64,000 nt of DNA from Allobosea thiooxidans (lineage in GTDB: Bacteria > Pseudomonadota > Alphaproteobacteria > Rhizobiales > Beijerinckiaceae). Both the position numbers and the translations under genes were made by a program. Location of the stretch: positions 248,001-312,000 of the forward strand of contig NZ_FUYX01000001.1 in NCBI RefSeq assembly GCF_900168195.1, in the 5' to 3' direction. Positions 1 through 64,000 of the stretch are shown in pieces (position 1 is the first letter of the stretch; every line of letters starts with the position of its first letter). The notes under the pieces are model-generated. The model was not told where the DNA came from. It saw only the letters and a list, made by a program, of their open reading frames with translations, and made no database searches.

Positions 1-2
1 AC

Positions 3-1781
3 CCCAGGCAGGTCGCGGGCCGGGTCACCGCCCTGCGCCAGGCACTGGCGGCGCAGGGCCTCGACGGCTTCGTGATCCCGCGCGCCGACGAGCATCAGGG
101 CGAATATGTCCCGGCCCATATGGCCCGGCTCGCCTGGTTGACCGGCTTCACCGGCTCGGCCGGCAATGCCGTGGTGCTGGCAGACAAGGCGGCGCTGATC
201 GTCGACGGCCGCTACACCATCCAGTCCGCCGAGCAGACGGACACCGCGGTCGTCACGCCGGTGCGCATGGAGGACACGCCGCTGGAGCGCTGGATCGAGC
301 AGAATCTGCCGGCCGGCGGCAAGCTCGGCTACGATCCCTGGCTGCACACCGTCGATGGCGTCGCCAGGCTGGAGAAGGCCGCCGCGGCGGCGGGCGGCAG
401 CCTCGTTGCCCTCTCCGCCAATCCGGTCGACGCACTCTGGTCGGACCGCCCGGCAGCGCCCTCCGCGCCGGTCAAGGCGCACCCGGCCGCCTATGCCGGC
501 GAGACCCCGGCCGCCAAGCTCGACCGCATCCGCAAAGCGTTGGCCGAGGCGAAGGTCGATGCCCTCGTGGTGTCGGATCCGCACGCGCTGGCCTGGGTGT
601 TCAACATCCGCGGCGGCGATGTCGAGCACACGCCGCTGCCGCTCGGCTACGCCATCGTCCCGCGCGAAGGCCGCCCGACCGTCTTCCTCGCGCCGGAGAA
701 GATCACCAACGAAGCCGGCGATGCCATCGGCGCGGTCGGCGAGATCGCCGCCCCGGCAGCCCTCGAGGAGCAATTGAAGAAGCTCGGCGCGGCCAAGGCG
801 AAGGTCCGCCTCGATGCGACGACCGCCGCCTCGGCCCTGGCGACGCTGATCCGCGACGCCGGCGGCACGCCCGATGCCGGCACCGACCCGATCGCGCTGA
901 TGAAGGCGCGCAAGAACACGGCCGAGCTGAACGGCGCCCGCGCCGCCCATCTGCGCGACGGCGCGGCGATGACGAACTACCTCTCCTGGCTGGCGCGCGA
1001 GGCGCCGAAGGGCCGCTTGACCGAGATCGACGCCGTCGCGGCGCTCGAAGCCGAGCGGCTCCGGACCGGGCTGCTCAAGGACGTCTCCTTCACGACGATC
1101 GCCGGCGCCGGCCCCAACGCCGCCCTGCCGCATTACCGCGTCAGCGAAGCGACCAACCGCAAGCTGGAGCCCGGCATCTTCCTGGTCGATTCAGGCGGCC
1201 AGTACGAGGACGGCACCACCGACATCACCCGCACCATCGTCATCGGCGAGCCCAGCGCCGAGATGCGGGATCGCTATACCCGCGTGCTCAAGGGCCATGT
1301 CGCGATCTCGCGGCTGGTCTTCGTCAAGGGCACCTCGGGGGCGCAGCTCGATGCCTTCGCCCGCCTGCCGCTCTGGCAGGGCGGCTTCGACTTCGACCAC
1401 GGCACCGGCCACGGCGTCGGCAGCTATCTCTCGGTGCATGAGGGGCCGCAGCGCCTGTCCAAGCTGGGCACCACGCCGCTGGAGCCGGGCATGATCCTCT
1501 CCAACGAGCCCGGCTACTACAAGCAGGGCGAATACGGCATCCGCATCGAGAACCTGATCGTGGTCGAGGAGCGCCAGATCCCCGGCGCCGAGCGCGTGAT
1601 CTACGGCTTCGAAACGATCACCTGGTGCCCCTATGAGCGGGCACTGATCGAGAAGGGCATGCTCGATGCCGGCGAGATCGCCTGGATCGATGCCTACCAC
1701 GCCGAGGTCTGGGAGAAGCTTTCGCCGCAGGTCTCGGGCGAGGCGAAGGCCTGGCTGGAGAAGGCCTGCCGGCCGCTGTGA
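3..1781 (+). CDS. Xaa-Pro aminopeptidase (M24 family), 5' end outside window
   Basis: The reading frame is open to the left edge (first full codon at base 3), and the residues before the first internal start already match the family, so only a short N-terminal piece is missing. The protein is a two-metal M24 peptidase that removes the N-terminal residue from X-Pro peptides in the cytosol. Visible metal ligands are the two Asp in VDSGGQYEDGTTDITRT, the His in HGTGHGVG, the Glu in NEPGYY and the Glu in IRIENL. The N-terminal creatinase-like domains carry the typical GFVIPRADEHQGEY start. The roughly 590 visible residues match the long bacterial/eukaryotic-type family. Family assignment is sure; the substrate is inferred. 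Confidence 0.93.
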   Translation, partial: PRQVAGRVTALRQALAAQGLDGFVIPRADEHQGEYVPAHMARLAWLTGFTGSAGNAVVLADKAALIVDGRYTIQSAEQTDTAVVTPVRMEDTPLERWIEQNLPAGGKLGYDPWLHTVDGVARLEKAAAAAGGSLVALSANPVDALWSDRPAAPSAPVKAHPAAYAGETPAAKLDRIRKALAEAKVDALVVSDPHALAWVFNIRGGDVEHTPLPLGYAIVPREGRPTVFLAPEKITNEAGDAIGAVGEIAAPAALEEQLKKLGAAKAKVRLDATTAASALATLIRDAGGTPDAGTDPIALMKARKNTAELNGARAAHLRDGAAMTNYLSWLAREAPKGRLTEIDAVAALEAERLRTGLLKDVSFTTIAGAGPNAALPHYRVSEATNRKLEPGIFLVDSGGQYEDGTTDITRTIVIGEPSAEMRDRYTRVLKGHVAISRLVFVKGTSGAQLDAFARLPLWQGGFDFDHGTGHGVGSYLSVHEGPQRLSKLGTTPLEPGMILSNEPGYYKQGEYGIRIENLIVVEERQIPGAERVIYGFETITWCPYERALIEKGMLDAGEIAWIDAYHAEVWEKLSPQVSGEAKAWLEKACRPL

Positions 1782-1809
1782 TCGACGCCTTTCCGCTAGG
1801 CTAATTCCT

Positions 1810-1836
1810 GGCCGCCGGAAGTATTTTCCGGCGGCC
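1810..1836. terminator. Perfect 11-bp hairpin after the aminopeptidase gene
   Basis: GGCCGCCGGAA and TTCCGGCGGCC face each other across a five-base loop, 29 bases after the peptidase stop codon. There is no U-run on either strand, so it may be a weak terminator or an RNA-stabilising 3' hairpin. Confidence 0.4.
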
Positions 1837-1974
1837 AAAGGCGGAATATGCCAGATCTCATACGATAACGCTACGGCAGGCGACGAAAAGTAATGGACGC
1901 AAATCCCCGATGCGATAACGTATTTTCCGGCTCGATCTGCCGCCATGTCGAAGCGAAACAAAGAGGGATATGCC

Positions 1975-2196
1975 ATGCCCCTGAAGCTTGTACTGGCCGT
2001 TGCCACCCTGGCTTTTTTGCCTCTGCCGGCAGAGGCTCAACAGAAAGGCGGCAGCGATAGCGTTCGCGACGCATGCCAGGAAGAAGCCAACCAGGTGATC
2101 AAGAAGGACAGAACAAGCAGGCTGGACATGGAACAGAGGAGAGAATTGCGCCGCGAATACGCCAAAAATTGCCGCCAGAAAGCAAAGACAGGCTGA
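1975..2196 (+). CDS. Small secreted protein of unknown function
   Basis: This 73-residue protein begins with a Sec signal peptide (MPLKLVLAVATLAFLPLPAEAQQ, cleavage likely after AEA), followed by a highly charged 50-residue mature part containing two Cys (DACQEE and KNCRQK), which could form one disulfide in the periplasm. The ATG at 1975 is preferred over the upstream ATG at 1945 because GAGGG lies seven bases before it and the signal peptide then starts at residue 1. No family is recognised. It stands alone between the peptidase and the AzlCD genes, which run the other way. Confidence 0.6.
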   Translation: MPLKLVLAVATLAFLPLPAEAQQKGGSDSVRDACQEEANQVIKKDRTSRLDMEQRRELRREYAKNCRQKAKTG

Positions 2197-2292
2197 CAAC
2201 GCGAGCACGACTCCTCGCAGCGCTTCGGTGGCGCGCAGAGGTTGCTCAGACCTGCGAGGGAAGATGCGCGTCAGAACTAGGCGCGACTCGAC

Positions 2293-2592
2293 TCACATCA
2301 CCAGCCGGAACGCCACCACGGCCACGACGCCGACCGCCACGACGCCCAGCAGCGGAAGCCGTGTCGCCGCCAGCGCGGCGATGGCTGCAGCGGCCGTCTC
2401 GGCCCAGCCGGTGGCGAGCGCGCTCGGCGCGATCACCGCGACCAGCACTGCGGGCGGGATCGCGTCGAAGGCCGCCTGCGCGCGCGGCGACAGGTTGAGC
2501 CGCCCCGCCAGCGCAAGCCCCGCCACGCGCGTCGCATAGGTCACGATCGCCATGCCGAGGAAGGCGAGGAGGTTGATCGGGTCGACGCTCAC
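2293..2592 (-). CDS. azlD: AzlD family branched-chain amino acid exporter subunit
   Basis: This 99-residue protein has about four hydrophobic helices and the AzlD-type segment MAIVTYATRVAGLAL. AzlD is the small inner-membrane partner of AzlC; known pairs export branched-chain amino acids or their analogues. It starts with GTG, and GTGA overlaps the azlC stop codon by four bases, so the two genes are translationally coupled. The substrate in this organism is not shown by the sequence. Confidence 0.88.
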   Translation of the reverse strand: MSVDPINLLAFLGMAIVTYATRVAGLALAGRLNLSPRAQAAFDAIPPAVLVAVIAPSALATGWAETAAAAIAALAATRLPLLGVVAVGVVAVVAFRLVM

Positions 2593-3302
2593 GCCTCGGC
2601 CTCCTTCGTCGCCGGCTGCGCCTCGGAGCCCGCCGCGAGCCAGGCGGCCAACAGCCCGCAGAGCGCCCCGGCCGCGACATGCCAGGGCGGCCCGGCGAGG
2701 CGATAGGTCACCGCCGAGGCGATGCCAGCGGCCGCGACGGTCCAGAACGTCACCCTGCCCTTCCAGAAGGCGGCGACCAGTGCGATGAACAGCGCCGTGA
2801 AGGCGAAATCGGCGCCGAGCCGCTTCGGGTCGCCCAGCACCGCGCCGATCACCGCGCCGAGCGTCGAATTGATCAGCCAGCCGAGCACGAAAGGAACGAC
2901 CATCGCGAACCAGTAGGCCGGCGTCAGCCGGTGCGTGCGGGCGCGCTTCTCGGCCAGCGCCCAGTTCTCGTCCGCCATATAGTAGAGCCCGAGGAATTTC
3001 TGCCAGCGGCTGAAGCCCTGCAGCTTGGGCGCCAGCGAGGCGCCCATCAGCACATGGCGCGCATTGATCAGCAGCGTCGAGAAGACCAGCGCCGCCACCG
3101 GCGCCGGGCTCGCCCAGAGCTCGATCGCGGCGAACTGGGCGCCACCGGCGAAGACCATCACGCTCATCAGGAAGACTTCGACCGGCGAGAGCCCCTTGCT
3201 GGCGGCGACCGCGCCGAAGAGCAGGCCGATCGGCGCCGCGGCCACCGCGGCCGGCCAGATGTCGTTCAGGCCGCGCCTGATGTCGTCGCGCATCGTGGGC
3301 AT
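2589..3302 (-). CDS. azlC: AzlC family branched-chain amino acid exporter, large subunit
   Basis: This 237-residue inner-membrane protein carries AzlC hallmarks such as IGLLFGAVAASKGLSPVE and FAGGAQFAAIEL. The ATG at 3302 is chosen because it follows a GAGAG ribosome site and lies just beyond the stop codon of the AraC gene (3328); an upstream frame extension would overlap that gene. AzlC forms the export channel with AzlD, whose start overlaps its stop. The AraC regulator directly upstream on the same strand is the likely local regulator of the pair. Confidence 0.9.
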   Translation of the reverse strand: MPTMRDDIRRGLNDIWPAAVAAAPIGLLFGAVAASKGLSPVEVFLMSVMVFAGGAQFAAIELWASPAPVAALVFSTLLINARHVLMGASLAPKLQGFSRWQKFLGLYYMADENWALAEKRARTHRLTPAYWFAMVVPFVLGWLINSTLGAVIGAVLGDPKRLGADFAFTALFIALVAAFWKGRVTFWTVAAAGIASAVTYRLAGPPWHVAAGALCGLLAAWLAAGSEAQPATKEAEA

Positions 3303-3327
3303 GGTTCGGTTCTCTCGAAAGGCCGCC

Positions 3328-4191
3328 TCAGGCGGCATGCGCCGCGCGGAAGGCCCCTGGCGTAACGCCGAAGCGGGCCTTGAAGGCACGGGTCAGATGC
3401 GGCTGGTCGCAGAAGCCGGTCGCCGCCGCGACGTCGCCGGGCATTTCGCCGCGCCGCAGCCGCTCGCGGGCGCGCCGGACGCGGACATCGACGAGATAGG
3501 CATGGGGCGTCAGCCCCGTCTCCCGGCGGAAGGCGCGGATCAGGTGGTGGCGCGGCAGGCCGGTGAGCCGCGCCAGGTCGGCGAGCGACAGGTCCTCGTC
3601 ATAGCGGGCCTCGAAGACTTCCCGGGCCCGGGCGACGGGCCCGCCCTCCGCTCCCACGGACCGCACGGCGAGATCGGCATGGTGCGCGAGGCAGCGGGCA
3701 TAGAAGCGCAGCAGCATCTCCTCGCCGGCCATGAGGTCGTCGCCATCCTCGATCGCGCGATGCGCGGCGGCGAAGAGCGCAGCGCCCTCGGCATCCTCCA
3801 CCAGCGGCTGCGGAAAGAACGGCGTCCCGATCATCGCCCGACCGCTGAGCGAGGCCGCCACCTCGCGGATCAGCCCGACTTCGGGATAGGTCATCCGATA
3901 GCTGTAGCCCGGCCCATAGGGCTCGCCGTCATGGGTCTCGAGCGGGTTGACGAAGGTGATTTGGCCCGGCCGCGCATAGTGCCGCTCGCCCCGGACCCGG
4001 AAGGTCTCGCAGCCGGCCTCGATGACGCCCATCACATAGCTTTCGTGCTGGTGCGGTGCGTAGGCATGGCGGCGGAAGGTTGCGGCGAGGCAGTCCAGCC
4101 CGTCGAACCGGGCGGCCGGAAACAGCTTCGCCCGCTCGCCGGCGACGAGCGGTTCGAGGCAGAATGTCTCGCCCTGTGTGACTGCTTCCAT
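3328..4191 (-). CDS. AraC family transcriptional regulator upstream of azlCD
   Basis: This 287-residue protein has an N-terminal cupin-like effector domain (HAYAPHQHESYVMGV...GERHYARPGQITFVNP) and a C-terminal double helix-turn-helix of AraC type (LSLADLARLTGLPRHHLIRAFRRE, then GDVAAATGFCDQPHLTRAFK). It is the first gene of a three-gene minus-strand unit with azlC 25 bases downstream, as in many AraC-AzlC-AzlD loci. It probably senses an amino acid or analogue and activates the exporter; the ligand is unknown. Confidence 0.9.
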   Translation of the reverse strand: MEAVTQGETFCLEPLVAGERAKLFPAARFDGLDCLAATFRRHAYAPHQHESYVMGVIEAGCETFRVRGERHYARPGQITFVNPLETHDGEPYGPGYSYRMTYPEVGLIREVAASLSGRAMIGTPFFPQPLVEDAEGAALFAAAHRAIEDGDDLMAGEEMLLRFYARCLAHHADLAVRSVGAEGGPVARAREVFEARYDEDLSLADLARLTGLPRHHLIRAFRRETGLTPHAYLVDVRVRRARERLRRGEMPGDVAAATGFCDQPHLTRAFKARFGVTPGAFRAAHAA

Positions 4192-4229
4192 GGCGCGAGC
4201 ATAAACCCTCTCGCCGCATCGCTGTCTTG

Positions 4230-4264
4230 AAGAAAAGTGATCGGGCGCATCACGCGCCCGATCA
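4230..4264 (-). terminator. Rho-independent terminator of the MFS gene
   Basis: An 11-bp perfect stem (TGATCGGGCGC/GCGCCCGATCA, loop of five, 4238-4264) is followed on the minus strand by CTTTTCTTC. It lies downstream of the MFS gene that ends at 4430 and upstream of the AraC gene starting at 4191, so it separates the two units. Confidence 0.7.
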
Positions 4265-4298
4265 GTTTGGTCATTCCGGGGGCAACCCGGTTTTCAAT

Positions 4299-4411
4299 AG
4301 CCCTCGCCCTGAGGAGGCCCGAAGGGCCGTCTCGAAGGGCGATCCAGATGCCTCCGGAGCCTCCTGGACATCCTTCGAGACGCCGCTTCGCGGCTCCTCA
4401 GGATGAGGGCT
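4299..4411. repeat. Dispersed palindromic element, family A, copy 1
   Basis: A roughly 113-bp imperfect palindrome whose outer arms read AGCCCTCGCCCTGAGGAG and CTCCTCAGGATGAGGGCT and whose inner arms carry TCTCGAAGG and CCTTCGAGA. A second copy with the same architecture lies at 56202-56320. It fills the gap between the MFS stop codon and the terminator hairpin. Confidence 0.85.
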
Positions 4412-4429
4412 CATATCCGGGAGGTCGTA

Positions 4430-5674
4430 TCAGAGAGCATGCGCGGCCGCACCGGCGCCCACGCGCTCGGGGCTCTTGGCGCCGAGGAGCAGCACGCCGA
4501 GGCCGCCGACCAGCGTCGCGACGGTGGCGTAGGCGATGACGCCGAGCGTGCCGAAGCCGTCGACCAGGAGCCCGCCGAAGATGGCGCCGCTCGCGATCGC
4601 GACCTGGAAGGCGGCGACGAGCAGCCCGCCGGCGGATTCGGCCTCCTCCTCCGGCGCGACGCGCACCAGCCAGGTCTGGAAGCCGACCGGCAGCGCACCA
4701 AAGGCGAAGCCCCAGAGCCCGACGGCGACGGCCGAAGCGACCGGCGAGGCACCGGCGAACAGCAGGCTGGCCCCCATCAACGCGATCGCGAAGGCGCCGA
4801 AGATCACCGAGGCCTTGGCGCTGCGCGCCGTGATCGCCCCGCCGAGGAAGTTGCCGAAGAAGCCGCCGACGCCATAGGCGAGCAGGACGAGCGAGATCGC
4901 CTCGACCGAGAGCTGCGGAATCTGTTCAAGGAAGGGGCGGACATAGGTGAAGCCTGCGAAATGCCCGGAGATCACCACGACGATGCTGCCGAGCACGAGC
5001 GCGATGCTCGGCCGGCCGAGCAGCCGGAACAGCGTGCCGATATCGGGCGAGCCGCGCGCCGGCAGCCGCGGCAGCACCGCCATCTGGATGACGAGCGTCG
5101 CCACACCGATCAGCGCCGAGAGCCAGAACACGAAGCGCCAGCCCATCAGGTTGCCGAGATAGGCGCCGATCGGCGCCGCGCTGACGGTCGCGACCGAGAC
5201 GCCGGTGAAGATCAGCGACATCGCCTTGGGCAGCGCGCTCGGCGGAACCAGCCGCATCGCGGTCGCCGCCACCATCGACCAGAAGGCGCCGAGCCCGATG
5301 CCGAGCAGAACGCGGGCGAAGAGCAGGGTCGGCAGGTTCGTCGCGACGGCGGCGAGCGCGCTGGAAACGATCAACAGGCTGGTCAGCGACCAGATCACGA
5401 TGCGCCGGTCGATGCCGCGCGTCACGATGGCCGCGGCGAGGCCGGCGATCGCGCCGACGACCGCGGTGGCGGTCACGGCCTGGCCGGCCGCGCCGACCGA
5501 AACGCCGACATCGGCGGCCATCGGGGTCAGCAGGCTGGCGGGCAGGAATTCGGCGGTGACGAGGCCGAACACGCCGAAGGTCAGGGATGTGACGGCGGCC
5601 CAGGCCGGCTTTTCGCGGGCCTCCTCGGCGGCATCGTCGAATGCGAGGGTGGTGGCAGACAGGGAATCTGACAT
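4430..5674 (-). CDS. MFS transporter, drug/metabolite efflux type
   Basis: This 414-residue protein has twelve predicted membrane helices and opens with the AraJ/YdhP-like segment SLTFGVFGLVTAEFLPASLL; the loop after helix 2 contains RGIDRRIVI and helix 4 FARVLLGIGLGAFW. The family is the DHA1 subgroup of proton-driven exporters. The ATG at 5674 is preferred because GGAGA lies six bases upstream, rather than the start at 5716 that would run into the divergent promoter region. A divergent AraC regulator at 5770 probably controls it. The substrate cannot be told. Confidence 0.88.
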   Translation of the reverse strand: MSDSLSATTLAFDDAAEEAREKPAWAAVTSLTFGVFGLVTAEFLPASLLTPMAADVGVSVGAAGQAVTATAVVGAIAGLAAAIVTRGIDRRIVIWSLTSLLIVSSALAAVATNLPTLLFARVLLGIGLGAFWSMVAATAMRLVPPSALPKAMSLIFTGVSVATVSAAPIGAYLGNLMGWRFVFWLSALIGVATLVIQMAVLPRLPARGSPDIGTLFRLLGRPSIALVLGSIVVVISGHFAGFTYVRPFLEQIPQLSVEAISLVLLAYGVGGFFGNFLGGAITARSAKASVIFGAFAIALMGASLLFAGASPVASAVAVGLWGFAFGALPVGFQTWLVRVAPEEEAESAGGLLVAAFQVAIASGAIFGGLLVDGFGTLGVIAYATVATLVGGLGVLLLGAKSPERVGAGAAAHAL

Positions 5675-5769
5675 GGGGGTCTCCATGAGGTCGCCGGAAG
5701 ATGGGCGTGGCCCCATGGACTTTCCATGCTATATAATCCGCATCTCATGACCGTTCGTCCAGGATTGCC
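5675..5769. promoter_or_regulatory. Divergent promoter region between MFS exporter and AraC regulator
   Basis: This 95-bp gap separates two divergent genes and must hold both promoters. It contains an AT-rich patch with TATAAT at 5732-5737, but no convincing -35 box at the right distance on either strand, so the exact promoter is not assigned. Confidence 0.4.
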
Positions 5770-6738
5770 ATGACCGCTCCCGCCGATCACCTGACCGAGA
5801 TGCTCCGAGGCCTGAGGCTCGACGGCGTCGACTACAGCCGCTGCCAGATGGCAGCGCCCTGGGGCGTCGCCTATCCGCAGAGCCGCGAGGCCTGCTTCCA
5901 TTTCATCTCGCGCGGCGGCTGCTGGCTGAAGACGCCCGATGGCGAATGGCTGGAGCTGCGCGACGGCGACGCCCTGCTGCTGCCGCGCGGCGGCGGCCAT
6001 GTGCTGGCGAGCTCGCCCGAGGCTGTCGCATCGCCTCCCTGCAACTGCCGCGTGCGCGAGGCCTATGGCAACATCTTCGACGTCGAGGGCGGCGGCAACG
6101 GCGAGCACATGCTCCTCTTCACCGGCCGCATGACCTTCAATGTCGATCCCGACCACCCGCTGCTGCGGCTGATGCCGGATGTGATGCGCATGTGCGAGTT
6201 CATCGCCAACGAGCCCGGCATCCCGCATCTGCTGGAGGCGATGGGCCAGGAGGTCGCGATGGACCGCGTCGGCGCGGGCGGCATCCTGGCGCGCCTTGCC
6301 GACGTGCTGGCGGCCGCGATCATCCGCGCCTGGGTCGAACGCGGCTGCGGCGCCGCCAAGGGCTGGGTCGCGGCGGCGCGCTGCCCGCAGATCGGCAGGG
6401 TACTGGCGGCGGTCCATGCCCATCCCGAGACCGACTGGACGGTCGAGAGCCTAGCGGAGCTGATGGGCGCCTCGCGCTCCGGTTTCGCCGAGCGCTTCGC
6501 CGAGGTCGTCGGCGAGACCCCGGCGCGCTATGTCGCGCAGGTCCGCATGCACCAGGCCCGGCAATGGCTCGCCCGCGACAAGCTCCGGATCGCGGTGGTG
6601 GCCCAGCGCCTCGGCTATGAATCGGAAGCCTCGTTCAGCCGCGCCTTCAAGCGCATCACCGGCCTGGCGCCGAGCCAGGTCCGTGCGGCGGGCGAAGTGC
6701 CGCCCGTCGCGATGTTCACGCCGGCGGCGGCGGAGTAG
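5770..6738 (+). CDS. AraC family regulator with N-terminal cupin domain
   Basis: This 322-residue protein has an N-terminal cupin-type sensor domain (SREACFHFISRGGCWLK...DGDALLLPRGGGH) followed by a C-terminal AraC DNA-binding domain (WTVESLAELMGASRSGFAERF and IAVVAQRLGYESEASFSRAFKR). The architecture is that of regulators found next to, and divergent from, MFS efflux genes or short-chain dehydrogenases. Here it faces the MFS exporter across 95 bases, so control of that exporter is the natural inference. The inducer is unknown. Confidence 0.9.
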   Translation: MTAPADHLTEMLRGLRLDGVDYSRCQMAAPWGVAYPQSREACFHFISRGGCWLKTPDGEWLELRDGDALLLPRGGGHVLASSPEAVASPPCNCRVREAYGNIFDVEGGGNGEHMLLFTGRMTFNVDPDHPLLRLMPDVMRMCEFIANEPGIPHLLEAMGQEVAMDRVGAGGILARLADVLAAAIIRAWVERGCGAAKGWVAAARCPQIGRVLAAVHAHPETDWTVESLAELMGASRSGFAERFAEVVGETPARYVAQVRMHQARQWLARDKLRIAVVAQRLGYESEASFSRAFKRITGLAPSQVRAAGEVPPVAMFTPAAAE

Positions 6739-6751
6739 GTAACGTCTCGCG

Positions 6752-6842
6752 TCATGGTCGGGCTTGACCCGACCATCTCACGACGTGAAGGCGCGCTTTG
6801 GTCACAAGATTCTCGGGTCTGCGCTTCGGTCCGCCCGAGAAT
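6752..6842. repeat. REP-like double hairpin between AraC and ligA
   Basis: The first hairpin (ATGGTCGGGCTTGACCCGACCAT, 6755-6777) matches the right arm of repeat family B; the second pairs ATTCTCGGG (6809-6817) with CCCGAGAAT (6834-6842). It sits between two converging genes and may also act as a bidirectional 3' end. Confidence 0.6.
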
Positions 6843-6853
6843 GACGAGCGCGT

Positions 6854-9306
<2,453 letters not shown>

Positions 9307-10098
9307 ATGGCCAATCTCGACGGCACCGTACATGACATCGCCACGCTCTCGCAGCCGCGCATCCGGACCATCACCCCGATGGATCTGCGCGACGCGCTGT
9401 GGCGTGGCTGGAAGGACTTCGAGGCTCAGCCGAGCCACCTCGTCTTCATCGCGCTGATCTACCCGATCGCCGGCATCGTGCTGGCGCAGCTCACGGTCAG
9501 CTACAACATCTTCCCCCTGCTCTTCCCGCTGCTCTCGGGCTTCGCCCTGCTCGGCCCCTTCGCCGCGATCGGGCTCTACGAGGTCAGCCGCCGGCGCGAG
9601 AAGGGGCTGGATTCGTCCTGGACGCATGCCCTCGGCGTGCTGCAATCGCGCTCGATCGGGCAGATCGCGCTGCTCGGCGCCATGCTCACCGGGCTCTTCC
9701 TCGCCTGGCTGCTCAGTGCCTGGGTGATCTATCGCGGGCTGCTCGGCCTGCCGGCCGACGTCTCGACCGGCGATTTCCTGCGCGCCGTCTTCACCACCTT
9801 CGACGGCTGGGTGATGATCGTCGTCGGCAATTCGATCGGGCTGCTCTTCGCGATCCTCGCCTTCTCGATCTCGGTGGTGTCCTTCCCGCTCATCATCGAC
9901 CGGCATGTCGATGCCCCGACAGCGATCCGCACCTCGATCGCCGCCGTTGAGGCCAATCCGCGCGTGATGATGTATTGGGGCCTGATCGTGACCGGGCTCC
10001 TGGTGCTGGGCTGCGCGCTGGTGCTGGTCGGGCTGGTCGTGGTGATGCCGGTGCTCGGCCATGCGACCTGGCACCTCTACCGCAAGGTCGTGGCCTGA
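9307..10098 (+). CDS. DUF2189 family integral membrane protein
   Basis: This 263-residue protein has about six membrane helices after a short cytosolic N-terminus. The segment ITPMDLRDALWRGWKDF and the central RRREKGLDSSW loop are characteristic of DUF2189 proteins, which are common in alphaproteobacteria and have no established role; some lie near respiratory genes. The ATG at 9307 follows GGGGAGA. The neighbouring ligA and the microprotein 130 bases downstream give no functional clue. Confidence 0.85.
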   Translation: MANLDGTVHDIATLSQPRIRTITPMDLRDALWRGWKDFEAQPSHLVFIALIYPIAGIVLAQLTVSYNIFPLLFPLLSGFALLGPFAAIGLYEVSRRREKGLDSSWTHALGVLQSRSIGQIALLGAMLTGLFLAWLLSAWVIYRGLLGLPADVSTGDFLRAVFTTFDGWVMIVVGNSIGLLFAILAFSISVVSFPLIIDRHVDAPTAIRTSIAAVEANPRVMMYWGLIVTGLLVLGCALVLVGLVVVMPVLGHATWHLYRKVVA

Positions 10099-10227
10099 AC
10101 TTTGTCCGCTTCGCGGGCGCCGGACCAGCCGGCGCTCGCCTTCGCCCTCACGGAACCTTTATCCCCCGGACGCGGTTCACTGCGCACCGAACGGGCCATG
10201 CGGCTCAACCAGGACAGGGGGCTTCCC

Positions 10228-10302
10228 GTGAACAACATCATCTATATCGTCGGTCTCATCGTCGTGGTGCTCGCGATCCTCTCCTTCCTCGGCCTGCGCT
10301 GA
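10228..10302 (+). CDS. 24-residue single-helix membrane microprotein
   Basis: A GTG start at 10228 with an AGGGGG ribosome site six bases upstream opens a 24-residue peptide, NNIIYIVGLIVVVLAILSFLGLR after the initiator, that is essentially one membrane helix ending in Arg. The longer frame from 10102 has a non-hydrophobic, low-information N-terminus and is not believed. Very similar micropeptides recur as unnamed small proteins in Rhizobiales, as far as I recall. It probably sits in the inner membrane and could bind a partner protein; no function is known. Confidence 0.65.
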   Translation: MNNIIYIVGLIVVVLAILSFLGLR

Positions 10303-10326
10303 GAACGGAGGGGCCCGCGCCGGCGT

Positions 10327-10461
10327 CGCCATTGCGAGCCCCCGGATCCTGCCTTCGGCAAGCCGGAGAAGAGGCTTCGCGAAGCAATCCAGGGGTTGCG
10401 CGAGACGCTCGGCCTCACGGCTCCCGGATTGCTCCGTCGCTGTCGCGCCGCGCGAGGACGG
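10327..10461. repeat. Degenerate palindromic element, family C
   Basis: CGCCATTGCGAGC...GCGAAGCAATCC at the left and GGATTGCTCCGTCGC at the right resemble the more complete element at 46383-46482. It occupies the gap between the microprotein and the helicase stop codon. Confidence 0.55.
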
Positions 10462-10476
10462 GTCCAGGCCCGACGA

Positions 10477-12492
10477 TCAGCCGCGGCGCGGCTTGCCCTT
10501 GCCGAAGGGCTTGCCGGCCGGGCGCCCGCCTTCGGGCCGCTCCGGCTTGCCGGCGAAGGGCTTTCCCTTCGGAGCGAACGGCTTCTTGCCGCCGGCGGGC
10601 CTGCCGTCATCGCGGCGCGGCCGGGCATCGTCCCGCTGGGGCCTGCCTTCCGCGCGATAGGGCTTGCGGTCCTCGCCACGCGGCTCGCGATGATCACCGT
10701 CCTTGGGCGGGAAGGGCTTGCGCTGCGGCCTGTCCTCGGAAGCCTGCTCATCGCCCCAGCTCCGGCGCGGCGCGGCCGGGCGCTCGGCCTTGTCCGCGAA
10801 GGACTTCGCCGGGCGGCGCTCGGCCTCGCTCGTCGGCTCGATCACGATCTTGTCGCGATCCGGGATGCGCACGGAATCATAGAAGCGGTCGGCGACATCG
10901 GCATCGATCTCGACCTTGGTCTCGCGGTCGAAGATGCGGATCGCGCCGACCTCGTCGCGCGTAATCCGGCCGCGGCGGCACAGCATCGGCAGGAGCTGGC
11001 GCGGATCGGCGCCCTGCTTGCGGCCGATATCCAGCCGGAACCAGACGGTGTCGCCGCGCGGACCGGCCGGCTTGCGCGGCCGCTCGCCATCCTCGCCCTC
11101 GTCGCGCCCTGCCCCGAAGGGCCGGCGCTTGGCGGCATAATCCTCGTTGGTACGCACCGGCCGGCGCTCGTCGCGGCCATAGCCGGGATCGCCGACCTCT
11201 TCCGCCGCCGGCAGCCGGGCCCGATAGAGCCTGACCAGCGCCGCGGCGATGTCGCGGGCCTCGCGGCCGGCCATCAGCGCCTCGATCATGCCGGCGTCGT
11301 CCTCGCCGCCCTCCCCGCTCAGCAGCGGATCGGCGAGCAGGCGCTCCTGATCGAGCGCGCGGATCTCCTCCGGCGTCGGCGGCGCGATCCATTCGGCCTC
11401 GACCTTGCCTTCCATCAGCAGGCGCTCGGCCTTGCGCCGGCGCGAGGGCGGCACGAGCAGCACGCTCGTGCCCTTCTTGCCGGCGCGCCCGGTGCGGCCC
11501 GAGCGATGCTGCATCACTTCGGCGTCATGCGGCAGCTCGGCATGGATGACGAGGTCGAGCCCCGGCAGGTCGATGCCGCGCGCCGCGACGTCGGTCGCGA
11601 CGCAGACCCGGGCCCGGCCGTCGCGCAGCGCCTGCAGCGCCGCGTTGCGCTCGTTCTGGCCGAGCTCGCCCGAGAGGGCGACGGTGGTGAAGCCGCGCTC
11701 CAGCAGGATCGCCTCGAGATGGCGCACGGCGTTGCGGGTGTTGCAGAAGACGAGCGCCACCGGCGCATCGTGGAAGCGCAGCAGGTTGACGACCGCGAGC
11801 TCGGCCTCCTTCGGGAAGACGCGCACCGCCTTGCAGGCGATGTCGGCATGGCCACGCGTCGTCGCCGCCACCTCGATGCGCAGCGCATCGCGCTGGTAGT
11901 TCTGGGCGAGCTGGACGATCGCCTTCGGGAAGGTGGCCGAGAACAGCAGGCTGCGACGGCTCTCGGGAGCGGTCTTCAGGATGAATTCGAGGTCGTCGCG
12001 GAAGCCGAGATCGAGCATCTCGTCGGCCTCGTCGAGCACGACCGCCTTCAGCCCGGAGACGTCGAGACGGCGGCGCTCGATATGGTCGCGCAGGCGGCCG
12101 GGGGTGCCGACGACGATATGCGCGCCTTCGTCGAGCAGCATCGCCTCGCGTCGCGGGTCCATGCCGCCGACGCAGGAGATCACCCGCGCCCCGGTCTGGG
12201 CATAGAGCCAGGCGAGTTCGCGCTGCACCTGCAAGGCGAGTTCGCGCGTCGGCGCGATGATCAGCGCCAGCGGCTCGCCGGCGGGGCCGAGTCTCTCGGC
12301 CATGCCCATCAGGGTCTCGCCGATGGCGAGGCCGTAGGCGATGGTCTTGCCGGAGCCGGTCTGCGAGGAGACCAGCAGGTCGCGCCCGCGTGCAGCGTCT
12401 TCGAGGACGGCGCTCTGCACCGGCGTGGGGTCGGAGTAATTGCGATCGGCGAGCGCGCGCGCGAGCGGCGGGCTCGTGAGGGAGAAGGACAT
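10477..12492 (-). CDS. DEAD-box ATP-dependent RNA helicase with DbpA-like RNA-binding domain
   Basis: This 671-residue helicase shows all core motifs in order: Q motif (NYSDPTPVQ), SSQTGSGKT, PTRELALQ, TPGRLRD, VLDEADEML, FSAT and HRSGRTGRAG. Behind the helicase core are an acidic linker, a DbpA/CsdA-type RNA-binding fold (GDTVWFRLDIGRKQGADPRQLL) and a long basic low-complexity tail rich in RP, KP and GK. It resembles DeaD/CsdA enzymes that unwind structured RNA in ribosome assembly and cold adaptation. The ATG at 12492 starts at MSFSLTSPPLARAL, which matches the family start; upstream sequence in frame is not conserved-looking. Confidence 0.93.
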   Translation of the reverse strand: MSFSLTSPPLARALADRNYSDPTPVQSAVLEDAARGRDLLVSSQTGSGKTIAYGLAIGETLMGMAERLGPAGEPLALIIAPTRELALQVQRELAWLYAQTGARVISCVGGMDPRREAMLLDEGAHIVVGTPGRLRDHIERRRLDVSGLKAVVLDEADEMLDLGFRDDLEFILKTAPESRRSLLFSATFPKAIVQLAQNYQRDALRIEVAATTRGHADIACKAVRVFPKEAELAVVNLLRFHDAPVALVFCNTRNAVRHLEAILLERGFTTVALSGELGQNERNAALQALRDGRARVCVATDVAARGIDLPGLDLVIHAELPHDAEVMQHRSGRTGRAGKKGTSVLLVPPSRRRKAERLLMEGKVEAEWIAPPTPEEIRALDQERLLADPLLSGEGGEDDAGMIEALMAGREARDIAAALVRLYRARLPAAEEVGDPGYGRDERRPVRTNEDYAAKRRPFGAGRDEGEDGERPRKPAGPRGDTVWFRLDIGRKQGADPRQLLPMLCRRGRITRDEVGAIRIFDRETKVEIDADVADRFYDSVRIPDRDKIVIEPTSEAERRPAKSFADKAERPAAPRRSWGDEQASEDRPQRKPFPPKDGDHREPRGEDRKPYRAEGRPQRDDARPRRDDGRPAGGKKPFAPKGKPFAGKPERPEGGRPAGKPFGKGKPRRG

Positions 12493-12746
12493 GCGATACG
12501 GGCCTAGGGTTGCGGCGTAGTCGGCGGAACGACGCGAAGCGTGGGCGATGGGTTCAAGCGGCACTGACGGGCAGGCTGCACCATCGGATGGAAACGGCTC
12601 ATAAAGCAAAGCGGCGCAAAAGGAAATGCGGCATGCCCGCGTCGCGTGCAGGGCCGAACCGGGCCGGATGCGCCTTGCCGGCGAGGCGCCGGCCCCACTA
12701 GCTTCCGCCTCGTCGACGAAGCGCGATGCCCAAGCGGAGGACGCCC

Positions 12747-13565
12747 ATGGATCAGAAATCCCGTCGCATTGGCGGCTATGAGGTCTCGATCCTGCATGAC
12801 GGCGTCTTCGAGGCCCCGCTCGACGTGCTGATCCATGCCGACGGCGAGGCCGCCCGCGACGAGGCCATCGCGCGCTGGGGCAAGCCGAAGGTCAGCATCG
12901 TCGTCAACTGCTTCGCCCTGAGAGGCGCCGACGGCGTCACCTTGGTGGATGCGGGCACCGGCCCGTCATGGGGCGCGGCGATGGGCCACGCGCCGGCGGT
13001 GATGGCCGCAACGGGGATCGCGCCCGAAGCGGTCCGGCGGGTGCTGATCACCCATCTCCATGGCGACCATGCGCTCGGCCTCTTCGACGGCGACCGCGCC
13101 CGCTTCCCCAATGCCGAGATCATCGTCCCCGAAGCCGATCTCGGCTTCTTCGGCGACGATGCCAACCGCGCGCGGACGCCGGAGAAGAAGCAGGGCGGCT
13201 TCGCCATCGCGGCCACGCTCAGGAGGCACTATGGCGGCCGGATCCGCAGCGTGACGGGCGCCGCGCATCCCGGCATCACGCTCGTTCCGCTGCCCGGCCA
13301 CACCTTCGGCCATGCCGGCTATCTGATCGATGGTGGGGACGAGAGCCTGCTGCTCTGGGGCGACGCGCTGCATCTCTCCGACCTGCAAGCCTCGGATCCG
13401 GAGATCGGCTTCGTCTATGATTTCGACGCCGCGACCGCGGTCGCCTCACGCCGCGCCATCCTCGAGCGCGCCGCGGGCGAAGGCTGGCTCGTCTCGGGCG
13501 GGCATGTCGAGGGGTTCAAGCGCGTGGTCAGGAAGGGCGCGGGCTACGGATTGGTTGCTGCGTAG
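12747..13565 (+). CDS. MBL-fold metallo-hydrolase
   Basis: This 272-residue enzyme has the beta-lactamase-fold zinc motif THLHGDHALG, the downstream His of GHTFGHAGY, and the Asp of LLLWGDALH. These identify a dinuclear metal hydrolase of the lactonase/quorum-quenching-like branch (MBL fold with a GHTPGH-type motif), probably cytosolic since no signal peptide is seen. Substrate cannot be assigned. The ATG at 12747 follows GGAGG with six bases spacing. It stands alone, divergent from the helicase. Confidence 0.88.
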   Translation: MDQKSRRIGGYEVSILHDGVFEAPLDVLIHADGEAARDEAIARWGKPKVSIVVNCFALRGADGVTLVDAGTGPSWGAAMGHAPAVMAATGIAPEAVRRVLITHLHGDHALGLFDGDRARFPNAEIIVPEADLGFFGDDANRARTPEKKQGGFAIAATLRRHYGGRIRSVTGAAHPGITLVPLPGHTFGHAGYLIDGGDESLLLWGDALHLSDLQASDPEIGFVYDFDAATAVASRRAILERAAGEGWLVSGGHVEGFKRVVRKGAGYGLVAA

Positions 13566-13657
13566 TCAGGGCATCCGCCACCGAAACCGCGCCGTCACTC
13601 CGGAGCAGGCCGCAGGCCCGAGCCCGGAACCCGTGAACACGACCCGCTTCCAGCTGT

Positions 13658-13751
13658 CGTCATGCTCGCCCTTGTGGCGAGCATCCACGTCTTGAACACC
13701 GCATTGCACGGGGAAAGACGTGGATGGTTGGGACCAGCCCGACCATGACGG
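13658..13751. repeat. Dispersed palindromic element, family B, copy 1
   Basis: About 94 bp with left hairpin CATGCTCGCCCTTGTGGCGAGCAT, a middle ACGTCTTGAACAC...AAAGACGTGG pair and right hairpin GGACCAGCCCGACCATGACG. Copies with the same three-hairpin order lie at 58407-58499 and, inverted, at 48295-48387. It lies between two convergent genes. Confidence 0.85.
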
Positions 13752-13841
13752 GAGTGTGGTGGTCATGGTTCTGGACCGATCGCCTCCCGGCGCTCCGGAA
13801 TGACGAGATCGGGGAATTCGCCTGAGGCTTGGCAAGCGACC

Positions 13842-15536
13842 TCAGCCGCGCAGGCCCGCCGCCTGCAGCAGGCGTCCGGCCGCGGCGCGCGCTTCCTCGG
13901 TGATCGAGGCGCCGGCGAGCATGCGGGCGATCTCCTCGCGCCGGGCCTGGTCGGCCAGCGCTGTGACGCGCGTCACCGTGCCGGCCGCCTTGTCCTCGCC
14001 CGCCGCCTCCGTCGCCGATTTGGCGATCAGGAAATGCTGGCCGGCCTTGGCCGCGACCTGGGGAGCATGCGTCACCGAAATCACCTGCACGCGCCCGGCC
14101 AGCCGCGCCAGCCGCTCGCCGATCGCATCGGCGACGGCGCCGCCGACGCCGGTGTCGATCTCGTCGAAGACCAGGGTCGGGGCCGAGCCACGCTCGGCCA
14201 GCACGACCTTGAGCGCCAGCATGAAGCGCGAGAGCTCGCCTCCCGAGGCAACCTTCATCATCGGCCCCGGTCGCGTGCCCGGATTGGTCTCGACCCAGAA
14301 CTCGACGCGGTCGAAGCCTTCCGGCCCGCGCGCGCCCGCGTCGCTTTCGATCCGGGTGATGAAGCGCGCGCGCTCCAGCTTCAGCGGCGGCAATTCCGCC
14401 TTCACCGCCGCGTCGAGGCGCGCCGCGGCCGCCTCGCGGGCCTCCGACAGCGCCTGCGCCAGCACGAGATAGCCGGCCTCGGCCTCCTTCAGCTCCGCCT
14501 CCAGCCGGGCGAGCGAGGATTCGCTCTCGTCGAGCGCGGCAAGGTCGCCCGCCATCGTCGCGGCCAGCGCCGGCAGCCCTTCGACCGGAACGTCGTATTT
14601 CCGGCCCGCCGCGCGCAGTGCGAAGAGCCGTTCCTCGATCCGCTCCTGCTCGCGCGGGTCGTATTCGGCAGCACGCGTCGCGGCCGCCAGCGTCTCGCCC
14701 GCCTCCTCCAGCGCGACGATGGCGCTGTTGAGGGCGGCGATCGCGGGCTCGACCAGCTCCGGCGCCTGCCCGGCCCGGCGCTCCAGCCGGCGCAGCACGG
14801 CGGCCAGCGCCGCAACCGGCGAGGCCTGGCCGCCGACGGCCTCATGGGCGTCGATCAGGTCGCGCGCGACCTTCTCCGCCTGCATCATCGACTGGCGGGT
14901 CGCGGCGAGCGCGTCCTCCTCGCCCGGCTGCGGCGCGAGCTTGCCGAGCTCCTCGACGGCATGGCGCAGGAAATCGGCCTCCTTGCGCGCCGCTTCCACC
15001 CGCAGGCGCTGCGCCTGCAGGGCCTGGCGCGCCCGCTTCAGGATCTCGCTCGCCTCGGCGACGGCCAGGGCCTGCGCCTCGAGCCCGCCGAAGCCGTCGA
15101 GGATGGCGCGGTGCTGGGCCGGGTCGGTCAGGGCGCGGTCGTCATGCTGGCCGTGAATCTCGACGATCGCCGCGCCGACCATCCGCAGGATCTGCACCGA
15201 GACCGGCTGATCGTTGATGAAGGCGCGGGTGCGCCCGTCGGCATACTGCACGCGGCGCAGGATGAGATCGCCGTCGGTGTCGATTTCCTGGGCCTGGGCC
15301 AGGCGGCGCGCGGCGTGGTCGAGCGGCAGGTCGAACACGGCGCTGACCTGCCCCTGCGCCTCGCCATGGCGCACGAGCGAGCCGTCGCCGCGCCCGCCGA
15401 GCGCCAGCGCGAAACCGTCGAGCAGGATCGACTTGCCCGCGCCGGTCTCGCCGGTGAGCACGCTGAGACCTTCGCGAAAGCTCAGCTCGAGCCTGTCGAT
15501 CAGGACGATGTCACGGATGGAGAGCTGCGCCAGCAT
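13842..15536 (-). CDS. recN: DNA repair protein RecN (SMC-like ATPase)
   Basis: This 564-residue SMC-family ATPase acts in recombinational repair of double-strand breaks. The Walker A motif GETGAGKS lies near residue 30, the signature MKVASGGELSRFMLALK near 440 and Walker B TLVFDEIDTGVGG shortly after; the middle is an Ala/Glu/Arg-rich coiled coil. Its position after bamD, 189 bases away, follows the usual alphaproteobacterial gene order lpxC-bamD-recN-ligA. Confidence 0.97.
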   Translation of the reverse strand: MLAQLSIRDIVLIDRLELSFREGLSVLTGETGAGKSILLDGFALALGGRGDGSLVRHGEAQGQVSAVFDLPLDHAARRLAQAQEIDTDGDLILRRVQYADGRTRAFINDQPVSVQILRMVGAAIVEIHGQHDDRALTDPAQHRAILDGFGGLEAQALAVAEASEILKRARQALQAQRLRVEAARKEADFLRHAVEELGKLAPQPGEEDALAATRQSMMQAEKVARDLIDAHEAVGGQASPVAALAAVLRRLERRAGQAPELVEPAIAALNSAIVALEEAGETLAAATRAAEYDPREQERIEERLFALRAAGRKYDVPVEGLPALAATMAGDLAALDESESSLARLEAELKEAEAGYLVLAQALSEAREAAAARLDAAVKAELPPLKLERARFITRIESDAGARGPEGFDRVEFWVETNPGTRPGPMMKVASGGELSRFMLALKVVLAERGSAPTLVFDEIDTGVGGAVADAIGERLARLAGRVQVISVTHAPQVAAKAGQHFLIAKSATEAAGEDKAAGTVTRVTALADQARREEIARMLAGASITEEARAAAGRLLQAAGLRG

Positions 15537-15724
15537 GGGCGCTCAGCTCGACCTAGGCAGCCGGCCGGATCGCTCGCGCCCGGCGATGGCCGGGCGGGGA
15601 CGGACGATCGCTGCGTCGCTGCCGGGCCGGATGCCTGCGGCATCGGGCGGCGGGCGCCTCCTGGCTCTCGGCCGCTCCGGCCCGATCAGAACAACGCCCA
15701 TGGTGAGGACAGGCCCTCGCCTCG

Positions 15725-16690
15725 TCAGAAACGGTTGATCCCGATGATGCCGCCGACCGTGCGCGAGAAGCCCTGGAAGGCGCGGCTGATATAGGAGCCG
15801 CGATCCTCGCGCGGCTCAAGGCCGCCGCTCTGCAGCAGCTTGTAGGCGTCCTTGTACCACGAGCTGTCAGGGAAGTTGTGGCCGAGCACCGCCGCCGCCG
15901 TCTGCGCCTCGTTGGTGATGCCCATGGCCATATAGGCCTCGGTCAGGCGCATCAGCGCCTCCTCGACATGGCGCGTGGTCTGGTACTTGATGATGACCTC
16001 GCGGAAGCGGTTCACCGCGCCGGTGTAGTTGCGCTTCTCGAGATAGTAGCGCCCGACATTCATCTCCTTGCCGGCCAGCTGGTCGCGCGCCACCAGGAGC
16101 TTTTCCTTGGCGTCGAGCGCGTATTCCGACTTCGGATAGCGGGCGAGCAGCTCCTCGAAGGCCTGGATCGCCTGGGCGGTGCGCTCCTGGTCGCGCGTCG
16201 CGTCCGGGATCTGGTTGTAGTAGGACATCGCCAGGATGTACTGCGCATAGGCCGCGTCCGGGCTCGCCGGGTTCTGGGCGATGAAGCGCTTGGAGGCAGT
16301 GATCGCCTCCTCCCATTTCGACGCCTGGAAATTGGTGTAGGCCGTCATCAGCAGGCCCTTGCGGGCATAGGGCGAGAACGGCGCGGACTTGTCGATGTCC
16401 TCGAACTTCTTCGAGGCGCCTTCGCTGTCGCCGCTCTGCAGGCGCGCGAGACCCTCGTTGTAGAGCTTGTCCGCCGGCGTCGGCGGCGTCATGTCCGGCT
16501 TATAGACCTCAGGCTTGTCGAAGGGGTTCAGCGAGGAGAGCGTGTCGCACCCGCCGAGCAGCAAGGCGGTGCCCAGCGCCAGGGCGATGCCCCTGCGCGG
16601 GGAGAGACCGCGATGGTTTGCCGGAAGCCCTTGCCGCGTCACGCTCACGTCGTCCGTCCTCATTCGATCGTCCCTGCTGGCGGGATGCAT
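15725..16690 (-). CDS. bamD: Outer membrane protein assembly lipoprotein BamD
   Basis: This 321-residue protein has a lipoprotein signal peptide with lipobox LLGGC, followed by PTPADKLYNEGLARLQ and five TPR-type repeats (such as KSEYALDAKEKLLVARDQLAGKE and MNVGRYYLEKRNYTGAVNRF). BamD is the essential periplasmic TPR lipoprotein of the BAM complex that inserts outer membrane beta-barrels. An internal ATG at 16663 is an equally possible start because AGGGA precedes it, giving a more normal-length leader. It follows lpxC on the same strand, joining lipid A and outer membrane protein supply. Confidence 0.95.
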   Translation of the reverse strand: MHPASRDDRMRTDDVSVTRQGLPANHRGLSPRRGIALALGTALLLGGCDTLSSLNPFDKPEVYKPDMTPPTPADKLYNEGLARLQSGDSEGASKKFEDIDKSAPFSPYARKGLLMTAYTNFQASKWEEAITASKRFIAQNPASPDAAYAQYILAMSYYNQIPDATRDQERTAQAIQAFEELLARYPKSEYALDAKEKLLVARDQLAGKEMNVGRYYLEKRNYTGAVNRFREVIIKYQTTRHVEEALMRLTEAYMAMGITNEAQTAAAVLGHNFPDSSWYKDAYKLLQSGGLEPREDRGSYISRAFQGFSRTVGGIIGINRF

Positions 16691-16815
16691 GCCTTACCTC
16701 AGACGCTTTGCGGGCGCCACTGCCGAAAGCCGGTTGTGGCACGATTCCGCAGCGTTGCGGCATCTGGGACAAAAACCCGGCGAAGGAAAGGCGAAAAGCG
16801 CCCTGCGGCGATCTT

Positions 16816-17763
16816 TCAGTGGAGATCGGGGGCGAAGGCGGCCGGAGCGACCGCAGCCATCTGCACGGCGCGCGGCGCGGCGAAGACCGGCTGGGTTTCG
16901 ACGATCGCGAAATTCGCGCGGTCGGCGAACAGCGCCTCCAGGATGCGGACATTCATGCGATGACCGCCGCAATAGGAGCGGAACTCACCGATGATCGGGT
17001 AGCCGGCGAGCGCGAGATCGCCGATCGCGTCGAGGACCTTGTGGCGCACGAACTCGTCGCCATAGCGCAGGCCCTCGGGGTTGATGACCTTGTCCTCGCC
17101 GATCGCGACCGTGTTGTCGAGCGAGGCGCCGAGCGCGAAGCCGGCCTTCCAGAGCTGCTCGACGTCGCGCATGAAGCCGAAGGTGCGCGCCTTCGAGATC
17201 TCGCTGGCATAGGCCTTGGCGTCGAGGTCGAAGATCTTCCGTTGACGGCCGATCACGACGGTGTCGAAATCGATCTCGACATCGAGGCGGAAGCCCTGCT
17301 CGGCCGGCATCAGCTCGGCGAAGGCGCGGCCATTCTCGATACGAACGGGCTGCAGCACCTTGAGATAGCGGCGCGGCGCAGCGAGCGTGACCATGCCGGT
17401 CGCCTCGATCGCGGCGACGAACTCGGTGGCGCTGCCGTCCATGATCGGCATTTCGGGTCCGTCGATCTCGACGAGCACGTTGTCGAGGCCGAGGCCGGAG
17501 CAGGCCGACATCAGATGCTCGATGGTCGAGACCGAGGCCGGGCCGCGGTCGCCGATCACGGTGCAGAGTTCGGTGGCGCTGACCTTGGTGTGCTTGGCGT
17601 GGATGAGCTGGGGCGGCATGCCCTCGATGCCGGTGCGCAGGAAGACGACGCCCGAATTGGCGCTGGACGGCTTCAGGCAGATGCTGGCGGGGGCGCCGGA
17701 GTGAACGCCGATGCCGGTCAGGGTCACGGCTGCCCGCAAGGTCGTCTGCCGATCGAAGTTCAT
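16816..17763 (-). CDS. lpxC: UDP-3-O-acyl-N-acetylglucosamine deacetylase LpxC
   Basis: This 315-residue zinc deacetylase catalyses the committed step of lipid A synthesis. Visible hallmarks are GVHSG near the start, the zinc His of TIEHLMSACSGLGLDN and the HKVLDAIGDLALAG segment carrying further zinc and catalytic residues. The ATG at 17763 (MNFDRQTTL) matches the family start; a TTG four codons earlier is possible. It follows ftsZ across a 304-bp gap with a strong terminator, so it probably has its own promoter. Confidence 0.97.
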   Translation of the reverse strand: MNFDRQTTLRAAVTLTGIGVHSGAPASICLKPSSANSGVVFLRTGIEGMPPQLIHAKHTKVSATELCTVIGDRGPASVSTIEHLMSACSGLGLDNVLVEIDGPEMPIMDGSATEFVAAIEATGMVTLAAPRRYLKVLQPVRIENGRAFAELMPAEQGFRLDVEIDFDTVVIGRQRKIFDLDAKAYASEISKARTFGFMRDVEQLWKAGFALGASLDNTVAIGEDKVINPEGLRYGDEFVRHKVLDAIGDLALAGYPIIGEFRSYCGGHRMNVRILEALFADRANFAIVETQPVFAAPRAVQMAAVAPAAFAPDLH

Positions 17764-17935
17764 TCCGCTATCCAATCCTGATCGCCTGAGCCGTTCCGAA
17801 CCCGCTCTGCGCAGGGACTGCCGCCGGCGATGTCTTCCGAGGGTGACGTCGGGTCAGCCCGGCGGTGCTATCCTCTTGATGCGGCTGCAACATAAGCGTT
17901 TGCGACAGCCCCTCAAAATCACGCTTTCTTTCGCT

Positions 17936-18044
17936 GTGTTACAGCGGAAACATCCGTGAGCGGAAAATGTAACACGCTGAAAGATAACGATTTTCTAACA
18001 CGCAAAATCCCGCCGCGGAAAGACCGCGGCGGGATCTGTTACAG
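17936..18044. promoter_or_regulatory. Repeated TGTTACA motifs between ftsZ and lpxC
   Basis: GTGTTACA (17936-17943) faces TGTAACAC (17968-17975), and TGTTACAG recurs at 17937-17944 and 18037-18044, with TAACACGC also repeated near 17971 and 17996. The cluster spans the ftsZ terminator and the lpxC upstream region, as expected for an lpxC operator, but no known regulator is recognised. The rest of the 304-bp gap (17764-17935) shows no gene. Confidence 0.4.
18007..18035 (-). terminator. Rho-independent terminator of ftsZ
   Basis: A perfect 12-bp stem (ATCCCGCCGCGG/CCGCGGCGGGAT with a five-base loop) is followed on the minus strand by TTTTGCG, 33 bases after the ftsZ stop codon. It would end the ddl-ftsQ-ftsA-ftsZ transcript before lpxC. 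Confidence 0.82.
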
Positions 18045-18067
18045 AACCGTCCCGAGAGGGTGGCGAC

Positions 18068-19756
18068 TCAGTTCGCCTGGCGGCGCAGGAAGGCCGGAAT
18101 CTCGAGCTGATCCTCCTCGCTGTTGCGGGCGGGAGCGACTCGGCCATGCGGGTCGAGCTGCCCCTGCGCCGGGCGCGAAACCGGCTGCGCCGGGCGGCGC
18201 ATATACTCGGCATGGGCAGCGCTCGGCGGCGCGGCCTGCGGCATCGGCGCCTGCGGAGCCTGCCGGACCGGGGCCTGCTGCGGCTCGACGTGCTCCTCGT
18301 CCTTGCGGCCGAAGCCGACCGAGGCGAGGCGCTGCATCAGCGACATCCGCTTCTGCTCGATGGCGCTCGGCGGCTGCGGCGCCGGCTGGGCGCCGCGATG
18401 GGCGGCGAGCTGGGCCTGGCCGGGGGCCGGCAGGTCCTCGACGCGCGGCATGCGGGTCGGGCGGACGACCGCGCGCTCAGGCATCGGCGGGATGAAGCTC
18501 TCGTCGAAATGCAGGCTCGGCTCGGCATGGTGGACGGGCTCGGGCGCCGGGGCGGCGGCCATCACCGGGCGCGGCTGCACCGGCTCGATCCGGATGTCCT
18601 GGGCCATCGGCGCGACCGGGGCGGGCTCCGCGACCGGGGCGGCGCGGACCGTCTCGATCGCCGGCGGAGCCGCCTGGGCGACCGGGCGGGGAGCGGCGGC
18701 GGTGCTGCGCAGGCGGGCTTCCTGCTTCAGGCGCTCGGCGACCTGGGCGATGCGGGCTTCGGTCTCGTCGACCTCGGCCTGCGTCGAGACGGGCTTGTCG
18801 ATGCCGGTGGCGACGACCGAGACGCGGACCGTGCCCTCGAGCGATTCGTCGAAGGTAGCGCCGACGATGATGTTGGCCTCGGAATCGACCTCCTCGCGGA
18901 TGCGGGTGGCGGCCTCGTCGACCTCATAGAGCTTCATGTCGCGCCCGCCGGTGATCGAGATCAGCAGGCCGCGCGCGCCCTTCATCGAGACGTCGTCGAG
19001 CAGCGGGTTGTTGATCGCCGCCTGGGCGGCGGTCAGCGCGCGCTTCTCGCCCTGCGATTCGCCGGTGCCCATCATCGCCTTGCCCATGCCGCGCATGACG
19101 GCGCGCACGTCGGCGAAGTCGAGGTTGATCAGGCCGGGGCGGACCATCAGGTCGGTGATGCAGGCAACGCCGGAATAGAGCACCTGGTCGGCCATGCCGA
19201 AGGCGTCGGCGAAGCCGGTGGTCTCGTTGGCGACGCGGAACAGGTTCTGGTTCGGGATCACGATCAGGGTGTCGACCGCCTCGTTCAGCTCGCCGATGCC
19301 GGCCTCCGCCATGCGCATGCGGCGCTGGCCCTCGAACTGGAACGGCTTGGTGACGACGCCGACGGTCAGGATGCCCATGTCGCGGGCGACGCGGGCGATG
19401 GCGGGAGCCGCACCCGTGCCGGTGCCGCCGCCCATGCCGGCGGTGATGAAGACCATGTGGGCGCCGGCGAGATGGTCACGGATCTCGTCGATGACCTCCT
19501 CGGCCGCGGCGCGGCCGACTTCCGGCTGCGAGCCGGCGCCGAGGCCCTCGGTGACCTGCAGGCCCATCTGGATTATGCGCGGGGCGCGCGAGAGCGCCAG
19601 CGCCTGGGCATCGGTGTTGGCGCAGACGAAATCGACCCCGTCGAGGCCGGCCTCGATCATGTTGTTGACCGCATTGCCGCCGGCGCCACCGACGCCGAAG
19701 ACCGTGATCCGGGGCTTCAGTTCCCGGATGTCCGGGGCTTGCAGATTCATCGCCAT
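18068..19756 (-). CDS. ftsZ: Cell division GTPase FtsZ
   Basis: This 562-residue tubulin homologue forms the division ring. The GTP-binding signature GGGTGTG appears in [16 protein letters not shown], and the T7 loop with [11 protein letters not shown] is intact. After the globular domain comes a Pro/Ala/Gln-rich linker of about 220 residues, longer than in enterics but usual in alphaproteobacteria, ending in the conserved FtsA-binding peptide [11 protein letters not shown]. The ATG at 19756 follows AGAGG with five bases spacing. A 157-bp gap separates it from ftsA and could hold a separate promoter. Confidence 0.98.
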
Positions 19757-19866
19757 GGTTGCCTCTTTTGATCCCTTTGTCCGGCGCCTGGCGGGAGCCG
19801 TCCCGATTGCTACGTTTGACGCCGTGGCCCGCCGGCGAAGGTCGGGCCGGTACTCACTCAATTCTC

Positions 19867-19915
19867 GATCATGGCTGGTGCGGAAAACCGGTACCCACTT
19901 TTCCGCGCCATGATC
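19867..19915. repeat. Rhizobiales-type palindromic element between ftsA and ftsZ
   Basis: GATCATGGC and GCCATGATC form the outer arms and GCGGAAAA/TTTTCCGC the inner arms around CCGGTACCCAC. Elements with the core GGAAAACCGG...CCACTTTTCC are widespread in Rhizobiales. Its right arm overlaps the ftsA stop codon, so the ftsA 3' end was made by, or adapted to, the element. Confidence 0.75.
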
Positions 19916-21245
19916 AGAAACTGTCCTTCAGCCACCGCCCGACACGCGAGAAGTAGCCATCCGTTCCGGTCGCGAAGTAGCGCGCACCGGCCGCACGCGG
20001 CTCGAAATGCTCGACATGGGCGACCTGCGGGTAGACCAGCAGGCCGACCGCCGCCGAGAAGGCCGGGCCCTTGCCCGCTTCCGGCAGGCCCTTGATCCCG
20101 AGCGGCCGGCCGGTGCGGACCTGTCCGCCCAGCACGCGCCGCGCCACTTCCGGCAGGCCGGTGAGCTGGCAGGCGCCGCCGGTGAGGACGACGCGCCGCC
20201 CGGCCTGGGCCGAGAAGCCGGCATTGGTCAGCCGGTCGCGGACCAGCTCGAGGATCTCTTCGACGCGCGGCTTGATGATCCGCACGAGATGCGACTTGGC
20301 GAGATGGTTCGGCATGTCGCGCTCGTCGTCGTCGACCTGCGGCACCGCGATCATGTCGCGCTCGTCGGAAGCGCTGGAGATGCAGGAGCCGTGCAGGGTC
20401 TTGAGCCGCTCGGCCGCCGAGACGCGGGTGGAGAGGCCGCGCGCCACGTCCATGGTGATGTGGTTGCCGCCGACCGCGATCGCGTCCGCATGGACGAGAT
20501 GCCCGCCGGAGAAGACGCCGAGGCTGGTGGTGCCGCCGCCGAGATCGACCACGACGACGCCCATCTCGGCCTCGTCGTCGACCAGGACCGAAAGGCCCGA
20601 AGCGTAGGGCGTCGCCACTACGGCCTCGACCTCGAGATGGCAGCGCTCGACCGCGAGCATCACGTTGCGCGCCGCCGCCGCCTCGCTGGCGACGACATGC
20701 ATGTCGACCGAGAGCTTGCCGCCGATCAGCCCGCGCGGATCGAGCACGCCCGGCACGCCGTCCAGCGCATAGCCGGTCGGCAGCGCATGGAGCACGGCCT
20801 TGCCGGGGCGGATCGCATGGGTCGCGGCGGTGGCGAGCACGCGCTTGACGTCGCTGTCGCCGACCGAGCCGGAGCGCAGATCGACGCTGGCGGCGTAGTG
20901 CTGCGAGCCGATGCGCCCGCCGGTCAGGTTGACGATGACAGACTGCACCTCGACCTTCGCCATCCGCTCGGCCGCGTCGACTGCGGCGCGGATGGCGCGC
21001 TCGGCGCTTTCCAGGTCGATGATCGCGCCGCCCTTCAGGCCGAGCGAGCGCTGATGGCCGATGCCGATGATGCGGGCGACATGGGTGCGTCCGCGCAGCC
21101 GCTCGTTGGCCTCGGCCGGGTTCAGCTCGGCGATCAGGCAGACGACCTTGCTCGTGCCGATGTCGAGAATCGACAAGGTCGCGCTCTTGCGCGACGACAG
21201 CGGACGCATGCGGGGGGTCAGGCCCTGGGAGGTGACGTGGTTCAC
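19914..21245 (-). CDS. ftsA: Cell division protein FtsA
   Basis: This 443-residue actin-like ATPase tethers FtsZ to the membrane and recruits later divisome proteins. Actin-family phosphate loops are seen in [17 protein letters not shown] and [15 protein letters not shown], and an adenosine motif in [13 protein letters not shown]. The C-terminus [13 protein letters not shown] is the amphipathic membrane-targeting helix. The GTG start overlaps the ftsQ stop by four bases and follows GGAGG, so translation is coupled to ftsQ. Confidence 0.97.
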
Positions 21246-22204
21246 GCCTCGCCTCCCTTCTTCTTGCCCTTGCTCTTCAGCTGGTCGGCGCGGGCGGCGG
21301 CCGCCTCCTCGGAGAGCCGCATCACCACCCGGTCCGGCTGGCGCAGGTCGATGGCGAGCACGTCCTTCTCCAGGACGCGGAAGTCGCCTTCCAGCGAGAC
21401 GAGGCGCTGCATCGCCGCTTCCGGTTTGACCTCCGGCAGGCGCACATCCATGCCGTTGTCGAGCTTGAGGTTCCAGCGGCGACCCGAGATCAGGGTCGCG
21501 GCGCGGATATGCTGGGCGAAGGGGCCGGCCTGGTTGCGCAGGGCGAGATATTCGCCGGCGCGGTTGTTGGCGTCCTTGCCGACGACCAGCGGCAGATAGG
21601 CGAAGCGGCCGTCATCCATCTTGTCGATCACCGTGCCGTCGGCCGCGATCACGAAAAGCTCCCCCTTGACCTGCCACAACGCGTAGGGCTCGCGCTCGGT
21701 CAGCGCGATCGAGACCTCGCCCGGATAGAGCTTGCGCACCGTCGCCTCGCGAATCAGCGGCGTCGCCTCGAGCTGCTTGCGGGCCTCGTCGGCGTCGAAG
21801 AACACGAGCGAGGTCTTGGAATCGATACCGGCCGCGACCAGCACCTCCTGCTCCGAGAGACCCGACAGGCCGGAGATGGTGACGCGGTCGATGCCGAAGC
21901 CGAGCACGCGGGCCAGCATGTGGCGCGGCTCGCCGTAATTGTCCTGCAGGGTCTGCCAGTGGCCGCCCGTGACGAATCCGGTGCCGAGGCTGAGCGTCAG
22001 GAAGCCCAGCGCGAGCCAGGTGCCGAGGCTCTGCGGCAACCGCTGCGACAGCGGGACGGCGATGGCGCTGCGGCGCGTGCGGCGCATCCAGCGGCCCTGC
22101 CGCTCGCCGACGAGCAGCTGCGGCCCGGCGTGCCGGACCGGCAGGCGTGCAGCCGGCACCATCGCCGGGCTACGTCGCTGTGCTGAAACGGGTTTCGCCG
22201 TCAT
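21242..22204 (-). CDS. ftsQ: Cell division protein FtsQ
   Basis: This 320-residue bitopic protein links early and late divisome assembly. After a basic cytosolic tail comes one membrane helix (GTWLALGFLTLSLGTGFVTG), then the periplasmic POTRA domain (VTISGLSGLSEQEVLVAAGI) and the beta domain (LTEREPYALWQ). The ATG at 22204 is chosen because it lies five bases after the ddl stop codon; a start at 22243 would overlap ddl. It is part of the ddl-ftsQ-ftsA unit. Confidence 0.94.
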   Translation of the reverse strand: MTAKPVSAQRRSPAMVPAARLPVRHAGPQLLVGERQGRWMRRTRRSAIAVPLSQRLPQSLGTWLALGFLTLSLGTGFVTGGHWQTLQDNYGEPRHMLARVLGFGIDRVTISGLSGLSEQEVLVAAGIDSKTSLVFFDADEARKQLEATPLIREATVRKLYPGEVSIALTEREPYALWQVKGELFVIAADGTVIDKMDDGRFAYLPLVVGKDANNRAGEYLALRNQAGPFAQHIRAATLISGRRWNLKLDNGMDVRLPEVKPEAAMQRLVSLEGDFRVLEKDVLAIDLRQPDRVVMRLSEEAAAARADQLKSKGKKKGGEA

Positions 22205-22209
22205 CGCTT

Positions 22210-23124
22210 TCACCGATCGAGGGAGGCGTCCGCCACCATCCATTTGACGAGCTCACCGAAATTCAGACCCGCATGGGCAGCCAGTTCGGGCACCAGGCTG
22301 GTTTCGGTCATCCCGGGCTGCGTATTGACCTCCAACCAGACGAGCGTGTCGGTCTCGTCGTCGTAGCGGAAGTCAGATCGGCTGACGCCCCGGCATCCGA
22401 TTGCTTGATGCGCCGTTAACGCACACTCTTCGATCTGCTGGTAAATTTTCGGTAAAATTTGAGCCGGGCAGATGTGGATCGAGCCGCCTTTCGCGTACTT
22501 CGCATCGTAGTCGTAGAACTCGCCCGTGGCGGCCTTGATCTCGGTCACGCCGAGCGCCCGCTCGCCCATCACGGCGCAGGTCAGTTCGCGTCCGGCGATG
22601 AAGGTTTCGGCCAGCAGCATCTCGCCGCAAGGCCAGTCCGGCCGGGCGATTTCCTGGGGCGGATGCTCCCGGCCCTTCTTGACGATCACGACGCCGACGG
22701 AAGAGCCCTCGTCGATCGGCTTGAGCACATAGGGCGGCGGCAGGACATGGGCCTTCGCCGCCGCGAAACGCGAAACGTTGACGCCGGCCGCGACCGGGAC
22801 GCCGGCCGCCTGCACCACCGTCTTCGCCCGGTCCTTGCGGATCGCGAGCGCCGAGGCGAGCACGCCGGAATGGGTGTAGGGAATGCGCAGGATCTCGAGC
22901 ACGCCCTGGATCGTGCCGTCCTCGCCGAAGCGCCCGTGCAGGGCGTTGAAGGCGACGTCCGGCTTCAGCTTGGCCAGGACCTCGGCGATGTCGCGCTGCA
23001 CGTCGATGCGGGTGACGCGGAAGCCCTGCCCTTCCAGGGCTCGCGCGCAGGCCGCACCGCTGTTGAGGCTGACCTCCCGTTCAACGGACCATCCCCCCAT
23101 CAGCACTGCGACGTGTTTGGTCAT
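22210..23124 (-). CDS. ddl: D-alanine--D-alanine ligase
   Basis: This 304-residue ATP-grasp enzyme joins two D-Ala for the peptidoglycan pentapeptide. Motifs include HVAVLMGGWSVEREVSL at the start, HGRFGEDGTIQG, the ATP-grasp lid PIDEGSSVGV and the metal site VWLEVNTQPGMT. It is the DdlB form that precedes ftsQ in dcw clusters. The region upstream contains a strong CtrA box, so ddl probably heads the ddl-ftsQ-ftsA-ftsZ transcript. Confidence 0.97.
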   Translation of the reverse strand: MTKHVAVLMGGWSVEREVSLNSGAACARALEGQGFRVTRIDVQRDIAEVLAKLKPDVAFNALHGRFGEDGTIQGVLEILRIPYTHSGVLASALAIRKDRAKTVVQAAGVPVAAGVNVSRFAAAKAHVLPPPYVLKPIDEGSSVGVVIVKKGREHPPQEIARPDWPCGEMLLAETFIAGRELTCAVMGERALGVTEIKAATGEFYDYDAKYAKGGSIHICPAQILPKIYQQIEECALTAHQAIGCRGVSRSDFRYDDETDTLVWLEVNTQPGMTETSLVPELAAHAGLNFGELVKWMVADASLDR

Positions 23125-23169
23125 GCCGGCCCTCGTTCGACGCGATGGTCGTACCTCAGCCGGAGATGG

Positions 23170-23185
23170 TTAACAGCCCGTTAAC
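23170..23185. promoter_or_regulatory. CtrA box upstream of ddl-ftsQAZ
   Basis: TTAA, seven bases, then TTAACCAT (TTAACC ends at 23186, full 8-mer to 23188) matches the alphaproteobacterial CtrA consensus exactly. It lies 46 bases before the ddl start. A GGTCGTTAACGACC palindrome at 23197-23210 adds another TTAAC half-site. In Caulobacter CtrA controls ftsQA and ftsZ; control here is inferred from that. Confidence 0.75.
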
Positions 23186-23216
23186 CATAAGCCCGCGGTC
23201 GTTAACGACCTCGGGT

Positions 23217-23714
23217 TCAACCGATTTTGGCGAGCAGCCGTCGCAGTTGCGCACGCTCTTCCGGCGTCAGCGCGCTCACCAGACGCTCCTCGGTCGCAAC
23301 ATGCGAGGCGACGATTCGGTCCGCCAGCGCGAAGCCTCCCTCGGTCAGCACGATGCGCAATGCCCGGCGATCCTCCGGATCGGCCCGCCGCTCGATCAGC
23401 CCGCGTTTCTGCAGGCGGTCGAGCCGGTTCGTCATCGCCGAGGTCGAGATCATCATGTCCTGCGCGAGCTCGGAGGGGGACAAGGCCCGCCCCTTCCCCT
23501 GCCGTCGCAGGGTGAGCAGCACGTCGAAGCCGGCGAGATCGAGTTCATCGCCGGCGAGATTGGCGGCAACCCCGTCGCGAACCCGGTCGGCCGCGCGCCA
23601 GAGATCGCCGCAGACGGCCATGACGCTCGAATCGAGATCGGGCCGCTCGCGCCGCCACTGCGCCAGGATCGAATCCATCGGCCCACCCTGACCAGCCGGC
23701 ACGCCTTGACTCAT
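23217..23714 (-). CDS. MarR family transcriptional regulator
   Basis: This 165-residue protein has a MarR winged helix: LSPSELAQDMMISTSAMTNRLDRLQKRGLI is the helix-turn-helix and RRADPEDRRALRIVLTEGG the wing with the typical DxRRxxL. The ATG at 23714 has GGAG seven bases upstream, better than the ATG two codons earlier. It is divergent from a nitroreductase-EamA pair and faces an operator-like region, so it probably represses these genes in response to a toxic small molecule. It is one of the non-division genes lying inside the dcw cluster. Confidence 0.92.
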   Translation of the reverse strand: MSQGVPAGQGGPMDSILAQWRRERPDLDSSVMAVCGDLWRAADRVRDGVAANLAGDELDLAGFDVLLTLRRQGKGRALSPSELAQDMMISTSAMTNRLDRLQKRGLIERRADPEDRRALRIVLTEGGFALADRIVASHVATEERLVSALTPEERAQLRRLLAKIG

Positions 23715-23741
23715 TTTCATGCTCCGCTTAATTATGCGACA

Positions 23742-23783
23742 TCGAATAATTCGATATCAAAATATCTAATGTCGAATTATAAT
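23742..23783. promoter_or_regulatory. Probable MarR operator and promoter for the nitroreductase gene
   Basis: TCGAATAATTCGA (23742-23754) is a perfect inverted repeat, GATAT/ATATC follows around a four-base centre, and half-site TCGAATTAT recurs at 23773. TATAAT at 23778-23783 is a likely -10 box for the rightward genes. The tract is strikingly AT-rich in this GC-rich window. Confidence 0.65.
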
Positions 23784-23824
23784 AACACTCGCTCCCGAGG
23801 GAGCAAGCCGCGTGGGACATCGCC

Positions 23825-24409
23825 ATGGAATCGAGGACAGCCGCCTTCCCGATCGACCCGGTCTTCCTCGACCGCTGGTCCCCCCGCGCCTTCCGGCCCG
23901 AGCCCGTCGATCAGCGGACCCTGCTGACGATGCTCGAGGCCGCACGCTGGGCGCCCTCCGCCTATAACGAGCAGCCCTGGCGCTTTCTCTACGCCCTGCG
24001 GGACGACGCGCACTGGCCGGATTTCCTGGCTTCGCTCGACAGCTTCAACCAGGGCTGGGCGCACAATGCCGCGGCCCTCGTCTTCGTCCTGTCGGATGCC
24101 GGCGCCAATATCGCCGATGCGCAGGCCCAGCCATCCGCGCTGCGCAGCTTCGACACCGGCGCGGCCTGGTCCCAGCTCGCCCTGCAGGCGACCCGGCTGG
24201 GCTATCATGCCCACGCCATGGCCGGTCTCGACTACGCCGTCGCTCGCAAGAAACTCGCCGTGCCGGGCCGCTTCCGCATCGAGGTCGCCGTCGCGATCGG
24301 CCGCCGCGGCGCGCCCGATACCCTGCCGCCGGCCTTGCGCGAGCGCGAGCAGCCGAGCCAGCGCCGCCCGCTGGCGGAGACCGCCTTCGCCGGGCGCTTC
24401 CCCGCCTGA
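23825..24409 (+). CDS. Nitroreductase family protein
   Basis: This 194-residue protein is an FMN-dependent nitroreductase-family enzyme. FMN-binding features are the RWSPRAF segment, ARWAPSAYNEQPWRF and the C-terminal VAVAIGRRG. It likely reduces nitro, quinone or similar compounds in the cytosol, working as a homodimer. It is followed after 33 bases by an EamA transporter, and the pair is divergent from a MarR regulator, which fits a small detoxification module. Confidence 0.9.
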   Translation: MESRTAAFPIDPVFLDRWSPRAFRPEPVDQRTLLTMLEAARWAPSAYNEQPWRFLYALRDDAHWPDFLASLDSFNQGWAHNAAALVFVLSDAGANIADAQAQPSALRSFDTGAAWSQLALQATRLGYHAHAMAGLDYAVARKKLAVPGRFRIEVAVAIGRRGAPDTLPPALREREQPSQRRPLAETAFAGRFPA

Positions 24410-24442
24410 TCGCCACCGCGTCGCCCGCTCCGGGAGCCTGCC

Positions 24443-25336
24443 ATGCCGCTCGGCCTGAACCGAACCCTGCTGACCACGATCCTCGTGCCCTGCCTCTGGG
24501 GTTCGACCTACATCGTCTTCACCCAGACGCTGCCGGTGGATCATCCGCTTCTCGTCGGAGCGTTGAGAGCCCTGCCCGCCGGCCTGCTGCTGATGGCGCT
24601 CGGTCCCGGCCTGCCGCCGCGCGACAGGCTCTTGCCGCTGGCCGTGCTCGGTCTCGCCAATATCGGCGTGTTCTTCGCGCTGCTCTTTGTCAGCGCCGCG
24701 CGGCTGCCGGGCGGGCTCGCCGCCACGGTCGGCTCGACCCAGCCGCTGATCGTCGGTCTGCTGGCCTGGCCGCTGCTCGGCCGGCGCCCGGGCCGCGGGC
24801 AGATCATCGCCGCGCTCGCCGGCCTCGTCGGCGTCGCCCTGCTGGTGCTCGACCCGCATGCGAAGCTCGATGCAGTCGGCATCGCCGCCGGCCTCGCCAG
24901 CGCCGCCTCCATGGCGACCGGGACCGTGCTGATCGAACGCTGGGGCAGGATGGGTTCGCCGCTGGCGCTGGCGGCCTGGCAGCTGACGCTGGGCGGGCTC
25001 GTCCTGCTGCCGGTGGCGCTGCTGGTCGAAGGCCCGCCGCCGCTGCCGACCGCATTGAACGGGCTCGGGCTCGGCTATCTCGTTCTGATCGGCACCGCCC
25101 TCGCCTATTGGCTCTGGGTCAGGGGCATCACCGCGCTGGGTAGCAGCGTCGCGTTTCTTGGGCTGCTCAGCCCGACGGTCGCGACCATCCTCGGCGCCGT
25201 CCTGCTCGGCCAGTGGCTCGGCGGGATGCAGTTGCTGGGCATCGCGATCATCCTGGGTTCGACGATCGCGGGAATGCTGCTCTCCCGCCGCGCGGCTGGA
25301 GCGGCCGCGGCTACGCCGCGACCCCGAGCCGCTTGA
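24443..25336 (+). CDS. EamA family (DMT) transporter
   Basis: This 297-residue protein has ten membrane helices in two EamA repeats; hallmarks are [15 protein letters not shown] in helix 1, [19 protein letters not shown] in the first repeat and [19 protein letters not shown] in the second. Such proteins export metabolites or amino acids. GGAG precedes the ATG by six bases. Its last 26 bases overlap the 3' end of murB on the other strand, so the module is packed tightly against the cell-wall genes. Confidence 0.9.
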
Positions 25337-26237
25337 TCTCCCACTGCAGCTCGAAGCCGGAGTTCTCCTTGACCCGGCGGCGAACCTCCTCGCCGAGCCC
25401 TTCGACATCGGCGGCCGTCGCGCCGCCGGTGTTGATCAGGAAGTTGCAGTGCATCTCCGAGACCTGCGCCCCGCCGACGCGCAGGCCACGGCAGCCGGCG
25501 GCATCGATCAGCTTCCAGGCCTTGCCGCCCTCCGGGTTCTTGAAGGTCGAGCCACCGGTGCGCTCCTTGATCGGCTGGGCCGCCTCGCGCGCCTGCGTCA
25601 CCCGGTCCATCTCGGCCTGGATCAGCGTCTGGTCGCCCGGCCTTCCCTGGAACAGGGCCGAGGTGAAGATGATGTCGCGGGTCGAGGCCGCGCTGTTGCG
25701 ATAGGTGAAGCCCATCTGCGCATGGCTCAGCGTGACGATCTCGCCCTTGCGGGTGACGCCGCGCGCCTCGACCAGCACGTCGGTGGTCTCGCCGCCATGA
25801 GCGCCGGCATTCATGCGCAGCGCCCCGCCGATCGAGCCGGGAATGCCGCGATAGAAGGCGAGCCCTTCGAGCGAGGCATCGGCCGCCGCGCGCGCCACCT
25901 TGACGTCCGGCACCGCCGTGCCGGCCCGCAGCCGGTCGCCGGTCTCCAGCTTGATTTCGCCGAAGGCCTTGCCGCCGAGCCGGACGACGACGCCGGGAAT
26001 GCCGCCATCGCGCACGATCAGATTCGAACCGAGACCGATCACCGTGACCGGGATCTCCTCGGGCAGCTTCGAGAGCAGATAGGCGAGGTCCTCGTCATCG
26101 GCCGGCGTGAACAGGATCTGCGCGGGGCCGCCGACGCGAAACCAGGTCAGGCCCGACAGGTCCTGATTGGCGAGAAGCCGCCCCCGCAGGTCGGGGGCCG
26201 AGGCGCGGATATCGGAGGAAAGGTCTTGGAAGGACAT
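25311..26237 (-). CDS. murB: UDP-N-acetylenolpyruvoylglucosamine reductase MurB
   Basis: This 308-residue FAD enzyme reduces UDP-GlcNAc-enolpyruvate to UDP-MurNAc. FAD-binding signature [15 protein letters not shown], the catalytic Tyr/Ser region ([21 protein letters not shown] and [17 protein letters not shown]) and a type I C-terminus are visible. No good ribosome site stands before the ATG; instead the stop codon of the DUF559 gene lies four bases upstream, which suggests translational coupling. The 3' end overlaps the convergent EamA gene. Confidence 0.97.
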
Positions 26238-26241
26238 GGGG

Positions 26242-26685
26242 CTAACCGCACGAACCCTTCTCCCCTCGGGGGAGAAGGTGGCCCGGCGAAGCCGGGTCGG
26301 ATGAGGGATGCCTGGCGAGACAGAGAGCGCTCGCGATCTCGCGCAGGACGAATTCGAGGTTTCCTAGCACGCGTTCATTGGGAAAGCGCAAGACCCGATA
26401 GCCTTCCCCCTTCAGGAAGGCCGTGCGGATCGCATCCCTGGTACGCGCTTCGAGGGTTTCGTGCGGCTCGCCATCGAGTTCGACGATGAGTTTCTGCTCG
26501 AAGCAGCAGAAATCCGCAACATAAGGGCCGATCGCCATCTGACGTTTGAACTTCAGGCCGGCGAAACGGCGGTTGCGAACAGCCTGCCAGAACAGAGCCT
26601 CAGCACGCGTCGGCTCGCCGCGCTGGTCGCGGGCGAGATCGCGGGTCCGAGATGAATTCCTCCGATGCAAGGCCGTGCCTTTCAT
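26242..26685 (-). CDS. DUF559 endonuclease-like protein bounded by palindromic repeats
   Basis: This 147-residue protein has the PD-(D/E)xK-like DUF559 fold related to very-short-patch-repair nucleases: [24 protein letters not shown], then YVADFCC with a candidate catalytic Asp, [11 protein letters not shown] with Glu-x-Asp, and [13 protein letters not shown]. Its last residues ([19 protein letters not shown]) are encoded by the repeat at 26254-26307, and another copy of the repeat unit lies upstream. The ATG at 26685 avoids coding through that upstream repeat. It lies inside the dcw cluster between murC and murB, with its stop four bases before murB. The enzymatic role is unproven. Confidence 0.8.
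26254..26307. repeat. Palindromic element, family E, single unit within the DUF559 3' end
   Basis: The unit has hairpin CTTCTCCCCTCGGGGGAGAAG, hairpin GCCCGGCGAAGCCGGG and the tail TCGGATGAGGG. It is translated as the last residues of the DUF559 protein. Confidence 0.85.
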
Positions 26686-26698
26686 CAAGCAGGCGCGA

Positions 26699-26828
26699 TC
26701 CTTCTCCCCTCGGGGGAGAAGGTGGCTGCGAAGCAGACGGATGAGGGCATCTTCGCTGCGTCTCACCTCGTCTTCCCTCATCCGACCCGGCTTCGCCGGG
26801 CCACCTTCTCCCCCGAGGGGAGAAGGAT
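26699..26828. repeat. Palindromic element, family E, two inverted units
   Basis: Two family E units face each other: the left begins TCCTTCTCCCCTCGGGGGAG and the right ends with its reverse complement, giving a long palindrome centred near 26765. The element fills the gap between the DUF559 start and the murC stop codon. Confidence 0.85.
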
Positions 26829-26835
26829 TTCGTCC

Positions 26836-28242
<1,407 letters not shown>

Positions 28243-28257
28243 GGTCCTGGAATCCTG

Positions 28258-29361
28258 TCAGTTCGAATGATTGGCCGTGGCGATCACGAGATCGGCCAGG
28301 CGGTCGGCAGCGTCGGGGATGCCGGCGGTCTTCGCGTTTGCGGCCATGGTCGTCAAGTGCTTCGGCTCGGCGATCAGCCGCGAGAGTTCGCTGGCGAGGC
28401 GCCGCGGCGTGAACTCGGGCTGGAGGATGCGGATCGCGCCCCCTGCCCCCTCCAGGAAGGCCGCATTGGCCGCCTGGTCCTGGTCGAGCGAGCCCGGCAG
28501 CGGCACCAATATGGCCGGCCGGCCGATCACCGTGAGCTCCGCGACGGTCGAGGCGCCGGAGCGCGCGACGACGAGATGCGCCGCCGCCATCTGCGCCGGC
28601 AGATCCTTGAAGAAGGGCGCGATCATCGCCCTGACGCCGAGCTTCTCGTAGATGCCGCGGACGCGCTCGTCATCCTCGGCCCGCGCCTGCTGGACGATGG
28701 TCAGCCGGGTGCGTTCGGCCTCGTCGAGCAGTTGCACCGCCGGCGGCACGATGTCGGCCATGATGCGCGCGCCCTGGCTGCCGCCGAAGACGAGGATCTG
28801 GATCTTGCCCTCGCCCGGCTCTTCGTACTCCCTGCCCGCGGCCTCGACCACGGCCGGGCGCACCGGGTTGCCTACATGGCGGCATTTGGCCTGCTGGGCC
28901 GGCGACAGGCCGCCGACCTGGGCGAAGCCGGTCGCGATCACGTCGGCGCGGCCGGCGAGGAAGCGGTTGGCCCGGCCGATCACGGCGTTCTGCTCGTGGA
29001 TCAGCGTGCGCACGCCGGCGAGCGAGGCGCCGAGCACCGGCGGCACGGTCGGGTAGCCGCCGAAGCCGACGACCACGGCGGGCTTCACCTGGCCGATGAT
29101 CCGCCGTGCGGCCAGCGTGCCGCGCGCGATGTTGAAGAGCGCCTTCGCCTTCTGCAGCGGCGAACGGCCGGACGGCGTCGCCGCCGGCACGGCATGCATC
29201 GCCTCGGCCGGGAAGCTGCCGGCGAACTCGGCCGCCCGCGTGTCGGTCATCAGCACGACGCGCATGCCCCGGGCGCGGAGAGCGTGGCTCAGCGCCTCGG
29301 CCGGGAAGAGATGGCCGCCGGTGCCCCCGGCCGCCAGCATGATGAGCTTGCCCGTCGCCAC
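28258..29361 (-). CDS. murG: Lipid II synthase MurG (UDP-GlcNAc transferase)
   Basis: This 367-residue GT28 glycosyltransferase adds GlcNAc to lipid I on the inner face of the membrane. The Gly-rich loop MLAAGGTGGHLFPAEAL, the second loop VFGGSQGARIMADIVP and the UDP-binding ARSGASTVAEL are visible. It begins with GTG, four bases after the ftsW stop codon, so it is likely coupled to ftsW. Confidence 0.97.
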   Translation of the reverse strand: MATGKLIMLAAGGTGGHLFPAEALSHALRARGMRVVLMTDTRAAEFAGSFPAEAMHAVPAATPSGRSPLQKAKALFNIARGTLAARRIIGQVKPAVVVGFGGYPTVPPVLGASLAGVRTLIHEQNAVIGRANRFLAGRADVIATGFAQVGGLSPAQQAKCRHVGNPVRPAVVEAAGREYEEPGEGKIQILVFGGSQGARIMADIVPPAVQLLDEAERTRLTIVQQARAEDDERVRGIYEKLGVRAMIAPFFKDLPAQMAAAHLVVARSGASTVAELTVIGRPAILVPLPGSLDQDQAANAAFLEGAGGAIRILQPEFTPRRLASELSRLIAEPKHLTTMAANAKTAGIPDAADRLADLVIATANHSN

Positions 29362-29365
29362 GGCT

Positions 29366-30499
29366 TCAGCGCCCGTAGCTGCCGAAATCGGCGGAGCGTG
29401 GCCGCCGCCGCGTCAGCGCCAGCAGGAAGCCGGTGCCGACGGCCAGCGAGAGCAGCGAGGAGCCGCCATAGGAGATGAAGGGCAGCGTCATGCCCTTGGC
29501 CGGCATCATGTGCAGGTTGACCATCATGTTGATCGCCGCCTGGATGCCGAAGAGCAACGCGAGACCGGTCACCGCGAGGCGGATGAACGGGTCCTCGGCC
29601 TTCTGCGCCACGAAGAGCGAGCGCAGCACGATCACCGCGAAGAGCGTGACCAGCAGCATGCAGACGACCACGCCGAACTCCTCCGCCGTGACGGCGAAGA
29701 TGAAGTCGGTATGGGCGTCGGGCAGGATGCGCTTCACCGTGCCCTCGCCCGGGCCCTTTCCGAGCCAGCCGCCCTGGGCGAAGCTCTCCAGTGCCGTGTC
29801 GATCTGGAAGGTGTCGCCCGAGCCCTTGTCCATGAAGCGCTCGATGCGGGCGCGGACGTGGGGCACCAGCTCATAGGCCACCAGGATGCCGACCGCGCCG
29901 GCCCCACCGAGGCCGATCACCCAGAACCAGTGCAGGCCCGCGACGAAGAACAGGCCGCACCAGACCAGGCTGACCAGCATGGTCTGGCCGAAATCCGGCT
30001 GCAGGACCAGCGGCACGATCGTGATCGGCAAGAGCAGCAGCGCGAGCAGCGTGCCCGGCAGGTCCGGCCGGCGCGTGCCCTCGGCGAAGGCCCAGGCGGC
30101 GAGCACGACGAAGGCGGGCTTGAGGAATTCCGAGGGCTGCACCGAGCCCAGCGGGCCGAGCGTCAGCCAGCGCTTGGCGCCTTTCACCTCGACGCCGAAA
30201 TAGAGCGTCGCCACCACCATGGCGAGCGAGACGACATAGAGGAGCAGCGCCGCGCGCCGCACCTGCCGGGGCGTCATCAGCGAGGCCCCGAGGAAGATCA
30301 CCATCGCAACCGCGAGATAGGCCGCCTGGCGGTTGACGAAATGGAAGGTCGAGAGGCCGAGCCGCTCGGCCACCGGCGGCCCGCCCGCCATCAGCAGCAC
30401 CACGCCCGAGACCATCAGGGCGACGAGCGCGGTGAGGATCAGGCGGTCGATCGACCACCACCAGCGGCCGCTGAGAGAAGGTTCCGCGCGCGAGACCAT
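29366..30499 (-). CDS. ftsW: Septal peptidoglycan glycosyltransferase FtsW
   Basis: This 377-residue SEDS-family protein with about ten membrane helices polymerises lipid II at the septum with FtsI. SEDS signatures are GAKRWLTLGPLGSVQPSEFLKPAFV, VLQPDFGQTMLV (with the key Asp) and the C-terminal PFISYGGSSLL. It opens the second part of the dcw cluster after the inserted SnoaL/GDPD block, so it needs its own promoter; a CtrA-like site lies 63 bases before its ATG. Confidence 0.97.
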   Translation of the reverse strand: MVSRAEPSLSGRWWWSIDRLILTALVALMVSGVVLLMAGGPPVAERLGLSTFHFVNRQAAYLAVAMVIFLGASLMTPRQVRRAALLLYVVSLAMVVATLYFGVEVKGAKRWLTLGPLGSVQPSEFLKPAFVVLAAWAFAEGTRRPDLPGTLLALLLLPITIVPLVLQPDFGQTMLVSLVWCGLFFVAGLHWFWVIGLGGAGAVGILVAYELVPHVRARIERFMDKGSGDTFQIDTALESFAQGGWLGKGPGEGTVKRILPDAHTDFIFAVTAEEFGVVVCMLLVTLFAVIVLRSLFVAQKAEDPFIRLAVTGLALLFGIQAAINMMVNLHMMPAKGMTLPFISYGGSSLLSLAVGTGFLLALTRRRPRSADFGSYGR

Positions 30500-30561
30500 G
30501 ACGGCATCCCATCGACAAATTCTGCGCGGCCGAAACCGCGCCTTGCGTGACGAATCACTCT

Positions 30562-30577
30562 GTCAATGAATGGTTAA
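30562..30577 (-). promoter_or_regulatory. CtrA-like site upstream of ftsW
   Basis: The minus strand reads TTAACCAT (30577-30570) within TTAA-N7-TTGAC, one mismatch from the TTAA-N7-TTAAC consensus. GANTC sites, targets of the CcrM methylase in alphaproteobacteria, flank it at 30552-30556 and 30584-30588. It lies between the inserted block and ftsW. Confidence 0.55.
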
Positions 30578-30648
30578 CCGATTGATTCCGATGCGGCGGA
30601 TAGCGCCTGGCATCCCCAGGCGGTCCGGCCGGCGAAGGCGCCTCCGGC

Positions 30649-31032
30649 TCAGCTCCGCAGCGTCAGCAGATTGGCGTCGCGCGCCAGCCGCCAGGCTCCG
30701 TCGGCCTCCTTGCGCAGCAGCGTGAGCGTGTAGCCTGCCCGCCGAACGGGCGCGCTTCCGGTCGGCCTGGCGGTGATGTCGATCCGGTTGCGGATGAAGG
30801 CCCAGTCGCCGAGGACCTGCAGCTCGACGATCTCGCTTTTGCCCTCGATTTCCGTATCGCCCATCGCCTTCATCGCGGCAGCGAAGGTCTCCTTCCCGAA
30901 GGGCTCCTGCCCCGGCGTCATGAAGACCACGTCGTCGCTCATCAGGCCGAGCACGGTCGCGAGATCGCCCGCGCGGCTCGCCGCCATCCAGCTCGCCACC
31001 ACCTGGCGGATCGCCTTCTCGTCGTCGGTCAT
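30649..31032 (-). CDS. SnoaL-like / DUF4440 family protein
   Basis: This 127-residue protein has the cystatin-like alpha+beta cone fold of the SgcJ/EcaC family: DEKAIRQVVASWMAASRAGDLATVLGLMSDDVVFMTPGQEP at the N-terminus and DGAWRLARDANLL at the C-terminus. Members are small cytosolic dimers that bind or isomerise small molecules, but this one cannot be given a substrate. It lies between ftsW and the divergent GDPD gene and is probably part of the same inserted block. Confidence 0.85.
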   Translation of the reverse strand: MTDDEKAIRQVVASWMAASRAGDLATVLGLMSDDVVFMTPGQEPFGKETFAAAMKAMGDTEIEGKSEIVELQVLGDWAFIRNRIDITARPTGSAPVRRAGYTLTLLRKEADGAWRLARDANLLTLRS

Positions 31033-31208
31033 GTCCGCTGTCCCGCTTCCCGGCAGCCACGGCCAAGGTAAGGCAGGTCGGCATCCTGATCCAGACCGGC
31101 CGATACCCGGCCGCTCCGGCCTCCCGCCGCAATTCGGTCATCCGGCCCGTCATCGATCGCAGGACGGCACAGCGCCGGTGCTGCTGATTCGAGATCGGGG
31201 AGGATGAC

Positions 31209-32201
31209 GTGCGGACGATCCGGCGCTGTGTTGCCTTCGGCCTGCTTCTGCTCGCCGCCCTGCTCTATCTCGGCAACACCGACTTGCTGGCGCCGGCGCG
31301 CAGCGGCGCCCCCGTGCTGCTCGCCCATCGCGGCATCGCCCAGCAGTTCGACACGGCCGGCCTCACCCGCGACAGCTGCACGGCGACGCGGATGCTGCCG
31401 CCGACCCATGGCTATCTCGAGAACACCATCGACTCGATGCAGGCGAGCTTCGCGGCCGGCGCCGACATCGTCGAGCTCGACGTCCATCCCACCACCGACG
31501 GCCAGTTCGCGGTCTTCCACGACTGGACGCTCGACTGCCGCACCGATGGCCGCGGCGTCACCCGCGAGCATGCGATGGCCGATCTCAGGCGGCTCGACCT
31601 CGGCTACGGCTACACCGCCGATGGCGGCAGGACCTTCCCCTTCCGCGGCAAGGGCGTCGGGCTCATGCCCTCGCTCGACGAAGTGCTCCAGCGTTTTCCG
31701 GAACGGACCTTCCTCATCAACGTGAAGAGCAACGATCCTGCGGAGGGCGCGAAGCTCGCCGCCGTGCTCAACCGGCTGACGCCGGAACGCCGCGGGCGGC
31801 TTCTGGTCTATGGCGGCGACAATCCCGTCGCGGCGCTGCGCGCGCAGGCGCCAGACATCAAGGCGATGTCCCGCGCTTCCCTGAAGAGCTGCCTGCTGCG
31901 CTACCTCGGCACCGGCTGGACGGGCACCGCGCCGGAAGCCTGCCGCGCCATGGTGGTCTTCGTGCCGATCAATGTCGCGCCCTGGCTCTGGGGCTGGCCC
32001 AATCGCTTCCTCGCCCGCATGGAGGCCGTCGGCAGCCCCGTCTTCGTGATCGGCGCCTATCATGGCGGCGACCACTCGACCGGGATCGACAGCCGTGAGG
32101 ATGTCGCACGCCTGCCCGCCGGCTATGCGGGCGGCGTATTCACCAACGAGATCGAGGCCGTCGCATCCTGGCTGAAGCCGGGCAGGCCGGCGGCGCCGTG
32201 A
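31209..32201 (+). CDS. Glycerophosphodiester phosphodiesterase, membrane-anchored
   Basis: This 330-residue protein has an N-terminal signal or anchor helix (CVAFGLLLLAALLYLG) and a GDPD TIM barrel. Visible active-site parts are LAHRGIAQQF, the Glu of YLENTI, VELDVHPTTDG and the general-acid His of VFHDWTLD. It hydrolyses glycerophosphodiesters outside the cytosol, releasing glycerol 3-phosphate. The start is GTG behind GGGGAGG. The gene runs against the dcw genes, ends 12 bases from the murD stop codon and interrupts the cluster between murD and ftsW. Confidence 0.92.
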   Translation: MRTIRRCVAFGLLLLAALLYLGNTDLLAPARSGAPVLLAHRGIAQQFDTAGLTRDSCTATRMLPPTHGYLENTIDSMQASFAAGADIVELDVHPTTDGQFAVFHDWTLDCRTDGRGVTREHAMADLRRLDLGYGYTADGGRTFPFRGKGVGLMPSLDEVLQRFPERTFLINVKSNDPAEGAKLAAVLNRLTPERRGRLLVYGGDNPVAALRAQAPDIKAMSRASLKSCLLRYLGTGWTGTAPEACRAMVVFVPINVAPWLWGWPNRFLARMEAVGSPVFVIGAYHGGDHSTGIDSREDVARLPAGYAGGVFTNEIEAVASWLKPGRPAAP

Positions 32202-32213
32202 GGCAGCCGATCG

Positions 32214-33647
32214 TCAGCCCTTCGCGGCGAAGGGCACGAAACCCGGCAGCGCCGCGACCAGCTTGCGGAAGGCGTCGCCCCTGACCTCGAAATTGGGGAA
32301 CTGGTCGAAGGAGGCGCAGGCCGGCGAGAGCAGCACGGCGATCTCGCCCTCGCCCGGCCGCGCCAGCGCGTCGCGCGTCGCATCCGCCACCGCCTTGTCG
32401 AGCGTGACGCTGCGCTCATAGGCGACGCGCCCGTCATCGTCGAAGGTCGCAGCGAAAAGGTCGCTCGCCGCGCCGATCAGATAGGCCCTGGCGATGTTCG
32501 GGAAGTAGCGGCGCAGGGATTCGATGCCGCCCTCCTTGGCCTTGCCGCCCAGGATCCAGAAGATGTCGTGGAAGGAGGTCAGCGCCTTCTCGGTCGAATC
32601 GGCATTGGTCGCCTTGGAATCGTTGATGAAGACGACCCGGCCGATCCGGCCGAGCTCCTCCATGCGATGCGCCAGGCCCGGATAGGTCTTGAAGCCCGCC
32701 GCGATCTCCTCGGCGCTCAGGCCCAGCGCCGAGCACGCCGCGAACGCAGCTGCCGCATTCTGCGCATTATGCGAACCGCGCAGCGAGCCGATGCCGGCGA
32801 GGTTGGCGACGACGCGCGGCCTGCCATCCTTCACTTCGACGATGCGGGTGTCGAGCCGGCCCTGATTGGCGGTGACGCCGGCGAAGACGCCCTCGTCGAG
32901 CGGCTGCTCGCCGCTGATCTTCACCAGCGGGCGGCCGCCGGCGGCGCGGCGCCGCGCCATCTGCTTCGAGGCCTCGTCATCGACGCCGACCACGGCGATC
33001 TCGGCAGCGGCGACCAGCCGCTCCTTGATGGCGGCATAGTTCTCCAGCGAGCCATGCCGGTCGAGATGGTCCGGTGTCAGGTTCATCTGGATGCCGACGG
33101 TGGGCTCGAGCGTCGGTGCGAGGTCGATCTGGTAGCTCGAGCACTCGATAACGTGGATGCGGTTCGCGGCCGGCGGCTCCAGCGCCAGCACGGCGGTGCC
33201 GATATTGCCGCCCATCTGCACGTCGCGCCCGGCCTGGCCCAGCACATGCGCGATCAGCGCCGTCGTCGTCGACTTGCCGTTGGTGCCGGTGATGCAGACG
33301 ACAGGCGAGCCCGGCGCGATCTTCGCCCGCTCGCGGAAGAACAATTCGACATCGCCGATGATCGCGACGCCGGCGGCCTTGGCCTTGCCGACGGTCCAGT
33401 GCGGTTCGGGATGCGTCAGCGGCACGCCGGGCGAGAGCACGAAGGCGGCGAAGCCCGACCAGTCGGCCGCGTTGAGGTCGACGACGGCGATGCCTTCCGC
33501 CGCCGCCTTGTCGCGGCTGCCCTGGCTGTCGTCCCAGGCGGCGACATCCGCCCCGCCCGCCTTGAGCGCGCGCGCCGTCGCGAGCCCCGAGCCGCCGAGG
33601 CCAAACAGGGCGACCTTGCGCCCGGCGAAAACGGTGACGGGCGTCAT
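32214..33647 (-). CDS. murD: UDP-N-acetylmuramoylalanine--D-glutamate ligase MurD
   Basis: This 477-residue ligase adds D-Glu to UDP-MurNAc-L-Ala. The N-terminal nucleotide fold [18 protein letters not shown]-loop [17 protein letters not shown], the [12 protein letters not shown] segment and [17 protein letters not shown] of the C-terminal domain are typical. It follows mraY by ten bases, in the normal order mraY-murD. Its usual downstream neighbour ftsW is separated by the convergent GDPD gene, so the first dcw transcript probably ends here. Confidence 0.97.
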
Positions 33648-33657
33648 GCGTGCACTC

Positions 33658-34740
33658 TCAGCGCAGCTTCAGCGTCGCGAGGCCGACCAGCGCCAGCACC
33701 ACGGAGATGATCCAGAAGCGGATCACAACCTGCGGCTCGGTCCAGCCCAGCTTCTCGAAATGGTGGTGGATCGGCGCCATCAGGAAGACGCGCTTGCCGG
33801 TGCGCTTGAACACGAAGACCTGGATGATCACCGAAAGCGCCTCGACGACGAAGAGGCCGCCGACGATGGCGAGCACGATCTCGTGCTTGGTCGCGACCGC
33901 GACGGTGCCGAGCAGACCGCCCAAGCCAAGCGAGCCGGTGTCGCCCATGAAGATCTGGGCCGGCGGCGCGTTGAACCAGAGGAAGCCGAGGCCGGCGCCG
34001 ATCACCGCGCCGCAGACGACCGCGAGCTCACCCGCTCCCGGGATATGGTGGATCTGCAGGTAGTTGGCGAAGATCGCGTTGCCGACGAGATAGGAGATGA
34101 AGCCGAAGGTGCCGGCCGCGATCATCACCGGCACGATGGCGAGCCCGTCGAGCCCGTCGGTCAGGTTGACGGCATTGCCGGAGCCGACCACGACGAAGGC
34201 AGTCACCAGCGGGAACAGGATGCCCAGCGGGATGATCGCTTCCTTGAGGAACGGCATCGCGAAGCCCGACGAGATCGCCGGCGGCTGCGTCTGCATCACG
34301 AAGTAGCAGGCGATCAGCGCGACCACGACCTCGATCGCGATGCGCGCCTTGCCCGAGAAGCCCTTGTGGGACTGCTTGGTCACCTTGAGGTAGTCGTCAT
34401 AGAAGCCGATCGCGCCATAGGCCGCGGTCACGCCCAGCACGATCCAGACGTAAGGGTTGCGCAGATTGCCCCAGAGCAGCACCGCCGCGAACAGCCCGGA
34501 CATGATCATCAGCCCGCCCATGGTCGGCGTACCGCGCTTGGCGAGATGCGACTCGGGGCCGTCGGTGCGGATCGGCTGGCCCTTGCCCTGCTTGATCCGG
34601 AGCCAGGAGATCGCCGCCGGCCCGAAGAAGAAGACGAAGAGCAGCGCCGTCGCTGTCGCGCCCCCGGCCCGGAAGGTGATGTAGCGGAAGACGTTCAGGA
34701 CCGGGAAGGTGCCTGACAGTTCGGCGAGCCAGACGAGCAT
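33658..34740 (-). CDS. mraY: Phospho-MurNAc-pentapeptide transferase MraY
   Basis: This 360-residue membrane enzyme with ten helices transfers phospho-MurNAc-pentapeptide to undecaprenyl phosphate to make lipid I. The hallmarks are [12 protein letters not shown], the catalytic [33 protein letters not shown] and the HHHFE motif of [13 protein letters not shown]. It is separated from murF by 62 bases occupied by a 13-bp tandem repeat that runs into its ribosome site. Confidence 0.98.
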
Positions 34741-34747
34741 TGCTTGG

Positions 34748-34799
34748 GCGATCTCTTTGAGCGATCTCTTGCGACGAATTCTTGCAGCGAATTCTTGCG
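34748..34799. repeat. Four imperfect 13-bp tandem repeats between murF and mraY
   Basis: Units GCGATCTCTTTGA, GCGATCTCTTGCG, ACGAATTCTTGCA and GCGAATTCTTGCG follow each other without gaps. They fill nearly the whole 62-bp space between the murF stop codon and the mraY start. On the coding strand each unit contains AAGAG or AAGAA, resembling a weak ribosome site. Confidence 0.8.
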
Positions 34800-34802
34800 G
34801 GG

Positions 34803-36227
34803 TCAGTCTTCGGCAGGCACGGCAGGAAAGCGCGCGAGGATCGCCTTGACGATCGGCCCCATGCGCGAGCCGAGCGACCCCTTGACCGTGATGACATCGC
34901 CGGCGCGGATCGCATCGAGCACGAGCGGCTCCAGTTCGCCCGCCCCGGGGGCATAAGCTCCCCGCATGGGCGAAGGCAAGCTTTCATGCAGCCCTTTCAT
35001 CAGCGGGCCACAGGTGAAGACCTTGTCGATCCGGTTGGCGACGAGCGGTTCGGCCAGGGCCCGGTGCAGCTCCGGGCCGGTCGGGCCGAGCTCGCGCATG
35101 TCGCCGAGCACGGCGATGCGGCGCCCCCGCCCCTCGACCGGCAGGCGGCCGAGATTCTCGATCGCGGCACGCATCGAGGCGGGGTTGCCGTTGTAGCTCT
35201 CGTCGAGCAGCGTGATCCGGCCTCCCGGCGCCTGCAGGATCTGCCGCGCGCCGCGCCCTGCCGGCGGCTTGAGGTCGCCGAGCGCCAGCGCCGCGAGCGC
35301 GAGGTCGGCGCCGAGCGCATGGACGACGGCCAGCACGCCGAGCGAGTTCAGCACGATATGCTTGCCCGGGCTGCCGAGGCGATAGGTGACGGGCTCGCCG
35401 AAGACCCGGGCCTCCACCGTCGACATGTCGGGCTTGAGCGCGCAGGAGACGAGTTTCACGTCGGCATCCGGGCTTTCGCCGAAGGTGATGATCCGGCCGG
35501 CCGGGCCGGATCTGGCGATGTCGCGCAGCAATTCGGATTGCGGGATATCGGCGTTGACGATCGCCGTGCCGCCCTTCTCCAGCTCCCAGAAGACGCCGGC
35601 CTTCTCCTCGGCGATCCCCTCCACCGAGGCGAAGGCCGCCAGGTGCACCGGCTGGACCGTGGTGATGATCGAGACCTGCGGGCGCACCATCCGCGCCAGC
35701 GGCACGATCTCGCCCGGGCTGTTCATGCCGATCTCGTAGACGCCATAGGCGATGTCGCTGGGAGTCCGACACAAAGTGAGCGGCACGCCCCAATGGTTGT
35801 TGTAGGAGGCGACGGGGGCATGGGTCTTGCCCTGCCGCGACAGCACGAGGCGCAGCGCCTCCTTGGTGCCGGTCTTGCCGACCGAACCGGTGACCGCGAT
35901 GACCCGCCCCTTGAGCGCGGCGCGGCGCGTCGTGCCGGCCCGCTCCATCGCCTTCAGCACGTCCGGCACGATGGCGAGCGCACCGGCGCCCTCGAATTCG
36001 GCCGCATGCACCTCGTCGATCACCGCCAGCGCCGCGCCCTTCTCCAGCGCGCCCTTGACGAATTCGTGCCCGTCGCGCGCCTCGCCCTGGATGGCGAAGA
36101 AGACGTCGCCCGGCTCCAGCGTGCGGGTGTCGATCGAGGCGCCGGTGACGGCGGGCGGCACGGCTCCTTCCGGCCGCGCGCCGAGCGCCGCGATCAGCTT
36201 GTCTCCGGTCCAGAGCGGGGCGCTCAT
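34803..36227 (-). CDS. murF: UDP-MurNAc-tripeptide--D-Ala-D-Ala ligase MurF
   Basis: This 474-residue ligase adds the D-Ala-D-Ala made by Ddl to the UDP-MurNAc-tripeptide. The N-terminal segment [23 protein letters not shown], the P-loop [18 protein letters not shown] and the C-terminal [17 protein letters not shown] are family hallmarks. Its ATGA start overlaps the murE stop by four bases. It ends 62 bases before mraY. Confidence 0.97.
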
Positions 36228-37684
36228 CCTGCGATCTCCGATAGCGCTTTCCGGACCACGTCGTGATCGGAGAAGGGCAGCGTCCGGTCGCCCACGATCT
36301 GGCCGGTTTCATGGCCTTTTCCGGCGACGACCAGCAAATCCCCAGGCGTCAGCATGCACACCGCGCTCCGGATCGCCTCCTCGCGGTCGCCGATCTCCAG
36401 CAGCTTCGGCGAAGCGGCCATGATCTCGGCCCGGACCGTGGCCGGGTCCTCGCTGCGCGGGTTGTCGTCGGTGACGATGGCGATGTCGGCCTTCGCGGCC
36501 GCGATCGCGCCCATCAGCGGGCGCTTGCCCTTGTCGCGGTCGCCGCCGCAGCCGAAGACGCAGATCAGCCGGCCGGTCGCATAGGGGCGCAGCGTCGCCA
36601 GCACCGCGGCCAGCGCGTCCGGCTTGTGGGCATAGTCGACCACGACGAGCCCGCCATTGGCCTCGCCGATGCGCTCGAGCCGCCCGGCCACGCCCTTCAG
36701 CCCGGAGATCGCCTCCAGCGCCGCGGCCTTGTCCGCGCCGGTCGCGATGGCGAGGCCGGCGGCGACGAGCGCGTTGCCGGCCATGAAATCGCCGACCAGC
36801 GGCAGCGCGACGGAAAGCTTCCGCCCGTCGAAGCCGACCGTCAGGCGCTGCGAGAAGCCGTCCCGCTCATTGCCGAGCAGCGTCAGCGTCTCGCCCTTGC
36901 GGCCGATGCCGATGATCGGATGGCCGGCAGCGGCCGCAGCCTGCGCCGCCTCCTCGGCAAAGGGCTCGTCGCGATTGATCACGACCGGCGCGCCGCCCGG
37001 CAGCAGCTCCCAGAGCCGGAGCTTGGCGGCGAGATAGTCCTCGACGCTCGGATGGTAGTCGAGATGATCGCGCCCGAGATTGAGGAAAGCGCCGGCCTTC
37101 AGCCTGACGCCGTCGAGGCGGCGCTGGTCGAGCCCGTGCGAGGAGGCCTCCATGGCGAGATGCGTGACGCCAGCGCCCGCCAGCGCATCGAGCGAGGCGT
37201 GCAGCGAGAGCGGATCGGGCGTCGTCAGCGAGCCGTAATCGGCGCCGTTCTTCGTCACGACGCCGATCGTGCCGAGGCTCGCCGCCTCATGGCCGAGCGC
37301 CTGGAAGATCTGGCGGGTGAAATCCGCCACCGAGGATTTGCCGCTCGTCCCCGTCACCGCCACGATGGTCCCGGGCTGGCGCGGATGGACCTTCGCGGCG
37401 GCCAGCGCCAGCGCGAGGCGCGGATCGTCGACCTGGGCGAAAGCGACGCCGGCCGGCAGCTCCGCAGGGCGCGCGCCCCCGGACACCACCGCGACCGCGC
37501 CATGCCCCACGGCGTCCATGATGAAGCGAGCCCCGTCGGCCTTCGCCCCTGCGAGCGCGACGAAGACGTCGTCCCCCGTGATCTTGCGGCTGTCGAAGGC
37601 GACGCCATGCACCTGCTGGCTGGCGGCGTCGTCATCGAAAATCTCGGGGAAGAGGTCTCCGAGGCTGTATCCCGAACTCGTCAT
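36224..37684 (-). CDS. murE: UDP-MurNAc-dipeptide--meso-diaminopimelate ligase MurE
   Basis: This 486-residue ligase adds the third amino acid of the stem peptide. The DNPR motif in TDDNPRSEDP marks the meso-diaminopimelate-specific type, as expected for a Gram-negative. P-loop VAVTGTSGKSSVADFTRQ and MEASSHGLDQRRL are also seen. The ATG at 37684 follows AAGGTGA closely; a GTG two codons earlier is an alternative. It overlaps murF by four bases. Confidence 0.96.
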   Translation of the reverse strand: MTSSGYSLGDLFPEIFDDDAASQQVHGVAFDSRKITGDDVFVALAGAKADGARFIMDAVGHGAVAVVSGGARPAELPAGVAFAQVDDPRLALALAAAKVHPRQPGTIVAVTGTSGKSSVADFTRQIFQALGHEAASLGTIGVVTKNGADYGSLTTPDPLSLHASLDALAGAGVTHLAMEASSHGLDQRRLDGVRLKAGAFLNLGRDHLDYHPSVEDYLAAKLRLWELLPGGAPVVINRDEPFAEEAAQAAAAAGHPIIGIGRKGETLTLLGNERDGFSQRLTVGFDGRKLSVALPLVGDFMAGNALVAAGLAIATGADKAAALEAISGLKGVAGRLERIGEANGGLVVVDYAHKPDALAAVLATLRPYATGRLICVFGCGGDRDKGKRPLMGAIAAAKADIAIVTDDNPRSEDPATVRAEIMAASPKLLEIGDREEAIRSAVCMLTPGDLLVVAGKGHETGQIVGDRTLPFSDHDVVRKALSEIAG

Positions 37685-37718
37685 CGTCACCTTGCCTCGA
37701 TCGCGGCGGGCGTCGCCG

Positions 37719-39497
37719 TCAGCGGGAGCCCCAGGCGCCGAGCCGGGCCATCAGCGGGAACGGCGACGGCGGCGGCTCGAAGCGGGGCGCAAGCCCGAGG
37801 ATAGGCGCCGCGCGCTCGATCAGCTTGCCCGTCGTGACGCCGGCATTCCAGGCCGCGGTCGAATAGCCGCCGCTCTCGGCATAGCCCTTAGGCTCGTCGT
37901 AGATCGCGAGGAAGAGATATTTCGGCTTGTCCGAGGGCGCGATCGCCGTGAAGGTCGTGAAGTTCTTGTTCTTGGCATAGCGGCCGTTGATGACCTTTTC
38001 GGCCGTGCCGGTCTTGCCGCCGACGAAATAGCCCTCGACATTGGCCTTGCGGGCCGAGCCGCGCTCGCCGTTGAGCCGCATGATGTAGCGCATCGCCTCG
38101 GAGGTCTCCGGCTTGATCACGCGCGTCGCCACCTTGCGCGCATCCTCCTCGGTGCGCTTCAGGAAGGTCGGCTTCATCAGGTAGCCGCCATTGACCAGCG
38201 CGGCGACGGCGTTGAGCGCCTGCAGCGGCGCGACGGCGAGGCCGTGGCCGAAGGCGATGGTCGCGGTGTTGATCTCGCCCCAGCGCTGCGGAACGATCGG
38301 GGACGCGCTTTCCGGCAGCTCCGTGGTCATCCGGTCGAGCTGCCACATCTTCTTCAGGAAGGCCTTGTGGCCCTCGACGCCGACGGCGAGCGCCATCTTG
38401 ATCGAGCCCATATTGGACGAGTGCAGGAAGACCTCCGGCACGGTCAGCGTGCGGCCGGTGCCGTGATATTCCTTGATGACCTGGCGGCCGAACCGCATCA
38501 TGCCGCCGGCGGTCGAGAAGCTCGAATTGATGTTGACCTTGCCCGAGTCGAGCGCCATCGCGATGGTCAGCGCCTTGAAGGTCGAGCCCATCTCGTAGAC
38601 GCCGACATTCATCCGGTTGATCCGGTCCTTCTCCAGAGCATCGACCGGGTTGTTCGGATCGAAATCCGGCAGCGAGGCGAGCGCGATCACCTCGCCGGTG
38701 TTCACGTCCATGATCGCACCGGCCGCAGCGATGGCCTTGAAGCGCTCCATGCCCTTGAAGAGCTCGTCGCGCAGCAGATGCTGGACGCGCAGGTCGATCG
38801 AGAGCTGCACGGGCTTGAGGTCGGTGGCCTCGGTCGCGAGGCCGGCGCCGTTGAGGTCCTGCAGCCCCTGCGAGTCGATGTATTTCTCGATGCCGGCGAT
38901 GCCGACATTGTCGACGTTCGCAAAGCCGAGCACATGCGCCGCCGCCGTGCCGTTGGGATAGACGCGCTTGTTTTCCGGCACGAAGCCGACGCCGGGGATG
39001 CCGAGCCGGTGCACCTCGGCCTGCTGCCGCGGCGTGATCTCGCGCTTGACCCAGACGAAGCCCTTCTTGGTGCCGAGCTTGTCGCGCAAATCCTTGGCGT
39101 CGAGGTCCGGCAGCACGGCCGTCAGCAGCTCCGTCGCCTCGTCCTTGTCGAGGATCTTGCGCGGCTCGGCGAAGACCGAGACCGTGCGGATATCGGTCGC
39201 CATCACCTCGCCGTTGCGGTCGACGATGTCGGGCCGCGCGGCGGAAATGGCGTTCGAGGTCGCACGGCGCAGGCCGACCTGCTCGTTCGGCAGCGCCGCC
39301 AGCATGACCAGCCGGCCGGTGATGGCGACGAACAGCGCCGAGAAGCAGAGGATGACCAGGCCGACGCGCGGCTGGCTCTTCTCCCCGCTCATGCGGAAGA
39401 CATCGCGCAGCCAGGCCAGCCGCCCGGGCTTCGCCATGGCCTCGGCGGCCTCGTCCTGCTGGTCCTGCGGGGCTTCGTTGTGCGTCGGCTCGGTCAT
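37719..39497 (-). CDS. ftsI: Septal transpeptidase FtsI (PBP3)
   Basis: This 592-residue class B penicillin-binding protein cross-links septal peptidoglycan together with FtsW. It has a cytosolic tail, one membrane helix (VGLVILCFSALFVAITGRLVM), a dimerisation domain and a transpeptidase domain with SxxK (GSTFK, near residue 305), SxN (HSSNMGS, near 361) and KTG (GGKTGTAEK, near 494). The ATG at 39497 overlaps the ftsL stop by four bases; the frame is open further upstream, but that region overlaps ftsL. The order ftsL-ftsI-murE is standard. Confidence 0.96.
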   Translation of the reverse strand: MTEPTHNEAPQDQQDEAAEAMAKPGRLAWLRDVFRMSGEKSQPRVGLVILCFSALFVAITGRLVMLAALPNEQVGLRRATSNAISAARPDIVDRNGEVMATDIRTVSVFAEPRKILDKDEATELLTAVLPDLDAKDLRDKLGTKKGFVWVKREITPRQQAEVHRLGIPGVGFVPENKRVYPNGTAAAHVLGFANVDNVGIAGIEKYIDSQGLQDLNGAGLATEATDLKPVQLSIDLRVQHLLRDELFKGMERFKAIAAAGAIMDVNTGEVIALASLPDFDPNNPVDALEKDRINRMNVGVYEMGSTFKALTIAMALDSGKVNINSSFSTAGGMMRFGRQVIKEYHGTGRTLTVPEVFLHSSNMGSIKMALAVGVEGHKAFLKKMWQLDRMTTELPESASPIVPQRWGEINTATIAFGHGLAVAPLQALNAVAALVNGGYLMKPTFLKRTEEDARKVATRVIKPETSEAMRYIMRLNGERGSARKANVEGYFVGGKTGTAEKVINGRYAKNKNFTTFTAIAPSDKPKYLFLAIYDEPKGYAESGGYSTAAWNAGVTTGKLIERAAPILGLAPRFEPPPSPFPLMARLGAWGSR

Positions 39498-39880
39498 TGC
39501 ATCGGTCCCGGCGTCGTCGCGCCCGTCTTGCGGTCCTTCGGCGTCTCGGTCGGCACGCCGAGGCCGAGATCGGCCAGCTTGCGGCCGATGGTGTCGACCT
39601 TCGGGCCGCGGTTGGGGATGTCGGAGGGCTTCACCACCTGCGTCGCCACGAAGGCCTGCAGGTCGAGATGGCGCTCGGCCAGCGCCTGGATCCGGTCCGG
39701 CCGGTTCAGGAACTGCCATTCGGCCTTGAGCACCTGGATCGCGTCGCGCTCGCGCTGGGTCTTGGCCTTGAGCTTCTGGAGATGCTCGGCCGCCAGCGTC
39801 GTCTCGTACTTGATCGAATAGGCGTAGACCGCCGAGGAGACCAGCGCGCCGATGGCGATGACATGCAGGAGCTTGATCAC
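39494..39880 (-). CDS. ftsL: Cell division protein FtsL
   Basis: This 128-residue bitopic protein has an N-terminal membrane helix (LLHVIAIGALVSSAVYAYSI) and a periplasmic coiled coil (TTLAAEHLQKLKAKTQRERDAIQVLKAEW) followed by a Pro-rich tail. FtsL forms the FtsQLB scaffold that activates FtsWI. Sequence similarity in this family is low, so the call rests on the topology, the LxxEWxxLNRPDRIQALA motif and the position between rsmH and ftsI. It starts two bases after the rsmH stop. Confidence 0.93.
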   Translation of the reverse strand: MIKLLHVIAIGALVSSAVYAYSIKYETTLAAEHLQKLKAKTQRERDAIQVLKAEWQFLNRPDRIQALAERHLDLQAFVATQVVKPSDIPNRGPKVDTIGRKLADLGLGVPTETPKDRKTGATTPGPMQ

Positions 39881-39882
39881 GC

Positions 39883-40923
39883 TCAGGATCTCCGGCGCGG
39901 CTGCGGGGCGGGTACGGTCGAGAGCGCGACGAGGCCGGCCTCGGCCCGCCTAGCCGGCGCGGCATTGCGCTCGGCGGCACGCAGCTTGGCCGAACGCGCC
40001 CGCGGATTGGCCCGCATCTCGGCCTCCGACGGCGCCACCGCGCCCTTGCCGACCGGGCGGAAGGTCGGCTCGGCCGCGGCGATGGCCGGCGCATGACGCG
40101 AGCCCGTCGGGACGCGGCCCGAGCGCTCGGTGAAGAACTGCTTGACGATGCGGTCCTCGAGCGAATGGAAGGTGACGACGACGAGCCGCCCGCCGGGCTT
40201 CAGCACCGTCTCGGCCGCATGCAGCGCGCGCACCAGCTCGCCGAGCTCGTCATTGACCGCGATGCGCAGTGCCTGGAAGACGCGGGTGGCCGGATGCGCC
40301 CCGCCCGGCTCGCCCCGCACGATCCCGGCGACGAGGTCCGCGAGCTGCTTGGTGGTGGTCAGCGGCGCCTTGCGGCGGGCCTCGATCACGGCGCGGGCGA
40401 CGGCGCGGGAGCGGCGCTCCTCGCCATAATGGTAGAAGATGTTGGCGAGGAGCCCTTCCTCGGCCTCGTTGACGATGTCGGCGGCACTCTGGCCATCGCC
40501 GCTCATCCGCATGTCGAGCGGCCCGTCGAAGCGGAACGAAAAGCCACGCTCGGCCTGGTCGATCTGCATCGACGAGACGCCGATATCGAGCACGACGCCG
40601 TCGAGCGGCGCCATCCGGAAGCGCTCGGCCTCTTCGGCGAGCTCGCCGAACCGGGCCTGCGACAGCGTCAGCCGCCCGCCCATCGCGGCGACGAGATCGG
40701 CCCCGCCGGCGATCGCGCTCGGATCGCGGTCGAGCCCGAGCAGCGTCGCCCCCGGCGCCGCGTCCAGGATCGCGCGGGCATAGCCGCCCGCCCCGAAGGT
40801 GCCGTCGAGATAGCGTCCGCCGGCCTGCGGCGCGAGCGCCGCCAGCACCTCGGGCAGAAGCACGGGCACGTGACGCGCCGGTCCGTCGACGGCCCCGCCG
40901 GAACGGTCGCCATGGTCCGTCAT
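39883..40923 (-). CDS. rsmH: 16S rRNA m4C1402 methyltransferase RsmH (MraW)
   Basis: This 346-residue SAM-dependent methyltransferase modifies C1402 of 16S rRNA. It begins [19 protein letters not shown], followed by the SAM motif [23 protein letters not shown] and [15 protein letters not shown], and ends with the [13 protein letters not shown] segment. The ATG at 40923 overlaps the mraZ stop by four bases (ATGA), fixing the start; the in-frame sequence upstream is mraZ read in another frame. Confidence 0.97.
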
Positions 40924-41396
40924 GCGCCCGCCCCTCCCGTTGCCGCCCCCAATCCGCCAAGCGCGCGCTTCACGTCGCGCAGCCGTGTCCGCGCCGCATC
41001 GAGATGGGCACGAAAACGCTCCGGTTCCCAGATCTGGAATTTGTGCCCATGCCCGACGAAGGTCACGCTGTCGCCGATGCCGGCATGCACCTTCAGCGCC
41101 TCGCTCAGCACCATGCGCCCCTCCGGATCGACCTTCAGCACCTCCGAGGTGCCGTTGAGCGCCGTCGAGAGCAGCTCCCACTCGTCCGAAAATGGCGAGA
41201 AGCGCGCCAGGATGTCGTCGATCGTGGCCCTGAGCGCGTTGCCGCCGGCATCCAGCGCCGGCAGGTCGAGGGCCTGATGGACGTAGAGCCCCTCGTAGCC
41301 GTCCTTCGCCAGGACGGAACGGAAGCTCGAAGGAATGGAAACGCGCCCCTTGGCGTCGAGCCGGTTGGTGAAGTTCGAGACGAAGCGGTCCGTCAA
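40920..41396 (-). CDS. mraZ: Transcriptional regulator MraZ
   Basis: This 158-residue protein has two SpoVT/AbrB-like MraZ domains ([18 protein letters not shown] and [34 protein letters not shown]). MraZ binds repeats upstream of its own gene and represses the dcw operon in E. coli. The start is TTG with GGGAGG five bases upstream; no ATG fits the family start [18 protein letters not shown]. It is the first gene of the cluster, and a four-repeat MraZ box lies 160 bases upstream. Confidence 0.96.
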
Positions 41397-41554
41397 CGCC
41401 GCCTCCCGGCCTGCTCTTCATCGCATCGCCGCGCCCGCGGGCAGGCGGCGGAAAGACCCCCCGTCGAAGCGGGCAAGACGTGCCCTCGAGCCAAATTCCG
41501 CGCGGCACACGGAGCTTGACCTGAAGATTGCCTGCCGGCTTCGACGGGATGATT

Positions 41555-41588
41555 TGGGATAGCATGGGCAATGATGGGCGTCAATGGA
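41555..41588 (-). promoter_or_regulatory. MraZ box overlapping the mraZ promoter
   Basis: TGGG occurs at 41555, 41565 and 41575 and TGGA at 41585, a strict 10-bp period with five-base spacers, which is the known MraZ target. On the minus strand TTGACG (41584-41579), a 17-bp spacer and TATCCC (41561-41556) make a good sigma70-type promoter directly under the repeats. A GAATC methylation site lies at 41587-41591. The leader to mraZ would be about 150 bases. Confidence 0.82.
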
Positions 41589-41644
41589 ATCGCAAGCACG
41601 AAGCAGCGCCCGCGGGGGCTTGCGATCATCACAGACCGTTAAGG

Positions 41645-41660
41645 TTAAGTATCCGTAAAC
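41645..41660 (+). promoter_or_regulatory. CtrA-like site upstream of the mraZ promoter
   Basis: TTAA, seven bases, then TAAACCAT differs from the full TTAA-N7-TTAACCAT consensus at one position, and a further TTAA lies at 41639. It sits about 60 bases upstream of the predicted mraZ -35 box. Control by CtrA is an inference. Confidence 0.45.
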
Positions 41661-41957
41661 CATGCGGAATCCGGCTTGCTTCGGAGGGGAACAACCGCCG
41701 CGAGCGCCGGAAAGCGGCCGAATAAAAATTTCGCACGGACTATGCGCGCTGCGTCGAGGCCCACCCCAAGCGTCCCGGACGGACGATGCCGAGACCTCAG
41801 AGTCCCCGGGCCTCCCGGGGAAAACACCGGCCTCCCGCGAAAGCGGCGTCGGCCGCGCCCATCCGACCGGGATGGCGGCGCCTCGCGAAGGATGAAGCGG
41901 CCTTTATCGACCTGCCCGGAGACCGCGCCTCACGCCGCCCGGGAACGACGCCCTGCC
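41661..41957. other. Intergenic region between the mraZ regulatory region and ohrR
   Basis: No gene is visible in these 297 bases. An 8-bp hairpin TCCCCGGG/CCCGGGGA with a three-base loop lies at 41803-41821 and could mark the 3' end of the ohrR transcript, but no U-run follows on the minus strand. Confidence 0.4.
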
Positions 41958-42422
41958 CTACGCGTCCCGCGAGGCCGCCAGCAGCGCGTCGCGCACGCGG
42001 GCAAGCTGCTCGCGCAGCTGCTCCGCCCCCTGGGCCGTCGGCCCCAGCGCGCAGCCGATCGCGGCCTGCACGCCCCGCCCCTCGGCGCGCATCGCCTCGC
42101 CCTTTTCGGTCAGGCGGATGCGGAGCTGCCGCTCATCCTGCGCATCGCGCTCGCGGCGGATGAGGCCGGTACCCTCCAGCCGCTTCAGCAGCGGCGTCAG
42201 CGTGCCGGAATCCAGCATCAACCGCTCGCCGAGCGCCTTCACCGTCGGGCCGTCATCCTCCCACAATCCGAGCATGACGAGATATTGCGGATAGGTCAGG
42301 CCGAGCGCCGCCAGGATCGGACGATAGGCCCGGTTGAAGGCATGGCTCGCCTGATAGACCGCAAAACAGAGCTGCTGCCCCAGCCGCGGCGTTCCGTCAT
42401 CGGCCCTGTCGCTGTTCGCCAT
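41958..42422 (-). CDS. ohrR: Organic peroxide-sensing MarR repressor OhrR
   Basis: This 154-residue MarR-family protein has the OhrR-type segment GQQLCFAVYQAS with Cys19 in the position of the peroxide-sensing cysteine, followed by LGLTYPQYLVMLGLWEDDG and a winged helix (LGERLMLDSGTLTPLLKRLE, RDAQDERQLRIRLT). Oxidation of the Cys by organic hydroperoxides releases it from DNA. The ATG at 42422 follows GAGGG and is closest to the family start. It is divergent from ohr with paired operators between them, the classic arrangement. Confidence 0.94.
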   Translation of the reverse strand: MANSDRADDGTPRLGQQLCFAVYQASHAFNRAYRPILAALGLTYPQYLVMLGLWEDDGPTVKALGERLMLDSGTLTPLLKRLEGTGLIRRERDAQDERQLRIRLTEKGEAMRAEGRGVQAAIGCALGPTAQGAEQLREQLARVRDALLAASRDA

Positions 42423-42500
42423 CGCACCCTCGCCGGCCCCTCGGCCTCCACGCAAACCCGAAAGCGGCGCGGCAATCAACCGCCGCGATCGCCAAATTTA

Positions 42501-42533
42501 ATTGTTGACAATCTAATTGCGCACAATCTAAAT
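42501..42533 (+). promoter_or_regulatory. ohr promoter with two OhrR operator repeats
   Basis: ATTGTTGACAAT (42501-42512) and ATTGCGCACAAT (42516-42527) are both ATTG-N4-CAAT inverted repeats, and form a 15-bp direct repeat with CTA after each. TTGACA (42505-42510), 17 bases, then CTAAAT (42528-42533) gives the ohr promoter, so bound OhrR would cover its -35 box and spacer. Confidence 0.8.
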
Positions 42534-42567
42534 CACAAGCGTCAGCTCACCCACACAGGAGCCTCCC

Positions 42568-42990
42568 ATGAAAATCCTCTACACCGCCCATGGTTCCGCC
42601 ACCGGCGGCCGCGAGGGCCAGGCCGCGACCGATACCGGCAACGTCAAGCTCGTGCTGAACACGCCGAAGGAACTCGGCGGCGGCGGCGGCGACGGCACCA
42701 ATCCCGAGCAGCTCTTCTCGATGGGCTATTCCGCCTGCTTCCTCGGCGCGCTGAAATTCGTCGCCAGCAAGGAGAAGGTGAAGATCCCGGACGATGCGAA
42801 GGTTTCGGCCGAGGTCGGCATCGGCCCGCGTGACGACGGCCAGGGCTTCGGCATCGCCGCCAAGCTGACCGTCTCGGTGCCGGGCGTCGACAAGGCCGTG
42901 GTCGAGGACCTCGTGAAGAAGGCCCATGTCGTCTGCCCCTACTCGCATGCGACGAAGGGCAATATCGAAGTCCAGACGACGGTGGCCTGA
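42568..42990 (+). CDS. ohr: Organic hydroperoxide resistance protein Ohr
   Basis: This 140-residue OsmC/Ohr-fold peroxidase reduces organic hydroperoxides with a Cys pair: Cys57 in [10 protein letters not shown] (peroxidatic) and Cys123 in [10 protein letters not shown] (resolving). The N-terminal [14 protein letters not shown] and [14 protein letters not shown] segment mark the Ohr rather than the OsmC branch. Lipoyl proteins are the known electron source. AGGAG precedes the ATG. It is divergent from ohrR. Confidence 0.97.
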
Positions 42991-43162
42991 GGGCGCAAAT
43001 TCCGGCCCGATGAGACGAGCCCCGAGACCGATCGGGAATTCGCTCCGGCGAGGCAGCCGGCGCGGCATTCGAGAACCGGAGCGCAGCGGACATCGGTCCG
43101 TGAGCACCGGAAGCGCAGAAAGCCGCATCGGGTGCCCGCCGGAGTAGAATTCACGACGGTCG

Positions 43163-43575
43163 AGGTGCCAGTCGGCCTGTAAGCCGGGTTCTGGATGGCC
43201 GGAGGATCGCTCCCCCGACGTGACGGCCATTCCTCTGGGACGCGCATCGCTGCGCGCCTCGAGCAACCAACCCGGACGACGGGGCTCAGAAACCAGCCCC
43301 TCCCCGCTTGCGCGGAAAGCGTCGTCCCTATTCGGTTTTGCTCCCGGTGGGGCTTGCCATGCCGTCCCCGTTGCCGGGTCCGCGGTGCGCTCTTACCGCA
43401 CCTTTTCACCCTTACCTCGCGAAAGAGAGCCGAAGCTCCCGGCGCGAGGCGGTTCGATCTCTGTGGCGCTTTCCCTGGGGTCACCCCCGCCGGACGTTAT
43501 CCGGCACCGTGTTTCCGTGGAGCCCGGACTTTCCTCCCTCGCGAGCGAGAGCGGCCGTCCGGCCGACTGGCGAGG
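43163..43575 (-). ncRNA. rnpB: RNase P RNA (class A)
   Basis: Read on the minus strand, the 5' side has GCCAGTCGGCC (43571-43561) followed by GAGGAAAGTCCGGGCTCC, the conserved P4/CR-I region, and the 3' side has AGAACCCGGCTTACAGG (CR-V) ending in GGCCGACTGGC (43177-43167), which pairs with the 5' end to form helix P1. This is the RNA subunit that cleaves 5' leaders from pre-tRNAs. The length, about 410 bases, is normal for alphaproteobacteria. Ends are good to within a few bases. Protein-like frames across this stretch are spurious. Bases 42991-43162 downstream show no gene or clear terminator. Confidence 0.96.
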
Positions 43576-43626
43576 GGGAGATGCGCGCTGGCGCGGCCGG
43601 CGTCAAGCCTGTGCCGCGTTGTCGCC

Positions 43627-44301
43627 TCAGTTGCTGGCCGTGATCGTGCGCACCTTGGCGCAATAGGTGCGGTTGGCGCCGCTCATCCGGGTCGCCATGT
43701 GGCCGCTCTGATATTTCATGATGGTCCGGCAGGTGTCGCCGCCGGCGAGCCTGTAGGCCTGGGCGAGATACTTCATCGCGTAGCGCGCATTGGTCTCCGC
43801 ATCGAGCAGGCCGGCGGCGCTGCCCGAATAGCCCATGCCGCGTGCGGTCTGATGGCGGATCTGCATCAGGCCGAGATTGCCGGCATGCGCGGCGCGCGGA
43901 TTGTAGCGGCTTTCGACGCGCACCACCGCATCGGCCAGCGAGAACGGCACGCCATTGGCCGCGGCATGGCGGGCGACGATCGCCTTGATGCCCTCGGCGC
44001 CGGCGGGCGCGGCGAGCGCACGGCTCGCCCGGGGCTCGACCGTCGCGGCGACTTCGGCCGTCGCGGCCTCCGCCTTGGCGGTCCGGGCATTCCTGACGGC
44101 CGCCTTGGCGCTCGCCTTCGTGCCGACCTTGCCGGCGTCGGCGTCACTGGTCGCGCCGGCGGCCTTCAGGCGGGCGATCTCGGCGTCACGAACGAGCAAG
44201 GCTCTGGGGTCCGTTTCCGCGTTGACGAAGTCCTCCGCCGAAGCGACGCCGGAGAGGCTAATCAGGCACGCAGCCACGAGACAACCAGAGATATATCGCA
44301 T
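43627..44301 (-). CDS. Lytic transglycosylase (SLT domain), periplasmic
   Basis: This 224-residue protein has a signal peptide (CLVAACLISLSGVASAEDF), an Ala/Lys-rich linker and a C-terminal goose-lysozyme-like SLT domain. The catalytic Glu is in VVRVESRYNPRA and the family motif GNLGLMQIRHQTARGMGY follows; NARYAMKYLAQAY and the C-terminal TYCAKVR complete the domain. It cleaves peptidoglycan glycan strands with formation of 1,6-anhydro-MurNAc. Two Cys near the end (GDTCRTI and TYCAKV) may form a disulfide. It ends 52 bases upstream of rnpB on the same strand. Confidence 0.93.
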   Translation of the reverse strand: MRYISGCLVAACLISLSGVASAEDFVNAETDPRALLVRDAEIARLKAAGATSDADAGKVGTKASAKAAVRNARTAKAEAATAEVAATVEPRASRALAAPAGAEGIKAIVARHAAANGVPFSLADAVVRVESRYNPRAAHAGNLGLMQIRHQTARGMGYSGSAAGLLDAETNARYAMKYLAQAYRLAGGDTCRTIMKYQSGHMATRMSGANRTYCAKVRTITASN

Positions 44302-44655
44302 GTTGAAAGGAACCCATACTGCGCCATGACTGGCCGATGGGGGCGCTCAATTGATAGTCGAATGTGTCGATAATCTGTCGTCACGACAAGAAAAACGCAC
44401 GAATCAATACGTAAACAGGAATTTATTCTATATTTAACTGTGAAGTATTGTCATGTATTCGTCCGGCAGAAAAACTTTGCCGGCCGGCGGGCGAAAAGCA
44501 CGAATCAAACAGCCGCTCGCCCTGCCGCAATTCGGCCTGATTCGCGGCTTGTCCGCATTTTTCGGCGCGTCAGGCCGCCGCAGCTCGCCCCCTTGCATCG
44601 GCGGCGACGCTTCCCACATCATTCGCCCTTCGGATTCTCTAGGGTTACTCGGTTC
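44302..44655. other. Intergenic region between lytic transglycosylase and TerB/DnaJ gene
   Basis: This 354-bp region between divergent genes is unusually AT-rich around 44380-44460 (AATTTATTCTATATTTAAC), so it probably holds both promoters, but no clear -35/-10 pair could be fixed. No gene is visible; an open frame that extends the downstream gene upstream to 44440 lacks a ribosome site. Confidence 0.45.
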
Positions 44656-45405
44656 ATGGCTTCCTCCTTCTGGGGTGCGCTCGGCGGCGGCGGGCTAGGG
44701 CTCGTTCTCGGCGGCCCCCTCGGCGCCCTGGTCGGCGCAGTTGCGGGCCATGTGCTGGTCGATCGCGAGGGCGCTCCGTTCGGCCCGGCGCCGCGCGAGC
44801 TCGTCTTCACCACGGGCCTGGTGGCGCTTGCCGCCAAGATGGCGCGCTCCGACGGCGTCGTGACCTGCGACGAAGTCACCGCCTTCCGCCGCATCATCGA
44901 GGTCCCGCCCGAGCAGCAGCAGCGCATCGAGCAGCTCTTCGACCTCGCCAAGCAGACCAGCGCCGGCTTCGAGGCCTATGCCGCGCAGATCGCGGGCGCC
45001 TTCAAGGACGAGCCGGCCCTGCTGGAGGACGTTCTCGACGGCCTCTTCCTGATCGCCGCGGCCGATGGCGCGATCCACGAGGCGGAGCACGCCTATCTGC
45101 GCTCGGTCGCCGGCATCTTCGGCATCGCCGACAGGGATTTCTCCCGGATCGAGGCTCGCCATGCCCGCCGCCCGGACGATCCCTATCTCGTCCTCGGCGC
45201 CAGCCGCGAGATGGACGATGCCGAGCTGCGTCGGCACTATCGCCGCCTGGTCGCCGAGACCCATCCCGATCGCGAGATCGCGCGCGGCCTGCCCGAGGAG
45301 GCGATCGCCATCGCGACGCGGCGCCTCTCGGCCATCAACGCCGCCTGGGACGCGATCCGCAAGGAGCGCGGCATGAGCCGCAGCCTCACGCCCGAACCCG
45401 CCTGA
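44656..45405 (+). CDS. DjlA-like protein with TerB and DnaJ domains
   Basis: This 249-residue protein has a Gly-rich hydrophobic N-terminus (WGALGGGGLGLVLGGPLGALVGAVAG), probably a membrane hairpin or anchor, then a TerB-like helical domain (TGLVALAAKMARSDGVVTCDEV, FLIAAADGAIHEAEHAYL) and a C-terminal J domain (DDPYLVLGASREMDDAELRRHYRRLVAETHPD), where the HPD tripeptide that activates DnaK is intact. It fits a membrane-associated DnaK co-chaperone of the DjlA type. The ATG at 44656 begins the conserved part. Confidence 0.9.
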   Translation: MASSFWGALGGGGLGLVLGGPLGALVGAVAGHVLVDREGAPFGPAPRELVFTTGLVALAAKMARSDGVVTCDEVTAFRRIIEVPPEQQQRIEQLFDLAKQTSAGFEAYAAQIAGAFKDEPALLEDVLDGLFLIAAADGAIHEAEHAYLRSVAGIFGIADRDFSRIEARHARRPDDPYLVLGASREMDDAELRRHYRRLVAETHPDREIARGLPEEAIAIATRRLSAINAAWDAIRKERGMSRSLTPEPA

Positions 45406-45430
45406 GCACGGGCTTCTCACAAGATGCGCC

Positions 45431-45545
45431 GCTCATCCCGGACAAGCCGCGAGGCGGCGCCGATCCGGGATCCATTCCCGAACCTCTCTCGGAGGCGCTC
45501 CGGAACCGATCCCGGATCTCCCTTCGGTCGCCCCGGATGACGCCG
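45431..45545. repeat. Palindromic element, family D
   Basis: Outer arms CTCATCCCGGACAAGCC and CGGTCGCCCCGGATGACG enclose GATCCGGGATCC and GATCCCGGATCTCC. Only one copy is in this window; the type resembles CATCCCGGACAAGC elements frequent in Rhizobiales. It fills the gap before the amidase gene. Confidence 0.65.
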
Positions 45546-45584
45546 CGTTTCCATCCCCATCGCACAATGCGCTAAAGCCATCGC

Positions 45585-46373
45585 ATGACCGACACAGCCA
45601 CCCCCGACAGCCGCTTCGCCGCCAAGGTCTTCCCCTCGCCGAACCACGGCGAACGCAAGCATGCGGATGGGACAGCCGGCCGCCGGCCGGACATGCTGAT
45701 CCTGCACTACACCGGCATGCCGGTCGCGGGCGAAGCGTTGCAATGGCTGTGCAATCCGGTCTCGCAGGTTTCCTCGCATTACTTCGTCTTCGAGAACGGC
45801 CATACGCTGCAGCTCGTGCCTGAGGGGCGGCGCGCCTGGCATGCCGGCGCTTCGCACTGGGCCGGCGAGACCGACATCAATTCCTGCTCGATCGGCATCG
45901 AGATCGCCAATCCCGGCCATCCCGGCGGCCTGCCCGATTTTCCGGAAGAACAGATCGCCGCGACGCTGAACCTCTGCCGCGACATCTGCCAGCGCTGGTC
46001 GATTCACCCTGAGCGCGTCCTCGCCCATTCCGATATCGCGCCCGGCCGCAAGATCGATCCGGGCGAGAAATTCCCCTGGCGTCGTTTCGCCGAGGGCGGC
46101 GTCGGCCTCTGGACCGAGCCGGCGCCGATCCGGGGCGGGCGCTTCTTCGCCCGCGGCGAGGCCGGCCAGCCTGTCGAGGCGCTGCAGGCGATGTTCGCCA
46201 TGCTCGGCTACGGCGTCTCGGTCGACGGCGTCTTCGACGAGAAGCTCGAAGCGGTCGTCGCCGCCTTCCAGCGCCATTGGCGCCCGGAGAAGGTCGACGG
46301 GGTCGCCGATTCCTCGACGATCACGACCCTGCGCGACCTGCTGGCGGCAACGCAGGAAAGCCGCACCGCGTGA
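45585..46373 (+). CDS. N-acetylmuramoyl-L-alanine amidase, AmiD-like
   Basis: This 262-residue protein has an Amidase_2 (zinc) domain followed by a C-terminal peptidoglycan-binding domain. Zinc ligands are the first His in MLILHYTGM and the His/Asp in RVLAHSDIAPGRKIDPG; the catalytic Glu is likely in SIGIEIANPG. The C-terminal GQPVEALQAMFAMLGYGVSVDGVFDEKLEAVVAAFQRHW is a PG_binding_1 repeat. It cleaves the amide between MurNAc and L-Ala. No signal peptide is seen, so it may act in muropeptide recycling in the cytosol, like AmpD. Confidence 0.92.
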   Translation: MTDTATPDSRFAAKVFPSPNHGERKHADGTAGRRPDMLILHYTGMPVAGEALQWLCNPVSQVSSHYFVFENGHTLQLVPEGRRAWHAGASHWAGETDINSCSIGIEIANPGHPGGLPDFPEEQIAATLNLCRDICQRWSIHPERVLAHSDIAPGRKIDPGEKFPWRRFAEGGVGLWTEPAPIRGGRFFARGEAGQPVEALQAMFAMLGYGVSVDGVFDEKLEAVVAAFQRHWRPEKVDGVADSSTITTLRDLLAATQESRTA

Positions 46374-46382
46374 CCGGAGCCC

Positions 46383-46482
46383 CGTCATTGCGAGCGCAGC
46401 GAAGCAATCCAGCAAGACCGGGCTGAGCGCTTCGACCCGGTCTCCCTGGAGTGCCTCTTCGCTTCGCTCCGCGCAATGACGG
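46383..46482. repeat. Palindromic element, family C
   Basis: CGTCATTGCGAGCGCAGCGAAG and CTTCGCTTCGCTCCGCGCAATGACG form the outer arms, with GACCGGG/CCCGGTC inside. A degenerate relative is at 10327-10461. It lies between the amidase and the export operon. Confidence 0.8.
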
Positions 46483-46605
46483 CGCGCACGCCGCGACAGG
46501 CCGAAGTTTCCATAACATTGCAGGAAGTTAACTCGCGGCGCGCCGCGCTTTCTGGCAAGCTCCCGCTTCGGCTGCGCAGGTGCGCATTCGGAACGGGGAA
46601 CGACC

Positions 46606-48261
46606 TTGCGCAGATGGCTGATCGGAACCGGGCTGATCGTCCTCGCGGCCGCCGGCGGTTACTGGGCGTTGCGCCCGGCCGGGGGCGCCGCCAACGAGCC
46701 GCCCTATCGCACCGCGACGCTCGATCGCGGCCGCATCACCGCGGCAGTGCGCGCCACCGGCACGCTGACGCCGGTCACCACCGTCCTCGTCGGCTCGCAG
46801 TTGTCGGGCCAGATCGTCGAGATCCTCGCCGACTATAATTCGCAGGTGAAGGCCGGCCAGATCGTGGCCCGCCTCAACAGCGACCAGATCAAGACGCGCC
46901 GCGACGCGGCGCAGGCCGATCTCGACCAGGCCAGGGCCGATCTCGTGGTCAAGCGCGCCCAGCTCGAGCGTGCCCGCACCGCCCGCACCAAGGCCGACTC
47001 GATCATCCGCGACCTCGAGGCCCAGCGCGACCGCACGCAGGCGCAGCTCGCCGACGCCAAGCGCACCTTCGAGCGCCAGAACGAGCTCTTCAACCGCAGC
47101 ACCGGCTCGCAGCAGAACCTCGACACGGCGCGCACCCAGGTCGAGATCCAGACGGCGAGCCTCGCCTCGAACGAGGCCCAGCTCGCCTCCGCCCGCGCCG
47201 AGCTCAAGGGGCTCGATGCCGACATCCAGCTGGCCGAGGGCCAGGTCCAGTCCGGCCAGGCCCTGATCGGCAGCCGCGAGGCCAAGCTTCGCGACATCCT
47301 GATCGACCTCGAGCGCACCGAGATCCGCTCCCCGGTCGACGGCGTCGTGGTCCAGCGCCAGGTCGATCTCGGCCAGACCGTCGCGGCCTCGCTCTCGGCG
47401 CCGACCCTCTTCCAGATCGCGCAGGACCTGCGCACCATCGACATCTACGCCAATGTCGACGAGGCCGATGTCGGCCGGCTGAAGCCGGGCCAGGCGGTCT
47501 CCTTCACCGTCAACGCCTATCCGAACCGCAATTTCCAGGGCCGGGTCGAGATGGTCAGGCTCGGCGCGCAGACCATCCAGAACGTCGTCACCTATACCGG
47601 CATCGTGCGTGTCCAGAACGGCGACATGGCGCTGCTGCCGGGCATGACCGCCAATCTCCAGGTCGTGACGGAGGACCGGCCCGACGCGCTGCGCGTGCCC
47701 AACGCGGCGCTGCGCTTCCGCCCCGTCGGCGCAGCGCCACAAGCCGCGCCCGCCATGGCGGGCCCCGCGGCCGAAGGCCCGGCGGGCGGGCGCGGCCGCA
47801 GCGCCGGCGCCCTGCGCGAACGGATCGAGACCGAGCTGCAGCCGACGGCCGAGCAGAAGCAGGCGATCGCCGAGATCCTGAAGGAGCGCCGCGGCACGCG
47901 CGAGGCGATGGCCGGCCTCTCCCCGGAGGAGCGGCGCGCCGCCTTCGGCGCCGCGCGCAAGGAGCTCGTCTCCCGGATCGCCGCGGCCCTCGATCCGGAG
48001 CGCCGCAGCAAGTTCGAGGCGATCATGCAGGAAAGCCGCGCGGCGCCGCGCCGGGGCGTGCCGGGCCGGGTCTATGTGCTCGACGAGGCCGGCCAGCCCA
48101 AGGCCGTGCCGATCGTTCTCGGCCCGACCGACGGCGCCTTCACCGAGCTCCTCGGCGGCGAGGTCGGGGACGGCACGCAGGTGGTGGTCGGCGGCGGCCC
48201 GCGCGCGACGGCGCCGCCCGAGCAGCCCGCCTACCGCCCGCGCGGGCCGCGGCTGTTCTGA
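46606..48261 (+). CDS. MacA-like periplasmic adaptor with a Spy/CpxP-like insert
   Basis: This 551-residue membrane fusion protein links an inner-membrane ABC exporter to an outer-membrane channel. It has an N-terminal helix (LIGTGLIVLAAAGGYWAL), a lipoyl half (AVRATGTLTPVTTVLVGSQLSGQI), a long coiled-coil hairpin (about residues 90-220), the second lipoyl half (IRSPVDGVVVQRQVDLGQTV) and a beta-barrel domain. Residues about 400-483 are an extra charged helical segment with TAEQKQAIAEI and LDPERRSKFEAIM, like LTxxQ motifs of Spy/CpxP. The start is TTG behind GGGGAA. It is followed by MacB-like ATPase and permease genes. Confidence 0.92.
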   Translation: MRRWLIGTGLIVLAAAGGYWALRPAGGAANEPPYRTATLDRGRITAAVRATGTLTPVTTVLVGSQLSGQIVEILADYNSQVKAGQIVARLNSDQIKTRRDAAQADLDQARADLVVKRAQLERARTARTKADSIIRDLEAQRDRTQAQLADAKRTFERQNELFNRSTGSQQNLDTARTQVEIQTASLASNEAQLASARAELKGLDADIQLAEGQVQSGQALIGSREAKLRDILIDLERTEIRSPVDGVVVQRQVDLGQTVAASLSAPTLFQIAQDLRTIDIYANVDEADVGRLKPGQAVSFTVNAYPNRNFQGRVEMVRLGAQTIQNVVTYTGIVRVQNGDMALLPGMTANLQVVTEDRPDALRVPNAALRFRPVGAAPQAAPAMAGPAAEGPAGGRGRSAGALRERIETELQPTAEQKQAIAEILKERRGTREAMAGLSPEERRAAFGAARKELVSRIAAALDPERRSKFEAIMQESRAAPRRGVPGRVYVLDEAGQPKAVPIVLGPTDGAFTELLGGEVGDGTQVVVGGGPRATAPPEQPAYRPRGPRLF

Positions 48262-48294
48262 TGAGGGCGCGCATATCTCGGGCCGCGCCTCCGG

Positions 48295-48387
48295 CGTCAT
48301 GGTCGGGCTTGCCCCGACCATCCATGTCTTCGTTTGACGCGTGCGGTGTTCAAGGCGTGGATGCTCGCCACAAGGGCGAGCATGACG
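48295..48387. repeat. Dispersed palindromic element, family B, copy 3 (inverted)
   Basis: This is the reverse complement of the elements at 13658 and 58407: CGTCATGGTCGGGCTTGCCCCGACCAT at the left and ATGCTCGCCACAAGGGCGAGCATGACG at the right. It lies between the adaptor and ATPase genes, inside what should be one operon. Confidence 0.85.
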
Positions 48388-48421
48388 GCGCAGCACACCG
48401 CCGGGCGCGAGGGAGGCCGAG

Positions 48422-49186
48422 ATGCCCCTGATCGAGACCCGAGACCTCTCCCGCGTCTACGACCTCGATTCCGGCCGCGTCACCGCGCTGGACCGGGTCT
48501 CGCTCGCGATCGAGGCCGGGGACCTCGTCGCGGTGATGGGTCCCTCCGGCTCGGGAAAATCCACCTTCATGAACCTGATCGGCTGCCTCGACCGGCCGAC
48601 CGGCGGGCACTACATGCTGGACGGCGTCGCGGTCGAGACGCTGTCGGGCGACGGGCTCGCCGCGCTGCGCAACCGCAAGCTCGGCTTCGTCTTCCAGCAG
48701 TTCAACCTGCTGCCGCGCATCGACGCCTGCTCCAATGTCGAACTGCCGATGGTCTATGCCGGCGTGGCAAAGGCCGAGCGGAAGCGGCGCGCGCTGGCGG
48801 CGCTGTCGCGGGTCGGCCTCGCCGAGCGCGCCCATCATCGCCCGATGCAGCTTTCCGGCGGCCAGCAGCAGCGCGTCGCCATCGCCCGCGCGCTGGTCAA
48901 CGAGCCGCGCCTCCTGCTGGCGGATGAGCCGACCGGCGCACTCGACAGCCGCACCGCGCTCGAGATCCTCGCACTCTTCCAGGACCTGAACCGCGAGGGC
49001 GTCACCGTCGTCCTGGTCACCCATGACGCCGAGGTCGCCCGCCATGCGCGCCGGCTGATCCGCTTCCGCGACGGCCACCTGCTCAACGACGTCAGGCAGG
49101 AGCCGGCCGATGCGCGCGCCGCGCTGGCCGCCCTCGATGCCGGCGCCAGCCTGCCCGATACAGATTTGCCGGAGGCCGCCGCATGA
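48422..49186 (+). CDS. MacB-type ABC transporter ATP-binding protein
   Basis: This 254-residue ATPase has Walker A MGPSGSGKS, Q-loop FVFQQFNLLPRI, signature LSGGQQQR, Walker B LLLADEPTGALD and the switch His of VLVTHDAEVARHA. Such LolD/MacB-type ATPases power tripartite export or lipoprotein transport. Here ATPase and permease are separate genes, unlike E. coli MacB where they are fused. The stop overlaps the permease start by four bases. The substrate (macrolide, peptide, siderophore or other) is not evident. Confidence 0.95.
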   Translation: MPLIETRDLSRVYDLDSGRVTALDRVSLAIEAGDLVAVMGPSGSGKSTFMNLIGCLDRPTGGHYMLDGVAVETLSGDGLAALRNRKLGFVFQQFNLLPRIDACSNVELPMVYAGVAKAERKRRALAALSRVGLAERAHHRPMQLSGGQQQRVAIARALVNEPRLLLADEPTGALDSRTALEILALFQDLNREGVTVVLVTHDAEVARHARRLIRFRDGHLLNDVRQEPADARAALAALDAGASLPDTDLPEAAA

Positions 49187-50415
49187 GCCTCACCGAAGCC
49201 CTCCGCTCCGCCCTTTCCGCCATCGGCGCCAATGCGCTGCGCTCGGCCCTGACGATGCTCGGCATCATCATCGGCGTCGCCGCGGTCATCGCCATGGTCG
49301 CGATCGGCGCAGGCGCGCGCGAACGCGTCACCGGCCAGATCAAGTCGCTCGGCGCCAACCTCGCCATCATCCAGTCCGGCAACGTCACGCAGGGCGGCGT
49401 GCGGCTGGGTGCCGGCGCCTCCTCGACGCTGACTGACGAGGACGCGGCCGCGATCCTCAAGGAGGTCGAGGACGCCACCGCCGCCGCCCCGGTCATCGTC
49501 ACCCGCGCCCAGGCCGTCTATGCCGGCACCAACTGGTCGACCCAGATCACCGCGACCGATCTCGATTTCTTCAACGCGCGCGAATGGGAGGTTGCCGAAG
49601 GCCGGCTGTTCGAGCCCGAGGAGTTGCGCAAGGGCGAGATCGTCGCCGTGATCGGCCAGACCGTGGCGCGCAACCTCTTCGGCGAGGACAGCCCGCTCGA
49701 CCAGCAGTTCCGCATCCGCAACGTGCCCTTCAAGGTCATCGGCGTGATGGCGTCCAAGGGCCAGTCGGCGCTGGGCCAGGACCAGGACGACGTCATCTTC
49801 GTGCCGCTCGACACCGGCCGGCGCCGCATCGTCGGCCGCAACTATGCCCGCGACCGCTCGGTGCAGAGCATCATGGTCAAGTTCGCCAGCGAGGAGGCGA
49901 TCAATCCCGGCATCGCCGAGGTCACCGCGCTGCTGCGCCAGCGCCACCGGCTGACCGAGGACCAGGAAGACGATTTCATCGTCCGCAACCTCACCGAGAT
50001 CGCCAACACCGCGACCGCTGCCGCGACCACCCTGTCCTGGCTGCTCGCGGCGGTGGCCGCCGTCTCGCTGCTCGTCGGCGGCATCGGCATCATGAACATC
50101 ATGCTGGTCTCGGTGACCGAGCGCACACGCGAGATCGGCCTCAGGCTCGCCGTCGGCGCCCGCCAGAGCGCGGTGCTGACCCAGTTCCTGATCGAGGCGA
50201 CGACGCTGGCGACGATCGGCGGCGCGGCCGGGGCCGCGCTCGGAATCGCGGCGGCGCTGACCATCGCCCATGTCGCCGGCTGGCCCTCGGTGATCTCGAT
50301 CCGCACGATCCTGATCGCGGTCGGCGTCTCCGGGTTGATCGGCGTCTTCTTCGGCTTCTACCCGGCAAGGCGCGCCGCCCGGCTCGATCCGATCGAGGCG
50401 CTGCGGCGGGAATAG
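49183..50415 (+). CDS. MacB-type ABC transporter permease
   Basis: This 410-residue protein has the MacB/FtsX topology: one N-terminal helix (ALTMLGIIIGVAAVIAMVAIG), a large periplasmic MacB_PCD domain (about residues 40-270) and three C-terminal helices with the FtsX signature MLVSVTERTREIGLRLAVGARQ and the C-terminal FYPARRAARLDPIEALRRE. It works with the upstream ATPase and adaptor to drive mechanotransmission export through an outer-membrane channel, which is not encoded here. Confidence 0.95.
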   Translation: MSLTEALRSALSAIGANALRSALTMLGIIIGVAAVIAMVAIGAGARERVTGQIKSLGANLAIIQSGNVTQGGVRLGAGASSTLTDEDAAAILKEVEDATAAAPVIVTRAQAVYAGTNWSTQITATDLDFFNAREWEVAEGRLFEPEELRKGEIVAVIGQTVARNLFGEDSPLDQQFRIRNVPFKVIGVMASKGQSALGQDQDDVIFVPLDTGRRRIVGRNYARDRSVQSIMVKFASEEAINPGIAEVTALLRQRHRLTEDQEDDFIVRNLTEIANTATAAATTLSWLLAAVAAVSLLVGGIGIMNIMLVSVTERTREIGLRLAVGARQSAVLTQFLIEATTLATIGGAAGAALGIAAALTIAHVAGWPSVISIRTILIAVGVSGLIGVFFGFYPARRAARLDPIEALRRE

Positions 50416-50521
50416 GGTCTCCCGGCTTTACGCGGAACCATCACTGTCATTCCGGGAAAGCGTCGCTTAACCGACCGGCCCTAGACTGCTCTTCCGAGCT
50501 CGACATCGAAGGGGGCATGCC

Positions 50522-51481
50522 TTGACCAGCCATGGCTTCATCGCGGCGCCCCAGCCCCTCCATGAGCGCGCCGCCGCGCCGGCTTCCCTCGGCGCCTGGG
50601 AATGCAACCTCGCCAATGAAACGCTGAGCTGGACCGACGGCGTCTACGATCTCTTCGGCCTGAAGCGCGGCTCCGGCATCTATCGCAGTTCGATCCTCGA
50701 TCTCTACGAGGAGCGTTCGCGCCGCGAGATGAACCAATTGCGCAGCAAGGCGATCGGCACCGGCCAGGGCTTTGCGCTGGATTGCCGGATCATCGCCGCA
50801 ACCGGCGAGAAGCGCTGGATGCGCCTCATCGTCGGCGTCGGCCATCAGCACGGCCGGCCGATCCGCATCTTCGGCTCGAAGCAGGACGTGACGGCGGAAA
50901 AGGGCCTGTGGACGGAGCTCGCCAGCCTCGCCCGAGCCGAGCCCGTCACCGGCGCCTTCGCGCATCGCTGCTTCCTCGAACCGCTGCGCGCGCTCCGCTA
51001 CGAGCGCAACCGGGAGGTCGAGCGCTGCGCTTTCGCGATCTTCCAGGTCGACGGTTTCGGCTCGCTCGTCGAGCGCTTCGGCAAGGCGGCCTGCGAGGAG
51101 CTCCTGCGCTGCGTCGGCGGGCGGCTGCAGCGCCTCTTTCCCGATGCCCTTGCCGTCGAACGGGTCGGCAACGGCGCCTTCGGCCTCCTGCTGCGGATGC
51201 CGGGGGACCGGCTCTATCTGGGCACGGTGCTGGACGGCACGCGCCGCCTGCTGTGCCGCCCCGTCTCGCACGGCGCCGTCGTGCTGGATTTCACGCTCTC
51301 GATCGGCGGCGCCCTGCTGCAGCCGGGCGGCCATCGCGAGCAGGATGGCATCTTCGCCGAGGCCGAGGCCGCGCTCCAGCTCGCCGGCATGGCAGGCGGA
51401 AATTGCATGCGCGTCTTCGACGGGCCGGTCAGCACCATCCGCGCGGCCGCCGCGCATGGTTTCGCACCACAAGGCGGCTGA
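50522..51481 (+). CDS. PAS domain protein with degenerate GGDEF domain
   Basis: This 319-residue cytosolic protein has a PAS domain of PAS_3 type (GAWECNLANETLSWTDGVYDLFGLK, CRIIAATGEKRWMR, IRIFGSKQDVTAEK) followed by a diguanylate-cyclase fold (EPVTGAFAHRCFLEPL, CAFAIFQVDGFGSLVERFGKAACEELL). The GGDEF signature is replaced by VGNGAF, so it should not make cyclic di-GMP; it may bind GTP or serve as a sensor or scaffold. The start is TTG behind GAAGGGGG. It follows the MacAB-like operon after a 106-bp gap. Confidence 0.85.
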   Translation: MTSHGFIAAPQPLHERAAAPASLGAWECNLANETLSWTDGVYDLFGLKRGSGIYRSSILDLYEERSRREMNQLRSKAIGTGQGFALDCRIIAATGEKRWMRLIVGVGHQHGRPIRIFGSKQDVTAEKGLWTELASLARAEPVTGAFAHRCFLEPLRALRYERNREVERCAFAIFQVDGFGSLVERFGKAACEELLRCVGGRLQRLFPDALAVERVGNGAFGLLLRMPGDRLYLGTVLDGTRRLLCRPVSHGAVVLDFTLSIGGALLQPGGHREQDGIFAEAEAALQLAGMAGGNCMRVFDGPVSTIRAAAAHGFAPQGG

Positions 51482-51514
51482 GCGGGCGCAGCCCTCGGGC
51501 CCGGCCGCCGCGCC

Positions 51515-51931
51515 TCAGGCCAGCGTCTTGATGAAGACGATCTGCCCGTCCAGCGAATGGCCCATGTCGCGCCAGCCATGGCGGCGATAGAAGCGCTCGG
51601 CCCGGGTGTTCGCCCCCGTCGTCAGCCAGGCCTGGGCGTTGCCCGCCGCCTTCAGCTTCGTGAGCGCGGCGTCGAGCAGCGCCCGGCCATGGCCGCGCCC
51701 TTCCCGCTCCGGATCGACGAACAGGGCCCAGACCAGCCCGTTCTGGTGATTGGCGCAGGTGAAGGCGACGATCTCGCCCGCCTCCTCGGCGACCAGGAAG
51801 ATCGCGTGCTCGCGGTACCAGTCGACCTCCTCCTCCGTCACCAGCGAAGGATCGGTGAGGATGTTCTCGCGCACGCCCATGCGGATGGCATGGATGCGGG
51901 GATGGTCGGCTGGGACGGCTTGACGGATCAT
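51515..51931 (-). CDS. GNAT family N-acetyltransferase
   Basis: This 138-residue protein has the GNAT fold with the acetyl-CoA loop DPEREGRGHGRALLDAAL and the C-terminal NTRAERFYRRHGWRDMG. The ATG at 51931 is used; a GTG two codons earlier is possible. It follows the PhnA-like gene on the same strand with start and stop nearly touching, so the two are probably co-transcribed. The substrate is unknown; members acetylate amines of small molecules or proteins. Confidence 0.9.
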   Translation of the reverse strand: MIRQAVPADHPRIHAIRMGVRENILTDPSLVTEEEVDWYREHAIFLVAEEAGEIVAFTCANHQNGLVWALFVDPEREGRGHGRALLDAALTKLKAAGNAQAWLTTGANTRAERFYRRHGWRDMGHSLDGQIVFIKTLA

Positions 51932-51944
51932 CGCCACGTCCGGC

Positions 51945-52268
51945 TCAGCGCTTGCGGACGAATTCGGTGCGCAGCACCAGCCCCTTGATCGCGTCGTGGC
52001 GACAATCGATCTCTTCGGGATTATCGGTCAGGCGGATCGTACGGATCACCGTGCCCTGCTTCAGCGTCTGCCCGGCGCCCTTGACCTTGAGGTCCTTGAT
52101 CAGGACGACGGAATCGCCGTCAGCAAGGATGTTCCCGGCAGCGTCGCGCACTTCGACGCGCTCCGCGGCGGCGGCGGCGGCCGCGACCTCCGATGCCGGG
52201 CGCCACTCGCCCGTCGCCTCGTCGTAAACGTAATCGTCGTTGTCGTCGGCCATGACCGCTCTGCTCAT
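51945..52268 (-). CDS. PhnA/YjdM-like domain protein without zinc ribbon
   Basis: This 107-residue protein has the C-terminal PhnA domain (VRDAAGNILADGDSVVLIKDLKVKGAGQTLKQGTVIRTIRLTDNPEEIDCRHDAIKGLVLRTEFVRK in outline, beginning near residue 40). The usual N-terminal zinc ribbon is missing; in its place is an acidic segment with YVYDEATGEWRPASE. The family name comes from the alkylphosphonate locus, but it is not part of C-P lyase and its role is unknown. An ATG at 52253 is an alternative start. It lies directly upstream of the GNAT gene. Confidence 0.82.
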   Translation of the reverse strand: MSRAVMADDNDDYVYDEATGEWRPASEVAAAAAAAERVEVRDAAGNILADGDSVVLIKDLKVKGAGQTLKQGTVIRTIRLTDNPEEIDCRHDAIKGLVLRTEFVRKR

Positions 52269-52406
52269 CCTGTCATCGCCGGGCGACCCCGGCCTGGACC
52301 CGGGTTAACCGAGCCGCCCGGATAATTCAACAAGCCGCGTCTGTATAATCTTGTCACGGCAGGCGTCTCGGGCAGCGCGCCGGGGCGCGCCGCCCGGGTG
52401 CCGGAC

Positions 52407-56159
<3,753 letters not shown>

Positions 56160-56201
56160 CGTTACGCTTTCCAACCGGAAACGGGTCTGCTCGAAAACTC
56201 G

Positions 56202-56320
56202 GCCCTCATCCTGAGGAGCGCTTCGCCAGAAGCGCGTCTCGAAGGATGCTCCAGATGGTTCCGGAGCCTCCTGAAGCATCCTTCGAGACGCCGCTGACGC
56301 GGCTCCTCAGGATGAGGGCT
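56202..56320. repeat. Dispersed palindromic element, family A, copy 2
   Basis: GCCCTCATCCTGAGGAGC and GCTCCTCAGGATGAGGGC form the outer arms, with TCTCGAAGGATGCTCC and GAAGCATCCTTCGAGA inside, as in the element at 4299-4411. It occupies the metF-metH gap, with both genes on the same strand, so it should be transcribed. Confidence 0.88.
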
Positions 56321-56327
56321 CGTCAAT

Positions 56328-57239
56328 TCATTCCGCCGCCACGGCCTGCGCCGCCTGCTTCTCGGGCTTGAGGCCGACGAGATGGCAGATGGCGTAGACG
56401 AGATCGGCCTTGTTCATCGTGTAGAAATGCAGGTCGGTTGCGCCGCGGTCGATCAGATCGAGGACCTGCTCGGCGCAGACGGCCGCCGCGACGAGGCGGC
56501 GCGTCGCCGCGTCGTCCTCGAGCCCCTCGAAGCGGTCGGCCAGCCATTCCGGCACGCTCGCGCCCGTCTTGCGGGCGAAGCCGGCGGTCTGCTTGAAGTT
56601 CTGCACCGGCACGATGCCGGGCAGGATCGGGATCTCGATGCCGCGCGCGCGGACCTTGTCGAGATAGCGGAAATAGACGTCGTTATCGAAGAAGAACTGG
56701 GTGATCGCCCGCGTCGCGCCGGCATCGACCTTCTTCTTGAGCGCATCGATATCGGCGTCGAGCGAGGCCGCTTCCGGGTGCTTCTCCGGATAGGCCGAAA
56801 CCGTCACCTCGAAATCGCCGATGCGCTTCAGGCCGGCGACGAGGTCGCAGGTCTGTTGGTAGCCTTCCGGATGCGCCTCATAGACCGTGCCGAGTCCACC
56901 GGCCGGATCGCCGCGCAGTGCCACGACATGGCGCACGCCGGCATCCCAATAGGAGCGGATGACGTCGTCGACCTCGGCCTTCGACGCCGAAACGCAGGTG
57001 AGATGGGCGGCGGGCTTGAGCGCAGTCTCGTCGACCATGCGCTTGACGGTGGCGTGGGTGCGCTCGCGGGTCGAGCCGCCGGCGCCGTAGGTCACCGAGA
57101 CGAAGCTGGGGCCGAGCGGCTCGAGCCGGCGCACGGACTCCCACAGCGCGACCTCCATCTCGGCCGTCTTCGGCGGGAAGAATTCGAAGGAGACGCGGGG
57201 ACGGCGCGAGCCGTGGCGGCTGGGGCGGAAGGCATTCAT
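56328..57239 (-). CDS. metF: Methylenetetrahydrofolate reductase MetF
   Basis: This 303-residue flavoenzyme reduces methylene-THF to methyl-THF, the methyl donor for MetH. Hallmarks are RVSFEFFPPKTAEME, SVTYGAGGSTRERT, HLTCVSASKAEVDD, RGDPAGG and AITQFFFDNDVYFRYLD. The ATG at 57239 overlaps the last base of the upstream stop codon (TGATG), one codon inside a possible GTG start. It follows the ArsR-methyltransferase gene and precedes metH, so all three form the methionine-cycle operon. Confidence 0.97.
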   Translation of the reverse strand: MNAFRPSRHGSRRPRVSFEFFPPKTAEMEVALWESVRRLEPLGPSFVSVTYGAGGSTRERTHATVKRMVDETALKPAAHLTCVSASKAEVDDVIRSYWDAGVRHVVALRGDPAGGLGTVYEAHPEGYQQTCDLVAGLKRIGDFEVTVSAYPEKHPEAASLDADIDALKKKVDAGATRAITQFFFDNDVYFRYLDKVRARGIEIPILPGIVPVQNFKQTAGFARKTGASVPEWLADRFEGLEDDAATRRLVAAAVCAEQVLDLIDRGATDLHFYTMNKADLVYAICHLVGLKPEKQAAQAVAAE

Positions 57240-58252
57240 CACGCGACCTCGAGATTGATTTTGCGGGCCGGCGGATCGGCCTGGACGCGCCGGTCACGGC
57301 CGCGCCAGAGCATCACCGGGAGCTGGCCGGAGCCGCCATCGGCGAGCGTCACCTCCTGCGACAGGTCGCAGGCGAGCCCCGCCTCGGCGAACCAGCCGGC
57401 GATCTGCTGCCGCGAGAAGCCGAGCCGGCGATGCGCATGCTCGGTCCGCAGGAACTCCATCTCATGCGGCGCGAAATCGACGACGATCAGCCGCCCGCCG
57501 GGCGCCAGCATCGCGGCCGCCTCGCGCACGGCCCGGCCGGGATCGTCGAGGAAGTGCAGCACCTGATGGATGATGACGAGATCGAAGGAGCCGCGCGCGA
57601 AGGGCAGCGCGTAGATGTCGCCCTGCCGAAGCTCGACGCGCGAAAGGCCCGCCTGCTCCAGATTGGCGCGCGCCACCGCCAGCATCGCATGGTTGGCGTC
57701 GACGCCGACGGCGCGGCCGAACTTCGGCGCGATCCGCTCCAGCATCCGCCCCGTGCCGGTGCCGAGGTCGAGCATGGCGCCGGGCGTGCCCTCCCCCACG
57801 GCGCCCTCGACCGCCGCCTCGACGACATGGTCCGGCACCTGCAGGCTGCGCAGCCGGTCCCAGTCGCGTGCGACACTGGCGAAATAGCTCTGCGCCGCCT
57901 CGGCGCGGTTCGCCCGGACGGCGGCGAGCCGCTCGCGATCGGCCGCGAGCACCGGGTCGTTGAGGTCGAGCCAGGCGGCGAGCGAGGCGGCGAAGGCGCC
58001 GCCCGGCCCGGTCTCGTCGAGCCGGAAGAAGGCCCAGGCCCCCTCGCGCGAGCGCCGGACCAGCCCGGCCTCGGCGAGCAGCTTGAGATGGCGCGAGATG
58101 CGCGGCTGCGACTGGCCCAGGATGTCGGTCAGGTCGGAGACGGAGAGCTCGCCCTCCGAGAGCAGCGCCAGGATGCGCAGCCGCGTCTCCTCGCCCGCGG
58201 CCCGCAGGCCGGCGAGAAGCACATCGGAGGACAATGCCGTCGGCTGCCGCAC
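57239..58252 (-). CDS. ArsR-type regulator fused to a SAM-dependent methyltransferase
   Basis: This 337-residue protein has an N-terminal ArsR winged helix (LRILALLSEGELSVSDLTDILGQSQPRISRHLKLLAEAGLV) and a C-terminal class I methyltransferase (MLDLGTGTGRMLERIAPKFG, LVIIHQVLHFLDDP). No metal-binding Cys are seen in the ArsR part, so the sensed ligand is probably SAM or S-adenosylhomocysteine bound by the methyltransferase fold. Such fusions precede metF in many Rhizobiales and may be SahR-like regulators. It starts with GTG and shares the operon with metF and metH, next to a palindromic operator. Confidence 0.9.
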   Translation of the reverse strand: MRQPTALSSDVLLAGLRAAGEETRLRILALLSEGELSVSDLTDILGQSQPRISRHLKLLAEAGLVRRSREGAWAFFRLDETGPGGAFAASLAAWLDLNDPVLAADRERLAAVRANRAEAAQSYFASVARDWDRLRSLQVPDHVVEAAVEGAVGEGTPGAMLDLGTGTGRMLERIAPKFGRAVGVDANHAMLAVARANLEQAGLSRVELRQGDIYALPFARGSFDLVIIHQVLHFLDDPGRAVREAAAMLAPGGRLIVVDFAPHEMEFLRTEHAHRRLGFSRQQIAGWFAEAGLACDLSQEVTLADGGSGQLPVMLWRGRDRRVQADPPARKINLEVA

Positions 58253-58286
58253 GCTGTCACGCTCCCTCGTCGCAAAGAAAAAAGAT

Positions 58287-58307
58287 ATAAAGATATCTTT
58301 ATGTCAA
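58287..58307 (-). promoter_or_regulatory. Palindromic operator of the methionine-cycle operon
   Basis: ATAAAGATATCTTTAT (58287-58302) is a perfect 16-bp palindrome, extendable to 22 bp with one mismatch. On the minus strand TTGACA (58307-58302) directly precedes it, so a bound ArsR-type regulator would block the promoter. It lies 34 bases before the GTG of the regulator gene. Confidence 0.75.
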
Positions 58308-58406
58308 ACGCGCCGTTCGTGCAAGCGGATTGTCGTGCGGAAGATAGGACGATGAGCGAGCGCGAGGTCGAAGCGCATCGAGCGGACGAGCCGCCTGGCA
58401 CCTCGC

Positions 58407-58499
58407 CGTCATGCTCGCTCTTGTGGCGAGCATCCACGTCTTGAACACAGCCCTCCACCAGCAAAGACGTGGGTGGTCGGGACAAGCCCGACCATGACG
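58407..58499. repeat. Dispersed palindromic element, family B, copy 2
   Basis: Same order of hairpins as at 13658: CATGCTCGCTCTTGTGGCGAGCAT, ACGTCTTGAACAC...AAAGACGTGG, then TGGTCGGGACAAGCCCGACCA. The left and right hairpins are perfect apart from single changes. Confidence 0.87.
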
Positions 58500-59069
58500 C
58501 AGAGCAGTTGCTTCTGGCCGCGACCGAAACGATCCGCTTCCCCCTCACCCAAACTTATCCCCGGTACCCGAAACCATGCCTATGATGCGCGCGTCCCATC
58601 CGACCGAGGGGCTTCGCGAGGCATCGTGGGCCGGAGGGGATTGCGGGCTTCGCATCCCGAACCGTTGCGGGTTCGCAAGATGCGGAGGTGCCGTCTTCGC
58701 CCGGGCCGAACAGGCAGGCCCCGTCCTTTGCCGGACTTCAGACGCGAAGCGGACCCCCAGATACCCGTGCGCGGAGCCGAACGGCGCGAGGTCGTCGCTG
58801 TTCGACATCATCGACATCGACTCGACATCGGCACGCAGCCGTCGACTGCGAACGCCGCCAGGCTCCGCGCATCCCTCGGATGCCAAGCCCGAAAACCCCG
58901 CAGGCCAGGCCTGGACGGGGTTTTCGGTGCGCCGTCATCAATGTCGGTAAAAGCAAATTGTCCGGAGAGGCGGCTGCATGACGCCGGTCCGGTCTTTAGC
59001 TGTCGGCACACGCCTGCCACGGCCTTGGCCGCACGCGGCAGGCGGTTCTCCTTCGCAGCAGGAAAAGGT
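58500..59069. other. 570-bp region without a recognised gene between the methionine operon and cspA
   Basis: Short frames exist on both strands but none has a convincing ribosome site or family. Base composition and codon-position bias are unlike the neighbouring genes. Several hairpins occur, for example CGAACC/GGGTTCG near 58660 and the strong stem at 58889-58927, plus a GACATCGAC-type repeat near 58805-58830. A structured RNA or a degraded gene are both possible. Confidence 0.4.
58889..58927. terminator. 12-bp perfect stem, possible terminator of cspA
   Basis: CCGAAAACCCCG and CGGGGTTTTCGG pair across a 15-base loop. It lies about 140 bases after the cspA stop codon on the minus strand. 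The stem itself carries TTTT, but no separate U-run follows, so it may be a bidirectional terminator or part of an RNA in this region. Confidence 0.5.
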
Positions 59070-59273
59070 TCAAAGCACTTTCAGATCGCCCGCCGCCGTC
59101 TTGCCGCGCTCGGTCTTCAGCTCGAACGAAACCTTCTGCCCTTCCGTCAACGTCATCATCCCGGCTTCCTTGACGGCCGTGATATGGACGAACACGTCCT
59201 TGCCGCCTTCCGCCGGTTGGATGAAGCCGTATCCCTTCTCAGTATTGAACCATTTGACGGTTCCGGTCGCCAT
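59070..59273 (-). CDS. Cold-shock-domain protein
   Basis: This 67-residue single-domain OB-fold protein binds single-stranded nucleic acid. RNP1 (KGYGFIQP) and RNP2 (DVFVHI) are intact, and the start [13 protein letters not shown] is typical of CspA-family proteins in alphaproteobacteria. The ATG at 59273 follows GAGGG; a TTG two codons earlier is less likely. It acts as an RNA chaperone in the cytosol, often induced in cold or stationary phase. It lies downstream of the GH3 gene with a 125-bp gap. Confidence 0.95.
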
Positions 59274-59398
59274 CGCCAATCCCTCGAAGCCGCGCCTGCC
59301 GGCCCGCGCGCCGAGGCGTGCAAGCCGGCAAGGGAAGGATTGACCGAAAACCCGATCTTGTCGAGATCAAACGCCGCGCAGACGAATCATCAGATCGA

Positions 59399-61600
59399 TC
59401 AAGATTTGGTCAGGATGACCTGGGTCTTCGCCGCCGCGCGGGAGGAGCCGCCGAGGTAGATCTCCACCTCTCCGGGGTCGACGACGTAGCGTCCCCGTTC
59501 ATCATGGGCGCCGAGCTTCGCCGCCTCCAGCCTGAACCGCACGGTCCGCGTCTCGCCGGCCTTGAGCGTCACCTTCTCGAAGCCCTTCAGTTCGCGCAGC
59601 GGCCGCGACAGGCTGGCCACCGGCTGGCGGATATAGAGCTGCACCACCTCCTGCCCGTCGCGCGAGCCGGTGTTGCTGACGTCGACCGAGACCTCGACCT
59701 GCCCGTCGAGCGGCATCGACGAGGCCGAGACACGCGGATCGGCATAGGTGAAGCGGCTGTAGGAGAGCCCGTAGCCGAAGGGGTAGAGCGGCTCGTTGCG
59801 CTCGTCCATGAAGATGGACTCGTAGCGCTGGCGGATCTTCTCCGGCCGCCCCGTCGGCAGCTGGCTGTAGTAGACGGGGATCTGCCCGACCGAGCGCGGG
59901 AAGCTCATCGGCACCCGGCCCGAGGGGTTGTAGCGCCCGGTCAGGATGTCGGCGATCGCGGTGCGCCCCTCCGTGCCGCCATGGAAGGTCTGCAGGATCG
60001 CCGCGACATGCTCGCTGGCCCAGCTCAGGACGAGCGGCCGGCCGGTCGCCAACACCAGGACCACGGGCTTGCCGGTGGCGACCAGCGCCTCGAGCAGCTC
60101 CTGCTGGACTCCGGGCAGGTCGAGCTTGGTGCGCGAGGCCGCCTCGCCCATGAACTCGCAATCCTCGCCCAGCATGGCGACGACGAGGTCGGCTTCGGCG
60201 GCGGCGCGGATGGCGGCCTGCTTGTCGGCGAATTCCGTGCCGCAATTCTTGGTGAAGGCCGGCTGGTAGTTGACCGCGACCTCCTTCGGCAGCCGCTCGC
60301 GCAGCGCCTCGGGCAGCGGGGTGATGCGGCGCCGGCCGAGGCCGGCCGGATCGGTCCAGACCCGCTCGTCCTCCGGCACCGCCATGGCGCCGATCACCGC
60401 GACCGACTTCACCGTGTCGCGGATCGGCAGGGTCTCGTCCGCGTTCTTGAGCAGGATCGCGCCCTCGCGCGCCGCCTGCAGCGCGACCTCGCGGGCGGCC
60501 TCCGTCTGCATCAGCTTGGGCGCGGCGGCGGGGTCGACATCCGGCTTCCCGAACAGGCCGAGATGGAACTTGACGCGCAGCACCCGGCGCACCGCCTCGT
60601 CCAGCGCCTTCACCGGCACGCGGCCGGCGCGCACCTCGGCGGCGAGATGCTTGTGGTAGACGTCGCCCATCATGTCCATGTCGATGCCGGCCAGCAGCGC
60701 CTTGCGCGCGGCTTCGGCGTCGTCGCGGGCGATGCCGTGCAGCCTGAGCTCGGTGATCGAGCCGAAATCGGAGGTGACGAAGCCGCGGAAGCCCCATTGG
60801 CCGCGCAAGAGATCGGTCAGCATGCCCTTATGCGCCGTCGCCGGCACGCCGTTGAGCGCGTTGAAGGCCGCCATCGCGGTCATCGCCCCGGCATCGAAGG
60901 AAGCCTTGAACGGCGGCAGGTGCAGGTCGAAGAGCTGGCTCGTCGGGATCCAGGTCGAGTTGTAGTCGCGGCCAGCCTCGGCCGCGCCATAGCTGACGAA
61001 GTGCTTCGGCGTGGTCGCGACGCCGCCGCGCTGGTAGCCGAGAGTGCGCGCCCGCGCGACCACCGCGCCGAGAAAGGCGTCCTCGCCCGCCCCTTCCAGA
61101 ACGCGCCCCCAGCGCGGATCGCGCGAGATGTCGACCATCGGCGCGAAGGTCCAGTTGATGCCTGCGGCGGCGGCCTCGCGGCCGGTCCAGTAGGCGGCCT
61201 GCTCGATCAGCGCGGGGTTCCAGCTCGACGCCTGGCCGAGCGGCAGCGGGAAATAGGTCGAGAAGCCGTGGACGGCGTCGAGCCCGATGATCAGCGGGAT
61301 CTTCAGGCGGCTCTCGCGCACCGCCTTCTGCACGGCCAGGACCTCGGCCGGCACGACGAAGTTCATCACCGCGCCCATGTCGCCGCTGCGGACCTGGTTG
61401 ATGTCGAAGCCCTCGCCGCGGCCGGAGAGATGGAGCTGGCCGACCTTCTCCTCCAGCGTCATGCGCCGGATCAGCGCGTCGACCTTGCGCTCGATCTCGC
61501 GCGCCTCGCTTCCGGTTTTCCAGGCGACGGGGGGCTGCTGGGAAAAGGCGAACGAGGCCGGGATCAGCAGCAGGAAGGCAGCGACGAGCCGCAGAAGCAT
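59399..61600 (-). CDS. bglX: Periplasmic beta-glucosidase, glycoside hydrolase family 3
   Basis: This 733-residue protein has a signal peptide (MLLRLVAAFLLLIPASFAFS) and the BglX-type domain order: GH3 barrel (MTLEEKVGQLHLSG, PKHFVSYGAAEAGRDYNS, nucleophile Asp in FVTSDFGS near residue 276), GH3 C-terminal domain (LVVAMLGEDCEFMGEAASR) and a fibronectin-III-like domain (VSVDVSNTGSRDGQEVVQLYI). It hydrolyses beta-linked glucosides or oligosaccharides in the periplasm. No sugar transporter or regulator lies beside it, so its natural substrate remains open. Confidence 0.95.
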   Translation of the reverse strand: MLLRLVAAFLLLIPASFAFSQQPPVAWKTGSEAREIERKVDALIRRMTLEEKVGQLHLSGRGEGFDINQVRSGDMGAVMNFVVPAEVLAVQKAVRESRLKIPLIIGLDAVHGFSTYFPLPLGQASSWNPALIEQAAYWTGREAAAAGINWTFAPMVDISRDPRWGRVLEGAGEDAFLGAVVARARTLGYQRGGVATTPKHFVSYGAAEAGRDYNSTWIPTSQLFDLHLPPFKASFDAGAMTAMAAFNALNGVPATAHKGMLTDLLRGQWGFRGFVTSDFGSITELRLHGIARDDAEAARKALLAGIDMDMMGDVYHKHLAAEVRAGRVPVKALDEAVRRVLRVKFHLGLFGKPDVDPAAAPKLMQTEAAREVALQAAREGAILLKNADETLPIRDTVKSVAVIGAMAVPEDERVWTDPAGLGRRRITPLPEALRERLPKEVAVNYQPAFTKNCGTEFADKQAAIRAAAEADLVVAMLGEDCEFMGEAASRTKLDLPGVQQELLEALVATGKPVVLVLATGRPLVLSWASEHVAAILQTFHGGTEGRTAIADILTGRYNPSGRVPMSFPRSVGQIPVYYSQLPTGRPEKIRQRYESIFMDERNEPLYPFGYGLSYSRFTYADPRVSASSMPLDGQVEVSVDVSNTGSRDGQEVVQLYIRQPVASLSRPLRELKGFEKVTLKAGETRTVRFRLEAAKLGAHDERGRYVVDPGEVEIYLGGSSRAAAKTQVILTKS

Positions 61601-61719
61601 CTCGGGAATCTCTCCGGGAAGGCAGAGGCAAGAGCCTGCGCCCTACAGGATCGTTCCGTCTGGCTCAACCGTTGCATGCCCTCTGGCGCATGAAGCCGTC
61701 AGCCGATACAGGGCTCGCC

Positions 61720-62343
61720 ATGTCGCAGACCGCCAGCGCAGCCATGCCCCAGCAGCACCGCCTCTACGAAGACCTGCTCGCCTTGCCCCTGGGCACGCTG
61801 ATGGTCAGCATCGGCATCGTCCTCTTCGCCAAGGCGACGCTGCTCACCGGCGGCGCGGCCGGGCTCGCCTTGCTGCTGCAATTCGCCACGGGCGCCGATT
61901 TCAGCCTGCTGTTCTTCGCCCTCAACCTGCCGTTCTACTGGCTCGCCTTCCAGCGGATGGGGCTCGCCTTCACGCTGCGCACGGGCGCGGCCGTCGCGCT
62001 GGTCTCGTTCTTCGTCTGGGCGACGCCGGGCTGGTTCCGCATCGAGGCGGTGGCGCCGCTCTATGCCGCGGTCGCCGGCGGCGTCGCGATGGGGCTCGGC
62101 CTGCTGGCGCTGGCGCGCCACCGCACCGCGATCGGCGGCGTCAACATCCTCGCGCTCTATTTGCAGGAGCGCCACGGGCTGCGCGCCGGCTGGGTCCAGC
62201 TCGGCATCGACGCGGCGATCTTCGTCGCCGCCCTGTTCGTGCTGCCGCTGGACAAGGTCGCGCTGTCGCTGGTCGGCACGCTCGTCCTCAACGCCATCCT
62301 GGGGATGAACCACAAGCCCGGCCGCTACATGGCGGTCTCCTGA
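61720..62343 (+). CDS. YitT family membrane protein
   Basis: This 207-residue protein has about five membrane helices with YitT signatures: MVSIGIVLFAKATLLTGGAAGLALLLQF, LLFFALNLPFYWLAF and RHRTAIGGVNILALYLQERHGL. The family is widespread and its transport function is unproven. The ATG at 61720 follows CAGGG; earlier in-frame starts at 61672 (TTG) and 61690 lack a ribosome site. It is divergent from bglX and followed by the lactate dehydrogenase gene after a 94-bp gap. Confidence 0.87.
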   Translation: MSQTASAAMPQQHRLYEDLLALPLGTLMVSIGIVLFAKATLLTGGAAGLALLLQFATGADFSLLFFALNLPFYWLAFQRMGLAFTLRTGAAVALVSFFVWATPGWFRIEAVAPLYAAVAGGVAMGLGLLALARHRTAIGGVNILALYLQERHGLRAGWVQLGIDAAIFVAALFVLPLDKVALSLVGTLVLNAILGMNHKPGRYMAVS

Positions 62344-62437
62344 CGCAGGCCCATCCGCCGCTCAGGAGGTTGCGCCTCGCCCTTCGTCATGCGAGTCAGC
62401 CGGGGTAAACGACGGGTAGCGAACGGCGAGACGAGAC

Positions 62438-63607
62438 ATGGCCCAGCCCCTGACCATCGAAGACCTGCGCCTGCTGGCCAAGCGCCGCGTGCCGCGCATG
62501 TTCTACGACTATGCCGATTCCGGCGCCTGGACCGAGGGCACCTATCGCGCGAACGAGACCGACTTCGCCAAGATCAAGCTGCGCCAGCGCGTCGCCGTCG
62601 ACATGACGAACCGCTCGCTGGCCACCGAGATGATCGGTCAGCCCGTCGCGATGCCCGTCGCGCTCGCGCCGACCGGCCTCACCGGCATGCAGCACGCCGA
62701 TGGCGAGATCCTCGCGGCGCGGGCCGCCGCCAAGGCCGGCGTGCCCTTCACCCTCTCGACCATGAGCATCTGCTCGATCGAGGACGTGGCGAAGCACACC
62801 AGCGCACCCTTCTGGTTCCAGCTCTATGTGATGAAGGATCGCGACTTCATCGCCCGCCTGATCCAGCGCGCCAAGGCGGCCGGCTGCTCGGCGCTGGTGC
62901 TGACGCTCGACCTGCAGATCCTCGGCCAGCGCCACAAGGACATCCGCAACGGCCTCTCCGCCCCGCCGAAGCCGACCATCGCCAACCTGATCAACCTCGC
63001 CTTCAAGCCGCGCTGGTGCCTGAAGATGCTGGACACGCCGCGCCGGCAGTTCGGCAACATCGTCGGCCATGTCACCGGCGTCGCCGACATGTCCTCGCTC
63101 TCCAACTGGACGGCCAGCCAGTTCGATCCCCAGCTGAACTGGGACGACATCAAGTGGATCAAGGACCAGTGGGGCGGCAAGCTGATCCTCAAGGGCATCC
63201 TTGATCCCGAGGACGCCGAGATGGCGGCCAAGAGCGGCGCCGACGCGCTGATCGTCTCCAACCATGGCGGCCGCCAGCTCGACGGCGCGCTCTCCTCGAT
63301 CGAGGCCCTGCCCGGCATCGTCGAGCAGGTCGGCAACCGCATCGAGGTGCTGTTCGACGGCGGCATCCGCTCGGGCCAGGACGTGCTCAAGGCGGTCGCG
63401 CTCGGTGCCAAGGGCACCTTCATCGGCCGCGCCTTCCTCTACGGGCTCGGCGCGATGGGCGAGGAGGGCGTCACCGCCGCGCTCGACATCATCCGCAAGG
63501 AGATGGATGTCACCATGGCGCTCTGCGGCCTGCGCGACATCAAGCAGGTCGACGAGCGCGTCCTCGTCGGCGGGCGCGCCGGAGCGATCAAGCGGCTGGC
63601 CGGCTGA
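62438..63607 (+). CDS. lldD: FMN-dependent L-lactate dehydrogenase / alpha-hydroxy acid oxidase
   Basis: This 389-residue flavoprotein oxidises L-lactate or a related 2-hydroxy acid. FMN-site motifs include FYDYADSGAWTEGTYRANE, VALAPTGLTGMQHADGE, FQLYV and SNHGGRQLDGA, where the His near residue 274 is the catalytic base and the Arg binds the substrate carboxylate; VLFDGGIRSGQDVLKA and LGAKGTFIGRAFLYGL bind phosphate. The N-terminal region is of LldD length. No lactate permease or lldR regulator is beside it, so the exact hydroxy acid is uncertain. Confidence 0.93.
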   Translation: MAQPLTIEDLRLLAKRRVPRMFYDYADSGAWTEGTYRANETDFAKIKLRQRVAVDMTNRSLATEMIGQPVAMPVALAPTGLTGMQHADGEILAARAAAKAGVPFTLSTMSICSIEDVAKHTSAPFWFQLYVMKDRDFIARLIQRAKAAGCSALVLTLDLQILGQRHKDIRNGLSAPPKPTIANLINLAFKPRWCLKMLDTPRRQFGNIVGHVTGVADMSSLSNWTASQFDPQLNWDDIKWIKDQWGGKLILKGILDPEDAEMAAKSGADALIVSNHGGRQLDGALSSIEALPGIVEQVGNRIEVLFDGGIRSGQDVLKAVALGAKGTFIGRAFLYGLGAMGEEGVTAALDIIRKEMDVTMALCGLRDIKQVDERVLVGGRAGAIKRLAG

Positions 63608-63707
63608 CCACAGCCGCCGGCCGCCTTCGCTCGACCACGCCGCGATGCCGACCCCGGCATCGCGCGGAAGACGCCGCGCGGGCGGAAGACGCTGCACGGG
63701 AGGTCAC

Positions 63708-64000
63708 ATGGTCCGCGCCGTGAACGACGCACGCTTCTGGGACCGCGCCGCGCGCAAATACGCCGCCGGCCCCGTCGCCGACATGGCGGGCTATGAGCGC
63801 ACCCTCGAGCGGACCCGGGCCTATCTCGACGGCAGCGCGACGGCATTCGAATTCGGCTGCGGCACCGGGACGACGGCGCTCAGGCTCGCGCCCTTCGTCG
63901 CGCGCATCGTGGCGACCGACATATCCGGCAGCATGATCGCCATCGCGCGGGAAAGGGCCGCGGAGGGAAACCACGCCAACGCGGTCTTCGAGATCGGCAC
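63708..64000 (+). CDS. Class I SAM-dependent methyltransferase, 3' end outside window
   Basis: The frame opens with ATG at 63708 behind GGGAGG and runs off the right edge, so about 97 residues are visible. They contain FWDRAARKYAAGPVADM at the start, SAM motif I FEFGCGTGTTALRLA and motif II IVATDISGSMIAIARERA, typical of Methyltransf_11/25 enzymes. The substrate cannot be told from this part. Confidence 0.85.
   Translation, partial: MVRAVNDARFWDRAARKYAAGPVADMAGYERTLERTRAYLDGSATAFEFGCGTGTTALRLAPFVARIVATDISGSMIAIARERAAEGNHANAVFEIG

Follow-up and report, generated by a model that had tools for sequence, protein, structure and literature searches.

A stand-alone DUF559 nuclease gene bounded by triplex-plan palindromic repeats: a candidate partner enzyme for BoxC/PIT-type elements

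In the window, by which we mean the whole 64,000-nucleotide stretch of DNA that was analysed, murC (26836..28242) and murB (25311..26237) are separated by 598 bp containing a single open reading frame (26242..26781), and all three genes lie on the minus strand, with murC upstream and murB downstream. With murB starting at 26237 and murC ending at 26836, the cassette does sit between these two genes, as had been proposed. The 179-residue product is a Vsr-like PD-(D/E)xK protein that matches the DUF559 family (PF04480) over residues 46-153 in a profile search (1.4e-34, 118.6 bits, cut-off 20.6). It is plausible that the real start is at 26682 (codon 34), giving a protein of 146 amino acids; the first ATG of the frame falls within a repeat unit (unit 3, below). 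The predicted structure has a Vsr-like fold, the conserved acidic and histidine residues are present, and the C-terminal tail is predicted to be disordered (pLDDT < 50). Among solved structures the nearest is 3hrl, followed by the EDxHD homing endonuclease I-Bth0305I (3r3p). I-Bth0305I is intron-borne, whereas the DUF559 protein of the window is a free-standing single domain between repeats, encoded in neither an intron nor an intein. It also differs in setting from the Vsr mismatch endonuclease, an enzyme linked to a cytosine methyltransferase and directed at T:G mismatches; the neighbours here are murC and murB. By family and fold DUF559 is a DNA-cutting nuclease; that it is catalytically active, and that it mobilises DNA, are properties that we infer. 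The gene is the only DUF559 gene in its own genome (5.37 Mb, 34 contigs).

Three palindromic repeat units surround the gene. Unit 1 (26256..26307, plus strand) lies at its 3' end; unit 2 (26700..26747, plus strand) and unit 3 (26775..26826, minus strand, inverted relative to unit 2) form a REPIN-like inverted doublet (26700..26826) on its 5' side. The original prediction had the gene next to a palindrome of two inverted units and ending inside a third unit that encodes its C-terminal residues. The doublet is indeed there, and unit 1, read on the minus strand, corresponds to codons about 159-175 and so encodes the tail; the gene overlaps this unit, but its end lies 14 bp beyond it rather than inside. 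The core CCTTCTCCCCTCGGGGGAGAAGG occurs exactly at 26256(+), 26700(+) and 26804(-), against a mean of 0.00 in 100 shuffled sequences. A strict three-block detector, requiring a perfect 8-bp hairpin and a mirror third strand, found just these three units in the 64 kb, all at the DUF559 locus, and placed them at 26256-26306(+), 26700-26746(+) and 26776-26826(-). Each unit consists of a pyrimidine arm, a loop, a purine arm, a second small hairpin and then GGATGAGGG, a block that mirrors the purine arm except that T replaces one A. Units 2 and 3 together are predicted to fold into one 127-nt hairpin (-54 kcal/mol as DNA, z -10.7). Elsewhere in the genome the same unit, which we call type A, is dispersed: 18 copies were found at no more than three mismatches, mostly as inverted doublets, and on reading the match list these sort into seven inverted doublets and four single units. 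The six doublets outside the locus measure 113-155 bp, with inner spacers of variable length. A possible parallel is the RIME elements of rhizobia, which are about 100 bp long and consist of two large palindromes of similar sequence.

The pairing of gene and repeat extends far beyond this locus. Among 61 genomes of the genus, DUF559 was found in 44 and the simplest form of the hairpin in 51. The 79 hit rows in these genomes gave 75 DUF559 loci after two fragment pairs had been merged and two weak rows dropped, and a further 90 loci were taken from 89 of the 108 strong-hit genomes in the rest of the Pseudomonadota (the best hit of each, one genome contributing twice). The strict motif lies within 300 bp of the gene at 69/75 and 78/90 loci, respectively, and motifs are 43 and 58 times as dense near DUF559 as they are more than 1.3 kb away at the same loci. 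This roughly 40- to 60-fold enrichment over local background is what the original prediction would have the flanks of DUF559 genes show. Units are present on both sides of the gene at 40/75 genus loci and 42/90 wider loci. A test that makes no use of the motif gave the same picture: the longest exact inverted match across the gene reached at least 14 bp at 48/74 genus loci and 40/90 wider loci, compared with 5/990 and 4/591 control windows. Twelve of the 90 wider loci have no strict motif nearby; six of these twelve have an inverted match of at least 14 bp, leaving six loci with neither, so that DUF559 genes lacking the repeat are not the rule. The strict motif was also seen near the gene at 21 of 24 named loci that came from scanning the proteins of other genomes, several belonging to the same genus. 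We regard the pairing itself as virtually certain.

The repeat changes with the enzyme. The flavours first seen were A, the one in the window (loop CTCGG), B (CTTGC, CTCGC or CCTGC) and C (GGAT), and reading the flanks added three further palindromes that share their plan: D (CCCTCTCCTGTAAGGAGAGGG), E (CCCCTCCCCCTTGTGGGGAGGGG) and F (CCTTCCCCCCGCTTGCGGTGGGGAAGG). On a tree of the genus DUF559 domains (72 of the 75 loci, three partial domains being dropped), the flavour labels require 5 changes, compared with a mean of 38.1 when shuffled. Type A rows form one clade with support of 98/100, and the rows without an A, B or C flavour fall, with one exception, into three clades carrying D, E and F. 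In the wider tree, with coarser flavour classes, 42 changes are needed versus 82.9 on shuffling. The flavour of the repeat goes with the clade of the DUF559 protein.

Repeats with the triplex motif (BoxC/PIT) were recognised in E. coli as early as the 1990s and have been linked to genome instability. The window units share the plan of this BoxC/PIT/TM_ECO intrastrand triplex motif (pyrimidine arm, loop, purine arm, spacer, mirror purine third strand), and, like the units of the genus Bosea, those elements are intergenic and partly arranged as inverted doublets. The third strand mirrors the purine arm, A to T being allowed, in all three window units. When each hairpin near DUF559 was read on both strands, its own mirror was found downstream in 327 of 704 readings, compared with a mean of 52.1 and a maximum of 67 when the arm of another unit was used; near DUF559 genes the mirror block tracks changes in the arm. 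The window units thus follow the intrastrand-triplex plan, with triplex formation itself a prediction from sequence. Holder et al. (2015, PMC4666352) report the motif from more than 260 genomes, with loops of 1-6 nt between blocks as their search rule. Types C, D and part of B satisfy this rule. In type A, unlike BoxC/PIT/TM_ECO, the spacer is a second hairpin and 16-20 nt separate arm and third strand; because this hairpin breaks the loop limit, we consider type A to have the same plan without being a strict member of the triplex-motif family. The authors call the origin of the motif unclear and state that remnants of transposases or integrases were not found beside it (PMC4666352). In some units the hairpin loop holds an inserted small palindrome pair, e.g. 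ATCAAAGTCGG...CCGACTTTGA and ATCTCGGGC...GCCCGAGAT, so that one repeat sits inside another; such units occur at murC-murB in L322, L324 and L327 (genomes G008, G001 and G020), at the type D loci L085, L095 and L116, and at a slot beside leuD in L355 (G014).

Repeat numbers rise with the cognate gene. For flavours A, B and D within the genus, counting gene fragments as carriers (e.g. G001 and G020 for A), the median number of cognate repeats in carriers and non-carriers was 15 versus 1 (A, p 1.7e-7), 20 versus 2 (B, p 4e-4) and 23.5 versus 3 (D, p 2e-6). There were no carriers without any cognate repeat (A 0/17, B 0/14, D 0/12), and some B carriers had few (1 in G054, 3 in G053). Seven of the nine off-diagonal tests were not significant at 0.05; type B repeats were raised also in genomes with an A gene (p 0.015) or a D gene (p 0.013), so that cognacy is imperfect. 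In a census of 398 Pseudomonadota genomes, at least five hairpins of the form CCYTCTCC-N3-9-GGAGARGG were found in 81 of 110 genomes with a strong DUF559 hit and in 17 of 288 without one (odds ratio 45, p 2.6e-42), the 35 genomes with weak hits (E 1e-10 to 1e-3) being counted as without DUF559. When the gene label was shuffled within the 16 mixed families, the observed value was never reached in 5000 trials. None of the searched hairpin was found in 14/110 DUF559 genomes, the pattern covering only some flavours. The 17 genomes without a strong hit constitute orphan repeat populations (G259 has 102 hairpins), a pattern that would be expected where genes can be lost while repeats decay slowly. 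Within the genus, G048 has 13 type A and 33 type B units, yet its sole DUF559 gene is of type D. Six genomes (G007, G015, G048, G259, G114 and G211) stood out as having many units and no DUF559 gene or no cognate one; the gene may have been lost recently, the assemblies may have gaps, or another mobiliser may be at work.

Whether the cassette moves depends on its type. When loci with both flanks homologous were counted as one site (73 of the 75 loci, L149 and L154 being dropped), type A occupied 2 sites at 17 loci, B 2 at 14, C 9 at 16, D 11 at 13, E 3 at 6 and F 5 at 7; L092, L094, L111 and L121, at contig ends with most of one flank missing, were counted separately, so that the sites may number 1 for B, 10 for D and 3 for F. 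Types C and D therefore occupy about 9 and 10-11 sites together with their repeats, i.e. they are mobile. The original suggestion of a mobile cassette is borne out for these sister types, but the cassette of the window was not seen to move: 16 of the 17 type A loci are at murC-murB, and it looks sessile. Empty sites, which the original prediction suggested looking for in relatives, do exist. In 18 of the 30 murC-murB intervals read, the gene is absent and the interval measures 2-177 bp. The repeat does not occupy the site regardless of the gene: among the 18 genomes without the gene, none has a strict unit less than 300 bp from MurB. Neither of the outcomes that had been named as refuting the original prediction was seen. 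No target-site duplication was evident at murC-murB in a comparison by eye of filled and empty intervals, which are too diverged for a firm verdict. One gene-free interval of 52 bp (L328, genome G032) retains a single type A hairpin, which may be what an excision or deletion left behind.

Intergenic slots are also shared between repeats. At the leuD slot, 30 loci included type A doublets in 6 genomes, a type B doublet in 1, an altered A doublet in 1 and single hairpins in 2, with no repeat seen in the other 20, of which 7 were unread across the right flank and 3 had long intervals that were only partly shown. CGTC-like REPs, of the GCGTCATGCTCGGGC...GCATGACGG type, were seen at murC-murB in L306, L308-L312, L314, L315 and L318 and at the leuD slot in L343, L347, L354 and L362. 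CGTC-tagged REPs differ in sequence family from the triplex-motif units, yet they lie in the same intergenic slots in relatives that have no triplex-motif units there; therefore, two REP superfamilies appear to share these slots. Di Nocera (2013, PMC3733652) describes CGTC-tagged REPs as mostly alpha-proteobacterial and as having no dedicated transposase.

A counterpart exists in E. coli K-12, for which 23 TM_ECO units are listed. In this strain ycjD, between fabI and sapF, is a DUF559 gene, and YcjD has the same conserved residues as the Bosea protein; the flavour (CCCTCGCCC...) and the site differ from those of the window, and both units lie on one side of the gene. In two strains that were read with a looser detector, allowing one arm mismatch, a triplex motif overlaps the 3' end of ycjD and an inverted second motif lies 168 and 61 bp past the end, with no motif found on the 5' side. 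The second motif has the sequence of TM_ECO no. 9 in Table 1 of Holder et al., which is placed at 1351204-1351239 of MG1655 (PMC4666352), 168 bp from the end of ycjD in that genome. The overlapping unit is degraded in K-12 MG1655 (L366), where the third strand is lost, and intact in two other strains. The gene was found in 3365 of 5426 complete E. coli genomes. We sampled 60 evenly spaced records of 5011, the 442 of 5426 genomes without a match in the search being excluded, and dropped one plasmid record; the median number of motif places was 19 with ycjD (n=40) and 6 without (n=19), and 17 with ycjD after two places per record had been subtracted (p 2e-7). However, this is weak, correlated evidence, because the association follows phylogroup. 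A published account places ycjD in phylogroups A, B1, C, ST69 and ST182, with the eef operon in its place elsewhere (PMC12817139), and the association may rest on very few events (cf. PMC12817139). In three strains without ycjD, efflux-type genes adjoin sapF.

Similar arrangements were found in other phyla. On three Deinococcus plasmids (L367, L368 and L369), DUF559 lies beside triplex motifs within hpa (4-hydroxyphenylacetate) gene clusters; by the strict detector, two have motifs on both sides, and the third has one on one side and a disrupted second. The gene has different neighbours in each of these clusters, as if locally moved. In an Oscillospiraceae bin (Clostridia, L274), two units of the form CCTCCC...GGGAGG...GGAGGG follow the DUF559 stretch at distances of about 7 and 163 bp; the unit reads CCTCCC...GGGAGG-TGGCCCGGCGAAGCCGGGTC-GGAGGG, and its inner hairpin is the same as that of the Bosea unit. 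No motif was found near DUF559 at a second Clostridia locus (L273) or at a Labrys locus (L272). Beside a Pseudanabaena DUF559 gene, C6/G6/G6 palindromes were recognised by eye and none by the detector.

The closest parallel is the RAYT (TnpA-REP)/REPIN system, in which, as here, a nuclease gene is bounded by inverted palindromic units, inverted doublets are dispersed in the genome and the type of unit follows the enzyme clade. The RAYT enzyme, however, is an HUH Y1 tyrosine transposase (PF01797), whereas the protein of the window belongs to PF04480, and the units here have a mirror third strand that REPs and REPINs lack. The proposal of a RAYT-like pairing with a different nuclease family is thus sustained by an association that is far above chance, clade-specific and genome-wide, and that involves a non-homologous nuclease. 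We did not find a DUF559-triplex-repeat partnership in print among open-licence papers, although it could be stated elsewhere.

Since the pairing, in which a change of enzyme goes with a change of repeat, recurs in many bacteria and also in laboratory E. coli, the enzyme may spread the repeat, a common one of hitherto unexplained origin. We consider it fairly probable that DUF559 acts like a RAYT, as an unrelated nuclease of Vsr/homing-endonuclease fold that multiplies repeats of the triplex plan; our confidence goes no higher because of the orphan repeats and the imperfect cognacy. The murC-murB locus would then be the only 'master' locus of a system, selfish or domesticated, that has two parts: a free-standing DUF559 nuclease and the population of triplex-plan short palindromes (of the TM/BoxC/PIT type) that it recognises. 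We infer that the protein would bind its cognate unit when this is extruded or single-stranded (as a hairpin or triplex, e.g. on the lagging strand) and would nick or cut there; repair or replication from the break could then copy doublets into new intergenic slots, occasionally taking along a gene that lies between two units. Such a system would work in the manner of RAYTs and REPINs, except that a hydrolytic active site resembling those of Vsr and homing endonucleases would replace the tyrosine transposase.

The main rival to the mobiliser reading, which we think rather unlikely, is that DUF559 is a maintenance nuclease that recognises or cuts extruded hairpins or triplexes, or mismatches, at the repeats and so protects the chromosome; it would be kept where repeats are abundant, and the flanking units would be its own regulatory or attenuator elements. 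The Vsr-like fold and the sessile type A gene are compatible with such a role, as is Caulobacter VsrA (CCNA_02930), which contains a DUF559 domain and which one study proposes to be a mismatch-repair enzyme, with a VsrA-dependent SOS response on loss of ScmA (YGCCGGCR) methylation (PMC12907096). A housekeeping repair gene, however, need not turn up with its repeats at about 9 and 10-11 sites, as types C and D do, the two-sided units at 40/75 and 42/90 loci are more than one regulatory element needs, and orphan repeat populations persist without the gene. Those same orphan populations would suit a gene that merely homes into pre-existing repeats as landing sites, the repeats having spread by another route; a homing endonuclease is the closest solved relative after 3hrl, and its own genome has one repeat site with the gene and a larger number without. 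We consider this passenger role improbable, because landing alone predicts no rise in repeat abundance with the cognate gene, and such a rise is seen both in the genus and within families.

It is very improbable that a RAYT or another Y1 transposase moves these repeats in trans as ordinary REPs, with DUF559 present by chance, even though inverted doublets of 113-155 bp resemble REPINs. PF01797 is absent from the genome itself and from 55 of the 61 genus genomes. The four Y1 loci that were fetched contain one strict motif in all, about 780 bp from the match and thus none within 700 bp. By eye, no GTAG tag was seen in the type A units that were read, at the foot or elsewhere. Chance association is excluded by the flank enrichment, inverted-match and genome-count tests. 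This explanation is largely refuted.

We return, then, to DUF559 as a mobiliser. In its broadest form, that DUF559 is a second and unrelated class of REP-mobilising enzyme across phyla, reading triplex-forming palindromes with which it has co-evolved in Proteobacteria, Deinococcota, Cyanobacteria and Clostridia, and that this explains the origin and spread of BoxC and PIT elements, we find the case evenly balanced. A dedicated partner nuclease makes the origin of the triplex motif testable in E. coli K-12, through ycjD. If the mobiliser reading is true, partnerships of a REP with a nuclease would have evolved at least twice, with unrelated enzymes, and a large family annotated only as DUF559 would gain a function; it would also matter for the view that Caulobacter VsrA is a mismatch-repair enzyme.
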